Shown piece by piece: positions 1 through 45,932 of a stretch of DNA of 45,932 bases. Under the pieces are notes generated by a model. The model had not been told where the DNA came from. It was given only the letters and a program-made list of their open reading frames with translations, and did no database searches. The first letter of the stretch is position 1; each line of letters begins with the position of its first letter. A program made the position numbers and the translations under genes. This DNA is from Pseudonocardiales bacterium (lineage in GTDB: Bacteria; Actinomycetota; Actinomycetes; Mycobacteriales; Pseudonocardiaceae): assembly GCA_026393175.1 (NCBI GenBank), contig JAPLAT010000607.1, forward strand, positions 1 to 45,932. Reading direction: 5' to 3'.

Positions 1-2
1 CG

Positions 3-917
3 CTCGCGGTGGGCACCGCCGCCGCGGCCGGGATCGCCGGGGCGGCGGCCGACCGCCCGCTGCTCGCCACGGTCGCCGCCGCGCGCGCCGCGGCCGACGT
101 CGCGGGCGTGACGTGCGTCGGCCTCGCGCTCGTGATCGTCCTGCTCCCGGCCCCCGACCCGCGCACCCGCCACGACGCCGCCCGCGTCCGGCGCCTCGTC
201 GACCGGGCGTTGCTCGTGCTCGGCGGCCTCTGGGCCGCGCTGGTGCTGGCCGGGATCGCGCTGCGCACCGCGGACGCGTTCGGCCGCAGCCCCGGCCGGG
301 TCACCGCCGACGAGGTGCTGCGCTGGTCGCTGCAGCTGTCCGCGGGGCGCGGCATGGTGCTGACGGCGGGCTGCGCGCTGGTGGTGCTGGGCTGCGCGGC
401 CGTCCGGCTGCGCGACCCCGAGCGGGTGCCGGTGCGGATCCCGCTGGTCGCGGCCCTGCTCGGGGTGCTGACGCCGGCGGTCACCGGGCACGCCGGCTCG
501 GCCCCGGACCACCAGCTCGCCGTCGTCACCGCGGCCCTGCACGCCGGGGCCGCCGCGCTGTGGGTCGGCGGGCTCGGCGGGCTGATCGTGCTCGTCGCGG
601 GCCACCGCGCCCTGCTCGCGGGCGCGCTGCCGCGGTTCTCGCGGCTGGCCGGGGTGTGCGTGGTGGCCGTCGCCGTCACCGGCGTGCTGGCCGCGCAGGT
701 GCGGCTGCAGGGCTGGTCCGCGCTGCTCACCAGCGACTACGGGCTGCTCGTCGTCGGGAAGGCCGTCGCGCTCGTGCTGCTGGCCGGGCTCGGCGGGCTG
801 GCCCGGCGCCGGCTCGCCACCGGCGCGCTGCCCGTGCTGCGCTGGGCGGGCCTGGAGGTGGGGCTCATGGCCGTCACGCTCGGGCTCGCCGCCGCGCTCA
901 CCCAGACCGCGCCCTGA
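3..917 (+). CDS. CopD-family membrane protein (5' end probably outside window)
   Basis: A hydrophobic protein with about eight predicted membrane segments and no soluble domain. The C-terminal half (roughly residues 150-300) resembles the CopD domain of copper-resistance proteins: 'HAGAAALWVGGL' followed by further helices with 'VGKAVALVLLAG'. CopD proteins are thought to take part in copper handling across the cytoplasmic membrane, but the biochemistry is poorly defined. The reading frame is open to the left edge; the first available start is GTG at 9, and no ribosome binding site can be judged, so the gene is probably cut by the window. It converges on the oxidoreductase that ends 19 bp away. 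Family call moderate, function weak. Confidence 0.65.
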   Translation, partial: LAVGTAAAAGIAGAAADRPLLATVAAARAAADVAGVTCVGLALVIVLLPAPDPRTRHDAARVRRLVDRALLVLGGLWAALVLAGIALRTADAFGRSPGRVTADEVLRWSLQLSAGRGMVLTAGCALVVLGCAAVRLRDPERVPVRIPLVAALLGVLTPAVTGHAGSAPDHQLAVVTAALHAGAAALWVGGLGGLIVLVAGHRALLAGALPRFSRLAGVCVVAVAVTGVLAAQVRLQGWSALLTSDYGLLVVGKAVALVLLAGLGGLARRRLATGALPVLRWAGLEVGLMAVTLGLAAALTQTAP

Positions 918-935
918 CCAGCCCGACCGCCCCGG

Positions 936-2342
936 CTACCCGCCGGAGCGGTAGGCCTCCATCGCCCGCAGCCAGACCTCGCTGATCGTCGGGTAGGCCG
1001 GCACCGCGTGCCAGAGCCGCGCCATCGGGACCTCGGCGACGATCGCGACCGTGGCCGCGTGCAGCAGCTCGGCGACGTCCTGGCCGACGAACGTCACGCC
1101 GACGAGCACCTCGCGGGTGGTGTCGACGACCATCCGCATCGCGCCGTCGTAGCCGTCGGCCTGCAGCGACGAGCCGCCGACCGCGATCGGCAGGTCGACG
1201 ACCCGCACGGCGATCCCGGCCTCCCGGGCCTGCGCGGCGGTGCGGCCCACGGAGGCGACCTCGGGGTCGGTGAACACCACCTGCGGCACGGCCCCGTGGT
1301 CGGCCGTGGCGCCGTACTCGCTCCACGGCGCGGGCTCGGCCTGCTCGCCGCGGGCCCGGGCGCCGACGGCCGCGCCGACGATCCGGGCCGCGTACTTGCC
1401 CTGGTGGGTCAGGGGGGCGCGGCCGGTGACGTCGCCTGCGGCGTAGAGCCAGCCGCCGTCGACGCCCAGGACCAGCCCGGAGTCGTCGACCCGCAGGGGC
1501 TCGCCGGGCTCCAGCCCGACGGCCTCGACCCCGACCTCGGCGGTGTTCGGGCGCCGCCCGGTCGCGACGAGCAGCTCGTCGACGACGAGGGTCTCCCCGC
1601 CGACGTGCAGCGCGATCGCGCCGCCGTCGGCCGCGACCGAGTCGAGGTGGGTGTCCAGCCGCAGGTCGACGCCCTCCTCGCGCAGCGCGGCGGCGACCCG
1701 CTCGCCGGCGAAGGGCTCCATGGCGGGCAGCAGCGCCGGGCCGTTCTGCAGCAGCACGACCTCCGACCCGAGCCGCCGGAACGCCAGCGCCAGCTCGCAG
1801 CCGATCACGCCGCCGCCCAGCACGCCCAGGCGCGGCGGCACCTCCTTCGTCGACGTCGCGTCGCGGGAGGACCAGGTGCGGACGGTGTCCAGGCCCGGAA
1901 CGGGCGGCGTCACCGGCGTGCTCCCCGTGCACACGACGACGGCGTGCCGCGCGGTGACCGTCTCGCCGGCGACCTCGACCCGCCGCTCGCCGGTGATCCG
2001 CGCGTGGCCGCGCAGCACCGTGATCCCGGCGCCCTCGGCCCACTCGACCTGGCTCGTGTCGTCCCAGTCGTGGGTGAAGCCGTCGCGCCTGCGCAGCACG
2101 GCCTGCGGGTCGAACTCCGCGGTCGTGCCGGGCAGGCGGCGCAGCGCGGCGGCCGCGTGCCCGGTGCGCAGCAGCGCCTTCGACGGCATGCACGCCCAGT
2201 ACGAGCACTCGCCGCCGAGCAGCTCGGCCTCCACGATCGCGGCCGACAGCCCGGCCCTGGTGGCGTAGTCGGCGGCGTTCTCGCCCACCGCGCCGCCGCC
2301 GATCACGACGACGTCGAACTCGGTCGTCCCGGTCCCGGTCAT
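936..2342 (-). CDS. FAD/NAD(P)-dependent disulfide oxidoreductase (Lpd/mercuric reductase-like)
   Basis: 468-aa pyridine nucleotide-disulfide oxidoreductase. Domains in order are the N-terminal FAD Rossmann motif ('VVIGGGAVGENAADYA'), the redox-active cysteine pair in 'GGECSYWACMPSK' (C-x4-C), a second dinucleotide motif ('LGVLGGGVIGCELALAF'), an FAD 'AAGDV' motif and a C-terminal dimerisation domain. Family members move electrons from NAD(P)H through FAD to a disulfide, quinone or metal. The C-terminal His-x4-Glu of true lipoamide dehydrogenases appears as 'HAVPAYPTISE', so a Lpd-like mechanism is possible. The start was set at the ATG overlapping the upstream stop by 4 bp (ATGA), not at the longer ORF-track start, which would put 169 antisense-like residues in front of the FAD motif. 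Natural substrate unknown. Confidence 0.88.
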   Translation of the reverse strand: MTGTGTTEFDVVVIGGGAVGENAADYATRAGLSAAIVEAELLGGECSYWACMPSKALLRTGHAAAALRRLPGTTAEFDPQAVLRRRDGFTHDWDDTSQVEWAEGAGITVLRGHARITGERRVEVAGETVTARHAVVVCTGSTPVTPPVPGLDTVRTWSSRDATSTKEVPPRLGVLGGGVIGCELALAFRRLGSEVVLLQNGPALLPAMEPFAGERVAAALREEGVDLRLDTHLDSVAADGGAIALHVGGETLVVDELLVATGRRPNTAEVGVEAVGLEPGEPLRVDDSGLVLGVDGGWLYAAGDVTGRAPLTHQGKYAARIVGAAVGARARGEQAEPAPWSEYGATADHGAVPQVVFTDPEVASVGRTAAQAREAGIAVRVVDLPIAVGGSSLQADGYDGAMRMVVDTTREVLVGVTFVGQDVAELLHAATVAIVAEVPMARLWHAVPAYPTISEVWLRAMEAYRSGG

Positions 2343-2995
2343 CCCAGCCCCTTCACGGCCTCGAACAGGTCGGTCGCGCCCGACCGCAGCTCCAGGACCA
2401 GCCCGGCGGAGGTCGGGGTCTCCAGCAGCGCGGCGAGCACGGCGGCGGTGTCGTCGCGGGTGACGTCCCCGCGCTCGACGGGCGGCGGGGCGAGCAGCAC
2501 CTTCCCGGTGCCGGGGTCGTCGGTCAGCCGGCCCGGGCGCAGGATCGTCCACTCCAGGTCGGTGGCGCGCAGCGCGTCCTCGGCGGCCTTCTTCGCCCGC
2601 AGGTAGGCCGCCCACACCTCGTCCGTGCCGGGCGCGGGCGGGTCGTCCACGCCGGTGGAGGAGACGAGCAGGTAGCGGCGCACCCCGGCCAGGTGCGCGG
2701 CGTCGGCGAGCAGGACCGCCGCGGCGCGGTCGACGGTGTCCTTGCGCGCGACGCCGCTGCCCGGCCCGGCGCCCGCGGCGAAGACCACGGCGTCGGCGCC
2801 GCCCAGGTGCCCGGCGACCTCGTCCACGCGCGCCGACTCCAGGTCGCACACCGCGGCCGCGGCCCCGGCGGTCTCCAGGTCGGCGACGTGGTCGGGGTTG
2901 CGCACCAGCCCCAGCACCGTGTCCCCGCGCCCGGCGAGCAGCGCCGCCAGCCGCAGCCCGATCTTCCCGTGTCCACCCGCGATCACCACATGCAC
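2339..2995 (-). CDS. NAD(P)-binding atypical SDR (YwnB-like)
   Basis: 218-aa Rossmann-fold protein starting with the dinucleotide motif 'VVIAGGHGKIGLRLAALL' (GxxGxxG). It continues with 'VVFAAGAG', 'YLLVSSTGVDD' and a Tyr-x3-Lys-like 'YLRAKKAAE' followed by 'WTILRPGRL'. This is the profile of atypical short-chain dehydrogenases (NmrA/YwnB/SDR_a5 group), which bind NAD(P) and may act as reductases or redox sensors. It is the first gene of a two-gene unit and overlaps the downstream flavin oxidoreductase by 4 bp, suggesting translational coupling and a shared redox role. No specific substrate can be assigned. Confidence 0.82.
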   Translation of the reverse strand: MHVVIAGGHGKIGLRLAALLAGRGDTVLGLVRNPDHVADLETAGAAAAVCDLESARVDEVAGHLGGADAVVFAAGAGPGSGVARKDTVDRAAAVLLADAAHLAGVRRYLLVSSTGVDDPPAPGTDEVWAAYLRAKKAAEDALRATDLEWTILRPGRLTDDPGTGKVLLAPPPVERGDVTRDDTAAVLAALLETPTSAGLVLELRSGATDLFEAVKGLG

Positions 2996-3055
2996 GGCGC
3001 AGACGCTAGACCCGCCGGGCCTCCCCCGCCGGATCCTCCACCCGGCCGGCCGGGG

Positions 3056-3508
3056 TCAGCGGTGCGGGCGCAGGGTCCAGACGACCGTCATGCGGGTGGT
3101 CTCGCGGCCCTCGGCGTCGGTGATCGTGACGCCCACCGTGAACTCGGGGCGGGTGCCGGCGTCGAGCTCGGCGAGCACGTCGGCGGGGTCGCGGTCCAGC
3201 ACCGCGACGGCGGTGAGCGGGCCCTTGGCCAGCTTGAGGTAGGCGATCTCGGAGGACACGACGAGCGGGGTCGCCCGGTCCATCGTCGCACCGAAGGCGG
3301 CCAGCCCGACCGCCCCGGACGCGGTCTCGCCCAGACCGAAGATCATCGCCGCGTGCGGGCCGCCCACGTGGTTGTGCCGCTGCGCCGCGTCGGGCAGGTG
3401 CGCCGTGCAGCGCTGCGGGGTGGTCTCGTCGAAGGTGATGCCGGCCTCGCGGACCCAGGGGACCGACTGCCCCATCGCCGCGCCGACCCAGCTCGTGTCC
3501 GTCGCCAT
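3056..3508 (-). CDS. DUF4442 / PaaI-like hotdog thioesterase
   Basis: 150-aa hotdog-fold protein. The central helix region 'HNHVGGPHAAMIFGLGETASG' followed by beta strands 'VSSEIAYLKLAKGPLTAVA' and 'FTVGVTITDAEGRETTRMTVVW' matches the DUF4442/PaaI thioesterase family, which hydrolyses acyl- or aryl-CoA thioesters. The length is typical of a single-domain hotdog protein that dimerises. It is transcribed away from the alcohol dehydrogenase operon, with 142 bp between the two starts that include an inverted repeat. Its substrate is unknown. The neighbouring oxidative operon suggests, without proof, a CoA-thioester housekeeping role. Confidence 0.75.
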   Translation of the reverse strand: MATDTSWVGAAMGQSVPWVREAGITFDETTPQRCTAHLPDAAQRHNHVGGPHAAMIFGLGETASGAVGLAAFGATMDRATPLVVSSEIAYLKLAKGPLTAVAVLDRDPADVLAELDAGTRPEFTVGVTITDAEGRETTRMTVVWTLRPHR

Positions 3509-3520
3509 GCGCCTACCTTA

Positions 3521-3549
3521 CTCACGGGTAACCCTACCCCAACCGTGAG
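3521..3549. promoter_or_regulatory. Inverted repeat in divergent intergenic region (candidate operator)
   Basis: Perfect 7-bp arms CTCACGG / CCGTGAG separated by 15 bp. The repeat lies just upstream of the thioesterase start (minus) and about 100 bp upstream of the alcohol dehydrogenase start (plus). Its position suits a regulator acting on one or both genes. No regulator gene is adjacent. Assignment is by position and symmetry only. Confidence 0.35.
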
Positions 3550-3650
3550 GAGTTTTGTCCGTTTTCTCGCTCTGCGGAATGAGCCGGGTTGTGAGCGGCA
3601 GCACGTGCGACTGTGATCCGAGGGACAGCGACGTCCGAGGAGGTCCACCG

Positions 3651-4679
3651 GTGAAGGCCGTCCGTGTGCACGCGTACCACTCCGATCCGAAGATCGACGA
3701 CATACCGGAGCCCACCATCCAGGGCCCGCTCGACGTCATCGTGAAGGTCGGCGGTGCCGGCGTCTGCCGCACCGACCTGCACATCATCAACGGGGACTGG
3801 TCCGAGGCGATGGCGCCCGAACTGCCCTACGTCATCGGCCACGAGAACGCCGGGTGGGTGCACGAGATCGGCGCGGGGGTCACCAACGTCGCCGTCGGCG
3901 ACACGGTGATCCTGCACCCGCAGCCCTCCTGCGGCCTGTGCCTGGCCTGCCGCCGCGGGCGCGACATGCAGTGCGAGGCGGCCTTCTTCCCCGGCCTGTC
4001 CAACAACGACGGCGGCATGGCCGAGTACCTGCGCACCACCGCGCGGGCCTGCATCAAGCTCGACCCCAGCACCAACCCGGCCGACGTCGCCGCGCTCGCC
4101 GACGCGGGCATCACGGCCTACCACGCCGTGCGCAAGGCGGTGCCGCTGCTCTACCCCGGCACCACCGCCGTCGTGCAGGGCGCGGGCGGCCTCGGCCACA
4201 TCGCGATCCAGACCCTCGCCGCGATCACGGGCACGCGCATCGTCGTCGTCGACCGCAACCCCGACGCGCTGGCGCTGGCCAAGCAGATCGGCGCCGACGA
4301 GACCGTCCTCGCCGACGGCTCGCACGTCGACGCCGTCAAGGACCTGACGAACGGGCTCGGCGGTGACGTCGTCTTCGACTTCGTCGCCGAGCAGGGCGCC
4401 GAGAACGACGCCTGGGCGATGACCGCCCCGGCCGGGTCGGACTTCGTCCTGGGCTACGGCGGCACCTTCACGGCCCCCACGCTGGATTTCGTGGGCGGGG
4501 AGAAGAACGTCATCGGCAACATCGTCGGCACCTACGCCGACCTGTCCGAGCTGATGGTCCTGGCGCAGGCCGGGAAGGTCACCCTGCACACGAAGCAGTA
4601 CCCCCTCGATGCCGCACTCGACGCACTCCACGATCTCGACGCCGGCAGGGTCCGCGGACGCGCGATCCTGGTTCCATAG
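3651..4679 (+). CDS. Zinc-dependent NAD+ alcohol dehydrogenase (secondary-alcohol type)
   Basis: 342-aa medium-chain dehydrogenase that oxidises an alcohol to a ketone or aldehyde with NAD+. Catalytic zinc ligands are visible at C39 ('GVCRTDLH') and H64-E65 ('GHENAG'). The structural zinc lobe has the C-x2-C-x2-C-x7-C pattern ('CGLCLACRRGRDMQC'). The coenzyme motif 'GAGGLGHIAIQ' followed by 'VVDRN' has an acidic residue after the second strand, favouring NAD+. The GTG at 3651 was chosen because AGGAGG lies 7 bp upstream; the ORF-track start adds 32 implausible residues. It leads an operon with an amidohydrolase and a DUF59 protein, a trio I associate with propane/acetone monooxygenase (prm/mim) clusters, where this ADH oxidises 2-propanol. 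Confidence 0.88.
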   Translation: MKAVRVHAYHSDPKIDDIPEPTIQGPLDVIVKVGGAGVCRTDLHIINGDWSEAMAPELPYVIGHENAGWVHEIGAGVTNVAVGDTVILHPQPSCGLCLACRRGRDMQCEAAFFPGLSNNDGGMAEYLRTTARACIKLDPSTNPADVAALADAGITAYHAVRKAVPLLYPGTTAVVQGAGGLGHIAIQTLAAITGTRIVVVDRNPDALALAKQIGADETVLADGSHVDAVKDLTNGLGGDVVFDFVAEQGAENDAWAMTAPAGSDFVLGYGGTFTAPTLDFVGGEKNVIGNIVGTYADLSELMVLAQAGKVTLHTKQYPLDAALDALHDLDAGRVRGRAILVP

Positions 4680-4697
4680 ATAAGGGAGTCCCACCAC

Positions 4698-5765
4698 ATG
4701 TATGAGAAAGATGGCGAGAAGTACTTCATCGTCGACGCCCACATGCACTACTGGGACGCCAGCCGCGAGAACTGGCGAGAGGGCCGTGAGCAGTACGCCA
4801 AGGGCTGGATCGACTGCTTCTACGGCTACCACCAGCTCGCCCCGCCGGAGACCCACTGGGACTACGAGAAGTACCTCAAGGTCTCCGAGGACGACCTGAT
4901 CCGCGACGTCTTCGAGGAGGGCTACGTCGACAAGGCGATCTTCCAGTCGACGTACCTCAAGTACTGGTACACCGAGGGCTTCAACACCGCCGAGCGCAAC
5001 GGCGCGCTCGTGGAGAAGTACGCGGACAAGCTCATCGTCAACGGGCGCTGGGACCCGCGCGACGGCGAGGCGGGCCTCAAGCAGCTCGAGGAGGACGCCA
5101 AGCGCTGGAACCTCAAGGGCGTGAAGCTCTACACCGCGGAATGGCACGAGAACGGCTCCCGCGGCTGGAAGCTGACCGACCCCGAGGCCTACAAGTTCCT
5201 GGAGAAGTGCCAGGAGCTGGGCATCAAGAACATGCACGCCCACAAGGGCCCGACGATCTGGCCGCTCAACAAGGACGCGTTCAACGCCGACGACATCGAC
5301 CAGGCGGCGAGCGACTTCCCGGAGCTGAACTTCATCATCGAGCACGCGGGCATCCCGCGCATCGAGGACTTCGCGTTCATGGCGGTGCAGGAGCCCAACG
5401 TCTACGCGGGCTGCTCGGTGGTCATCGGCGGGCTGATGCACGCGCGGCCGAAGTTCTTCGCCAAGGTGCTCGGCGAGCTGCTGTTCTGGGTCGGCGAGGA
5501 CCGCCTGACCTTCGGCAGCGACTACAACATCTGGACGCCGAAGTGGCAGATCGAGGGCCTGGTCGACTACCAGATCCCCGACGACGACGCCTTCACCGAC
5601 TACCCGAAGCTGACCACGGCCACGAAGAAGAAGATCCTGGGCCTCAACGCGGCCCGGCTCTACGACATCGACGTGCCCGCCGAGTGCCAGCTGCCCACCA
5701 CGGCGGACGAGAACCTCGCCCCCGGCGGTGAGCTGGTCGAGGACATCGCGGGGGCGCAGGCGTGA
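4698..5765 (+). CDS. Amidohydrolase-2 family metal-dependent hydrolase
   Basis: 355-aa TIM-barrel protein of the amidohydrolase-2 (ACMSD-like) family. The N-terminal metal motif H15-x-H17 ('VDAHMHYWD'), a mid-protein His ('MHAHKGPTIWPL'), 'IIEHAG' and the late Asp in 'FGSDYNIWTPKW' supply the expected ligands. Family members are hydrolases or decarboxylases. The homologues beside propane/acetone monooxygenase genes have no firmly established reaction; proposed roles include enzyme maturation. The gene follows the dehydrogenase by 18 bp and overlaps the next gene by 4 bp. Codons are strongly biased to C/G-ending AAG, GAG, AAC and TAC, suggesting high expression. Confidence 0.85.
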   Translation: MYEKDGEKYFIVDAHMHYWDASRENWREGREQYAKGWIDCFYGYHQLAPPETHWDYEKYLKVSEDDLIRDVFEEGYVDKAIFQSTYLKYWYTEGFNTAERNGALVEKYADKLIVNGRWDPRDGEAGLKQLEEDAKRWNLKGVKLYTAEWHENGSRGWKLTDPEAYKFLEKCQELGIKNMHAHKGPTIWPLNKDAFNADDIDQAASDFPELNFIIEHAGIPRIEDFAFMAVQEPNVYAGCSVVIGGLMHARPKFFAKVLGELLFWVGEDRLTFGSDYNIWTPKWQIEGLVDYQIPDDDAFTDYPKLTTATKKKILGLNAARLYDIDVPAECQLPTTADENLAPGGELVEDIAGAQA

Positions 5766-6451
5766 GTGCTCTCCGGGACGCCGTCTGGCGTGCCCTGGAC
5801 ACGGTGCTCGACCCGGAGCTGGACGAGCCGGTCACCGACCTCGACTTCGTCGAGTCGTGCACCGTGTCCGAGGAGGGGGTGGCGACCGTCGTGCTGCGGT
5901 TGCCCACCTTCTTCTGCGCGCCGAACTTCTCCTTCCTCATGGTGGCCGACGCGTTCGACGCGGTGTCCGCCGTCGAGGGGGTCACGCGCGCGGACGTCAC
6001 CCTGGCCGACCACCACGCCTCCACCGAGATCAACGGTGGGGTCGCGGCCCAGGCGGGCTTCGTCGCCACGTTCGACGGCGAGGCCACCGACGAGCTCGAC
6101 GAGCTGCGCCGGACGTTCCTCAACAAGGCCGTCGTCGCCGGGCAGGACCGCGTGGCCCGGCCGCTGGTCGACGCCGGGGTGGGGCCCGAGGAGCTCGCCG
6201 AGCTCACCCTCGGGGCCGCGCCGCCGTCGGGTGACCTCGACCGGCTGCGGTCGCGCCGGGCCCAGCTCGGCCTGCCGCACGACGACGACGCGCCGCTGCT
6301 GCTCCACCAGGACGGCAGCCGGGTCAGCTCGGCGCAGGTGCCGCTGCACCTGCGGCGGGCCAGGCTGACCCGGATCGGGATCGAGACGAACGGGGAGTTC
6401 TGCAAGAGCTTCCTCAAGACCCGGTACCCGGACAGGGTGGGCATCGGCTGA
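5762..6451 (+). CDS. DUF59/MIP18-domain protein with long C-terminal extension
   Basis: 229-aa protein. Residues 1-90 form a DUF59 (MIP18/PaaD/SufT) domain: 'VLDPELDEPVTDLDF' matches the DPEL signature, and 'FFCAPN' corresponds to the conserved Cys-Pro loop. DUF59 proteins help assemble iron-sulfur or other metal centres. The remaining 140 residues contain no domain I recognise and end in 'ETNGEFCKSFLKTRYPD'; this part may be specific to monooxygenase-associated homologues. Start is GTG overlapping the amidohydrolase stop by 4 bp. It is the last gene of the operon, closed by a strong hairpin. I infer a metallocentre-maturation role; it is not demonstrated. Confidence 0.8.
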   Translation: MSALRDAVWRALDTVLDPELDEPVTDLDFVESCTVSEEGVATVVLRLPTFFCAPNFSFLMVADAFDAVSAVEGVTRADVTLADHHASTEINGGVAAQAGFVATFDGEATDELDELRRTFLNKAVVAGQDRVARPLVDAGVGPEELAELTLGAAPPSGDLDRLRSRRAQLGLPHDDDAPLLLHQDGSRVSSAQVPLHLRRARLTRIGIETNGEFCKSFLKTRYPDRVGIG

Positions 6452-6465
6452 GCGAGCGAGCGGGT

Positions 6466-6499
6466 ACGCCCCGGTCCCGGAACGTCGGGACCGGGGCGT
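6466..6499 (+). terminator. Perfect 14-bp stem hairpin after the ADH operon
   Basis: The arms ACGCCCCGGTCCCG and CGGGACCGGGGCGT are perfectly complementary around a 6-nt loop. The hairpin starts 15 bp after the DUF59 stop codon and lies before the next gene. It has only a short T run, as is common for actinobacterial terminators. It cleanly separates the adh-amidohydrolase-DUF59 operon from the NTF2-like gene. Confidence 0.75.
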
Positions 6500-6518
6500 T
6501 CCCCGTCCGGAGGACGGC

Positions 6519-6962
6519 ATGACCATCGGGATCCAGCAGCTGCTGTGGCAGAACGAGCGGATCCGGGACACCTTCCACGAGGCCGTGCACGGCCGGGGCG
6601 ACGTCGACGCGGCGCTGGCCGTCACCGCGCCCGACTGCGCGCTGCTCAACGTGCCCGCCGGCACCGGGGCCACCGGGGACGGCCTGCGCCGCTACCTCGC
6701 CGAGGACGTCGTGCCGCACCGGCCGTCCGGGCTCGCCTTCCGCCGGGTCTCCCGCACGGTGGACAAGTTCCGGGTGGTGGAGGAGTCGGTCGTGTCGTTC
6801 GTCCACGACCGCGAGCTGCCGTGGCTGCTGCCCGGGGTCGCCCCGACCGGGCGGGCCGTGGAGGTGCTGGCCGTCTCCGTCGTCACGGTGCGGCTGTCCC
6901 GGATCACCAGCCACCGCACGCTCTGGGACCACGCCGGGCTGCTGGCCCGGCTCACCGGCTGA
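6519..6962 (+). CDS. SnoaL-like / NTF2-fold protein
   Basis: 147-aa alpha+beta protein of the SnoaL/NTF2-like cone-fold superfamily. The pattern 'NVPAGTGATGDGLRRYLAEDVVPHRP' resembles the ester-cyclase/SnoaL-like group, where a Gly-rich turn is followed by a helix and a histidine. Many members are small-molecule isomerases, cyclases or hydrolases and others are non-catalytic. RBS 'CCGGAGGAC' precedes the ATG at 6519. It ends tail-to-tail with the methyltransferase, overlapping 11 bp. The upstream hairpin separates it from the ADH operon, so a common role is uncertain. Confidence 0.7.
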   Translation: MTIGIQQLLWQNERIRDTFHEAVHGRGDVDAALAVTAPDCALLNVPAGTGATGDGLRRYLAEDVVPHRPSGLAFRRVSRTVDKFRVVEESVVSFVHDRELPWLLPGVAPTGRAVEVLAVSVVTVRLSRITSHRTLWDHAGLLARLTG

Positions 6963-7662
6963 GCAGCAGCACCCGGAACAGGTTCTCCAGCACGTAGGAC
7001 CCGTCCGGGCGGCGGTGCCGCTCCATCCGCCCGAGCACCGCGTCCCGCACGGCGACCGGGCCGGCCGCGCGCATCGCGGCGTGCCCGATCCCGGAGGAGA
7101 ACAGCGGGGCCAGCACGTCGTCCTCGTCGTCGTAGACGAACGGGCAGACGACCTCCTCCAGCGCGGCGACCGCCAGCCCGGCGTCGACGGCCAGGGCGCG
7201 CAGCGCGGCGGCGTCGAGGGCGGGCGCGGGCCGGCGCGGGCCCAGGAACCCCTCCAGGGCCTCCCCGAACGCGCGCACCCCGCACTCGTCCTCCCGGCCC
7301 CACACCGTGGCGACGACGACGGGCGCGACCCGCCCGGCCCCGGCCAGCACCCGCCCCGGCGCGGCGACGTGCGGGAGCAGCTGGACGGCCGCGGCGACGT
7401 CGTGCGGGCCGGGGTCGCCGAGCTCGGTGGCGTCGCCCACGGCGAACCGCGCCCCGGGCACGGCGGCGGCGGCCCGCTCCACGGCGACCGGGTCGAGGTC
7501 GAGCCCGAGCACCCGGGCCCCGCGCGCCACGGCCGCGGCGGCGAACCCGCCGGTGCCGCAGCCGAGGTCGAGCACCCGCGTGCCCGCCCCGACGCCGGCG
7601 AGGTCGAGCACCCGGGTGTGCAGCGGCGCCGCCCACCCGCGCGGGCCCTCCCCCGCGGTCAT
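6952..7662 (-). CDS. SAM-dependent class I methyltransferase
   Basis: 236-aa methyltransferase with the SAM motif I 'TRVLDLGCGTGGFAAAA', an acidic residue at the end of strand 2 ('VLGLDLDP') and the motif II/III region 'AVGDATELGDPGPHDVAAAV'. The ATG at 7662 overlaps the stop of the MetE-like gene by 4 bp; the longer ORF-track start runs through that gene out of frame and was rejected. Coupling to a MetE-family protein is noticeable, because one would donate or recycle methyl groups and the other use them. Acceptor unknown. Confidence 0.82.
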   Translation of the reverse strand: MTAGEGPRGWAAPLHTRVLDLAGVGAGTRVLDLGCGTGGFAAAAVARGARVLGLDLDPVAVERAAAAVPGARFAVGDATELGDPGPHDVAAAVQLLPHVAAPGRVLAGAGRVAPVVVATVWGREDECGVRAFGEALEGFLGPRRPAPALDAAALRALAVDAGLAVAALEEVVCPFVYDDEDDVLAPLFSSGIGHAAMRAAGPVAVRDAVLGRMERHRRPDGSYVLENLFRVLLLSR

Positions 7663-8789
7663 CCCCAGACGTCCTGGGCGACCTGCACGACCAGCGCGAG
7701 CTTGGCCCGCTGCTCGTCGACGGTGAGGTCGTTGCCCTCGACGGTGGAGGAGAACCCGCACTGCGGGGACAGGCACAGCTGGTCGAGCGGCACGTACTTC
7801 GCGGCCTCGTCGATGCGCCGCTTGAGCGCGTCGGCGTCCTCCAGCGCCCCGGTCTTCGTGGTGACCAGCCCGAGCACCACCCGCTTGCCCGGCGGGACGA
7901 ACCGCAGCGGCTCGAAGCCCCCGGAGCGCTCGTCGTCGAACTCGCAGAAGAACCCGTCCACGCCCAGCTCGCCGAACAGCGCCTCGGCGACGAAGTCGTA
8001 GCTGCCCTCCGCGGCCCACGAGGAGCGGAAGTTGCCGCGGCACATGTGCGTGGTGACGACCATGTCGTCGGGCCGGTCGGCGATCGCCGCGTTGATCTGG
8101 CGGATGTAGCGCAGGTGCTGGGTGGCCGGGTCGTTGCCCTTGGCCGCCAGCGCGTCGCGGTGCGCCGGGTCGTTGAGGTAGGCGAGGCTGGTGTCGTCGA
8201 GCTGCAGGTACCGGCACCCCAGGTCGTACATCCCGCGGAGCTGTGCGGCGTAGGCGGCCGACAGGTCGGCCCAGAACTCCTCGACGTCGGGGTAGACCGA
8301 CGTGTCGATCGCCGCGGTGCCGCCGCGGGCGTGCACCATGCTCGGCGACGGGATGGTCAGCTTCGGCACCGCCGTGGTGACGGTGTCGGCGAGGAACCGG
8401 AAGTGGTCGGCGAAGATCGGCTCGTCCAGGCGCACCCGGCCGTCGATCGCCAGCCCCGCCGAGGTGAACGCGCCCTCGCCCGCGGCGTTGCGCATGGTCA
8501 CGCGGATCTGCTCGTCGGTGCGGGAGATGCCGCCGAGGCGGTAGATGAAGTCCATGTGCCACGACGTGCGGCGGAACTCCCCGTCCGTCGCGGCGGCCAG
8601 GCCGACCTCCTCCTGCAGCGCCACGACGTCGCGGATCGCGGCGTCCTCGACGGCCCGCAGGCCCGCGTCGTCCAGCGAGCCCGCCGCGTGGGCCGCCCTG
8701 GCGTCGATGAGGGCCGGGGGCCGCAGCAGGCTGCCGACGTGGTCGGCCCGGAACGGCGGGGTCATGGTCGGGGTCGCGCTCGGGGTCAT
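7659..8789 (-). CDS. MetE C-terminal-like cobalamin-independent methyltransferase (YxjG-type)
   Basis: 376-aa single-barrel homologue of the C-terminal half of cobalamin-independent methionine synthase. It keeps the zinc/thiol ligand set: His and Cys in 'THMCRGN', Glu in 'FFCEFDDE' and Cys in 'SPQCGFSSTVEGND'. The N-terminal 'FRADHVGSLLRP' is the typical YxjG/YxjH opening. These short MetE relatives lack the folate-binding N-terminal half of MetE, and their methyl donor varies or is unknown. Start ATG at 8789; an in-frame ATG at 8765 is also possible. It diverges from the LLM oxidoreductase by only 45 bp and is coupled to a SAM methyltransferase. Confidence 0.85.
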   Translation of the reverse strand: MTPSATPTMTPPFRADHVGSLLRPPALIDARAAHAAGSLDDAGLRAVEDAAIRDVVALQEEVGLAAATDGEFRRTSWHMDFIYRLGGISRTDEQIRVTMRNAAGEGAFTSAGLAIDGRVRLDEPIFADHFRFLADTVTTAVPKLTIPSPSMVHARGGTAAIDTSVYPDVEEFWADLSAAYAAQLRGMYDLGCRYLQLDDTSLAYLNDPAHRDALAAKGNDPATQHLRYIRQINAAIADRPDDMVVTTHMCRGNFRSSWAAEGSYDFVAEALFGELGVDGFFCEFDDERSGGFEPLRFVPPGKRVVLGLVTTKTGALEDADALKRRIDEAAKYVPLDQLCLSPQCGFSSTVEGNDLTVDEQRAKLALVVQVAQDVWG

Positions 8790-8813
8790 GGGCCGAGGCT
8801 ATGCCCGGACCGG

Positions 8814-8826
8814 CATGCGTTGCATG
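8814..8826. promoter_or_regulatory. CATGC-N3-GCATG inverted repeat in divergent promoter region
   Basis: A perfect 5-bp palindrome with a 3-bp spacer in the 45-bp gap between the divergent MetE-like and LLM oxidoreductase genes, 9 bp before the latter's ATG. A protein bound here could control both promoters. The IclR regulator beyond the LLM gene is one candidate. Evidence is symmetry and position only. Confidence 0.3.
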
Positions 8827-8834
8827 ATCCGTTC

Positions 8835-9686
8835 ATGGACCACGGCGTCGTCACCTTCCTCACCGACTACGGCATCGCGCCCGTCGACCTGGCCCGGGCG
8901 GTGGAGGAGCGGGGCTTCGCCGCGCTGTTCGTCACCGAGCACACCCACATCCCGACCAGCCGGATCTCCCCGTGGCCCGGCGGCGCCGAGCTGCCCACCC
9001 GCTACGCGCACACCTACGACCCGTTCGTCGCGCTGGCGGCGGCCGCCGCGGTGACCGAGCGGATCGCGCTGGGCCCCGGCGTCTCCCTCGTGGCCCAGCA
9101 CGACCCGATCGTCCTGGCCAAGGCCGTGGCCAGCGTCGACCGGATCAGCGGCGGGCGCTTCGAGCTGGGCGTCGGGCCGGGCTGGAACGTCGAGGAGATG
9201 GCCCACCACGGCGTCGACCCGAAGCGGCGGACGGCCCGGATGCTCGAGCACGTCGCCGCGATGCGGGAGCTGTGGACCCGCGACGAGGCCGAGTTCCACG
9301 GCGAGTTCGTCGACTTCTCGGCGAGCTGGTCGTGGCCCAAGCCGGTGCGGGTGCCGCCGATCCTGGTCGGCGGCGGCGGGCCGACGGTGCTGGACCGGGT
9401 GCTCTCCCACGGCGACGGCTGGATGCCGCTGCGGGTCCCGGCCGACGCGATGGAGGCGTTCGCGGCGCGCGTCGCCGAGCTGCGCTCCCGCGCCGCCGAC
9501 GCGGGCCGCCCGCGCCCGACGGTCAGCGTCTACGGCGCGGCGCGCAGCCCGCGCGCGCTGGAGTCCTACGCCGCCGCGGGCGTCGACCGGGTGCTGTTCG
9601 AGCTGGGCGACCACGGCACGCCCGGCGGCGACGCGGGCGTCGACGCGAGCCTGCGCGAGCTCGACGAGCTGGCGGCCCTCGCCTGA
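8835..9686 (+). CDS. LLM-class F420-dependent oxidoreductase
   Basis: 283-aa luciferase-like (bacterial luciferase fold) TIM-barrel protein: 'RGFAALFVTEHTHIP', 'LGPGVSLVAQHDPIVLAK', 'RFELGVGPGWNVEEM' and 'VPPILVGGGGPTVLDRV' follow the F420-dependent actinobacterial subgroup. These enzymes move hydride between reduced F420 (or FMN) and diverse substrates. The ATG at 8835 was chosen because the fold begins immediately after it; the ORF-track start 263 codons upstream is antisense to the MetE-like gene. It converges with the IclR regulator. Substrate unknown. Confidence 0.85.
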   Translation: MDHGVVTFLTDYGIAPVDLARAVEERGFAALFVTEHTHIPTSRISPWPGGAELPTRYAHTYDPFVALAAAAAVTERIALGPGVSLVAQHDPIVLAKAVASVDRISGGRFELGVGPGWNVEEMAHHGVDPKRRTARMLEHVAAMRELWTRDEAEFHGEFVDFSASWSWPKPVRVPPILVGGGGPTVLDRVLSHGDGWMPLRVPADAMEAFAARVAELRSRAADAGRPRPTVSVYGAARSPRALESYAAAGVDRVLFELGDHGTPGGDAGVDASLRELDELAALA

Positions 9687-9720
9687 CCCCGGCTCGGGGG
9701 CAGGAAGGCGGGGCAAGGAC

Positions 9721-10527
9721 TCAGGGCAGGGGGCCCGACGCCGCCCCGGTGCGGTCCTCGCGGCCGGCCCGGGCAGCGCGGCCCGCGGCGTGGCGCACCG
9801 CGACCTCCAGCTCCCAGCGGCGCTCGGTGAACTCCGCCCGGCTGACCGACACCCCCAGCGCGGCCCGCACCTCCCCGTCGGCCGAGCGCACCGGCACGGC
9901 GAGCGCGGCCTGGCCGGTGCGGTACTCGTCGACCTCCACCGCGGCCCCCGCGGACCGGACCCGCAGCAGCTCGCGGTCCAGCGCCCGCCGGTCGACGAGC
10001 GTGCGGCTGGTGAGCCGGGCGGCCCCCGCGCGCTCGAGCAGCTCCCCGACGCGCACCAGCCGCTGCCCGGCCAGCAGGACCTTCCCGGCCGCGATCGCGT
10101 GGGCCGGGACGGGCTCGCCGACCTCGAAGCCGTCGGGGCGGGGGTGGTCGGTGCAGTCGTCCACCGCGGCGAGCACGACGTCCGCGTCGCGGAAGACCAC
10201 GAGGTGGGCGGCCGCGCCGACGGAGTTGTGCAGCTCGTGCAGCGCGGCCCGCACGACGGCGGGCGGCCGGACCTGGGCGGCGAGGCTGCGCTGCAGCTCG
10301 GCGATCCGGTAGCCCAGACCGTAGCCGCGCACGGCGTGCAGCCGGACGAGGTATCCCTCCTCGACGAGGGTACCCAGCGCACGGTAGACCGTGGGCAGCG
10401 GGCAACCGAGCCGGCGCGCGATGGCCTTGGCCGTCACACCGTCACCCGCCGCGGCCACGGCCTCCACCACGCGCAGGGCGCGCGTGATCGACGAAGGGCC
10501 GCTCTCCACCGGTCCAGTGTGGTGCAC
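9721..10527 (-). CDS. IclR-family transcriptional regulator
   Basis: About 268 aa. The N-terminal winged helix-turn-helix ('ITRALRVVEAVAAAGDGVTAKAIARRLGCPLPTVYRALGTL') is followed by the IclR effector domain ('VGEPVPAHAIAAGKVLLA', 'YRTGQAALAVPVRSADGEVRAALGVS'). IclR proteins are dimeric repressors or activators, often of catabolic operons. I chose GTG at 10527 over the longer ORF because the 38 extra residues are Ser/Arg-rich antisense of the DUF2630 gene; GTG at 10509 is also possible. It is divergent from DUF2630 and convergent with the LLM gene. Target operon unknown. Confidence 0.85.
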   Translation of the reverse strand: MHHTGPVESGPSSITRALRVVEAVAAAGDGVTAKAIARRLGCPLPTVYRALGTLVEEGYLVRLHAVRGYGLGYRIAELQRSLAAQVRPPAVVRAALHELHNSVGAAAHLVVFRDADVVLAAVDDCTDHPRPDGFEVGEPVPAHAIAAGKVLLAGQRLVRVGELLERAGAARLTSRTLVDRRALDRELLRVRSAGAAVEVDEYRTGQAALAVPVRSADGEVRAALGVSVSRAEFTERRWELEVAVRHAAGRAARAGREDRTGAASGPLP

Positions 10528-10567
10528 GGACCGGCTGACGCCCCTCACCCAACGGATGGGAGTACCG

Positions 10568-10810
10568 ATGGACGACGACGAACTGCACCGCCGCATCGAC
10601 GAGCTGGTGGCCGAGGAGCACGGCCTGGAACGGGCGCACATCGGGCAGCCGCTGTCCGACGAGGAACGGGCCCGTCTGGACGACCTGGGCGTCCAGCTGG
10701 ACCGGACCTGGGACCTGCTGCGCCAGCGCGACGCCCGCCGCCGCGCCGGGCTGGACCCCGACGGCGCACAGGAGCGGCCGCCGAACGTGGTGGAGAACTA
10801 CCGGCAGTAG
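10568..10810 (+). CDS. DUF2630 family protein
   Basis: 80-aa acidic, probably all-helical protein: 'ELHRRIDELVAEEHGL', 'LSDEERARLDDLGVQLDRTWDLLRQRDARR' and a C-terminal 'VVENYRQ' match the actinobacterial DUF2630 family closely. The family has no known function. The ATG at 10568 is preceded by GGATGGGAG at about 6-12 bp; the ATG at 10556 would leave no comparable RBS. Its start region is divergent from the IclR gene, with 40 bp between the chosen starts. Confidence 0.82.
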   Translation: MDDDELHRRIDELVAEEHGLERAHIGQPLSDEERARLDDLGVQLDRTWDLLRQRDARRRAGLDPDGAQERPPNVVENYRQ

Positions 10811-10868
10811 CCCGGCCCCCCGCGCCCGGCCCGTGCGCGGCGGGCCGGGCGCGGGCACCATCGGCCGG

Positions 10869-11498
10869 GTGCGGGTGGAGGCGATCAGTCCGGGACGGCT
10901 CGTCGACGAGGTGGCCGATCTCGTCGCGGCGCGACCCGGCCGGGTGCGCGCCGCGCTGGACGGGCCGCCGCCCACCGGTCCCGTGGCGCTCGCCCGGCGC
11001 ACGGCCGAGGTGCTGCGGACCCGCGGCCGGGCGACGGTGGTGGTGGACGCGGGCGACTTCCTGCGCCCCGCCTCGGTGCGCCTGGAGTACGGCCGCGACG
11101 ACCCGGACGAGTTCCTCGACGGCTGGCTCGACACCGCCGCGCTGCGCCGCGAGGTGCTCGACCCGGCCGCCCCGGACGGTTCCGGGCGGGTGCTGCCGCG
11201 GCTGTGGGACGCCGCGGCCGACCGCGCGTTCCGCGACCGCTACACCGACCTGCCCGCCGACGGCGTCGTGCTGCTCGCCGGCGGGTTGCTGCTGGGCCGG
11301 GGCCTGCCGCTGGAGCTGACGGTGCACCTGCGGATGGGGGCCGCGGCACTGGCCAGGACGCTGCCGGAGGAGGTGCGCTGGACGCTGCCGGCCTACGACC
11401 GCTACGGGGAGCCCGCGGCCGACCTGACGGTGCTCGCGGATCATCCGGGACGACCTGCGGTCGTCCGGGGTGGTGCTGGTGGGCGAGGAGGGAGTTGA
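10869..11498 (+). CDS. Uridine-kinase-like P-loop-family protein with degenerate Walker A
   Basis: About 209 aa. It aligns in pattern with actinobacterial uridine-kinase-like proteins: 'ALDGPPPTGPVALARR' at the P-loop position, 'VVVDAGDFLRPASVRLEYGRDDPDEFLDGWLD', 'LLAGGLLLGRGLPLELTVHL'. The Walker A GK[ST] is replaced by Gly-Pro-Val, so ATP binding in the usual way is unlikely; similar degenerate forms occur in this family. The start is uncertain (GTG 10833, 10869 or 10875). The last codons run through a hairpin and into the antisense 3' end of tRNA-Leu, with the stop 22 bp inside the tRNA gene. Confidence 0.68.
   Translation: MRVEAISPGRLVDEVADLVAARPGRVRAALDGPPPTGPVALARRTAEVLRTRGRATVVVDAGDFLRPASVRLEYGRDDPDEFLDGWLDTAALRREVLDPAAPDGSGRVLPRLWDAAADRAFRDRYTDLPADGVVLLAGGLLLGRGLPLELTVHLRMGAAALARTLPEEVRWTLPAYDRYGEPAADLTVLADHPGRPAVVRGGAGGRGGS
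11448..11466 (-). terminator. Hairpin downstream of tRNA-Leu (candidate terminator)
   Basis: Perfect 8-bp arms GGACGACC / GGTCGTCC with a 3-nt loop, 11 bp past the encoded CCA of tRNA-Leu on the minus strand. It also lies inside the 3' coding end of the uridine-kinase-like gene, so the bases serve two roles if both features are real. Confidence 0.5.
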
Positions 11499-11562
11499 AC
11501 CCTCACGTCCTTTCGGACACACGGACCTGAACCGTGCGCGTCTGCCATTCCGCCACTCGCCC
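11477..11562 (-). tRNA. tRNA-Leu (anticodon CAG)
   Basis: 86 nt including an encoded CCA. The acceptor stem GGGCGAG pairs with CTCGCCC. The anticodon stem-loop CACGG-TTCAGGT-CCGTG gives anticodon CAG. A long variable arm (TGTCCGAAAGGACG) marks a class II tRNA, and the T arm is GAGGG-TTCAACT-CCCTC. CTG is the dominant Leu codon in this G+C-rich DNA, so this is probably a heavily used tRNA. It lies immediately before the fhaA cluster on the opposite strand. Confidence 0.97.
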
Positions 11563-11686
11563 TGGCCAGGAGAAGTTAGCACCCCCCGCCGGGGACCCCC
11601 GCATCGGGGGGCGACACTCTGACGGCTAGCACAGATACGATCGGTGCTGTCCGCAACACGCCGTTGCGGGAAGGAGGAAGATCGGG

Positions 11687-12856
11687 TTGGGTCGCGTCGG
11701 AAGGTTCGAGCGCCGTCTACAAGGGATGGTGGGCGACGCCTTCGCGCGTGTCTTCGGAGGCAGCGTCGTCCCCCAGGAGGTCATGCAGGGGCTGCTCCGG
11801 GAAGCCGAGGACCACATCGAGCAGCTCGCGGGGGGGCGTCTCCTGGCGCCGAACCGGTACACGGTGCTGCTCGCCCCTGCCGATTTCGACCGGATGGCGG
11901 GCGACACGACACAGATCGTGGACTCGCTGTCGGGCTACGTCACCCAGCAACTCGCCGACCAGGGCTGGGACACCTACGGCGAGGTCGTAGTCTTCCTGGA
12001 GCGCTCCGATGCGCTGCACACGGGACAGTTCCGCACCCGCTCGTCCGTCGACCCCGATGCTTCCCGTCGGGACGCAGTACGAGCTAGCGACGCAGGAGAG
12101 CAACCCATGAGCCAGCAACCGGGCCACCCCGAGGAGAACGGGCAGTACGGCTACGACCGTGGCGCCCCCGGATACGGGCAGCAGACCTACGCCCCTCCGG
12201 CGTACGGCCAGCCGGGCCACGACCAGCAGCAGGGCTACGACCAGCAGGGCTACGGCCAGCAGGGCGGGTACGACCAGCAGCAGGGCTACGGCCAGCAGCA
12301 GGGCGGCTACGACCAGGGCTACGGCCAGCAGGGCTACGGCGGCCAGCCCGGTTACGGCCAGCAGGGCTACGACCAGGGCTACGGCCAGCAGGGCTACGCG
12401 CCCCAGCAGGGCGGCTACGGCGGCCAGCCCGGCTACGGCCAGCAGGGCTACGACCAGGGCTACCAGCAGGGCGGCTACGACCAGGGCTACGGCCAGCAGC
12501 AGGGCTACGGCCAGCAGCAGGGCGGCTACGACCAGGGCTACGGGCAGCAGGGCTACGGCCAGCAGCAGGGCTACACCGCCACGCTGACGCTGGACGACGG
12601 CTCGGGCCGCAACTACGAGCTGACCCAGGGCACCCACGTCATCGGCCGGGGCCAGGAGTCGGCGTTCCGACTGCCCGACACCGGCGTGTCGCGCCGTCAT
12701 CTGGAGATCAGCTGGGATGGTCAGGCCGCCACGCTGACCGACCTCGGTTCCACCAACGGCACCACGGTCAACGGCAACCCGGTGCAGACCTGGCAGCTCA
12801 ACGACGGCGACGTCATCCGGGTCGGCCACTCGAGCCTGGTCTTCCGCACGCAGTGA
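11687..12856 (+). CDS. fhaA: FhaA: DUF3662 domain, Q/G/Y-rich linker, C-terminal FHA domain
   Basis: 389 aa. The N-terminal '[26 protein letters not shown]' begins the DUF3662 domain (about residues 1-125). A low-complexity Gly/Gln/Tyr linker fills residues 145-300. A C-terminal FHA domain (about 295-389) has the phosphothreonine-binding signature 'VIGRG...SRRHLEI...[12 protein letters not shown]'. In mycobacteria FhaA binds phosphorylated partners such as MviN/MurJ and is tied to the PknA/PknB kinases encoded downstream. The start is TTG at 11687 with AAGGAGGA 9 bp upstream, and TACGAT around 11635 could be the -10 box. It heads the fhaA-fhaB-pstP-rodA-pbpA-pknA-pknB cluster. Confidence 0.95.
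12199..12570 (+). repeat. Degenerate tandem repeat encoding the FhaA Q/G/Y linker
   Basis: Repeating units built on 'ggctacgaccagggctacggccagcag' encode [12 protein letters not shown]-type peptide repeats. Both DNA and protein are repetitive, so copy number may vary between strains and short reads may collapse it. The frame stays open throughout. Confidence 0.85.
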
Positions 12857-12935
12857 GCGCGGTCGGGTAGGCCCGACCCGCAGTCCGTCCCGCAGTCCCG
12901 ATCGACCCCGACGCCGGAGAAGGAGTTCGCCGCGA

Positions 12936-13400
12936 GTGCCCGAGTTGGTGCTGCAGCTGACCAGGGCGGGCTTCCTCGCCCTCCTCTGGCTGTTCGTGCT
13001 GGTCGCGCTCCGCGTGGTGCGCTCCGACCTGTACGCCGCGTCCGGCCTGCGGGCCATGTTCCCCGGACGGGGCGGCAGCGGCGCCCCCCGCGCCGGGCGC
13101 GCCCGCACGCCGCGCCAGCTGCTGGTCACGGCGGGGGCGCTGGCGGGCACCAGGGTGTCGCTGGAGGACTCGCGGCCGATCCTCATCGGGCGCGCGGACG
13201 ACTCGACCCTGGTGCTCGACGACGACTACGCCTCGACCCGGCACGCGCGCATCTCGCTGCAGGGGGAGGACTGGTACGTGGAGGACCTCGGGTCGACCAA
13301 CGGGACGTACCTGGACCGGGCTAAGGTCACCGGACCCACCCGGGTCCCCCTGGGAGTCCCTGTCCGCATCGGCAAGACGGTGATCGAGCTCCGATCATGA
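12936..13400 (+). CDS. fhaB: FhaB/FipA: membrane-anchored FHA protein
   Basis: 154 aa. An N-terminal membrane segment ('AGFLALLWLFVLVALRVV', residues 11-28) leads through a short basic linker to an FHA domain with 'ILIGRADDSTLVLDDDYASTRHARI' and '[14 protein letters not shown]'. This is the architecture of mycobacterial FhaB (FipA), which reads Thr phosphorylation at the divisome and links FtsZ and FtsQ. It starts at GTG 12936 after GGAGAAGGAG. The gene lies between fhaA and pstP as in other actinobacteria. Confidence 0.94.
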   Translation: MPELVLQLTRAGFLALLWLFVLVALRVVRSDLYAASGLRAMFPGRGGSGAPRAGRARTPRQLLVTAGALAGTRVSLEDSRPILIGRADDSTLVLDDDYASTRHARISLQGEDWYVEDLGSTNGTYLDRAKVTGPTRVPLGVPVRIGKTVIELRS

Positions 13401-13452
13401 GGCTGTTCCCAGCCGGCGAAACCGCAGCCGACCGAGCCGCCGGAGTCGCACG

Positions 13453-14778
13453 ATGACGCTGGTCCTGCGCTACTCGGCCCGCAGCGACCGCGGGCTCGTC
13501 CGGCAGAACAACCAGGACGCCGTGTACGCCGGCCCCCGGTTGCTCGCGCTGGCCGACGGCATGGGCGGGCACGCCGCGGGCGAGGTCGCGTCGTCGCTGG
13601 TCATCTCCGCGCTGGCCCCCCTCGACGAGGACGACCCGGGCGACGACCTGCTGCGCCAGCTCCGCGACGCCACGGTCGAGGGCAACGCGGCCATCACCCG
13701 CCACGTGGCCGACGCCCCGGACCTCGAGGGCATGGGCACCACCCTGACGGCCATCCTGTTCGCCGGGTCCCGGCTGGGCATGGTGCACGTGGGCGACTCC
13801 CGCGCCTACCTCCTGCGCGGCGGCGTGCTCTCCCAGATCACCAAGGACGACACGTTCGTCCAGTCGCTGATCGACGAGGGCCGGATCACCGAGGAGGAGG
13901 CGCACACGCACCCGCAGCGCTCGCTGCTGCTGCGCGCCATCACCGGCCAGGACGTCGAGCCCTCGCTGACGATCCGCGAGGCCCGCGCGGGCGACCGCTA
14001 CCTGCTGTGCTCCGACGGGCTGTCCGGCGTCGTCAGCGACGAGACGCTGGCCGACACGCTGCAGTCCTACCGCGACCCCCGCGACTGCGCCGACCGCATG
14101 ATCGAGCTCGCGCTGCGCGGCGGCGGCCCCGACAACATCACCTGCATCGTCGCCGACGTCGTCGACATCGACTTCGGCGAGGACGCGCCGGTGCTCGGCG
14201 GCTCCGTGGGCGACGGTGACGAGGGCCCGCGGCCCGACTCGGCCGCCGCGCGCGCCTCGGCCACCACGCTCACCCGACCGGCGCCGCAGCGCGTCGCCCC
14301 GCCCGCCCCGGCGCCCGCGGCGCACCGCTCGCGGCTGCGCGTGATGGTGGCGGTGGCCGCCGTGCTGGCCGTGCTCGTCGGCGCGGGCGTGCTCGCCCGC
14401 ATCTGGGTCGCCCAGCAGTACTACGTGGGCGTCGAGCCGCCCGGCGACTCGGTGGTGATCTACCAGGGCGTCCGCGGCGAGGTGCTGGGGCAGCCGCTGC
14501 ACTGGGGCCCGCAGCCCACCGGCATCGCCCTGGCCGACCTGCCCGAGGCCGACCGCGACGCGATCCGCAACGGGGTCGTCGCCGACGGCGGCCTCGAGGG
14601 GGCGCGCGAGTACGTCGAGCGGCTGCGGACGCGGCTGCTGCCGGTCTGCACGGAGGCCGCGCCGGCCACCGGCGGCCCGATCGCCACCCTGCCCGACCTC
14701 GTGTACCCCGGTTACGAGCAGGCCCCGCCGCCGGTCGCGCCGCTCGAGCCCGGGGTCACCTGCCGGCCGGAGGGCTGA
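13453..14778 (+). CDS. pstP: PstP: PP2C-family Ser/Thr protein phosphatase
   Basis: 441 aa. The cytoplasmic PP2C domain (about residues 1-235) carries the metal-binding motifs 'SDRGLVRQNNQDA', 'ADGMGGHAAGE', 'HVGDSRAYL', 'LLCSDGL' and 'GGPDNITCIV'. A Pro/Ala-rich linker leads to one membrane helix near residues 295-317 and an extracellular tail of about 120 residues. PstP dephosphorylates PknA, PknB and their substrates, here all encoded together. Its stop overlaps the rodA ATG by one base, suggesting coupled translation. Confidence 0.96.
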   Translation: MTLVLRYSARSDRGLVRQNNQDAVYAGPRLLALADGMGGHAAGEVASSLVISALAPLDEDDPGDDLLRQLRDATVEGNAAITRHVADAPDLEGMGTTLTAILFAGSRLGMVHVGDSRAYLLRGGVLSQITKDDTFVQSLIDEGRITEEEAHTHPQRSLLLRAITGQDVEPSLTIREARAGDRYLLCSDGLSGVVSDETLADTLQSYRDPRDCADRMIELALRGGGPDNITCIVADVVDIDFGEDAPVLGGSVGDGDEGPRPDSAAARASATTLTRPAPQRVAPPAPAPAAHRSRLRVMVAVAAVLAVLVGAGVLARIWVAQQYYVGVEPPGDSVVIYQGVRGEVLGQPLHWGPQPTGIALADLPEADRDAIRNGVVADGGLEGAREYVERLRTRLLPVCTEAAPATGGPIATLPDLVYPGYEQAPPPVAPLEPGVTCRPEG

Positions 14779-16205
14779 TGGCCGACGCCCACACCGCACC
14801 GCCCGCCCCGCAGGCACCACCGACGGGGCGGAACATCGAGCTGGTGCTGCTGGCGTTCGCCGCGGTGCTCGTCACCGGCGCACTGATCCTGGTGGAGGCC
14901 AACCAGGAGCAGGAGCTCACCCGCGAGCTGCTGTTCCTCGGCGCCGCCTACCTGGGGCTGTTCACCGTCGCGCACCTCGCCGTCCGCCGCTTCGCCCCCT
15001 ACGCCGACCCGCTGATCCTGCCCGCCGTGGCCCTGCTCAACGGGCTGGGGCTGGTGATGATCTACCGGATCGACCTGGCCAAGGCGGCCAGGGCGCTGGA
15101 GCGCGCGCAGGAGCTGCCCACGGCGCTCTACCCGCGCCAGGTCGCCTGGACCGCCGTCGGGCTGCTGCTGTTCGTCGGCGTGCTGTGGCTCGTGCGCGAC
15201 CACCGCAAGCTCGCCTCCTACGCCTACACCGCGGGGTTCGTCGGCCTGATCCTGCTCGCCCTGCCCGGCGTGCTGCCGTCCTCGATCTCCGAGGTCAACG
15301 GCGCGAAGATCTGGCTGCGGGTCGGCATCTTCTCGATCCAGCCCGGTGAGTTCGCCAAGATCCTGCTCATCGTGTTCTTCTCCGCCTACCTGGTGCAGAA
15401 GCGGGAGCTGTTCAGCACCGCCGGGCGCTCGTTCCTCGGCATGGAGCTGCCCCGCGCCCGGGACCTCGCCCCCCTGCTGCTGGCCTGGGCGTTCTCGGTG
15501 GGCGTGCTCGTCCTGGAGCGCGACCTCGGCACCTCGCTGCTGTTCTTCGGCATCGTCCTGGTGCTGCTCTACACCGCGACCGAGCGGGTGTCGTGGCTGG
15601 TCATCGGCCTGTCCATCTTCGCGGCCGGCGGGTTCGTGGCCTACCAGCTCTTCGGCCACGTCCGCACCCGCGTGCAGGTCTGGCTCGACCCCTTCGCCGA
15701 CTTCGACGGCTCCGGGTTCCAGATCGGGCAGGCGCTGTTCGGGCTGGGCACCGGCGGGCTGGGCGGCACCGGGCTGGGCGCCGGGCGCCCCGAGCTGGTG
15801 CCGTTCTCCGAGAGCGACTTCATGCTCTCCTCCCTCGGCGAGGAGCTGGGCCTGATCGGGCTGGCCGCGATCCTCCTGATCTACCTCGAGATGATCACCC
15901 GCGGGCTGCGCAGCGCGCTCGCCGTGCGCGACAGCTTCGGCAAGCTGCTGGCCTGCGGGCTGGCCTTCACCCTCGCGCTGCAGGTCTTCATCGTCGCCGG
16001 CGGGGCGTCCAAGCTGATCCCGCTCACCGGCCTGACGCTGCCGTTCCTGTCCTACGGCGGGTCGTCGCTCGTGGCCAACTACGCGCTGGTCGCGCTGCTG
16101 CTGCGCATCTCGAACGCCGCCCGCGCCCCGCTGCCCCGCCGCCCGGCCACCCCGCTGCCGCCGATCGCGGAGGCCGGGACCGAACTGGTGGAGCGGCCCT
16201 CATGA
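14778..16205 (+). CDS. rodA: RodA/FtsW-family SEDS peptidoglycan glycosyltransferase
   Basis: 475-aa polytopic membrane protein with 10-12 predicted helices and the SEDS signature regions 'GAKIWLRVGIFSIQPGEFAKI', 'RDLGTSLLFFGIVL', 'ESDFMLSSLGEELGLIG' and 'LPFLSYGGSSLVANYALVAL'. SEDS proteins polymerise lipid II into glycan strands together with a class B PBP, here the adjacent PbpA. The position between pstP and pbpA makes RodA (elongation/polar growth) a better call than the divisome FtsW. Confidence 0.95.
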   Translation: MADAHTAPPAPQAPPTGRNIELVLLAFAAVLVTGALILVEANQEQELTRELLFLGAAYLGLFTVAHLAVRRFAPYADPLILPAVALLNGLGLVMIYRIDLAKAARALERAQELPTALYPRQVAWTAVGLLLFVGVLWLVRDHRKLASYAYTAGFVGLILLALPGVLPSSISEVNGAKIWLRVGIFSIQPGEFAKILLIVFFSAYLVQKRELFSTAGRSFLGMELPRARDLAPLLLAWAFSVGVLVLERDLGTSLLFFGIVLVLLYTATERVSWLVIGLSIFAAGGFVAYQLFGHVRTRVQVWLDPFADFDGSGFQIGQALFGLGTGGLGGTGLGAGRPELVPFSESDFMLSSLGEELGLIGLAAILLIYLEMITRGLRSALAVRDSFGKLLACGLAFTLALQVFIVAGGASKLIPLTGLTLPFLSYGGSSLVANYALVALLLRISNAARAPLPRRPATPLPPIAEAGTELVERPS

Positions 16206-16218
16206 TCGGTTCTCGGCT

Positions 16219-17694
16219 GTGAACACCCCCGTCCGCCGCATCGCCATCGCCGTGATGGCGATGATCCTGCTGCTCATGGCGAACCTGACCTACGTGCAGG
16301 TGGTCCAGGCCGGCGACCTGCGCACCGACCAGCGCAACCAGCGCGTGCTGCTGGCGGAGTACTCGCGCCAGCGCGGCCAGATCAGCGCGCAGGGGCAGGT
16401 GCTCGCGCGGAGCGTGGAGAGCGAGGGGCAGTACCCGTTCCAGCGCGAGTACCCGTCGGGCCCCGCGTTCGCCTCGGTCACCGGCTACTACTCGCTGATC
16501 TACAGCGCGGGCGGGCTGGAGCGCGCCGAGAACGACGTGCTCAACGGCAGCGACGACCGGCTGTTCACCCGCAGGCTGTCGGACCTCATCACCGGCCGGG
16601 ACCCCAGCGGCGGCAACGTCGTCACCACGATCGACCCCGAGGTCCAGCAGGCCGCCTACGACGCGCTCGCCGACCGCGGCTACACCGGGTCGGTCGTCGC
16701 GCTGCAACCGCGCACCGGGGCGATCCTGGCGATGGCCTCCACGCCGTCCTACGACCCGAACCCGCTGGCCAGCTTCAGCGCCCAGGAGCAGCAGGACACG
16801 TGGGCCGAGTACACCGACGCCTCGCCGTCGGTGCTCACCAACCGCGCGATCCAGGAGGCCTACCCGCCCGGGTCGACGTTCAAGCTCATCGACGTGGCCG
16901 CGGCGCTCGCGAGCGGGCGCTACACCCCCGACAGCCAGCTCACCGCGGCCTCGTCCATCACGCTGGCGGACACCGCCACGCAGCTGCAGAACTTCAACGG
17001 CAACCAGTGCGGCACGGGGCAGACCGCGAGCCTGCGCGACGCCCTGCAGCGCTCGTGCAACACCGCGTTCGCCGAGCTCGCCGCCGACCTGGGCGAGGAG
17101 GCGCTGCGCGACCAGGCCGAGGCGTTCGGCATCGGCACCGAGGAGATCGCCATCCCGATGCAGGTGGCGCCGTCCACCATCGGCGACATCGAGGGCACCG
17201 CGGCGCTGCAGCAGTCGAGCATCGGCCAGCGCGACGTCGCCCTGACCCCGATGCAGAACGCGATGGTCGTGGCCGCGATCGCCAACGGCGGGACGCTGAT
17301 GGCGCCCTACCTGGTGCAGGAGGTCCAGAGCCAGGACCTCTCGGTCGTCGACTCCACCGACCCCGACCAGCTCGGCCAGGCCGTCAGCCCGCAGATCGCG
17401 CAGACGCTCACCGAGCTGATGGTCAACAACGAGAACAGCTACAGCAACGCCGGCAAGATCCGCGGCATCCAGATCGCCGCGAAGACCGGCACGGCCGAGC
17501 ACGGCGCCGACCCGAAGAACACCCCGCCGCACGTCTGGTACGTGGCGTTCGCCCCGGCCGAGGACCCGCAGATCGCCGTCGCGGTGCTGGTGGAGTCCGG
17601 CGGCGACCGCAACAACCTGGCCGCGACGGGTGGCGAGGTCGCGGCCCCGATCGGGCGTGCGGTGATCGGAGCGGCGCTGCGGGGCACCCAGTGA
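16219..17694 (+). CDS. pbpA: PbpA: class B penicillin-binding protein (transpeptidase)
   Basis: 491 aa. An N-terminal membrane anchor (residues 7-27) precedes a short dimerisation region and a transpeptidase domain with the complete active site: S219-T-F-K222, S279-C-N281 and K422-T-G424. It cross-links peptidoglycan as the partner of the upstream RodA. Homologues are Thr-phosphorylated by PknB in mycobacteria, which fits its location in this cluster. GTG start at 16219, 13 bp after the rodA stop. Confidence 0.96.
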   Translation: MNTPVRRIAIAVMAMILLLMANLTYVQVVQAGDLRTDQRNQRVLLAEYSRQRGQISAQGQVLARSVESEGQYPFQREYPSGPAFASVTGYYSLIYSAGGLERAENDVLNGSDDRLFTRRLSDLITGRDPSGGNVVTTIDPEVQQAAYDALADRGYTGSVVALQPRTGAILAMASTPSYDPNPLASFSAQEQQDTWAEYTDASPSVLTNRAIQEAYPPGSTFKLIDVAAALASGRYTPDSQLTAASSITLADTATQLQNFNGNQCGTGQTASLRDALQRSCNTAFAELAADLGEEALRDQAEAFGIGTEEIAIPMQVAPSTIGDIEGTAALQQSSIGQRDVALTPMQNAMVVAAIANGGTLMAPYLVQEVQSQDLSVVDSTDPDQLGQAVSPQIAQTLTELMVNNENSYSNAGKIRGIQIAAKTGTAEHGADPKNTPPHVWYVAFAPAEDPQIAVAVLVESGGDRNNLAATGGEVAAPIGRAVIGAALRGTQ

Positions 17695-17724
17695 CGGGCC
17701 CGGGCCAGTGACGGGTGGGGCACG

Positions 17725-19005
17725 GTGACCGTCCTCGCCGCCGGCCAGCTGATCGCCGACCGCTACCAGCTGGACCGGCGGATCGCGGTCGGCGGGATGG
17801 GCGAGGTCTGGCAGGCCACCGACACCCGGCTGGGCCGGGAGGTCGCGGTCAAGGTGCTGCGCCCGGAGCTGTCCGACGACCCGGAGTTCCTGCACCGCTT
17901 CCGGATCGAGGCGCGCACGGTCGCCTCGCTGGACCACACCGGCATCGCCGCCGTGCACGACTACGGCGAGGACACCCCGGGCGAGGGCGGCAAGCGCACC
18001 GCCTACCTGGTCATGGAGCTGGTGCGCGGCGAGCCGCTGTCGGCGGTGATCGCCCGCGGCCCGCTCCCGACGGCCGAGACGCTGCGCGTCATCGAGGAGA
18101 CCGCCCGCGCGCTGCAGGCCGCCCACGAGCGCGGGTTCGTGCACCGCGACGTGAAACCGGGCAACATCCTGGTCCGCACCGACGGGCTCATCAAGATCAC
18201 CGACTTCGGCATCGCGAAGGCCGCCGACGCGGTGCCGGTCACCCGCTCGGGCATGGTCATGGGCACCGCGCACTACATCGCCCCCGAGCAGGCCAGCGGC
18301 GCCGAGGCGGGCCCCGCGGGCGACGTGTACTCCCTCGGCATCGTCGGTTACGAGTGCCTGGCCGGGCACCGCCCGTTCCGCGCGGAGAGCGCCGTCGCCG
18401 TCGCGATGATGCAGGTGCGCGAGGAGCCGCCGCCGCTGCCGGACTCGGTCCCGCTGCCGGCCCGGCGGCTCATCGAGTCGGTACTGGTGAAGGACCCGGC
18501 GCTGCGCTACGCCACCGGCGGGGAGTTCGCGGACGCCGTCGCGGCCGTGCGGCGCGGCGACCCGATGCCGCTGCCGTCCGGGCTGGCGCCCGCCGACCAC
18601 ACCGTCGCCGCACCCAGCCGACCGCTCGCCGCGGAGCTGTACGAGGACCCGGTCGCCGTGCCCGACCCGGTGGCGCCGGCGCGTCCGCGCCCCGCGCCGC
18701 CGCGACCCGCCGCCCGGCCCCGCCCGCCGGCGCCCGCCACGGGCCCGCTGCACCTCGCGCCGGCCAGGGGGCCGGGCCGCGGGCTGCTGCTGGTGCTGTT
18801 CGTGCTGCTCACGGTCGCGGCGGTGGTGCTGGGGATCTACATCGTGCGGGCCCTCGGGGAGGGGGAGCCCGACGGCGGCGCACCGCAGGGTGCGGTGACC
18901 GGCGCAGCGACGGAGATCGCGGTGCTCGCGGGGGCGACACCGGGATCCGACGCCACGACCGGCATGATGACCTGGACCCCACCGACCTCCCAGAGGCCCC
19001 GATGA
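17725..19005 (+). CDS. pknA: PknA: transmembrane Ser/Thr protein kinase
   Basis: 426 aa. The Hanks-type kinase domain (about residues 10-275) has the ATP-site lysine K43, catalytic D142 in '[10 protein letters not shown]' and D160 in 'DFGIAKA'. A Pro/Ala-rich linker and one membrane helix (about 353-374) are followed by a short extracellular tail with no PASTA repeats. PknA phosphorylates cell-shape and division proteins and acts with PknB. GTG start at 17725; its stop overlaps the pknB ATG by 4 bp, so kinase levels are probably translationally coupled. Confidence 0.95.
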
Positions 19006-20939
19006 CCACGCCCCGTCTGTTGTCCGAGCGCTATGAGCTGGGCGAGACGCTCGGCTACGGCGGCATGTCCGAGGTCCACCGCGGGCTCGACACGCGGCTG
19101 GGCCGGGACGTGGCGGTGAAGGTGCTGCGGGCCGACCTGGCGCGCGACCCGCAGTTCCAGATGCGCTTCCGGCGCGAGGCGCAGAACGCCGCCGCCCTCA
19201 ACCACCCCGCGATCGTCGCCGTGTACGACACCGGCGAGGTGCAGAGCGAGTTCGGCCCGCTGCCCTCCATCGTCATGGTGTACGTCGACGGGCAGACGCT
19301 GCGCGACATCGTCAAGACCACGGGCCCGATGCCGCAGTCGCGCGTCATCGAGGTGATGGCCGACGTGTGCGCGGCGCTGGACTTCAGCCACCGCCACCAG
19401 ATCATCCACCGCGACGTGAAGCCCGCGAACATCATGATCAACCACGCCGGCGCGGTGAAGGTCATGGACTTCGGCATCGCCCGCGCGCTGGGCGAGGGCC
19501 AGAACGTCACGCAGACCGCGGCCGTCATCGGCACGGCGCAGTACCTCTCCCCCGTGCAGGCGCGCGGCGAGGCCGTCGACGCGCGCTCCGACGTCTACGC
19601 CGCCGGCTGCGTGGTCTTCGAACTGCTCACCGGCGAGCCGCCGTTCACCGGTGACACCCCGGTGGCCGTGGCCTACCAGCACGTGCGGGAGGACCCGCGG
19701 CGCCCGTCCGAGCTCAACCCGGACATCCCGCCCGCGCTCGACGCCGTCGTGCTCAAGGCGCTGTCGAAGAACCCGGCCAACCGCTACCAGTCGGCCGCGG
19801 AGATGCGCTCGGACCTGGTGCGCGTGCGCAGCGGCCAGTCCCCGATGGCGCCGATCGTGATGAGCGACGACGAGCGCACCGCGATGCTCACCTCCCCCAC
19901 GCGCACCGGCCCCACCCGGCGGATCGGCGCGACCGGCCGGCACACGCTGCCGCCCGCCGCCGTCCCCGACTACTACGACGACGACGAGCCGCGCCGCGGC
20001 ACCGGCCGCGTCATCGGCATCGCCGCGGCGGTCGCCGTCGCGCTGGCCCTGATCGGGTTCGTGGCCTACCAGATCTTCGGGGGCCCCGCGGCACCCGAGC
20101 GGTTCCCGCTGGCCGACGTCGTCGGCCAGCAGCAGGAGGCGGCCCGCACCGCGCTGCTCGGCCAGAACCTCAACGTGGACATCGTGGAGGCGGAGTCCCC
20201 CGTCGAGCAGGACGGGCTGGTGCTCTCCACCAACCCCCCGCCGGGCACCGAGGTCGAGGAGCGCTCGACGGTCACCCTCACCGTGGGCAGCGGGCCGTCC
20301 GAGGTGCGGATCGGCGCGCTCACCGGGCTCACGCAGCAGGAGGCCGAGGCCCTGCTCGTCGGTGACGGGTTGGCCGTCGGCACGGTCACCGAGCAGGACA
20401 CGACCAACGCCGACGAGGTCGGCCGGGTCCTGTCCTCCGACCCGGCGGCCGGCGTCACCGTGGCGGCAGGCACCCCGGTCAACCTGGTGATCGGGCGCGA
20501 GGTCACCACCGTCGCGGTGCCGCCCACCGAGGGCCAGAGCCTCGACCAGGCCCGCCAGACGCTGCAGGCCGCGGGCTTCACCGACGTCCGCGACGAGCAG
20601 GTCGACGGCGGCGACGACGAGGGCGACGTGCTGGGCACGAACCCGGCCGCCGGCCAGCAGGTCCCGCCGAACTCCACGATCGTCATCCAGGTCTCGCGCG
20701 GCAACCAGCTCACCGTGCCGGACCTGCTCGGCCTGGACCGCGGCTCCGCGATCGACACGCTCCGCGAGGCGGGCTTCGACGGCGGCGACATCCGCGAGCA
20801 GGAGCGCTCGGTGGACAACCCCAACCAGGACAACCGGGTCATCGAGCAGTCCATCCAGCCCGGCGAGGCGTTCGAGGACGGCGACCAGCTCGTCATCACC
20901 TACGGCGACGCGGGTGGCGGGATCTTCGGGGACAACTGA
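19002..20939 (+). CDS. pknB: PknB: PASTA-domain transmembrane Ser/Thr kinase
   Basis: 645 aa. Kinase domain with glycine loop '[10 protein letters not shown]', K40, D138 in '[10 protein letters not shown]' and D156 in 'DFGIARA'; membrane helix around 336-357; then four extracellular PASTA repeats to the C-terminus ('[17 protein letters not shown]', '[16 protein letters not shown]', '[17 protein letters not shown]', '[16 protein letters not shown]'). PASTA repeats bind muropeptides or lipid II and link cell-wall state to phosphorylation. The juxtamembrane '[18 protein letters not shown]' is rich in Thr, like the autophosphorylated region that recruits FHA proteins. Start is the ATG overlapping pknA; the ORF track merged it with an out-of-frame extension. 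Confidence 0.96.
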
Positions 20940-20963
20940 GGTCCCGTCGGGGACACTGGTGCC

Positions 20964-21599
20964 ATGCGCGTGCTCGTGATCGACAACTACGACAGCTTCG
21001 TCTACAACCTGGTCCAGTACCTCGCCCAGCTCGGCGCCGACCCGGTCGTGCGCCGCAACGACGAGGTGGACCTCGACGAGCTGGACGACGTCGACGGCGT
21101 GCTCGTCAGCCCCGGCCCCGGCACCCCGGAGCGGGCCGGGTGCAGCATCGACGCGATCCGCCGTGCCGCCGCGACGGCGACGCCGCTGCTGGGCGTCTGC
21201 CTGGGCCACCAGGCCATCGGCGTGGCCTGGGGCGGTGTCGTCGAGCGCGCCCCCGAGCTGCTGCACGGGAAGACCTCGCTCGTGCACCACGACGGGGCGG
21301 GCGTCCTGGCCGGGCTGCCGGACCCCTTCGTCGCCACCCGCTACCACTCGCTGTCGATCCGGCCGGACACGCTGCCCGCCGAGCTCGAGGCCACCGGGCG
21401 CACGGAGGGCGGGGTCATCATGGCCGTGCGGCACCGGGAGCTGCCGGTGCACGGCGTGCAGTTCCACCCGGAGTCCGTCCTCACCGAGGGCGGGCACCGG
21501 CTGCTCGCGACCTGGATGGCGTCGGCGGGCCACCCGGTGCCCGAGCCCGTCGTCGAGGCCCTCACGGCCGAGACCGCCGCGGTGGCCGCGAGCGCCTGA
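20964..21599 (+). CDS. pabA: Class I glutamine amidotransferase (aminodeoxychorismate/anthranilate synthase component II)
   Basis: 211 aa, with the Cys-His-Glu triad of class I glutaminases: C79 in 'GVCLGHQ', H168 and E170 in 'FHPES'. The opening 'LVIDNYDSFVYNLVQYL' and 'VSPGPGTPE' are diagnostic of PabA/TrpG. It supplies ammonia to a chorismate-using partner for folate (PabA) or tryptophan (TrpG), which cannot be told apart by sequence; this locus is annotated trpG in mycobacteria. No component I gene is adjacent. It keeps the conserved position after pknB. Confidence 0.93.
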   Translation: MRVLVIDNYDSFVYNLVQYLAQLGADPVVRRNDEVDLDELDDVDGVLVSPGPGTPERAGCSIDAIRRAAATATPLLGVCLGHQAIGVAWGGVVERAPELLHGKTSLVHHDGAGVLAGLPDPFVATRYHSLSIRPDTLPAELEATGRTEGGVIMAVRHRELPVHGVQFHPESVLTEGGHRLLATWMASAGHPVPEPVVEALTAETAAVAASA

Positions 21600-21698
21600 G
21601 CGGCGTCGCCCCTGCTCCCCGGGGCCCGCACGCGCTACCGTGGGCGGCAGCGCCCGCGCGGCCGATCCCCCGCGCCCGTCGACACACGAGGTCTGCAG

Positions 21699-21968
21699 AT
21701 GCCGAAGAGCAAGGTCCGCAAGAAGCCCGTCTACACCCCGCCGCCCGGTGAGAGGGCGAGCACCACGCCGGTGAAGGTGAAGGGCCCCACGCACCCCGTC
21801 TACGTCGCGGTGTTCATCGGCCTGTGGATCGTCGGGCTGGCCTGGCTGGTCGTCAACTACCTCGCGGGCGACGTCATCCCGGTCATGCGCGAGCTCGGCT
21901 CCTTCAACTTCCTCATCGGCTTCTCACTCATCGTAATCGGCCTTCTGATGACGATGAGATGGCGCTGA
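21699..21968 (+). CDS. crgA: CrgA: actinobacterial cell-division inhibitor/coordinator
   Basis: 89 aa. A basic N-terminus ('MPKSKVRKKPVYTPPP') is followed by two membrane helices ('VYVAVFIGLWIVGLAWLVV' and 'FLIGFSLIVIGLLMTM'), the CrgA fold. CrgA sits at the septum and contacts FtsZ, FtsQ, FtsI and CwsA in mycobacteria; it was first described in Streptomyces sporulation septation. Length and position after the pknB-trpG block are typical. Confidence 0.94.
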   Translation: MPKSKVRKKPVYTPPPGERASTTPVKVKGPTHPVYVAVFIGLWIVGLAWLVVNYLAGDVIPVMRELGSFNFLIGFSLIVIGLLMTMRWR

Positions 21969-21989
21969 ACAGCGGAAACACACCGCTGT
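21969..21989 (+). terminator. Small hairpin after crgA
   Basis: Perfect 7-bp arms ACAGCGG / CCGCTGT around a 7-nt loop, starting directly after the crgA stop codon. No T run follows. It may end the fhaA-crgA transcription unit or stabilise its 3' end. Confidence 0.4.
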
Positions 21990-22015
21990 AAGTAGTCCCC
22001 AGTGTGGATGGACGC

Positions 22016-22024
22016 TGTGGACAA
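22016..22024 (-). promoter_or_regulatory. Perfect DnaA box (TTGTCCACA)
   Basis: TGTGGACAA on the plus strand is the reverse complement of TTGTCCACA, the DnaA box preferred in high-G+C actinobacteria. A weaker copy (TGTGGATGG) lies 13 bp upstream in the same orientation. They sit between crgA and the PH-domain gene, just before its GTG. Single boxes occur by chance, so a function in transcription control or DnaA titration is only suggested. Confidence 0.45.
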
Positions 22025-22030
22025 GTTACC

Positions 22031-22462
22031 GTGAGTGATCATGAGGAGTGGGCCCCGACGGCGGGCCTGGTGGCCGTCCTGTGGACGGCCGCGACGGCCG
22101 CCGCGCTCTGGTGCGCGCTGCTCGTCGCGACCGGGGCCGACCGGCCGGGCCTGCTGATCGCCGGCGCCGCCGCCGTCGGATTGCTCGCCGGAGCGGTGTA
22201 CACCACCCGGGCCCGGCCCCGGCTGCGCGCCGACGCCGACGGGCTCACCGTCGGCGGGCTGCTGCGCCCCCGGCACCACCCCTGGCCGCTCGTGCAGGAC
22301 GTCCGGCTGGTGCCCACGCGGCGCCTGGGCCGCGACGGCGTGCTGCTGGAGGTGGACACGGTGTCCCCGGACGGCGGCGAGCGCCTGCTGGTGTTCGGCC
22401 GCCTCGACCTCGGCGCGGACCCCCGCGACGTCGCGTCCCGCCTGGTCGACCTCCGCCCCTGA
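22031..22462 (+). CDS. PH-domain membrane protein (Rv0010c-like)
   Basis: About 143 aa. Two membrane helices ('AGLVAVLWTAATAAALWCALLVAT' and 'LLIAGAAAVGLLAGAVYTT') precede a small bacterial PH (bPH6-type) domain beginning 'RPRLRADADGLTVGGLLRPRHHPWPLVQDVRLV'. Its position next to crgA and beside rhomboid/ppiA matches mycobacterial Rv0010c. Function unknown; such proteins are thought to sit at the membrane. GTG 22031 is preferred over the upstream ATG at 22004 because residues before it look non-coding and contain the DnaA box. Confidence 0.75.
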   Translation: MSDHEEWAPTAGLVAVLWTAATAAALWCALLVATGADRPGLLIAGAAAVGLLAGAVYTTRARPRLRADADGLTVGGLLRPRHHPWPLVQDVRLVPTRRLGRDGVLLEVDTVSPDGGERLLVFGRLDLGADPRDVASRLVDLRP

Positions 22463-22470
22463 ATCGCGAA

Positions 22471-22518
22471 CCTTCCGGCCGTTCGCGCATGTCGGGACGT
22501 GCGCGGACGGCCGGAAGG
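22471..22518. terminator. Long bidirectional hairpin between convergent genes
   Basis: CCTTCCGGCCGT pairs with ACGGCCGGAAGG, and an inner CGCGCATGT / ACGTGCGCG stem with one wobble continues the helix to a 4-nt loop, giving about 21 base pairs in 48 nt. It fills the gap between the converging PH-domain and rhomboid genes and probably terminates both. Confidence 0.8.
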
Positions 22519-22528
22519 TGCGCGGGAG

Positions 22529-23379
22529 CTACAGGGCGAGCGCGGCCGACCCGATGGCCAGCAGCACGAGCACGGCCAGCGCGGCGAGGCCGCCCGCCTG
22601 CACGGGGGTACGGCGCGCGGGCGGGGCGTAGAGCAGCACCGCCGTGGCGGCGGCACCGACGAGCAGGCCGCCGACGTGGGCCTGCCACGAGATGCCGGGG
22701 ACGAAGAACCCCAGCGCCAGATTGACGGCGAGCAGGCCGAGCACCTGGCCGTAGGGCCTGCGCAGCCGCAGCACGGCGACGAGCAGGCCACCCATCAGCC
22801 CGAAGACGGCCCCGGACGCGCCGGCGACGATGGTGCCGGGCTGGAGCCACATCACGGCGGCCGCGCCGCCGAGCATGCCGAGCAGGTAGACGGCGAGGAA
22901 TCGGCCGCGGCCGAGCAGGACCTCCATGTCCCGGCCGATGATCCACAGGGCGTACATGTTGAACGCCACGTGCAGGGGCCCGATGTGCAGGAACCCCGAG
23001 GAGACCAGCCGCCACCACTCCCCGGCCGCGGCCAGCTCGGGCACGAGCGCGAACCGCACGAACAGGTCGGAGTCGAAGTTGGCGGCGATCGAGCCCGCCT
23101 GCGCCGCGGTGAGGGCGAAGACGAGCAGGTTGACCGCGACGAGCACGGGGACGACGAGGGGCCGCACCCCCGGGGGCGCGCCGGCCACCGTGGTGGCCCG
23201 GCGGACCCCCCGGCCGCCCTCGCGGACGCAGTCGACGCACTGGTAGCCGACCGACGCCTCGCGCAGGCACTCCGGGCAGGACGGGCGCCCGCAGCGGGTG
23301 CAGGCGAGCCCGGTGGGCCGGTCGGGGTGCCGCACGCACGCCACCGGGGCGTGCGGCGGCGGCCCGGCCGGTCCGACGC

Positions 23380-23383
<4 letters not shown>
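22529..23383 (-). CDS. Rhomboid-family intramembrane serine protease with N-terminal zinc-binding segment
   Basis: 284 aa. The N-terminal 60 residues have a B-box-like Cys/His cluster ('[21 protein letters not shown]', then '[14 protein letters not shown]'). Six to seven membrane helices follow. The catalytic dyad is visible as Ser in '[14 protein letters not shown]' and His in '[11 protein letters not shown]', and the loop 'NMYALWIIG' contains the conserved Asn region. Rhomboids cleave membrane-protein helices. Start GTG overlaps the ppiA stop by 4 bp; ppiA-rhomboid is a conserved origin-proximal pair in actinobacteria. Substrates unknown. Confidence 0.92.
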
Positions 23384-23913
<530 letters not shown>

Positions 23914-23928
23914 CGTGCCAGTCCCGTC

Positions 23929-25047
23929 TCAGAGCGTCGCGCGCAGGAACTCCGCGACCAGGTCCTCGTACGCCCGCGGGTCGGCGTTCCAGGCCGCCGT
24001 GTGCTCCATCTCCGGCACCTCGACGTAGCGCATCGGCCAGTCCAGCGCGGGCGCGGCGGCGGCCAGCGCACGGCTCGCGGCCACGGGCACGGCGGTGTCG
24101 GCGTCGGTGTGCACCAGCAGCGTCGGGGGGCGGACGGCGGGCGGGTGGCGGCGCAGGTCGAAGCGGTCGAAGTCGATGCCGATGCGCCTGCTGGTGACGG
24201 CGGTGGCGATCGGGGTCAGGCCAGGGGGCAGGCGGCGGTTGCGGGCCTGCTGGCGCAGCGTGGCGCGCCAGTCGACGAGCGGGGCGTCCCACACCACGGC
24301 GGCGACGGCCGCGGCCTCCGGGGCCCGGTCCAGGAGCGCGCCGGTGACGGCCCCGCCCATCGACCAGCCGTAGAGCACGACCCGCCGGGCCCCGGCAGCG
24401 CGGGCGAACCGGACGGCGGCGGCCACGTCCTCCCACTCCGCGTCGCCGAGGTGGTCGTGGCGGTCCGGGCTGGCCGGGGCGTCGCCGTCGTTGCGGTAGC
24501 TGACGGAGAGGACCGGCAGCCCCATCCGGTGCAGCGCCGGGAGGATCCGCAGCGCCTCCCGGCGGGCCCCGCCGCGACCGTGCACCGCGATCACCCAGGT
24601 GTCCTCCGCGGCCGGGACGAGCCAGGCGGGCGCCGGCCCCAGCGGGGTGTCCACGTGGACCTCGGTGAAGGCGAGACCGTGCACGCCCGGGTCGGGGTCG
24701 AAGGGCCCGGCGTCCATCACGGCGTCGACGCCGGGCGGCGGCACGTCCCCGCCGGTGAGCGGGCGGTCCACCTCGGTGCCCCGGTCCGCGGCCACCGGCC
24801 CCGTGCGGGCGAGCCCGCCGGCCCACCGCACGCCCCAGACGCCCGGCTGGCGGGCGAGCCTGCTGCCGGCGAGGGTGAGGACACCGTCCCGCACCCGGAG
24901 CACGCGCTCGGGCAGGACGAGGTCGCGGCGGGTGTCGAGGAGCAGGCCGGAGTAGAACCAGCCCACCCCGCCCAGGCCGGCGCCGAGGCCCGCCCCGACA
25001 CCCGCGCCGATGCCGACACCCGCGATCCGGCTCACCACACCGATCAT
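23929..25047 (-). CDS. Alpha/beta hydrolase with N-terminal hydrophobic segment
   Basis: About 372 aa. The Gly/Val-rich N-terminal segment ('AGVGIGAGVGAGLGAGLGG') is a likely membrane anchor. The hydrolase core has 'VIAVHGRGGARREALR' (oxyanion region), the nucleophile elbow 'VLYGWSMGGAVTGALL', an acid in 'LLVHTDADTAVPV' and a late His in 'PEMEHTAAWN'. This is the profile of membrane-anchored alpha/beta hydrolases with DUF1749/BAAT-like cores. ATG at 25047 was chosen over 25077 because the anchor follows directly. It lies at the start of the accessory region just beyond ppiA. Substrate unknown. Confidence 0.8.
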   Translation of the reverse strand: MIGVVSRIAGVGIGAGVGAGLGAGLGGVGWFYSGLLLDTRRDLVLPERVLRVRDGVLTLAGSRLARQPGVWGVRWAGGLARTGPVAADRGTEVDRPLTGGDVPPPGVDAVMDAGPFDPDPGVHGLAFTEVHVDTPLGPAPAWLVPAAEDTWVIAVHGRGGARREALRILPALHRMGLPVLSVSYRNDGDAPASPDRHDHLGDAEWEDVAAAVRFARAAGARRVVLYGWSMGGAVTGALLDRAPEAAAVAAVVWDAPLVDWRATLRQQARNRRLPPGLTPIATAVTSRRIGIDFDRFDLRRHPPAVRPPTLLVHTDADTAVPVAASRALAAAAPALDWPMRYVEVPEMEHTAAWNADPRAYEDLVAEFLRATL

Positions 25048-25179
25048 GATGCCCCGGCAGCGACACGCCTGGTCCACCGCAACGAGTGAAACACCGTTTC
25101 GGCCACGTTACGTGCACATCTGGTCGCAGCGGGTGTCGTTGACCGGTCTGACCACGATCGCGTCTGAAGGGACACCAGC

Positions 25180-25815
25180 ATGAGCAGCCTTGCTCGACGC
25201 AGCCTGCGCACGACCGCCGCGGCGGTGGGAATCGCCGCACTGGGCGTCGGCCTGGCCGGCCACGCCCTCGCCGCCCCGGAGCTCCCCGCGCTCCCCGGCA
25301 CCGACGGCCTCCCCGCCGCTCCCGAGCTCCCCGCCGCCCCCGGCCTCCCCGGCACCGACGGCCTCCCGGCCGCCCCCGGCCTCCCCGCCGCCCCCGGGCT
25401 CCCCGGCCTCCCCGCCGCCCCCGGCCTCCCGGGCGCCCCCACCACCGACGGCATGAGCGTCCCCGGCGTCCTCAACGTGGAGATGCCGGCCGTCAACACC
25501 GCCGCGCCCGCGCTCCCCGCCGGCGACGCGTTCGCGCTGCCGACCGCCCCCGAGCTCGGGGCGCCCGAGTTCGCGGCCCCCGACGTCGCGGCCCCGGCCG
25601 CCCCGGCCGCCCCGGAGCTCCCCGCGGCCCCGGGTACCGACGGCATCGTCAACTACGACCTCGACGGCGTCGAGGGCCCGTCGGCCGAGGACGTCACCGA
25701 GGGCCAGAACAGCGTCGGCGCGATGCAGGCGATGGACATGGCGGCGTTCCTCACCGAGCTGGCGCAGACCGGGGCCGAGGGCGGCTCCGTCACCCAGAAC
25801 CAGCAGATCGGCTGA
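25180..25815 (+). CDS. Secreted low-complexity Pro/Gly/Leu/Ala-repeat protein
   Basis: 211 aa. A Tat-less Sec signal peptide (basic 'MSSLARRSLRTTAAAVG' then a hydrophobic run ending 'AGHALAAPE') is followed by imperfect repeats of PGLPAAP/PGTDGLPAAPEL over residues 30-90 and a looser Ala/Pro/Glu stretch to about 155. The C-terminal 55 residues are acidic and non-repetitive ('NYDLDGVEGPSAEDVTEGQ'). I do not recognise a family. Extended or elastin-like structure and a wall or matrix role are possible. RBS GAAGGG precedes ATG 25180. It is the only gene of its unit and is closed by a perfect 13-bp hairpin. Confidence 0.75.
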   Translation: MSSLARRSLRTTAAAVGIAALGVGLAGHALAAPELPALPGTDGLPAAPELPAAPGLPGTDGLPAAPGLPAAPGLPGLPAAPGLPGAPTTDGMSVPGVLNVEMPAVNTAAPALPAGDAFALPTAPELGAPEFAAPDVAAPAAPAAPELPAAPGTDGIVNYDLDGVEGPSAEDVTEGQNSVGAMQAMDMAAFLTELAQTGAEGGSVTQNQQIG

Positions 25816-25833
25816 TCGGCTCGTCCCCCGCAT

Positions 25834-25868
25834 CGGCCCGCCACGCACCTCCCGCGCGTGGCGGGCCG
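25834..25868 (+). terminator. Perfect 13-bp hairpin after the repeat protein
   Basis: CGGCCCGCCACGC pairs exactly with GCGTGGCGGGCCG around a 9-nt loop, 18 bp after the stop codon. It has no T run but a very stable stem, typical of high-G+C terminators. Confidence 0.7.
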
Positions 25869-25945
25869 CATGACGTCCGGGGTCATCGACCCGATGACCC
25901 GCGGGCAGCAGGCTCGTCGTCATGACCACGACGACAGGAGCCCCG

Positions 25946-26350
25946 ATGACCACCACCGCCACCGCCCGCCCGCTGCGCTCCGCCCTGCGGCTCGACGCCG
26001 TCGCGTCGGGTGCGCTCGGCGTCCTCGGCGTGGCGGCCGCCCCGCTGCTCGCCGACCTGCTCGGCCCGCCCGCGCCCGTGCTGGTCGGGGTCGGGGTGTT
26101 CCTCGTCGTCTTCGCGGCCGGGCTGCTCGTGCTCGCGGCGCGGCCGGTCCCGGACCGGCGCGCCGTGGGGGCCGTCGTCGTCGGCAACTCCGCCTGGGTG
26201 GTCGCCAGCGTCGTCGCCGTGGTGGCCGCCCGGGAGACCCTGACCGGCCTCGGCGTGGCCGTCGTGCTCGCCCAGGCCGCGGCCGTGGCGGTGTTCGCCG
26301 GCCTGCAGTGGCGGGGCCTGCGCCGCCTCGGGGCTACAGCCCGAGCTTGA
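25946..26350 (+). CDS. Small four-helix integral membrane protein, unknown function
   Basis: 134 aa with four hydrophobic helices: 'AVASGALGVLGVAAAPLLADLL', 'VLVGVGVFLVVFAAGLLVLAA', 'VGAVVVGNSAWVVASVVAVV' and 'VAVVLAQAAAVAVFAGLQW'. The pattern resembles the common actinobacterial SPW/DUF-type small membrane proteins, but I cannot assign a family. ATG 25946 has GACAGGAG 6-13 bp upstream, better than ATG 25922. The 3' end overlaps the convergent GNAT gene by 17 bp. Confidence 0.7.
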   Translation: MTTTATARPLRSALRLDAVASGALGVLGVAAAPLLADLLGPPAPVLVGVGVFLVVFAAGLLVLAARPVPDRRAVGAVVVGNSAWVVASVVAVVAARETLTGLGVAVVLAQAAAVAVFAGLQWRGLRRLGATARA

Positions 26351-26771
26351 GCCCGTGGTGGGAGTCGACGAAGCCCAGCCGGGTGTAGAAGCCGAGGGCG
26401 TCGCGGCGGGAGCGGTCGGTGGTCAGCTGGACCAGGCCGCACCCGCGGCGGCGCGCCTCGCCGACCGCCCACTCCACGAGGGTCCGGCCCAGCCCGTGGC
26501 CCCGCCGGTCCGCGCGCACCCGGACCGCCTCGATCTGGCCGCGCGGCATCCCGCCGCGCGACAGCCCGGGGACGACGGTGAGCTGCAGCGTGCCGACGAC
26601 CTCCCCGGCGTCCTCGGCGCACACCAGCACCTGGTTCGGGTCGGCGTCGATCGCCTCGAAGGCGTCCTCGTAGGGCCACAGGTCGGGGACCTCGCGACCG
26701 GCGCCGAGCGGGTCGTCCGCGAGCAGCGCGACCAGCTCGGGCAGGTCGACGCGGCGGGCCCGGCGGATCAC
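26334..26771 (-). CDS. GNAT-family N-acetyltransferase
   Basis: 145 aa. The GNAT acetyl-CoA motif A is clear: 'IEAVRVRADRRGHGLGRTLVEWA' with the R-x-x-G-x-G loop, followed by 'GCGLVQLTTDRSRRDALGFYTRLGF'. It transfers an acetyl group to a small molecule or protein amine; the substrate is not predictable. Its start overlaps the MOSC gene stop by 4 bp, so the two are probably co-translated. It is the last gene of the minus-strand accessory run. Confidence 0.88.
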   Translation of the reverse strand: MIRRARRVDLPELVALLADDPLGAGREVPDLWPYEDAFEAIDADPNQVLVCAEDAGEVVGTLQLTVVPGLSRGGMPRGQIEAVRVRADRRGHGLGRTLVEWAVGEARRRGCGLVQLTTDRSRRDALGFYTRLGFVDSHHGLKLGL

Positions 26772-27484
26772 GACGGCACCACCTCGTCACCGACGCGGAC
26801 CGCGCCCTGCCGGGCCACCGTGCCGCCGACGGACAGCGTGCCGCCGTGCTCGCGGTGGATCCGCCGCAGGACGTCGCGGTCGATCTCCACGCCGCCGGGC
26901 TGCGCGCGCGTGACCATGACGCAGCGCGGGACCGGCACGAGGATCTCCAGCTCGGCGGCCCCGAGCCGGACCGTCCGGCCCACGAGGTCGTCCTCGCCCG
27001 CCCCGTCGACGACGACGTTGGCGCGGAACCGGCGCCGCTCCCGGCCGTCGAGCGTGCCGGTGGACACGACCGTGACGGCCGCGCTGCCCGAGTCGTGGAA
27101 CGCCCCGGTGGACCCGTCGAACGGCGCCCACGACTCCTCGGCCTCGGTCTCGGTGTCCGACGGGTTCTCGTAGCGGCGCCCGCCCGCGACGTCGGCGGCG
27201 GCCCGGAGCGCGACGCGGCGGCCCAGCCAGGCCGAGAGGGCGGCGTCGTCGGCGGCGACCGAGCCGTCCGGGAGCGTGATCTCCGGGGTGCCGTCGGGGC
27301 GCAGCCGGGCCGACGCGAACAGCAGCTCGGCGGCCCGGCGCGCGGTCAGCCCGAACCCGGTGTCCAGGTCGAAGATGGCCCAGCCGCGGTCGCCCGCGAG
27401 CCCGCGGGGACCGATCTCGACCTCCTCCACCCGTTCCCCCTGCAGGGACTTGACCGGGTACCGCCACAGCTCCACGACGCGCAC
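26768..27484 (-). CDS. MOSC-domain protein
   Basis: 238 aa. The N-terminal MOSC beta-barrel ('VVELWRYPVKSLQGERVEEVEIGPRGLAGDRGWAI') and C-terminal MOSC domain ('FRANVVVDGAGEDDLVGRTVRLG', 'VPRCVMVTRAQPGG') match the mARC/YcbX-like group. The Cys in 'PRCVM' is the residue that coordinates molybdenum in mARC proteins. Such proteins reduce N-hydroxylated compounds when given electrons; this one lacks a fused ferredoxin. It lies between an ABM monooxygenase and a coupled GNAT. Confidence 0.85.
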   Translation of the reverse strand: MRVVELWRYPVKSLQGERVEEVEIGPRGLAGDRGWAIFDLDTGFGLTARRAAELLFASARLRPDGTPEITLPDGSVAADDAALSAWLGRRVALRAAADVAGGRRYENPSDTETEAEESWAPFDGSTGAFHDSGSAAVTVVSTGTLDGRERRRFRANVVVDGAGEDDLVGRTVRLGAAELEILVPVPRCVMVTRAQPGGVEIDRDVLRRIHREHGGTLSVGGTVARQGAVRVGDEVVPS

Positions 27485-27523
27485 GGCGTGACCGTAACCC
27501 GTGACGGTGCCCGGCCGCCGGGG

Positions 27524-27850
27524 TCAGCGCGGCGTGATCTCGCCCATCGGACCCCAGCCGTCCACCTGCGGCGCGTCCACGTAGATGATCTGCGGCTGGG
27601 CCGACACGAGGTCGGGGGCCTTCTCGACGAACCAGCCGAAGTGCTCGGTCTTCACGTGCGCGCCGCCCGCGTCGGCGTCCCGGAAGCCCTCGACGCAGAG
27701 GAACTCGTTGGGGTCGCCGAGGCCGCGGAACCACTCGAAGTAGACGCAGCCCTCCTCGGCGTTCACCGCGGCCGCGTAGCGCTCGGCCAGCTCCTGCCAC
27801 TCGTCGACCTTGTCGGGTCGCACCGGGAACTTGACGTTGATGACGATCAT
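27524..27850 (-). CDS. Antibiotic-biosynthesis-monooxygenase (ABM) domain protein
   Basis: 108 aa, one ferredoxin-like ABM domain: 'VIINVKFPVRPDKVDEWQELAERYAAAVNAEEGCVYFEWFRG' and 'EHFGWFVEKAP'. Members are cofactor-free quinol oxidases (YgiN-like), heme-degrading enzymes or dimeric modulators. In aromatic catabolic loci they often handle quinols, which fits the surrounding genes, but the substrate is unproven. It lies 100 bp downstream of the cysteine-ligase-like gene and 39 bp upstream of the MOSC gene on the same strand. Confidence 0.82.
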   Translation of the reverse strand: MIVINVKFPVRPDKVDEWQELAERYAAAVNAEEGCVYFEWFRGLGDPNEFLCVEGFRDADAGGAHVKTEHFGWFVEKAPDLVSAQPQIIYVDAPQVDGWGPMGEITPR

Positions 27851-27950
27851 GCTGCGGCTCCTTCGCGCGCGCGTCCGTACCCGACCGGTGACCCGGTCGC
27901 CGCAGTGATCGTGGTCAGCCCGGGACGGCCCGTCAACGCCGCCGGGGTGC

Positions 27951-29102
27951 CTACTGCAGCGCGAGCGTGCGGATCACCTGGCGGGCCGCGTCCCCGCCCG
28001 CCTCGATCGCGACGCCGACCGCGGCCGGCACGTCGAGGTCGTCGAGCAGCGCGGCCCGCACGCGGTCGACGGCACCGGCCGACCCGGAGCGGATCCCGGC
28101 GGCGACGTAGAGCTCCTCGAGCCGGCCGACGGCGGCGTCGACGTCCTCGGGCCGGTAGTCCCACGGCTCCCGCCAGTCCCGGTGCAGCAGCATCAGCCGG
28201 ACGGCCGCGGCCGGGCGGCCCTGCAGCACGTCGTTGACCAGCACCAGGTTGCCGGTGGACTTCGCCATCTTCGCCCCGGCCAGCCCGACCGTGCCCACCC
28301 GCAGGCCGCGCCGGGCGAACGGCGCGGCGCCGGTGACCGCGGAGGCCATCGCGGACTGGTAGGCGTGGTGCGGGAACGCCAGGTCGGCGCCGCCGGCGAG
28401 GACGTCGACCACGCCGCCGAGGGTCGCCAGCGCCATGGCCGCGCACTCGGCGTGCCAGCCCGGCCGGCCCGGTCCCCACGGGCTGGGCCAGGCCGGGTCG
28501 CCCGGGGCCGAGGGGTGCCAGACGGGCACGTCGAACGGGTCGTCGCGCAGCGGGTCGTCGGGCCGGTCGCCGTACTCGCGGGACAGCGCCAGCGCCGCCG
28601 CCCGGTCCAGCCCGGTCGCGGCCGGCACGCCGGCCCCGCGGAAGAACACGTGCCCGTCGCGCTCGTAGGCCGCGCCCGTGGCGAGCAGGGCCGCCGCGAG
28701 CCGGACGACGTGGGTGACGTGGTGACGGGCGTGCGGCGCGTGTGTCGGCGGCCGGACGTGCAGGTCGGCCATGTCGCGGTCGAACCAGAACTCCTGGGTC
28801 AGCCCGAACTCGTCGTAGCCCCGGCCGCGCTCGGCGGCGGCGCGGGTGAGCACGTCGTCGACGTCGGTGATGTTGCGGGTCACGACCGTGTCGACGCCGG
28901 TCATCCGCACCACGCGGGTGAGGACGTCGGCCCAGACGAACGTGGCGGCGTGGCCGAGGTGGGTGACGTCGTAGGGCGTGATGCCGCAGACGTAGACCCG
29001 CGCGGGGACGGTCAGCGGGAGCGGGGCGCCGCCGAGGGTGAGGAGGCCGGCCGGAGCGGCGCGGGACCCGTCGCGGCCGGTGGATTCGACGGAGGTGCTC
29101 AC
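27951..29102 (-). CDS. MshC/cysteinyl-tRNA-synthetase-like ligase paralogue
   Basis: 383 aa class I synthetase fold. 'VYVCGITPYDVTHLGHAATF' (zinc Cys39, HIGH-like THLGHA), 'NITDVDDVL', 'GPGRPGWHAECAAMAL' (zinc Cys), 'DLAFPHH' (zinc His) and a KMSKS variant 'KMAKSTGNLVLV' are the MshC signature set. MshC adenylates cysteine and joins it to glucosaminyl-inositol in mycothiol synthesis. This protein lacks the conserved N-terminal 'QSW' segment and has no tRNA anticodon-binding domain, so it is not CysS. It may be a second MshC, or ligate cysteine to another amine. It is a member of the catabolic minus-strand run, 55 bp after an alpha/beta hydrolase. GTG start. Confidence 0.8.
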   Translation of the reverse strand: MSTSVESTGRDGSRAAPAGLLTLGGAPLPLTVPARVYVCGITPYDVTHLGHAATFVWADVLTRVVRMTGVDTVVTRNITDVDDVLTRAAAERGRGYDEFGLTQEFWFDRDMADLHVRPPTHAPHARHHVTHVVRLAAALLATGAAYERDGHVFFRGAGVPAATGLDRAAALALSREYGDRPDDPLRDDPFDVPVWHPSAPGDPAWPSPWGPGRPGWHAECAAMALATLGGVVDVLAGGADLAFPHHAYQSAMASAVTGAAPFARRGLRVGTVGLAGAKMAKSTGNLVLVNDVLQGRPAAAVRLMLLHRDWREPWDYRPEDVDAAVGRLEELYVAAGIRSGSAGAVDRVRAALLDDLDVPAAVGVAIEAGGDAARQVIRTLALQ

Positions 29103-29157
29103 GGGGTCATCCTAGGAGCCGGCCGACCGGCCGCCGCCCGCTCGGGCCGCGGGCCGG

Positions 29158-30393
29158 TCAGGGCGGCGGGGCGAGCCCGTGCCGCGCGCCGAGCCAGTCG
29201 ACGATCACCGCCGCGGCGAGCGCGTTGCCGGTGGGCTCCCCCTCGGCGATCGCGCCCCCGAAGTGCAGCCCGCGGACCGTCGCCGTGGTGAGGTCGGCCG
29301 CCCCGAGCGCCTCGACCATCCGGCGCGAGTCGGCCGGGAACGCGGCCTGGTCGCCGGTGAGCTCGACGAACAGCGTCGGCACGGTCACCCCGGGCGCGCA
29401 GCGGACGAAGTCGGCGTTCGAGCTCAGCCCCGACCACGTGGAGAGCCAGGCCTCGGGCGTGGTGAGCCGGCCGAAGCCGACCTGGCCGTAGTCGATGAGG
29501 TCGGGCCTGCGGCCGAACAGCGACCCGTACGGCCGCTCGCTCGGGTCGATCGACAGGTCGACGGTGCGCGGGTCGGCGTCGGTGCGGAAGACGGTGAGGA
29601 CGCGGGGGGCGATCGCCCGGCGCCGGTCGGCCGCGGCGCCGGTCCGCCGGAACGCCTCCCTGGCCTCGGCCGCACGCGCCAGGTGCGCGCGGGCCACCGC
29701 GTCGATCCGCGCGACGCGGTCGCGCTGGGCGGCGCGGTAGCGCTCCAGGAACGCGGCGGAGTAGGACGAGCTCGCGGGCGGCTCGGCGAACCCGTTGGCC
29801 GGGTCGTACGGGTCGAGATCGGGCACCACCGACAGCGGGTCGGCCTCGTCGGCCACCGACGGGTCGATGCAGGCCAGCAGCAGGCGCCCCTGCCCCGGGT
29901 GCGGGGCCAGGAAGACCGCGCCGTCGGCCGGGGGCAGCACGGCGTCGGCCAGGCCGGTCGGGCGCCCTCCGGGCGTGGTGGCGATGCGCCGCTCCGGGGG
30001 GAGCCCGGCCTGCTCCAGGTAGAACGCGTAGAGCGGGCCACCGCCGGAGTTGCCCAGCACGACGACCGCGTCGAAGCCGCGCTCCCGCAGGAACGCCATC
30101 CCCGCGGCGACGTCGAGCAGCGCCTGCTCGTGCACGAGCGTCAGGTCGTTGTTCACCGACCGCGGGTGCTGGGTCCACACCGCGGTCCCGGCCGCGAGCA
30201 GCACCGGGACCAGCGGGTGGTGCGTGACGTCCTGGCGCGGGTGCATGAGGCAGACCACGGTGGTGGCGCCCGGCACGGTGGCGAGCACGCCGCGCACGGT
30301 GGCCCCGTCGGCCGTGGTGAGCTCGTGCACCGACGTGACCGTCGACACCGGCCGCCCGGCCGCGGTCAGGTACCGTCCCGCGCCCAGCTTCAC
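29158..30393 (-). CDS. Alpha/beta hydrolase (catabolic cluster)
   Basis: 411 aa. The nucleophile elbow is 'VVVLGNSGGGPLYAFYLEQAG'; the acid is likely in 'TLFVELTGDQAAFPADSRRM' and the His in 'TVRGLHFGG'. Length exceeds a minimal hydrolase because of an insertion between about residues 170 and 290 containing an Arg/Ala-rich helix. The N-terminus ('HELTTADGATVRGVLATV') recalls dienelactone-hydrolase-like proteins. GTG start overlaps the 82-aa gene stop by 4 bp. Linked to a VOC dioxygenase-like protein, it may hydrolyse a ring-cleavage product or ester. Confidence 0.8.
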   Translation of the reverse strand: MKLGAGRYLTAAGRPVSTVTSVHELTTADGATVRGVLATVPGATTVVCLMHPRQDVTHHPLVPVLLAAGTAVWTQHPRSVNNDLTLVHEQALLDVAAGMAFLRERGFDAVVVLGNSGGGPLYAFYLEQAGLPPERRIATTPGGRPTGLADAVLPPADGAVFLAPHPGQGRLLLACIDPSVADEADPLSVVPDLDPYDPANGFAEPPASSSYSAAFLERYRAAQRDRVARIDAVARAHLARAAEAREAFRRTGAAADRRRAIAPRVLTVFRTDADPRTVDLSIDPSERPYGSLFGRRPDLIDYGQVGFGRLTTPEAWLSTWSGLSSNADFVRCAPGVTVPTLFVELTGDQAAFPADSRRMVEALGAADLTTATVRGLHFGGAIAEGEPTGNALAAAVIVDWLGARHGLAPPP

Positions 30394-30638
30394 GCGGGCT
30401 CCACCCGCAGCGCGTCCTTGTCGTGCTGGGTGATCCGGCTGTCCCGGGCGACGCCGGCCACCGCGGAGTACCAGACCGCGTGCCGGCAGCCGGTGGCCCG
30501 CCGGTCGATCACGACCGGCCCCACCGCCGAGATCGCGAAGTAGGGGCCGACCCGGTCCACGCTGACCTCGGGGTCGGTCGCCGCGACCTTCGCGAGCGGG
30601 GTGTTCTCGGGGACGTCGAGGACGTAGAGCGTGGTCAC
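30390..30638 (-). CDS. Small conserved-looking protein of unknown function in the VOC-hydrolase operon
   Basis: 82 aa. I do not recognise a family. It is mostly beta-strand forming ('TTLYVLDVPENTPLAKVAA', 'GPYFAISAVGPVVIDRR'), with a central 'ATGCRHAVWYSAVAG'. No signal or membrane helix. GTG at 30638 overlaps the VOC stop and its own stop overlaps the hydrolase start, both by 4 bp. The tight coupling argues it is a real gene and perhaps a small subunit or chaperone of its neighbours. The ORF-track start lies inside the VOC repeat tail and was rejected. Confidence 0.72.
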   Translation of the reverse strand: MTTLYVLDVPENTPLAKVAATDPEVSVDRVGPYFAISAVGPVVIDRRATGCRHAVWYSAVAGVARDSRITQHDKDALRVEPA

Positions 30639-31327
30639 CGGGACTCCGCCTGCGCCGGCTCCCCCTGCGCCGGCTCCCACTGCGCCGGCTCCCACTGCGC
30701 CGACTCCCACTGCGCCGACTCCCACTGCGCCGCCCGCTCGACGATCAGCTCGGCCTTGCGGGCCAGCAGCTTCCCGAACGTCGGCCCCGGCTCCGCGACG
30801 ACGTCGAGGAGGGCGTCGATCGTCAGGTTCGCGTCGAGGTCCTCCTGCGGCGTGACCGGGCGCATCGCGCGCGTGAGCTCGACCATGTAGCCGTTGGGGT
30901 CGTGGGTGTAGATCGACTCGATGGTCTCGTGCTTGATCTGCATCTCCACCGGCCAGGCGCTGTCGTCGAGGCGGCGGCGGTACTCCAGCAGGTCGGCCTC
31001 GTCCGCGACGTGGATGGCGAGGTGCCGGCTGCGCACGAAGAACTCGGGGACGCCCGCGCCGAACCCGGCGTAGACGTCGCCGCGCGCGTGCTCGTGCACG
31101 GGCTCCAGGCCGAAGTAGTAGAAGAACGCGATCCGGTCCCCGTTGCCGATGTCGAAGAAGAAGTGGACGAAGTCCGGGTGGTCCTCCGGGCCCCAGCCTG
31201 CGGCGCAGATCGAGTGCACCACCGGGAAACCGAGCACGTCCCGGTAGAAGCGCACCGTGCCGGCCGGGTCGAACGTCGGGAACGCGACGTGGTCGACACC
31301 CTGCACGCGGTGGTCCAGCTCGGTCAT
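30635..31327 (-). CDS. VOC-family (glyoxalase/extradiol dioxygenase-like) protein with pentapeptide-repeat tail
   Basis: 230 aa. Two vicinal-oxygen-chelate modules: 'GVDHVAFPTFDPAGTVRFYRDVLGF' at the N-terminus and 'SRHLAIHVADEADLLEYRRRL' with 'DPNGYMVELTR' later. These give a His-His-Glu metal triad as in extradiol dioxygenases and glyoxalases. After about residue 195 the chain ends in tandem AQWES/AQWEP repeats. ATG at 31327 was chosen over GTG 31333 because GGGAGG abuts the GTG but lies 6 bp before the ATG. First gene of a coupled trio with its own operator-bearing promoter. Ring-cleavage role inferred from fold and neighbours. Confidence 0.83.
   Translation of the reverse strand: MTELDHRVQGVDHVAFPTFDPAGTVRFYRDVLGFPVVHSICAAGWGPEDHPDFVHFFFDIGNGDRIAFFYYFGLEPVHEHARGDVYAGFGAGVPEFFVRSRHLAIHVADEADLLEYRRRLDDSAWPVEMQIKHETIESIYTHDPNGYMVELTRAMRPVTPQEDLDANLTIDALLDVVAEPGPTFGKLLARKAELIVERAAQWESAQWESAQWEPAQWEPAQGEPAQAESR
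30646..30735 (-). repeat. Six imperfect 15-bp tandem repeats (VOC C-terminal tail)
   Basis: Units based on 'cccactgcgccg(a/g)ct', six copies; the central copies are identical or differ at one base. Read on the minus strand they encode (AQWE[S/P])n. The 15-bp period keeps the frame when copies are gained or lost, so copy number may vary without inactivating the gene. Confidence 0.9.
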
Positions 31328-31361
31328 GGTCACCCTCCCTCGGCTCCTGCGGACACCTGCG

Positions 31362-31413
31362 ACGCTACGCGCCGTCTGACGGAGGAGTCAACAGTTCGAC
31401 GTGTGTGTCGAAC
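31362..31413 (-). promoter_or_regulatory. Promoter and perfect palindromic operator upstream of the VOC gene
   Basis: On the minus strand, TTGACT (31391-31386) and TAGCGT (31367-31362) are spaced 18 bp, a good sigma-70-type promoter. Immediately upstream, GTTCGAC-N6-GTCGAAC (31394-31413) is a perfect 7-bp inverted repeat ending 2 bp before the TetR stop codon. The position next to the -35 box and the adjacent tetR gene suggest control by that TetR protein. Confidence 0.6.
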
Positions 31414-31414
31414 C

Positions 31415-32116
31415 TCAGAGGTCGAGGATCCGTTCCAGGTGGTCGATGTCCTGGCGGAGCACGGCCAGGGCCGCGGCCGGGCTGCCGTCGAGCGTGCGGT
31501 CGTCGCCGCGCTGGAGGGCGCCCAGGGCCATGTCCGAGAGCTGCGCGGCCACCGACTCGACGCCGTCGCGGCCGTCCGGGTGGAACCACCAGGCCACCCA
31601 GTTGCACATCCCGAGCACACCCAGCGCCGCCACCCGCGAGTCGACGGGCCGGAAGCGCCCGGCCCGCACACCCTCCTCGATCACCCCGGCCACGGTCTTG
31701 AGCACGGCGCGGCGGCTCTCGTCGTAGGCGGCGCCCAGCTCGGCCGGGAGCTCGGCCTCCGAGCGGATGAGCAGGCGGAACCGGGCGGGCTGGGTCGCCC
31801 GCCGCACGACGATGATCGAGACGATGCCGCGCAGCTTGTCGACGGCGTCGAGGCCCGGCTGGGCGACGAGCGCGGTGAGCTCGCCCAGCGGGCCGTCGGT
31901 GACCTCCGTGACCAGCTTCGCGAGCAGCTCGTCCTTGCTCTTGACGTAGTAGTAGAGCGCGGGCCGGGTGATGCCCAGCGCGTCGGCGATGTCCTGCAGG
32001 CTGGTGCCGGCGAAGCCGCGCTCGGCGAAGAGCCGCGTGGCGTGCTCGTACATCTCGTTCTCGACGAGCTCCCGGCGCGCGGTGCCGGCCCGGGGCGGCT
32101 TCCCGCTGCTGGTCAT
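31415..32116 (-). CDS. TetR/AcrR-family transcriptional regulator
   Basis: 233 aa. The N-terminal helix-turn-helix is 'ATRLFAERGFAGTSLQDIADALGITRPALYYYVKSKDELL' (about residues 22-62), followed by an all-helical ligand domain typical of catabolic TetR regulators ('VRRATQPARFRLLIRSEAEL', 'LGMCNWVAWWFHPDG'). It lies 2 bp after the maleate isomerase gene in the same operon, so it probably controls its own synthesis. Candidate operators are the palindrome just downstream and the double repeat before the flavoprotein gene. The ATG at 32116 was chosen; the longer ORF is antisense-like. Confidence 0.9.
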   Translation of the reverse strand: MTSSGKPPRAGTARRELVENEMYEHATRLFAERGFAGTSLQDIADALGITRPALYYYVKSKDELLAKLVTEVTDGPLGELTALVAQPGLDAVDKLRGIVSIIVVRRATQPARFRLLIRSEAELPAELGAAYDESRRAVLKTVAGVIEEGVRAGRFRPVDSRVAALGVLGMCNWVAWWFHPDGRDGVESVAAQLSDMALGALQRGDDRTLDGSPAAALAVLRQDIDHLERILDL

Positions 32117-32118
32117 GG

Positions 32119-32886
32119 TCACGATCGTAGAGGGGCCACCGGGGCGGGCCGGTCGGCCGCGAGCAGCGCCCCCGCGCCGGGCAGCACCGTCGGCAGCCCG
32201 AGGTGGCGCAGCAGGGCGAAGGCGCCTGCCGTGGCGGCGGACAGGACCGGGACGCCGAACTCGTCCTCGGCCGGGGCGACCAGCGCCAGCGACGGCATCT
32301 GCACGCAGGCGGAGACGACGAGCGCGTCGGCCCCGGTGAGGTCGAGCCCGCGGGCGGCGCCCAGGACGCGCTCGCCGGGGATGCACCCGACCGCGGCGTT
32401 GTCGCCGACCTCCAGCGCCGCCCAGTCGACGACGTCGATCCCCTCGGCGCGCAGGTAGCCGACCACCTGCTCGGCCAGCGGGCGCAGGTAGGGCGTGACG
32501 AGGGCGATCCGGCGGGCGCCGAGCGCGGCGACGGCCTCGACGAGCGCCCCCGCGCTGGACAGCACGGCCGGGCGCTGCCCGCGCCGGTCCAGCTGGGCCG
32601 TCACCGCCTCCTCGGTGCGCCGGTGCTCCCCCGGCCCCTGCGCCATGAGGGCGACGAGGCAGGCGTAGAGCAGGGCGTCGACCCCGGCGTCGGCGAGCTC
32701 GTCGACGCAGCGCTCGCGCTGGGCGTTCATCGCCCGCAGCTCCTCGGGCGAGACCCGGTGCATCCGCATCCGGCTGGAGTGGAAGGAGAACCCCGCGTCG
32801 CGGTGCCGGGCGAGCAGGGCGGGCACCTCCGTCTCCACCGTGACGTTGGAGCTGGGGACGACGAGACCGATCCGGTGCGTGGTCAC
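32119..32886 (-). CDS. maiA: Maleate cis-trans isomerase
   Basis: 255 aa Asp/Glu-racemase-superfamily enzyme converting maleate to fumarate. Counting from the GTG start, the catalytic residues fall at the positions I recall for Nocardia maleate isomerase: N14 ('PSSNVTVETE'), C76 ('LLYACLVALMAQG'), Y133 ('VTPYLRPL'), N163 ('GDNAAVGCI') and C194 ('VSACVQMPS'). This supports a true maleate isomerase rather than arylmalonate decarboxylase. The GTG overlaps the ligase stop by 4 bp. Its presence implies a pathway releasing maleate, for instance cleavage of a maleyl intermediate, with fumarate entering the TCA cycle. Confidence 0.87.
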   Translation of the reverse strand: MTTHRIGLVVPSSNVTVETEVPALLARHRDAGFSFHSSRMRMHRVSPEELRAMNAQRERCVDELADAGVDALLYACLVALMAQGPGEHRRTEEAVTAQLDRRGQRPAVLSSAGALVEAVAALGARRIALVTPYLRPLAEQVVGYLRAEGIDVVDWAALEVGDNAAVGCIPGERVLGAARGLDLTGADALVVSACVQMPSLALVAPAEDEFGVPVLSAATAGAFALLRHLGLPTVLPGAGALLAADRPAPVAPLRS

Positions 32887-34544
32887 GCGGGACCTCCTGC
32901 GGTGACGGCGAGCTTGCCGATGATGTCGGCCTGCAGGCGCTTCTTGTCCAGCTTCCCGACGAGGGTGCGCGGCATCGCCTCGAGGTGCTCCAGGCGTTCG
33001 GGCCACTTGAACTTCGCCACCTGGAGGGCGGCGAAGTGCTCCCGGACCTCGGCCAGGTCCAGCGGCGCGCCGCGGACGACGACGTAGGCGCAGGTCCGCT
33101 CGCCCAGCCGGGGGTCGGGCATGGCGACGACCGCCGCGTCGACGACGCGCGGGTGCCGCAGCAGCAGCGTCTCGACCTCCTCGGCGTTGATCTTCTCGCC
33201 GCCGCGGTTGATGAGGTCCTTGATCCGGCCCTCGATGCCGACGCAGCGCAGGCCGTCGATCGTGCGGACGCGGGCGAGGTCGCCGGTGCGGTAGAAGCCG
33301 TCGGCGGTGAACGCGCGGGCGTTGTGCTCGGCGGCGTCGAAGTAGCCGGGCAGCGTGTAGGGCCCCCGGCAGCACAGCTCCCCGGTGGTGCCGTCGGGCA
33401 CCTCGTCCTCGGTGCCCGGCTCCAGCACCCGGATCTCGTCCAGCGGCGAGAGCGGGGTGCCGACGGTCGTCGCGCGCGCCTCCCGCGGCGCGCCCGGCCG
33501 GGTGGTGAGGAACAGCCCCTCGCCCATGCCGAACAGCTGGCCGACCCACAGGCCGCGGCGCTCCAGGCCGGCGAACAGCGCCTCGGGCACGGTGGCCCCG
33601 GAGAGCACCACCTGCGTCAGCGCCGCGGCGGCCGCGTCGAACGCCGGGTGGTCGACGGCGCCGTAGTGCCCGTGGCCGAGCAGCACGTGCGTCGCGGCCG
33701 CGCGGGCCATCAGCGGCAGCGACACCGCGAGGTCGGCGGTGCCCAGCACCAGGCAGGCCCCCGCGGAGTGCGGGGCGTGCACCGCGCAGACGATCCCCGC
33801 GTTGTGGACGACCGGGATCAGGTGCGCGACCCGGGTGTCCGGGGTCCAGCCCCAGGACCGGGCGTACTCGGCGGCGTTGTACCAGTACTCCGCGTGCCGG
33901 CGCGGGATCGCCTTGGGCACCCCGGTCGTGCCCCCGGAGAGCTGCAGGACCGCGAGCCCGTCGGGGTCCAGCGCGCGCTGGATCCCCTCGACGAGGGCGC
34001 GGGCCGCCGCCGGGTCGGTGTCCGCGCCGAGCGCCCCGAGCGGGACGCCCCGGCCGTCGGCCTCCCCCAGCACGAGCACGTGCCGCAGGGTCGGGTGGTC
34101 GCGGCCCTGCTCCACGGCGAAGCCGACGAGGTCGAACCCGGGGGTGCCTGCCTCCACGAGGTGGGCGACGGCCCCGACCCGCCTGCTGATCGCGGCGATC
34201 TCGTGGCCGCGGTGCGCGGCCAGCGTGCAGACCGGCACCAGCCCGGCCTTGAGCACGCCGTACCAGGCGACGACCGCGCCGAGCCGGTTGGTGACCTGGA
34301 ACAGCACGGGGTCGCCGGGCGCCAGGCCGAGCCCGGCCAGGCCGGCGGCCAGCGCGTCGGTGCGGCGGTCGAGCTCGCGGTAGGTCAGCCGCCCGTCGAG
34401 CGCGACGACGGCCGGGCGGTCCGGGTGCGCGAGCGCCACCGCGTGGAACTCCTCGGCGAGCGTCCGCGTCCCCCACAGGCCCGCGGCGCGGTAGCGGCGC
34501 ACGGCGTCGGGCGGGTACCCGACGAGCCGCCCGTCCGCGCTCAT
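32883..34544 (-). CDS. Aryl-acid adenylating enzyme (DhbE/SdgA-like AMP ligase)
   Basis: 553-aa ANL-superfamily enzyme activating a carboxylic acid with ATP. Core motifs: 'LQLSGGTTGVPKAIPRRH' (A3), 'YRTGDLARV' (A7), 'GRIKDLINRGGEKINAEEVE' (A8) and the catalytic A10 Lys in 'TLVGKLDKKRL'. 'HNAGIVCAVHAPHSAGA' aligns with the aryl-acid pocket of DhbE/EntE and salicylyl-AMP ligases, where the Asn after His contacts the substrate ring. It is coupled to a salicylyl-CoA-5-hydroxylase-like flavoprotein by an ATGA overlap, so I infer activation of a hydroxybenzoate-type acid, either to AMP ester or directly to CoA. Not part of a siderophore cluster here. Confidence 0.85.
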   Translation of the reverse strand: MSADGRLVGYPPDAVRRYRAAGLWGTRTLAEEFHAVALAHPDRPAVVALDGRLTYRELDRRTDALAAGLAGLGLAPGDPVLFQVTNRLGAVVAWYGVLKAGLVPVCTLAAHRGHEIAAISRRVGAVAHLVEAGTPGFDLVGFAVEQGRDHPTLRHVLVLGEADGRGVPLGALGADTDPAAARALVEGIQRALDPDGLAVLQLSGGTTGVPKAIPRRHAEYWYNAAEYARSWGWTPDTRVAHLIPVVHNAGIVCAVHAPHSAGACLVLGTADLAVSLPLMARAAATHVLLGHGHYGAVDHPAFDAAAAALTQVVLSGATVPEALFAGLERRGLWVGQLFGMGEGLFLTTRPGAPREARATTVGTPLSPLDEIRVLEPGTEDEVPDGTTGELCCRGPYTLPGYFDAAEHNARAFTADGFYRTGDLARVRTIDGLRCVGIEGRIKDLINRGGEKINAEEVETLLLRHPRVVDAAVVAMPDPRLGERTCAYVVVRGAPLDLAEVREHFAALQVAKFKWPERLEHLEAMPRTLVGKLDKKRLQADIIGKLAVTAGGPA

Positions 34545-36079
34545 GCGGCGCCCTCCGTCCAGGTCACGAGGTCGGCGCGGCCGCTCAGGAGCCCCGCGGC
34601 CAGGTCGGCGCGCAGCGCGGCCGGGCCCTCCACGACGACGGTGCCGCCCACCTCGCCGCGCAGCCGCTCGGCCAGGTCGAGGCGGGTCAGCGTGGCGGCC
34701 CGGTCGGCGGGCCCGACGACCCGGAACCCGGCGGACCCGGCGGCGCGGTGCCGGCGGGCGGCCGCGACGACGGCGTCCCCTTCCGCGCTCCACGGGTCGT
34801 CGACCACGTCGTCGACGACGGTCAGCGCGGGGTCGCCGGGCGGGACCACCCGGCTCGGCAGGTCCAGGCCCCCGCCGCGCAGCGGCCGGTCGAGGACCCA
34901 CCCGACCACGTCCGGCGGGGGCGGCACCGGGTCCTGCCCGGCGAACTGCCCCAGCGCCGCGGCGACGACGTCGGGCGCGGTCACGGCGAACCGGTCGAGC
35001 GGCACGTTCCCGGCCCGGGTCATGTAGGCGACCATGAGCTGCTCGACCGGCAGCCCGGTGCGCGCGGGGAACGACTCCCACCACAGCCTGCTGCGCCGCG
35101 CGAGCTCCTGCAGCCGCTCGACGGCGGGGCGGCGGACGGCCTCGTAGCGGGCGAACGCCGCGGCCGCGCCGTCCTCCTCGGCGAGCGCCTCGGCCAGCGC
35201 GATCGCGTCCTCCATCGCCAGCTTGGTGCCCGAGCCGATGGAGAAGTGCGCGGTGTGGGCGGCGTCGCCGAGCAGGACGACCCGCCCGGCGGACCAGCGG
35301 GCGCAGCGCACGGTGCGGAAGCGCTGCCATCGGGTGCGGTTGCCGATCAGCGGGCGCCCGCCGAGCTCCGCGGCGAAGACCCCCTCCAGGTACCGCAGCG
35401 ACGCGGTGTCGGTGGCGTCGGGCGGGGTGGCGTCGGTGGTGGCGTCGAAGACGGCGGCGCGCCAGGTCCGCTCGTCGGTCTCGACGAGGAACGTGCTGCG
35501 CCCGCCCGAGTAGGGGTAGGCGTGGGTGACGAACGTGCCGTGCGGCGTCGTGACGGGCGCGAAGACGGCGTCGGGGAGCGTGAACTCCGCGCCGCACCAC
35601 AGGAACAGCCCGCGCCCGACCTCGACGCTCCCGCCGAAGTCGCCGGCCTCGCGGGTGGCGCTGCCGACGCCGTCCGCGGCCACCACCACGTCGGCGTCGA
35701 GGGCCTCGGCGGTGCGCCGGGACCCGAAGTCCAGCCGCACGCCCGCCTTCTCGGCGTGCCGCTGCAGGATCGCCAGGAGCTCCGTGCGGGCGACGCCGAC
35801 GAGGCGGTCGCTGCGCACGCGCGCGGTCCGCCCGCCCACCCGCATCGTCATGTCGTGGCGGCTGCCTGCGGTCACGATGTCGCGCAGGGTGTCGGGGTCC
35901 GCGGCCTCCAGCCGGCGCTGCGTGCCCGCGGCGAGCCCGACGCCGAAGCCGAACGTCGTGTCCGGGTCGTCCTGCTCGTGCACGACCACGTCGCAGGCGG
36001 GCCGGGCCAGCTTGAGCAGGCGGGCCGCGTACAGCCCGCCCGGCCCTCCGCCGAGCACCGCGATGCGGCGTGGGTGCAT
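34541..36079 (-). CDS. FAD-dependent monooxygenase, salicylyl-CoA 5-hydroxylase-like, with short C-terminal remnant domain
   Basis: 512 aa. FAD motif 'IAVLGGGPGGLYAARLL', 'VVVAADGVGSATRE' (DG motif) and 'LLGDAAHTAHFSIGSGTKLAMEDA' (GD motif). The last is characteristic of salicylyl-CoA 5-hydroxylase/aminobenzoyl-CoA monooxygenase flavoproteins. After about residue 405, 100 residues remain, some resembling the end of the OYE-type barrel found in the longer bifunctional homologues ('LAERLRGEVGGTVVVEG', 'AGLLSGRADLV'). ATG 36079 was chosen for its GGAGG 7 bp upstream; the ORF track adds 55 spurious residues. First gene of the ligase-isomerase-tetR operon. Likely hydroxylates an aryl-CoA at the ring. 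Confidence 0.85.
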   Translation of the reverse strand: MHPRRIAVLGGGPGGLYAARLLKLARPACDVVVHEQDDPDTTFGFGVGLAAGTQRRLEAADPDTLRDIVTAGSRHDMTMRVGGRTARVRSDRLVGVARTELLAILQRHAEKAGVRLDFGSRRTAEALDADVVVAADGVGSATREAGDFGGSVEVGRGLFLWCGAEFTLPDAVFAPVTTPHGTFVTHAYPYSGGRSTFLVETDERTWRAAVFDATTDATPPDATDTASLRYLEGVFAAELGGRPLIGNRTRWQRFRTVRCARWSAGRVVLLGDAAHTAHFSIGSGTKLAMEDAIALAEALAEEDGAAAAFARYEAVRRPAVERLQELARRSRLWWESFPARTGLPVEQLMVAYMTRAGNVPLDRFAVTAPDVVAAALGQFAGQDPVPPPPDVVGWVLDRPLRGGGLDLPSRVVPPGDPALTVVDDVVDDPWSAEGDAVVAAARRHRAAGSAGFRVVGPADRAATLTRLDLAERLRGEVGGTVVVEGPAALRADLAAGLLSGRADLVTWTEGAA

Positions 36080-36094
36080 GTCCGACCTCCGTGT

Positions 36095-36139
36095 TTGACG
36101 ACCACGTCGAGTATTCGACAGATTCGACGAGCACGTCAA
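36095..36139. promoter_or_regulatory. Double inverted-repeat operator in the divergent flavoprotein/HyuA promoter region
   Basis: TTGACGACCACGTCGA (36095-36110) and TCGACGAGCACGTCAA (36124-36139) are near-mirror 16-mers, each itself almost palindromic (TTGACG-N4-CGTCGA). Between them, GTCGA-N4-TCGAC forms a further dyad. On the minus strand TTGACG (36139 side) and AATACT 18 bp later could form the flavoprotein promoter, so a bound repressor would block it. A TetR regulator is encoded in the same operon. The plus-strand TTGACC around 36157 may serve hyuA. Confidence 0.6.
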
Positions 36140-36242
36140 GACCGGCGCCGTCGTCCTTGACCAGCCGTCACATTCGTTGAATAGTCTACGCACCCGTAAC
36201 CGCTTCGCCTGCGCAGCGGACCTCCGCGAAGGAGCGTGAGTC

Positions 36243-38357
36243 ATGGCCTATGTCATCGGCGTCGACGTGGGCGGCACGTTCACCGATGCCGTCCTCGACG
36301 ACGACGCGGGCACCGTCGTCGCCGCGAAGTCGCCGTCCACGCCCCCGGACTACTCCCAGGGCGTCCTGGACGTGCTGGAACTGCTCGCCGAGCAGCTCGG
36401 GAAGCCCGTCGGGGAGATGCTGGCGCAGACCCACCACATCGCGCACGGCACCACCTCCTCGCTCAACGCGCTGGTCACGGGCAACGTCCCGCCGGTCGGC
36501 TTCCTCACCACCCGCGGCCACCGCGACTCGATCTTCATCATGAACGTCGAGGGCCGGTACCTGGGGCGCTCGCCGCACGAGCTCCAGCACGTGCTGGGCC
36601 AGGCCAAGGACCACGGCCTGCTGCCCAAGCGGCACGCGCTGGAGGTCACCGAGCGGATCGACCGCGACGGCACGGTCGTCGTCGCCCTCGACGAGGACGG
36701 GGCCCGCGCCGCGATCCGCGCCCTCCTCGACGACGGCGTCCGCGCGATCGCGGTCTCGCTGCTGTGGTCGTTCCGCAACCCGGTGCACGAGCGGCGGCTG
36801 CGCGAGCTCGTCGCCGAGCAGGACCCGGACCTCTACGTCGCGCTGTCCAGCGAGGTCAGCCCCCGGATCCGGGAGTTCTCCCGCAACGCGACGACGATCA
36901 TGAGCACGCAGATCGGCCCCGGCCTGCGCGACTACCTGGGCACGCTCGAGGGCGCCCTGCGCGAGCGCGGGCTGACCGGCCCGCTGCTGGTCATGCAGAG
37001 CAACGGCGGCGCGGTGGCGGCGGCCGAGGCGCCCGCCGCGGCGATCAGCACGGTCGGCTCGGTGCTGACCGGCGGCGTCGTCGGCGCGGTGCAGCTCGGC
37101 CGCCAGCTGGGCCACCGCAACATCATCTCCACCGACGTCGGCGGCACGACGTTCCTCGCCGGGCTGGTCGTCGACGGGGAGCCGGTGCGCGACACCACCA
37201 CGGTGATCAACCACCACCCGATCAACGTCCCCACCCTGCGGGTCGACGCCATCGGCTCCGGCGGCGGCGCGATCGCCTGGCTCGACGCGGGCGGCAACCT
37301 GCGGGTCGGCCCGCGCAGCGCGCAGGCCGTGCCCGGGCCCGCCTGCTACGGCCAGGGCGGCACGGAGCCGACCAACACCGACGCCAACCTGGTGCTGGGC
37401 ATCCTCCCCGAGCGGGGGCTGCTCGGCGGGCGCAAGCCGCTCTCGGCCGAGCTCGCCCGGCAGGCCATCGACATCCGGATCGCCAAGCCGCTGGGGCTGT
37501 CGGTCGAGGAGGCCGCGGCGGCGATCCACGCCGTGCAGAACGCCCAGACCGGCGACCTGCTGCGCAAGACCGTCGTCGAGGCGGGCCACGACCCGCGCGG
37601 CTTCGTCGTCTACGCCTTCGGCGGGGCCGGTCCCGCGCACTGCGCGCGGTACGCCGCCGAGATCGGCGTCGACGAGGTCGTGGTGCCGCTCGGCCCGGTC
37701 GCCTCGGCGTTCTCGGCGTTCGGGCTCGCGTCCTCGGACATCGTCCTGGCCGCGGAGCTGTCGGACCCGACGTTCGTCCCCTTCGACCCGGCCCGCGCCG
37801 AGCGCAACTTCGCCGAGCTGGAACGGCGCGTGCGCGAGGGCCTGGAGCGCCAGGGCGTCGCGTTCGCCGACGTCGCGCTGCACCGCGAGGTCGACATGCG
37901 CTACACGATGCAGCTCGCCGAGGTCACCACGCCCGTCGCCGCCGGGGCGCTGGACGCGGCCGCGATCGAGGCGGCCGCGGCCGGGTTCGAGGAGCGCTAC
38001 GCCGCGCTCTACGGCGCCGAAGCCGGGTTCCGCGAGGCCGGGATCCAGGCGATCACGTTCCGGGTCCGCGGGGTCGGCGTGCTGCCGTTCTCCCCGGCCC
38101 TGCCCGAGGTCCCGGCGGCCGCGTCGGGCGACCCGGCCGACGCGCGGGCGGGCCGGCGCCCGGTCTGCCTCGACGCGGCCACCGGCTACGTCGACACCCC
38201 GGTCTACGACTACCTGCGGCTGCGCTCCGGGCACGTCGTCCCCGGGCCGGCGATCGTCGAGGTGCCGACGACGACCGTCGTGGTCCCGGCCGGGCACACC
38301 GGCACCGTCGACCATCTCGGCAACCTGACCATCCGCACCGCTGGGAGCCCGTCGTGA
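36243..38357 (+). CDS. HyuA-type hydantoinase/oxoprolinase/carboxylase ATPase subunit
   Basis: 704 aa. The N-terminal actin-like ATPase signature 'VIGVDVGGTFTDAVLD' (Hydantoinase_A_N) is followed by 'HHIAHGTTSSLNAL' and the Hydantoinase_A domain ('TDVGGTTFLAGLVVDGEPV', 'AIGSGGGAIAWLDAGG', 'YAFGGAGPAHCARYAAEIG'). The family includes N-methylhydantoinases, 5-oxoprolinase, acetone carboxylase and acetophenone carboxylase. The HyuA/HyuB pairing, the zinc-ribbon tail on HyuB and the aromatic neighbours favour an acetophenone-carboxylase-like ATP-dependent reaction, but this is inference. RBS GAAGGAG precedes ATG 36243. Coupled to hyuB by GTGA overlap. Confidence 0.88.
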   Translation: MAYVIGVDVGGTFTDAVLDDDAGTVVAAKSPSTPPDYSQGVLDVLELLAEQLGKPVGEMLAQTHHIAHGTTSSLNALVTGNVPPVGFLTTRGHRDSIFIMNVEGRYLGRSPHELQHVLGQAKDHGLLPKRHALEVTERIDRDGTVVVALDEDGARAAIRALLDDGVRAIAVSLLWSFRNPVHERRLRELVAEQDPDLYVALSSEVSPRIREFSRNATTIMSTQIGPGLRDYLGTLEGALRERGLTGPLLVMQSNGGAVAAAEAPAAAISTVGSVLTGGVVGAVQLGRQLGHRNIISTDVGGTTFLAGLVVDGEPVRDTTTVINHHPINVPTLRVDAIGSGGGAIAWLDAGGNLRVGPRSAQAVPGPACYGQGGTEPTNTDANLVLGILPERGLLGGRKPLSAELARQAIDIRIAKPLGLSVEEAAAAIHAVQNAQTGDLLRKTVVEAGHDPRGFVVYAFGGAGPAHCARYAAEIGVDEVVVPLGPVASAFSAFGLASSDIVLAAELSDPTFVPFDPARAERNFAELERRVREGLERQGVAFADVALHREVDMRYTMQLAEVTTPVAAGALDAAAIEAAAAGFEERYAALYGAEAGFREAGIQAITFRVRGVGVLPFSPALPEVPAAASGDPADARAGRRPVCLDAATGYVDTPVYDYLRLRSGHVVPGPAIVEVPTTTVVVPAGHTGTVDHLGNLTIRTAGSPS

Positions 38358-40657
38358 GCATGCCCATCCCCGGCTCCGAGATCTTCTCGAGCCGTCCCGT
38401 CGACCCGGACGAGCTGGCGCGCTCGCTGCCCTCGACGCTGGCCGCGCACACCGTCACCCAGGAGCAGGTCGACGCCCTGGACCCGCTCACCTACGAGGTC
38501 GTGCGGCACCGGCTGTGGTCGGTCACCGACGAGATGGGCGAGGCGCTCAAGCGCATGTCCGGCTCGCCGATCGTCACCGACGCGAACGACTTCGACTTCG
38601 CGATCTCCGACGAGCTGGGCCAGGAGGTGCAGGTCGGGCTGTACAACACGATGCTCGTCGGCGCCGTCGACCTGGCCATCTACTGGACGCTGCGGCACCG
38701 GGCGGAGAACCCGGGCATCGCCGAGGGCGACATGTTCCTCACTAACGACCCGTGGGTCGGCGGCGGGCTGCACCAGAACGACACGATGGTCTTCCAGCCC
38801 GTCTTCCACGAGGGGAAGCTGTTCGCCTGGACCAGCGCGATCTGCCACGAGCCGGACCTGGGCGGCGTCGGGCTGGGGTCGTTCTCCCCCGCCGCGCAGG
38901 ACGTGTTCTCCGAGTCGCTGCCGACGCCGCCGGTCAAGGTGGTGCGCGACTTCCGGCTGCAGCGCGACGTCGCCGACCTGTGGGTGCGGCGCTCCCGCGT
39001 GCCGATGCTGGTGGGGCTGGACCTGCGGGCGAAGGTCGGCGCGAACAACGTCGGCCGCGAGCGCATCCTCGCGCTCATCGCCCAGTACGGCGCCGACACC
39101 GTCAAGGCCGTGATGAAGCGGATGATGGGCGACGCCGAGTCCCGGCTGCGCGGCAAGCTCGGCGGGCTGCCCGACGGGTCGTGGACCGCGACGGGCTACC
39201 AGGACCAGTCCCACGAGGGCGACCGCGGCCTGCACAAGATCACGGTGACCACCACGAAGACCGGTGACCACCTCACGTTCGACTTCACCGACACCGACCC
39301 GCAGGCCGGCGTCGTGAACTGCACCTACGCGGGGATGCGCGGCGGGGTCATGCTGGCGCTGCTGCCGATCCTGGCCGGGGACATCCCGTGGTCGGCGGGC
39401 GGGCTGATGCGCTGCTTCGACCTGGTCACCGAGGAGGGCACGCTCAACAACGCGACCTACCCGGCCGCGGTCGGCCGCGGTCCGATCGGGCCCGCGTGGC
39501 TGACCGGCAGCCTGGTCGCCGAGTGCCTGTCGCAGATGCTCGACCGCGACCTGGAGCTCGGCAAGAACGTGCAGGCCACCTGCTGCGGCACCTGGGACAC
39601 CGCCGTCATCGCCGGGCTGGACCAGCGCGGTGAGCAGCCCGTGCCGTTCCTCAACATCATCATGGAGCCGATGGCCGGCGGCTACGGCGCCCGCCCGCAC
39701 GCCGACGGCATCGACACCGGCGGGCTGTTCTGCATCCCGATGGGCCGCATCCCCGACGTCGAGATGACCGAGTTCCTCTACCCGGTGCTCACGCTGTGGC
39801 GGCGCGAGGAACCCGACTCCGGCGGGCCGGGGCGGCACCGCGGCGGCGTCGGCGCCTCCGTGGCGATCACCCCGCACGGCACGTCGCTGCCGATGGGGCT
39901 GGTGCTGGCGTCGGCGGGCAAGGCCGTCTCGCAGAACGCTGGGCTGTCCGGCGGGCACCCCGGCAACACCGGGCTCGACGTCGTCGCCCGGCGCAGCCGC
40001 GTCGCGGAGATGCTCGCCGCGGGCCGGATGCCGACGTCGCTGGCCGAGGTCAGCGACGAGCTGGAGCCCGGCCAGAACTACGCGTCGAGCTACCTGGCCC
40101 CCGGCGAGGTGCTGGCGATGACCTGGCAGGGCGGCGGCGGGTACGGCGACCCGCTCACCCGGGACCCGGCCGCCGTCGCGCGCGACCTGGCCGAGGAGAA
40201 GGTCACCGCCGACGCGGCCCGGTCCGTCTACGGCGTCGTGCTCTCCGGCGGCGGCGTCGACGAGGACGCGACGGCCGCCGAGCGGGCCCGCCTGCGCGAC
40301 GTCCGCCGGGACCGCTCGGCCGCGCCGGCGGCGGTCGGCACCGTCGACGTCGGGACGGGGCGCCGCCTCGACGACAACCTCGTGGAGGTGCCCACCGCCG
40401 ACGGCCCCGTGGTCGCCTGCCGGCACTGCGGGGCGTCGCTGGGCACGGCGGGCTCGCTCGCGCTGGCCGTCCACGAGGGGCCGCCGACCGACGCCGGGCC
40501 GCAGATCATCGCGACCGCGGCCGACTACGTCGACGCACCGGTGGTGTTCCGGCAGTACTGCTGCCCGGGCTGCTGGACCGCGGTCTGGTCGGCCGTCGTC
40601 CCCGCCGACCACGTCGACTCGACGGGCGGCCCCGCGCGGGTGGCCGTGGCGGGCTGA
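38354..40657 (+). CDS. HyuB-type hydantoinase/carboxylase subunit with C-terminal Cys4 zinc-ribbon-like segment
   Basis: 767 aa. The Hydantoinase_B domain (about residues 30-630) shows 'YEVVRHRLWSVTDEMGEALKR', 'GDMFLTNDPWVGGGLHQNDTM', 'LRGGVGASV'-type glycine loops around 'GRHRGGVGASVAITPHG' and 'WQGGGGYGDPL'. After a linker, the last 120 residues carry 'VACRHCGASLG' and 'YCCPGCWTAVW', two Cys pairs as in the small zinc-containing subunit of acetophenone/acetone carboxylases. I read this as subunit fusion. Start GTG overlaps hyuA; ATG 38360 is an alternative. It forms the catalytic partner of the HyuA ATPase and is followed by a perfect hairpin. Confidence 0.87.
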   Translation: MSMPIPGSEIFSSRPVDPDELARSLPSTLAAHTVTQEQVDALDPLTYEVVRHRLWSVTDEMGEALKRMSGSPIVTDANDFDFAISDELGQEVQVGLYNTMLVGAVDLAIYWTLRHRAENPGIAEGDMFLTNDPWVGGGLHQNDTMVFQPVFHEGKLFAWTSAICHEPDLGGVGLGSFSPAAQDVFSESLPTPPVKVVRDFRLQRDVADLWVRRSRVPMLVGLDLRAKVGANNVGRERILALIAQYGADTVKAVMKRMMGDAESRLRGKLGGLPDGSWTATGYQDQSHEGDRGLHKITVTTTKTGDHLTFDFTDTDPQAGVVNCTYAGMRGGVMLALLPILAGDIPWSAGGLMRCFDLVTEEGTLNNATYPAAVGRGPIGPAWLTGSLVAECLSQMLDRDLELGKNVQATCCGTWDTAVIAGLDQRGEQPVPFLNIIMEPMAGGYGARPHADGIDTGGLFCIPMGRIPDVEMTEFLYPVLTLWRREEPDSGGPGRHRGGVGASVAITPHGTSLPMGLVLASAGKAVSQNAGLSGGHPGNTGLDVVARRSRVAEMLAAGRMPTSLAEVSDELEPGQNYASSYLAPGEVLAMTWQGGGGYGDPLTRDPAAVARDLAEEKVTADAARSVYGVVLSGGGVDEDATAAERARLRDVRRDRSAAPAAVGTVDVGTGRRLDDNLVEVPTADGPVVACRHCGASLGTAGSLALAVHEGPPTDAGPQIIATAADYVDAPVVFRQYCCPGCWTAVWSAVVPADHVDSTGGPARVAVAG

Positions 40658-40662
40658 CGCCC

Positions 40663-40693
40663 CCGGCGGGCGGCCTCCCCGGCCGCCCGCCGG
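40663..40693 (+). terminator. Perfect 13-bp hairpin after hyuB
   Basis: CCGGCGGGCGGCC pairs exactly with GGCCGCCCGCCGG around a TCCCC loop, 5 bp after the hyuB stop. It ends the hyuAB unit. Confidence 0.78.
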
Positions 40694-40714
40694 CACCGGG
40701 AAATGCTCGCGGAC

Positions 40715-40776
40715 TTGACACGGGGTGGACGATAAAAAATCGGCGTGTTCTCCGAAAGAATGGGGAGAACCCGCCG
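40715..40776 (+). promoter_or_regulatory. helD promoter region with leader inverted repeat
   Basis: A perfect TTGACA (40715-40720) is followed by an A/T-rich patch ('gataaaaaat') unusual for this DNA; no -10 at ideal spacing is obvious. At 40741-40776, CGGCGTGTTCTCC and GGAGAACCCGCCG pair over 13 positions with one mismatch and a 10-nt loop. The repeat lies between the promoter and the helD start, so it could be an operator or a leader hairpin. It does not resemble the rifamycin-associated element known before some helD genes, as far as I recall its consensus. Confidence 0.5.
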
Positions 40777-40810
40777 AACCTGACTCCACTTTATGCACCG
40801 CGAGGGGCCT

Positions 40811-43030
40811 GTGTCAACTCGGTATCTGTCCACTCAGGAGTACGACGGGGAACTGCGGACCGAACGCGCGTACGTGGCCGGCCTGTACGCGCGGCTCGAC
40901 GCCGAGCGCGCGCGGGCGAAGGCCCAGTACGAGGCCGCGCTGGGGGCGACGGGAACCGGACCCATGGAGCGCGACGTCCGGGTGCGCGCCTCGGACCGGG
41001 AGGTCAAGCGCCTCAAGGTGGCCGACAACGGATTGTGTTTCGGCCGGCTGGACTCCCTTTCCGGGGACCGTTCCTACATCGGCCGGATCGGGCTCTTCGA
41101 CGAGGAGAACGGCTACGCGCCGCTGCTGCTGGACTGGCGGGCGCCGGCGTCGCGTGCGTTCTACGTCGCGACGGCCGCCAGCCCGGAGGGCATGCGACGG
41201 CGGCGCCAGTTCCACATGCGCGGCCGCCGCCTCGTCGACTACACCGACGAGGTGCTCGGCCGTCCCGGCGGCGGCGAGCGGGGCGACGCCGCACTGCTCG
41301 CGGCCCTCGACGCGCCGCGCGGCGAGGGGATGCGCGACATCGTCGCGACGATCCAGGCCGAGCAGGACGAGATCATCCGGCTCGACCACCCGGGCGTCGT
41401 GGTGATCGAGGGCGGCCCCGGCACCGGCAAGACCGTGGTGGCGCTGCACCGCGTCGCCTACCTGCTCTACACCCGGCGGGAGCGGATCGAGCGCAACGGC
41501 GTCCTCGTGGTCGGGCCCAACCCCGCCTTCCTCGACCACATCTCCCGGGTGCTGCCCTCGCTGGGCGAGTCCGACGTGGTGTTCACGACCACCGGCGGCC
41601 TGGTCCCCGGGCTGCGCGTCACCGCGGAGGACGGTCCGGAGGCGGCGCGCCACAAGGGGTCGCTGCGGATGCTCGACGTGCTCGCCGCCGCGGTCGCCGA
41701 CCGGCAGCGGCTCCCCGAGGAGCCGGTGCCGGTCGACCTGGCCGACGTCACCGTGCGGATCGACGCCGGGACCGCGGGGTGGGCGCGGGAGGAGGCGCGC
41801 GCGTCCGGGCTGCCGCACAACGAGGCCCGCGCCGTGTTCACCGAGATCGTCACGTACGTGCTGACCGAGCGGGCGGCGACGCGGATCGGCCGGGGCTGGC
41901 TGACCATCGCGGACGGCGCGGGCCGAGCCCAGCTGGTCGCGGACCTGCGCAAGGAACTGGCCGGCGACGACGCGTTCGCCGCCGCGATCGAGGCGCTCTG
42001 GCCGGTCCTCACCCCGGAGGCGCTGCTGGCCACGCTCTACGAGTCCCCCGAGCGGCTGCGGGCCGCCGGCGCGGACCCGTCGCTGGCGCGCGCGGACGGC
42101 GCCGCGTGGACGGTGTCGGACGTGCCGCTGCTCGACGAGCTGGTCGACCTGCTCGGCCGGGACCCGGCCGCCGAGCGCGCGGCCCGGCGGGCGACCACGG
42201 CCGGGCAGCGGGCCGAGGCCGAGTACGCCGCCGGCGTGATGGAGATCCTGACGCTGGACCACGAGGAGATGGACGAGGACGTCCTCCTGGCCGCGGACGA
42301 CCTGCTCTTCGCCGAGGACCTGGCGGACCGCTTCGTCGAGCAGGACACCCGCGAGCTCGCCGAGCGCGCCGCCGCGGACCGGGACTGGACCTACCGGCAC
42401 GTCGTCGTCGACGAGGCGCAGGAGCTCTCGGAGATGGACTGGCGGGTGCTCATGCGGCGCTGCCCGAGCCGGTCGTTCACCGTGGTCGGCGACCTCGCCC
42501 AGCGCCGCTCGCCCGCCGGGGCGACGTCCTGGGCGACGGTGCTGGAGCCCTACGTCCCCGGCCGCTGGGCGTACCGGTCGCTGACGGTGAACTACCGGAC
42601 CCCGGCCGAGATCATGTCCGTCGCCGCCGCGCTGCTCGCCGAGCTGGCCCCGGGGGTCCGGCCCCCGGAGTCGGTCCGGGCCGTCGGCGTCCGGCCGTGG
42701 TCGCGCCGGGTCACCGCGGACGACCTGCCCGCGGCCGTCGCGGAGTTCGTGCGCGACGAGGCGGGCCGGCCGGGCACCAGCGTCGTCATCGGGCCGCCGG
42801 GGGTGCCGGGCGCGGTGCCGCCGTCCGGGACGAAGGGCCTGGAGTTCGACGCCGTCCTGGTCGTGGAGCCGGAGCGGATCCTCGCCGACGGCCCGCGGGG
42901 CGCGGCCGAGCTGTACGTCGCCCTCACCCGCGCGACCCAGCGGCTGGGCGTCCTGCACCGGGAGCCGCTGCCACCCGCCCTGGCCGGCCTCGACGCGCTC
43001 GGGTCCCCGGCGGGCGCCGCGCCGGCGTGA
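40811..43030 (+). CDS. helD: HelD-family UvrD-like helicase (RNA polymerase recycling factor)
   Basis: 739 aa. N-terminal coiled-coil arm ('ERAYVAGLYARLDAERARAKAQYEAAL') followed by a UvrD-type motor: Walker A 'GGPGTGKTVVALHRVAYLLY' with K207, Walker B D534-E-A-Q ('VVVDEAQELSEMDW'), 'VNYRTPAEIM', 'GTKGLEFDAVLVVEP' and 'LYVALTRATQRLGVL'. The split motor and N-terminal arm fit actinobacterial class II HelD, which frees stalled RNA polymerase using ATP; relatives (HelR) protect against rifamycins. GTG 40811 was chosen for GAGGGG 7 bp upstream; ATG 40793 lacks an RBS. Monocistronic. Confidence 0.87.
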   Translation: MSTRYLSTQEYDGELRTERAYVAGLYARLDAERARAKAQYEAALGATGTGPMERDVRVRASDREVKRLKVADNGLCFGRLDSLSGDRSYIGRIGLFDEENGYAPLLLDWRAPASRAFYVATAASPEGMRRRRQFHMRGRRLVDYTDEVLGRPGGGERGDAALLAALDAPRGEGMRDIVATIQAEQDEIIRLDHPGVVVIEGGPGTGKTVVALHRVAYLLYTRRERIERNGVLVVGPNPAFLDHISRVLPSLGESDVVFTTTGGLVPGLRVTAEDGPEAARHKGSLRMLDVLAAAVADRQRLPEEPVPVDLADVTVRIDAGTAGWAREEARASGLPHNEARAVFTEIVTYVLTERAATRIGRGWLTIADGAGRAQLVADLRKELAGDDAFAAAIEALWPVLTPEALLATLYESPERLRAAGADPSLARADGAAWTVSDVPLLDELVDLLGRDPAAERAARRATTAGQRAEAEYAAGVMEILTLDHEEMDEDVLLAADDLLFAEDLADRFVEQDTRELAERAAADRDWTYRHVVVDEAQELSEMDWRVLMRRCPSRSFTVVGDLAQRRSPAGATSWATVLEPYVPGRWAYRSLTVNYRTPAEIMSVAAALLAELAPGVRPPESVRAVGVRPWSRRVTADDLPAAVAEFVRDEAGRPGTSVVIGPPGVPGAVPPSGTKGLEFDAVLVVEPERILADGPRGAAELYVALTRATQRLGVLHREPLPPALAGLDALGSPAGAAPA

Positions 43031-43115
43031 CCGTCCCGCCCGTCCGGGGCCTCCGTATCCCGGCGCGGCCGGGCTACGGTCGGAGCCGGTCCGATGCCCA
43101 CCCCAGGAGGTCGCC

Positions 43116-43508
43116 ATGCCGTTCTACCGGTTCACCGTGCCCACCGGCGGCGCGACGCTGCGGCACAAGGCCGAGGTGGCCGCGGCGGTGACGAAGGTGC
43201 ACTGCGAGGTGACCGGGGCACCGGCCCGGTACGTCCACTGCGCGTTCGTCGAGGTCGCCCCGGACAGCATCTTCGTCGCCGGGGAACCGGTGAGCGGGCC
43301 GCGGATGGTCGGGCTGCTGCGCGAGGGCCGCTCGGTGGAGGTGCGGGCCCGGCTGCTGCACGGCTTCGCCGACGCGTGGTCGGCGATCACCGGCGACGCC
43401 AAGGAGGACCTCGCGATCTTCCTGCACGAGGTCCCCGGCGCCAACGTCATGGAGGAGGGGGTCATCCTCCCCGAGGCCGCCGACGAGCCGGGCGCGATCA
43501 CCGGGTGA
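43116..43508 (+). CDS. Tautomerase-superfamily protein (cis-CaaD-like)
   Basis: 130 aa. After Met removal the N-terminal Pro1 ('PFYRFTVPTGG') is the catalytic base of this superfamily. H28 ('VTKVHCEVTG'), R68 and R71 ('LREGRSVE', spaced as Arg70/Arg73 of cis-3-chloroacrylic acid dehalogenase) and E112 ('ANVMEEGV') are present, but the position equivalent to Tyr103 is Phe101. The fold is therefore a cis-CaaD/Cg10062-like fused tautomerase, but hydratase or dehalogenase activity is doubtful; keto-enol tautomerisation is more likely. RBS AGGAGG lies 7 bp before the ATG. A strong hairpin follows. Confidence 0.82.
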   Translation: MPFYRFTVPTGGATLRHKAEVAAAVTKVHCEVTGAPARYVHCAFVEVAPDSIFVAGEPVSGPRMVGLLREGRSVEVRARLLHGFADAWSAITGDAKEDLAIFLHEVPGANVMEEGVILPEAADEPGAITG

Positions 43509-43527
43509 GACCGGCCCGGTCGCGGGT

Positions 43528-43557
43528 CGCGGGGCCTGCCGGTACGGCGGCCCCGCG
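43528..43557 (+). terminator. Bulged GC-rich hairpin after the tautomerase gene
   Basis: CGCGGGGCC / GGCCCCGCG stem continuing past one bulged T into GCCG / CGGC with a 3-nt loop. It begins 20 bp after the stop. No other feature is supported in the 287 bp between this gene and the DUF6308 gene. Confidence 0.6.
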
Positions 43558-43795
43558 GCTCAGGTCACCGGGAGCCCGGCCGGGCCCGCGACCACGGCCA
43601 GGGCGAGGGGCACCCAGCGGACGGTCTCCGGGACCGGCAGCGTCAGCACCAGCGGGCCGGATCACCCCCGCCCGGTGGCCGCCGGGTCGCGTCGATCAGC
43701 CGACCGGCGTCGCCGTGCACGTGACCGGCCCGCGCTGCGGACTCGATCCGGTGGTCATCGCGCGGCGTTCGCGACACTCGCACTCGCCCGTGTGC

Positions 43796-44443
43796 ATGCT
43801 GGCGGACGTGGGCTTCCGGCTTCCCGAGGCATTGCAGAGCATGGACGACGACGTCGCTCTGGCGCTGCTGACGCGCTACTACGGCCGCCCGTTCGCCGGG
43901 CCCGGCTCCGCGGTCGGCGCCGCGTTCGACCACTGGGACAGCACCGGTACCCGCGCTCGGGACAGCGACCGCTTCACCGCCGACGACCTGGTCGCCGTCA
44001 CCTTCCTCAGCGTCGACGTGTCGGCCACCGCCGCGCGGGCGTTGCTGCGGGACCGGGCCGACGAGTTCACCGCGCTCCTGACCGCCCTCGGCCCCGACCG
44101 CGACCTCGTCGACGAGCCCGACCCGCTCTCCGCCGAGTGGCCGGGCTGGACGCTCATGGCCGCCCTGCGCGGCCTCGACCGCGTCGGCACGACGACGGCC
44201 AGCAAACTCCTCGCGCGCAAGCGGCCGCCGCTGCGCCCGATCTGGGACAGCGTGGTCGCGGAGGTGACCGGCACCGCCCAGCGGCAGTGGGAGCCGCTGC
44301 GCGTGGCGCTCCGTGCCGATGACAAGGCCCTGCACCGCCGCCTGCTGAGGCTCCGCGCCGCCGCCGGCCTGCCCGACGACATCAGCGCCCTGCGGATCCT
44401 CGACGTCATCTCCTGGCGCGAGGGCAAGGACACCGGCCGCTGA
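43796..44443 (+). CDS. DUF6308 family protein
   Basis: 215 aa, soluble, mostly helical. The part 'LMAALRGLDRVGTTTASKLLARKRPPLRPIWDSVV' is the recognisable DUF6308 core: it looks like a helix-hairpin-helix ('GLDRVGTTTASKLL') as in DNA-repair glycosylases, followed by a conserved 'PIWDS'. DUF6308 has no known function; DNA binding is a guess from the hairpin motif. ATG 43796 is used; GTG 43790 and ATG 43841 are alternatives. It faces tRNA-Ala tail to tail. Confidence 0.72.
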   Translation: MLADVGFRLPEALQSMDDDVALALLTRYYGRPFAGPGSAVGAAFDHWDSTGTRARDSDRFTADDLVAVTFLSVDVSATAARALLRDRADEFTALLTALGPDRDLVDEPDPLSAEWPGWTLMAALRGLDRVGTTTASKLLARKRPPLRPIWDSVVAEVTGTAQRQWEPLRVALRADDKALHRRLLRLRAAAGLPDDISALRILDVISWREGKDTGR

Positions 44444-44486
44444 ACACGACGCACGTAGCGCACGGAACAGTTCCCGCTGGTCGGAA

Positions 44487-44562
44487 TGGTGGAGACGAGG
44501 GGAATCGAACCCCTAACCCCCGCCTTGCAAAGGCGGTGCTCTGCCAATTGAGCTACGTCCCC
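44487..44562 (-). tRNA. tRNA-Ala (anticodon TGC)
   Basis: 76 nt including encoded CCA. Acceptor GGGGACG / CGTCTCC with a G-T wobble, D arm 'TAGCTCAATTGGCAGAGC', anticodon arm CCGCC-TTTGCAA-GGCGG (anticodon TGC), T arm AGGGG-TTCGATT-CCCCT. Together with tRNA-Ile next door it matches the ileT-alaT pair downstream of gyrA in mycobacteria. Confidence 0.97.
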
Positions 44563-44601
44563 GTGCCCGGGCAGGTTACCCGCCCGAGGGGACGGGCGGC
44601 G

Positions 44602-44715
44602 TCAGCGGGTGGTGGCTTCGTGCCACAGGTCGGCCTCCGAGCGGGAGGCCCGCACCTTGGAGAACACGAGCGCGCCGGCAGCCAGGGCGAGGGCGATGGT
44701 GAGGAGCTTCTTCAT
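44602..44715 (-). CDS. DLW-39 family small protein
   Basis: 37 aa, too short for the ORF track. Translation from the ATG at 44715 begins 'MKKLLTIALALAAGALVFSK' and ends 'SEADLWHEATTR', with the Asp-Leu-Trp motif that names the actinobacterial DLW-39 family of about 39 residues. A single hydrophobic N-terminal helix suggests membrane insertion. It lies between tRNA-Ile and tRNA-Ala, the usual position of this family. Function unknown. Confidence 0.85.
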   Translation of the reverse strand: MKKLLTIALALAAGALVFSKVRASRSEADLWHEATTR

Positions 44716-44747
44716 CGAGGACTCCAGCCGCGGGGAGGAACGGGGAG

Positions 44748-44821
44748 TGGGCCCAGGAGGACTTGAACCTCCGACCTCATCGTTATCAGCGATGCGCTCT
44801 AACCACCTGAGCTATGGGCCC
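44748..44821 (-). tRNA. tRNA-Ile (anticodon GAT)
   Basis: 74 nt. Acceptor GGGCCCA / TGGGCCC with discriminator A, D arm 'TAGCTCAGGTGGTTAGAGCGC', anticodon arm CATCG-CTGATAA-CGATG (anticodon GAT), T arm GGAGG-TTCAAGT-CCTCC. The bases after the discriminator are CTC, so CCA is not encoded, unlike the Leu and Ala tRNAs in this window. It is the promoter-proximal tRNA after the DUF3566 gene. Confidence 0.97.
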
Positions 44822-44868
44822 GTGCCGACGAAAGGTTACACCGCGCCCTCCGCCGGACGGCGGGCGGG

Positions 44869-45648
44869 TCAGTCCCGCTCGGACAGCGTCACCTCGATGC
44901 CGCCGACCAGGTCGGCGGACACGTTGTAGACGAACGCCGCGATCGTGACGGCGACGGCGAACAGCAGGCTGTTGACCGCGCCGATCAGCGCCGCGAAGCC
45001 CAGGACGCTGCCCGCGCTGATGAGCGGGGCGGCCCCGTCCTGCGCCTCGCCGGACACGAGGTCGGCGTAGGTGCCGTTGAGGCGGTCCCAGACGCCGATG
45101 CCGTCGAGCACGCCGTACAGCACGCCCACCGCCACCAGCCAGACGAAGAACAGCACCACGGCCAGGACGAGCGCGAGCTTGAGCACCGACCACGGGTCGA
45201 GGCGGCGCAGCTGCAGGGCGGCCTGGCGCGGCGGACGGTTGCGGACCGCCCGCATCGGCGACCAGGAACCCCCGCCCTCGCCCGGGGCCTCCTCCACCGG
45301 CCGGGCCGGGGCGGCCAGGAAGGCCGTCGGACCGTCGGTGATCGTGGTGGCGGCCGACGCGCCGGCGTCGGGCGCCCCGCCGCGGTGGGACTCGTCGCCG
45401 GGCACCCGGTGCCACGGCGGCGGGGTGGCGGCCTCGGGCCCGGGGCCGGGCACGGGTCCGGGAGCGGGGACCGGGCCCGCGTGGGGCGCGGCCGGGCGCA
45501 TCCCGGGGTGGGAGCCGGTGGGCCGCATCCCGGGGTCGGACGCGGTGGCGTGCGCGACGGGGAGCGGCGTGCGGACCGTCGGGGCGTCCATCGGCGGGGT
45601 GGTCCCGCCGCCGTTCGTGCCGGACGGGGTGGTCGCGTCGTGCCGCAC
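44869..45648 (-). CDS. DUF3566 transmembrane protein (Rv0007-like)
   Basis: About 259 aa. A disordered Pro/Gly/Ala-rich N-terminal half (to about residue 140) leads to the DUF3566 domain: 'LRRLDPWSVLKLALVLAVVLFFVWLVAVGVLYGVL', 'GIGVWDRLN' and the C-terminal 'AFVYNVSADLVGGIEVTLSERD', with two to three membrane helices. In mycobacteria the homologue (Rv0007) lies between gyrA and ileT; here tRNA-Ile and tRNA-Ala follow as expected, but a bactofilin-like frame on the other strand occupies the upstream side. The start (GTG 45648) is uncertain because the low-complexity frame stays open in both directions; ATG 45591 is an alternative. Function unknown. Confidence 0.85.
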   Translation of the reverse strand: MRHDATTPSGTNGGGTTPPMDAPTVRTPLPVAHATASDPGMRPTGSHPGMRPAAPHAGPVPAPGPVPGPGPEAATPPPWHRVPGDESHRGGAPDAGASAATTITDGPTAFLAAPARPVEEAPGEGGGSWSPMRAVRNRPPRQAALQLRRLDPWSVLKLALVLAVVLFFVWLVAVGVLYGVLDGIGVWDRLNGTYADLVSGEAQDGAAPLISAGSVLGFAALIGAVNSLLFAVAVTIAAFVYNVSADLVGGIEVTLSERD

Positions 45649-45932
45649 GGGCGACGGTGCGGCGGGCGGAGGCGTCGAGCCGGGGCCCGCCGGTCCCGGG
45701 CCCGCGGCGCCGGTACCCGCCGGGGCGGGGCCGGACGAGGCAGGACCGGACGAGCCGTTGTCACCGGCAGCGCCGTTGCGGCCCGCCCCGGCACCGTGCT
45801 CCGCGGCGACCTCCAGTGCGGGGGCACCATCCGCGTAGAGGGCGTCGTGTACGGCGATGTCACCAGCGGCGACAGCGTGGTGCTGCTCGAAAGCGGCCGC
45901 ATTCAGGGCAACGTCACCGCCGGACAGATCAT
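45640..45932 (+). CDS. Bactofilin-like polymer-forming protein, 5' part (runs off window)
   Basis: Not in the ORF track because no stop is reached. Plus frame 1 near the right edge translates to 'GTVLRGDLQCGGTIRVEG', then 'VVYGDVTSGDSVVLLESG' and 'RIQGNVTAGQI', the repeating G-x-I/V-x-G-x-V pattern of bactofilin (DUF583) beta-helix domains. Bactofilins polymerise into filaments that localise cell-wall or polarity factors. Codons here (gta, gaa, att, gat) are less G+C-biased than neighbours. The start is unclear: GTG 45640 would overlap the divergent DUF3566 start, and GTG 45796 would begin directly in the domain. The 3' part lies outside the window. Confidence 0.65.
   Translation, partial: MPHGRRCGGRRRRAGARRSRARGAGTRRGGAGRGRTGRAVVTGSAVAARPGTVLRGDLQCGGTIRVEGVVYGDVTSGDSVVLLESGRIQGNVTAGQI

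Follow-up and report, generated by a model that had tools for sequence, protein, structure and literature searches.

Actinomycetes use mycothiol and lack glutathione. The two described members of the catalytic family treated here are MshC, the GlcN-Ins:cysteine ligase, and cysteinyl-tRNA synthetase (CysRS), and no report of an MshC paralogue or a second mshC was found in the open-access papers searched. The roles of the zinc, cysteine, and adenylate residues of MshC are described in PMC9736012, as is the helix P88-R95, which becomes ordered upon ligand binding. CARS of Escherichia coli additionally converts cysteine to cysteine persulfide (CysSSH), using lysine-bound PLP (PMC7563103). A proven sulfane-sulfur circuit of Streptomyces coelicolor consists of a CsoR-like sensor, a two-domain persulfide dioxygenase (PDO), a rhodanese, and a sulfite transporter (PMC7533328).

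The window, a stretch of 45,932 nucleotides from a Pseudonocardiales bacterium, encodes an MshC/CysRS-like ligase, hereafter T, at 27951..29102 on the minus strand (383 aa, GTG start). In a Pfam profile search, the product matched PF01406 (tRNA-synt_1e) with 234 bits, but it scored under the curated cut-offs of both described families, with 274.1 bits against TIGR03447 (MshC; cut-off 485.1) and 229.5 bits against TIGR00435 (cysS/CysRS; cut-off 340). The AlphaFold model (pLDDT 91.7) had the MshC structures 8hfn and 3c8z as its top PDB fold matches (TM 0.85-0.86). Only ∼100 residues follow the KMAKS motif and the anticodon-binding C-terminal domain is absent, T proteins being 375-407 aa long vs. 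452-491 aa for CysRS. Because orthologues with 70-80% identity occur in many congeners, the reading frame is not a chance one, and synteny of part of the window's left side with a congener locus (L046; 54-84% identity) makes contamination an unlikely explanation for the gene. The locus gave no match in PADLOC.

Within the source genome (712 contigs, 90% complete), three family relatives were found: an mshC on contig C668, with 676.3 bits against TIGR03447; a cysS on contig C417, with 422 bits in the cysS model, both over their cut-offs; and the window gene, whose protein shares 38% identity with the MshC of this genome across the aligned region. The search for another mshC that the earlier note had proposed thus returned a full-scoring one, and this true mshC adjoins PAC2 and metH in the classical locus, as it does in four other genomes of the order. 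T lies outside that conserved locus (DUF3090, SCO1664 family, PAC2, and metH), bearing out the placement of the gene away from the usual mshC neighborhood and next to an ABM-domain gene, which occupies 27524-27850 downstream of T. The 411-aa gene upstream (29158-30393), on the same strand with a 55-bp gap, had been called an alpha/beta hydrolase; it carries a GNSGGG nucleophile-elbow-like motif and has no Pfam match even at E 0.01, so the label is plausible but unconfirmed. A catabolic run on the minus strand follows (30390-36079), encoding an FAD monooxygenase, an AMP-binding ligase, an Amdase/maleate-isomerase-like protein, a TetR regulator, a VOC dioxygenase-like protein, and an 82-aa protein that, like the 411-aa one, matches no Pfam family; divergent from it is a hydantoinase/oxoprolinase A and B pair on the plus strand (36243-40657). 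None of the neighboring ABM, MOSC, GNAT, 411-aa, 82-aa, and VOC genes turned up again at 86 other T loci; the catabolic neighbors are therefore incidental, and the idea that the product serves the adjacent pathway gains no support.

Phylogenetic analysis (59 rows, LG+C20) revealed a T clade with 100/100 support, present in 100% of bootstrap trees, beside an equally supported MshC clade (100/100). T was sister to MshC with a bootstrap of 80 and an SH-aLRT of 91, the latter rising to 95 in a 97-row tree, whereas CysRS was far removed and parted from T by 100/100 branches. The phylogeny of MshC paralogues, another check that had been proposed, thus places T in a clade of its own, and by this sequence evidence T is a third, undescribed clade of cysteine-activating enzymes beside MshC and CysRS. 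Its stem is long (1.08 changes per column vs. 0.49 for MshC), as would be expected if T changed function and MshC kept its own. The Pseudonocardia T genes fell in three places in the tree and their joint grouping was rejected (p-AU 5e-8), which implicates either horizontal transfer or an early duplication followed by loss. Short MshC-like proteins of other actinobacterial classes (group O, L140-L149; 371-410 aa, ∼265-279 bits to the window protein) branched outside T and MshC together; their genomes also contain MshA- and MshB-like genes, mostly below cut-off, and these proteins may be the MshC of those classes or another ligase.

Residue by residue (numbered from M1 as residue 1, all motifs on the minus strand), the cysteine-activation site is kept. 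The segment CGITPYD (residues 39-45; 28968..28988) supplies the zinc ligand C39, the alpha-amino contacts G40 and T42, and the lid residue Tyr44, equivalent to C43, G44, T46, and Y48 of MshC, and C39, G40, T42, P43, and Y44 are 100% conserved in an alignment of 102 T sequences. The class I HIGH motif is THLGHA (residues 47-52; 28947..28964), in which H51 corresponds to MshC H55 and H48, G50, and H51 are again 100% conserved across T sequences. The second zinc ligand, C220 in GWHAEC (residues 215-220; 28443..28460), corresponds to MshC C231 in a column that is 100% Cys in T, MshC, and CysRS. In the KMSKS loop, KMAKS (residues 278-282; 28257..28271), K281 and S282 are kept, and A280 is present in 97% of T vs. 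Ser in 100% of MshC and CysRS. Across the 102 sequences, the equivalents of C43, C231, H256, T46, T83, H55, and K289 of Mycobacterium smegmatis MshC are invariant or nearly so. The full MshC-type signature reported earlier (C39-GITPYD, T47-HLGHA, G215-WHAEC, and K278-MAKS) is accordingly present, and the N-terminal QSW segment of MshC is absent, also as reported; the Trp column of this segment is Trp in 96% of MshC and a gap in 91% of T.

Other conserved positions are altered. In NITDVDDVL (residues 77-85; 28848..28874), T79 keeps MshC T83, but V84 stands for MshC P88 in the column where the lid helix starts, which is Val in 97% of T, Pro in 100% of MshC, and Lys in 93% of CysRS. In PHHA (residues 244-247; 28362..28373), the zinc ligand H245 matches MshC H256, but A247 replaces Glu, the column being Ala in 98% of T and Glu in 100% of MshC and CysRS and 90% of group O. 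HRDWREPWDY (residues 307-316; 28155..28184) stands where MshC, CysRS, and group O have HYR; here W310 is present in 87% of T vs. Tyr in 96-100% of MshC and CysRS, and the adjacent His and Arg are gone (HYR to xWx). W57 and a C-terminal GGxAAR are further T-specific features. The acceptor side of T was assigned by alignment to MshC, and on that basis the changes from PHHE to PHHA and from HYR to xWx, with that of the lid helix, suggest that T keeps cysteine activation with a rebuilt acceptor side for a different acceptor. The earlier proposal that this is a second ligase, with another cysteinyl amide as its product, thus gains support from the phylogeny and the residue changes, short of proof.

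To the limit of the genomes sampled, T is confined to Actinomycetes, where it is scattered. It was recovered from 33 of 40 genomes of the genus, Pseudonocardia (58-80% identity; two as fragments), and the MshC and CysRS proteins of the same 40 genomes were only ∼41 and ∼37% identical to the window protein, leaving a clean score gap. Carriers amounted to 42 of 151 genomes in the family, 44 of 250 in the order (47 listed, three with MshC only), and 31 of 297 in the class (34 listed, three with MshC only), and include Pseudonocardia, Geodermatophilus, Blastococcus, Nocardioides, Marmoricola, Actinomadura, Nonomuraea, Amorphoplanes, Nakamurella, and Trebonia. No genome sampled outside the class contained T, the best matches there being 41-47% identical, and none was found in the plasmid records searched. 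An MshC over the cut-off was also present in 65 of the 67 T-bearing genomes tested. One genome (G194; completeness estimate 100%) encodes mshA, mshB, T, and two cysS and no mshC, and was considered as a case of T replacing MshC; DUF3090, the SCO1664 family, and PAC2 are missing there too, which an assembly gap or the deletion of a block would explain equally well, and the genome was excluded from the evidence. One Pseudonocardia genome (G027) has three T copies (L047, L063, and L064), each ∼62-64% identical to the window protein, and the T gene at L079 (G169:C14:56282-57376) contains one in-frame TGA, making it a probable pseudogene or sequencing error.

No conserved operon partner at a fixed position was found for T; it is a stand-alone gene with lineage-specific neighbors, and it took the pooling of 158 loci by T lineage to bring out a persulfide signal. 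The families recurring near T in these loci were PDO-rhodanese (MBL-Rhd), rhodanese (one variant carries a YgaP-like membrane part), TauE, and CsoR-like repressors. Pfam and NCBIfam were used to check representative family names; the PDO assignment rests on the pair of MBL and rhodanese domains, since none of the NCBIfam PDO models matched over its cut-off. By our reading of their sequences, the CsoR-like proteins near T lack the His of the copper CsoR site. Enrichment was assessed by an ORF-level search around 174 unique T genes, which fall into 35 lineages at 70% identity, seeded with the four recurrent families plus sulfide:quinone reductase (SQR), TusA, DsrE, CoA-disulfide reductase (CoADR), and DUF302. 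The density of seed-family genes per Mb fell from 67 at 0-1.5 kb from T to 37 at 1.5-3 kb, 17 at 3-6 kb, and 2.2 at 6-9 kb, compared to 2.5 in a control of 20 random 20-kb regions from T-bearing genomes (one match in 400 kb), a small control even with the 455 kb of far flank. One or more such genes lay within 6 kb of T at 27 of 174 loci, in 14 of the 35 lineages. The seed families were picked after their recurrence had been seen, although they proved to belong to one pathway. With the six seed-supplying loci taken out of the test, 21 of 168 loci remained vs. ∼4 expected (binomial P 2e-10, a value that ignores kinship, related T loci not being independent). At the other 147 of 174 loci, the window included, no seed-family gene occurred within 6 kb, some flanks being shorter, so the persulfide link is recurrent and not obligatory; within the whole window, the only match to the seed families was a distant FAD-reductase similarity at 936-3005.

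Individual loci illustrate the association. At L171, a CoADR-Rhd-TusA-DsrE fusion is followed 126 bp on by T and then by genes for a CsoR-like protein, DUF302, thioredoxin, a rhodanese, PDO-Rhd, and TauE; L307 reads DsrE2, TusA, T, thioredoxin, CsoR-like, PDO, and SQR; and L091 has a tight same-strand run of thioredoxin, CsoR-like, and T, with TauE and rhodanese convergent. PDO directly adjoins T on the same strand, at 83-119 bp, in L309, L329, and L336. At 11 Pseudonocardia loci belonging to another T subclade, T has a mycothione reductase gene (710 bits, cut-off 636) at a distance of 0.6-3.7 kb. In one Pseudonocardia T subclade (L049-L062), a gene for a small LapA/DUF1049-like membrane protein ends no more than a few bp from where T starts, and an ElaA-like GNAT gene and mycothione reductase lie just past it. 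TauE and T share one uninterrupted 702-aa frame at L185:7929-10037 (G501, a 10-Mb genome of the class) and also at L135, which could be a fusion or two in-frame adjacent genes and was counted as adjacency only.

Taken together, these observations are consistent with T being a cysteine ligase that makes a non-mycothiol thiol for sulfane-sulfur handling, a reading to which we assign a probability of roughly 0.5. T would bind cysteine through the zinc site, form cysteinyl-AMP from ATP, as the complete conservation of that site implies, and pass the cysteinyl group to an amine acceptor. That acceptor would be neither tRNA-Cys nor, probably, GlcN-Ins, to judge from the missing anticodon-binding domain, the remodeled acceptor side, the long stem, and the coexistence with MshC. 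The product would probably be a small thiol containing cysteine, which would carry or accept sulfane sulfur during the disposal of sulfide and persulfide, acting beside PDO, rhodanese, SQR, and TauE under CsoR-like control; this sulfur role is drawn from gene context in relatives and not from the window itself. A more specific form, proposed tentatively and with less confidence, is that T makes a hitherto undescribed low-molecular-weight cysteinyl thiol of Actinomycetes, distinct from mycothiol, that is the native sulfur acceptor of SQR and, as its persulfide, the substrate of the actinobacterial PDO. As Actinomycetes are without glutathione, and the S. coelicolor PDO was assayed in vitro with glutathione persulfide (PMC7533328), T, recurrent in PDO operons, is a concrete candidate enzyme for making the thiol behind the native PDO persulfide. 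Its persulfide setting suggests a dedicated sulfur-transfer thiol in some Actinomycetes and, if the reading is true, T would bring the CysRS/MshC catalytic family a third function. In automatic annotation, T would probably be labeled mshC or cysS, which could mislead metabolic models.

Several other readings were weighed against a thiol ligase of this kind. That T is simply an ordinary mshC relocated into a catabolic operon, as the earlier note had allowed, is suggested by its position on the same strand 55 bp after the 411-aa gene, but direct flanks never recur near T, and the full-scoring canonical mshC elsewhere in the genome together with the position of T outside the MshC clade refute it; the window gene is not a relocated mshC. 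The strongest rival, unlikely in our estimation, has T as another GlcN-Ins:cysteine ligase besides MshC, a stress-type isozyme that boosts mycothiol output when persulfide or sulfide builds up. The sister relationship to MshC, the identical zinc and cysteine site, and the mycothione reductase genes near T in 11 Pseudonocardia loci all fit such an isozyme, but T has replaced residues that are invariant in MshC and that CysRS shares (Glu to Ala at 247, HYR to xWx), it has a different lid helix and no N-terminal segment, its stem is twice that of MshC, and the one complete genome seemingly with T in place of MshC (G194) probably reflects an assembly gap.

It is improbable that T itself makes cysteine persulfide in the manner of CARS and so feeds the persulfide pathway. 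The persulfide gene context and the retention of both KMSKS lysines agree with this, but of the PLP lysines K73, K76, K266, and K269, K73 is Val in 97% of T and K76 is variable, and T keeps a full adenylation site that persulfide synthesis does not need. We give a similarly low probability to cysteinylation of a macromolecule, whether a carrier protein or a tRNA, the latter in the way that CysRS* of Desulfobacterales acts on a SelC-type tRNA. CysRS-family paralogues that charge tRNA without an anticodon-binding domain do exist (PMC9437257), but T groups with the small-molecule ligase MshC and not with CysRS, is shorter than MshC, and has no carrier or dedicated gene recurring beside it.

Compared to the known systems, the thiol ligase proposed here combines likenesses and differences. 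The four families of the S. coelicolor circuit, with PDO-rhodanese in the same two-domain form, recur beside T in relatives; the available part of that account mentions no MshC-type ligase (PMC7533328), and T in the window has no such circuit nearby. MshC (TIGR03447; PDB 3C8Z, 8HFM-8HFO) shares with T the fold, the zinc, cysteine, and adenylate site, and the lack of an anticodon-binding domain, whereas T falls below the MshC cut-off, is without the N-terminal segment, has PHHA, xWx, and Val for P88, and occupies another genomic location. CysRS (TIGR00435) shares the catalytic domain and zinc-based cysteine recognition, but T, at 383 aa, is without the anticodon-binding domain and falls on the MshC side of the tree. 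CysRS* of Desulfobacterales is, like T, a family member without that domain, in its case a CysRS paralogue, but it acts on a SelC-type tRNA (PMC9437257), whereas T belongs to the MshC branch.
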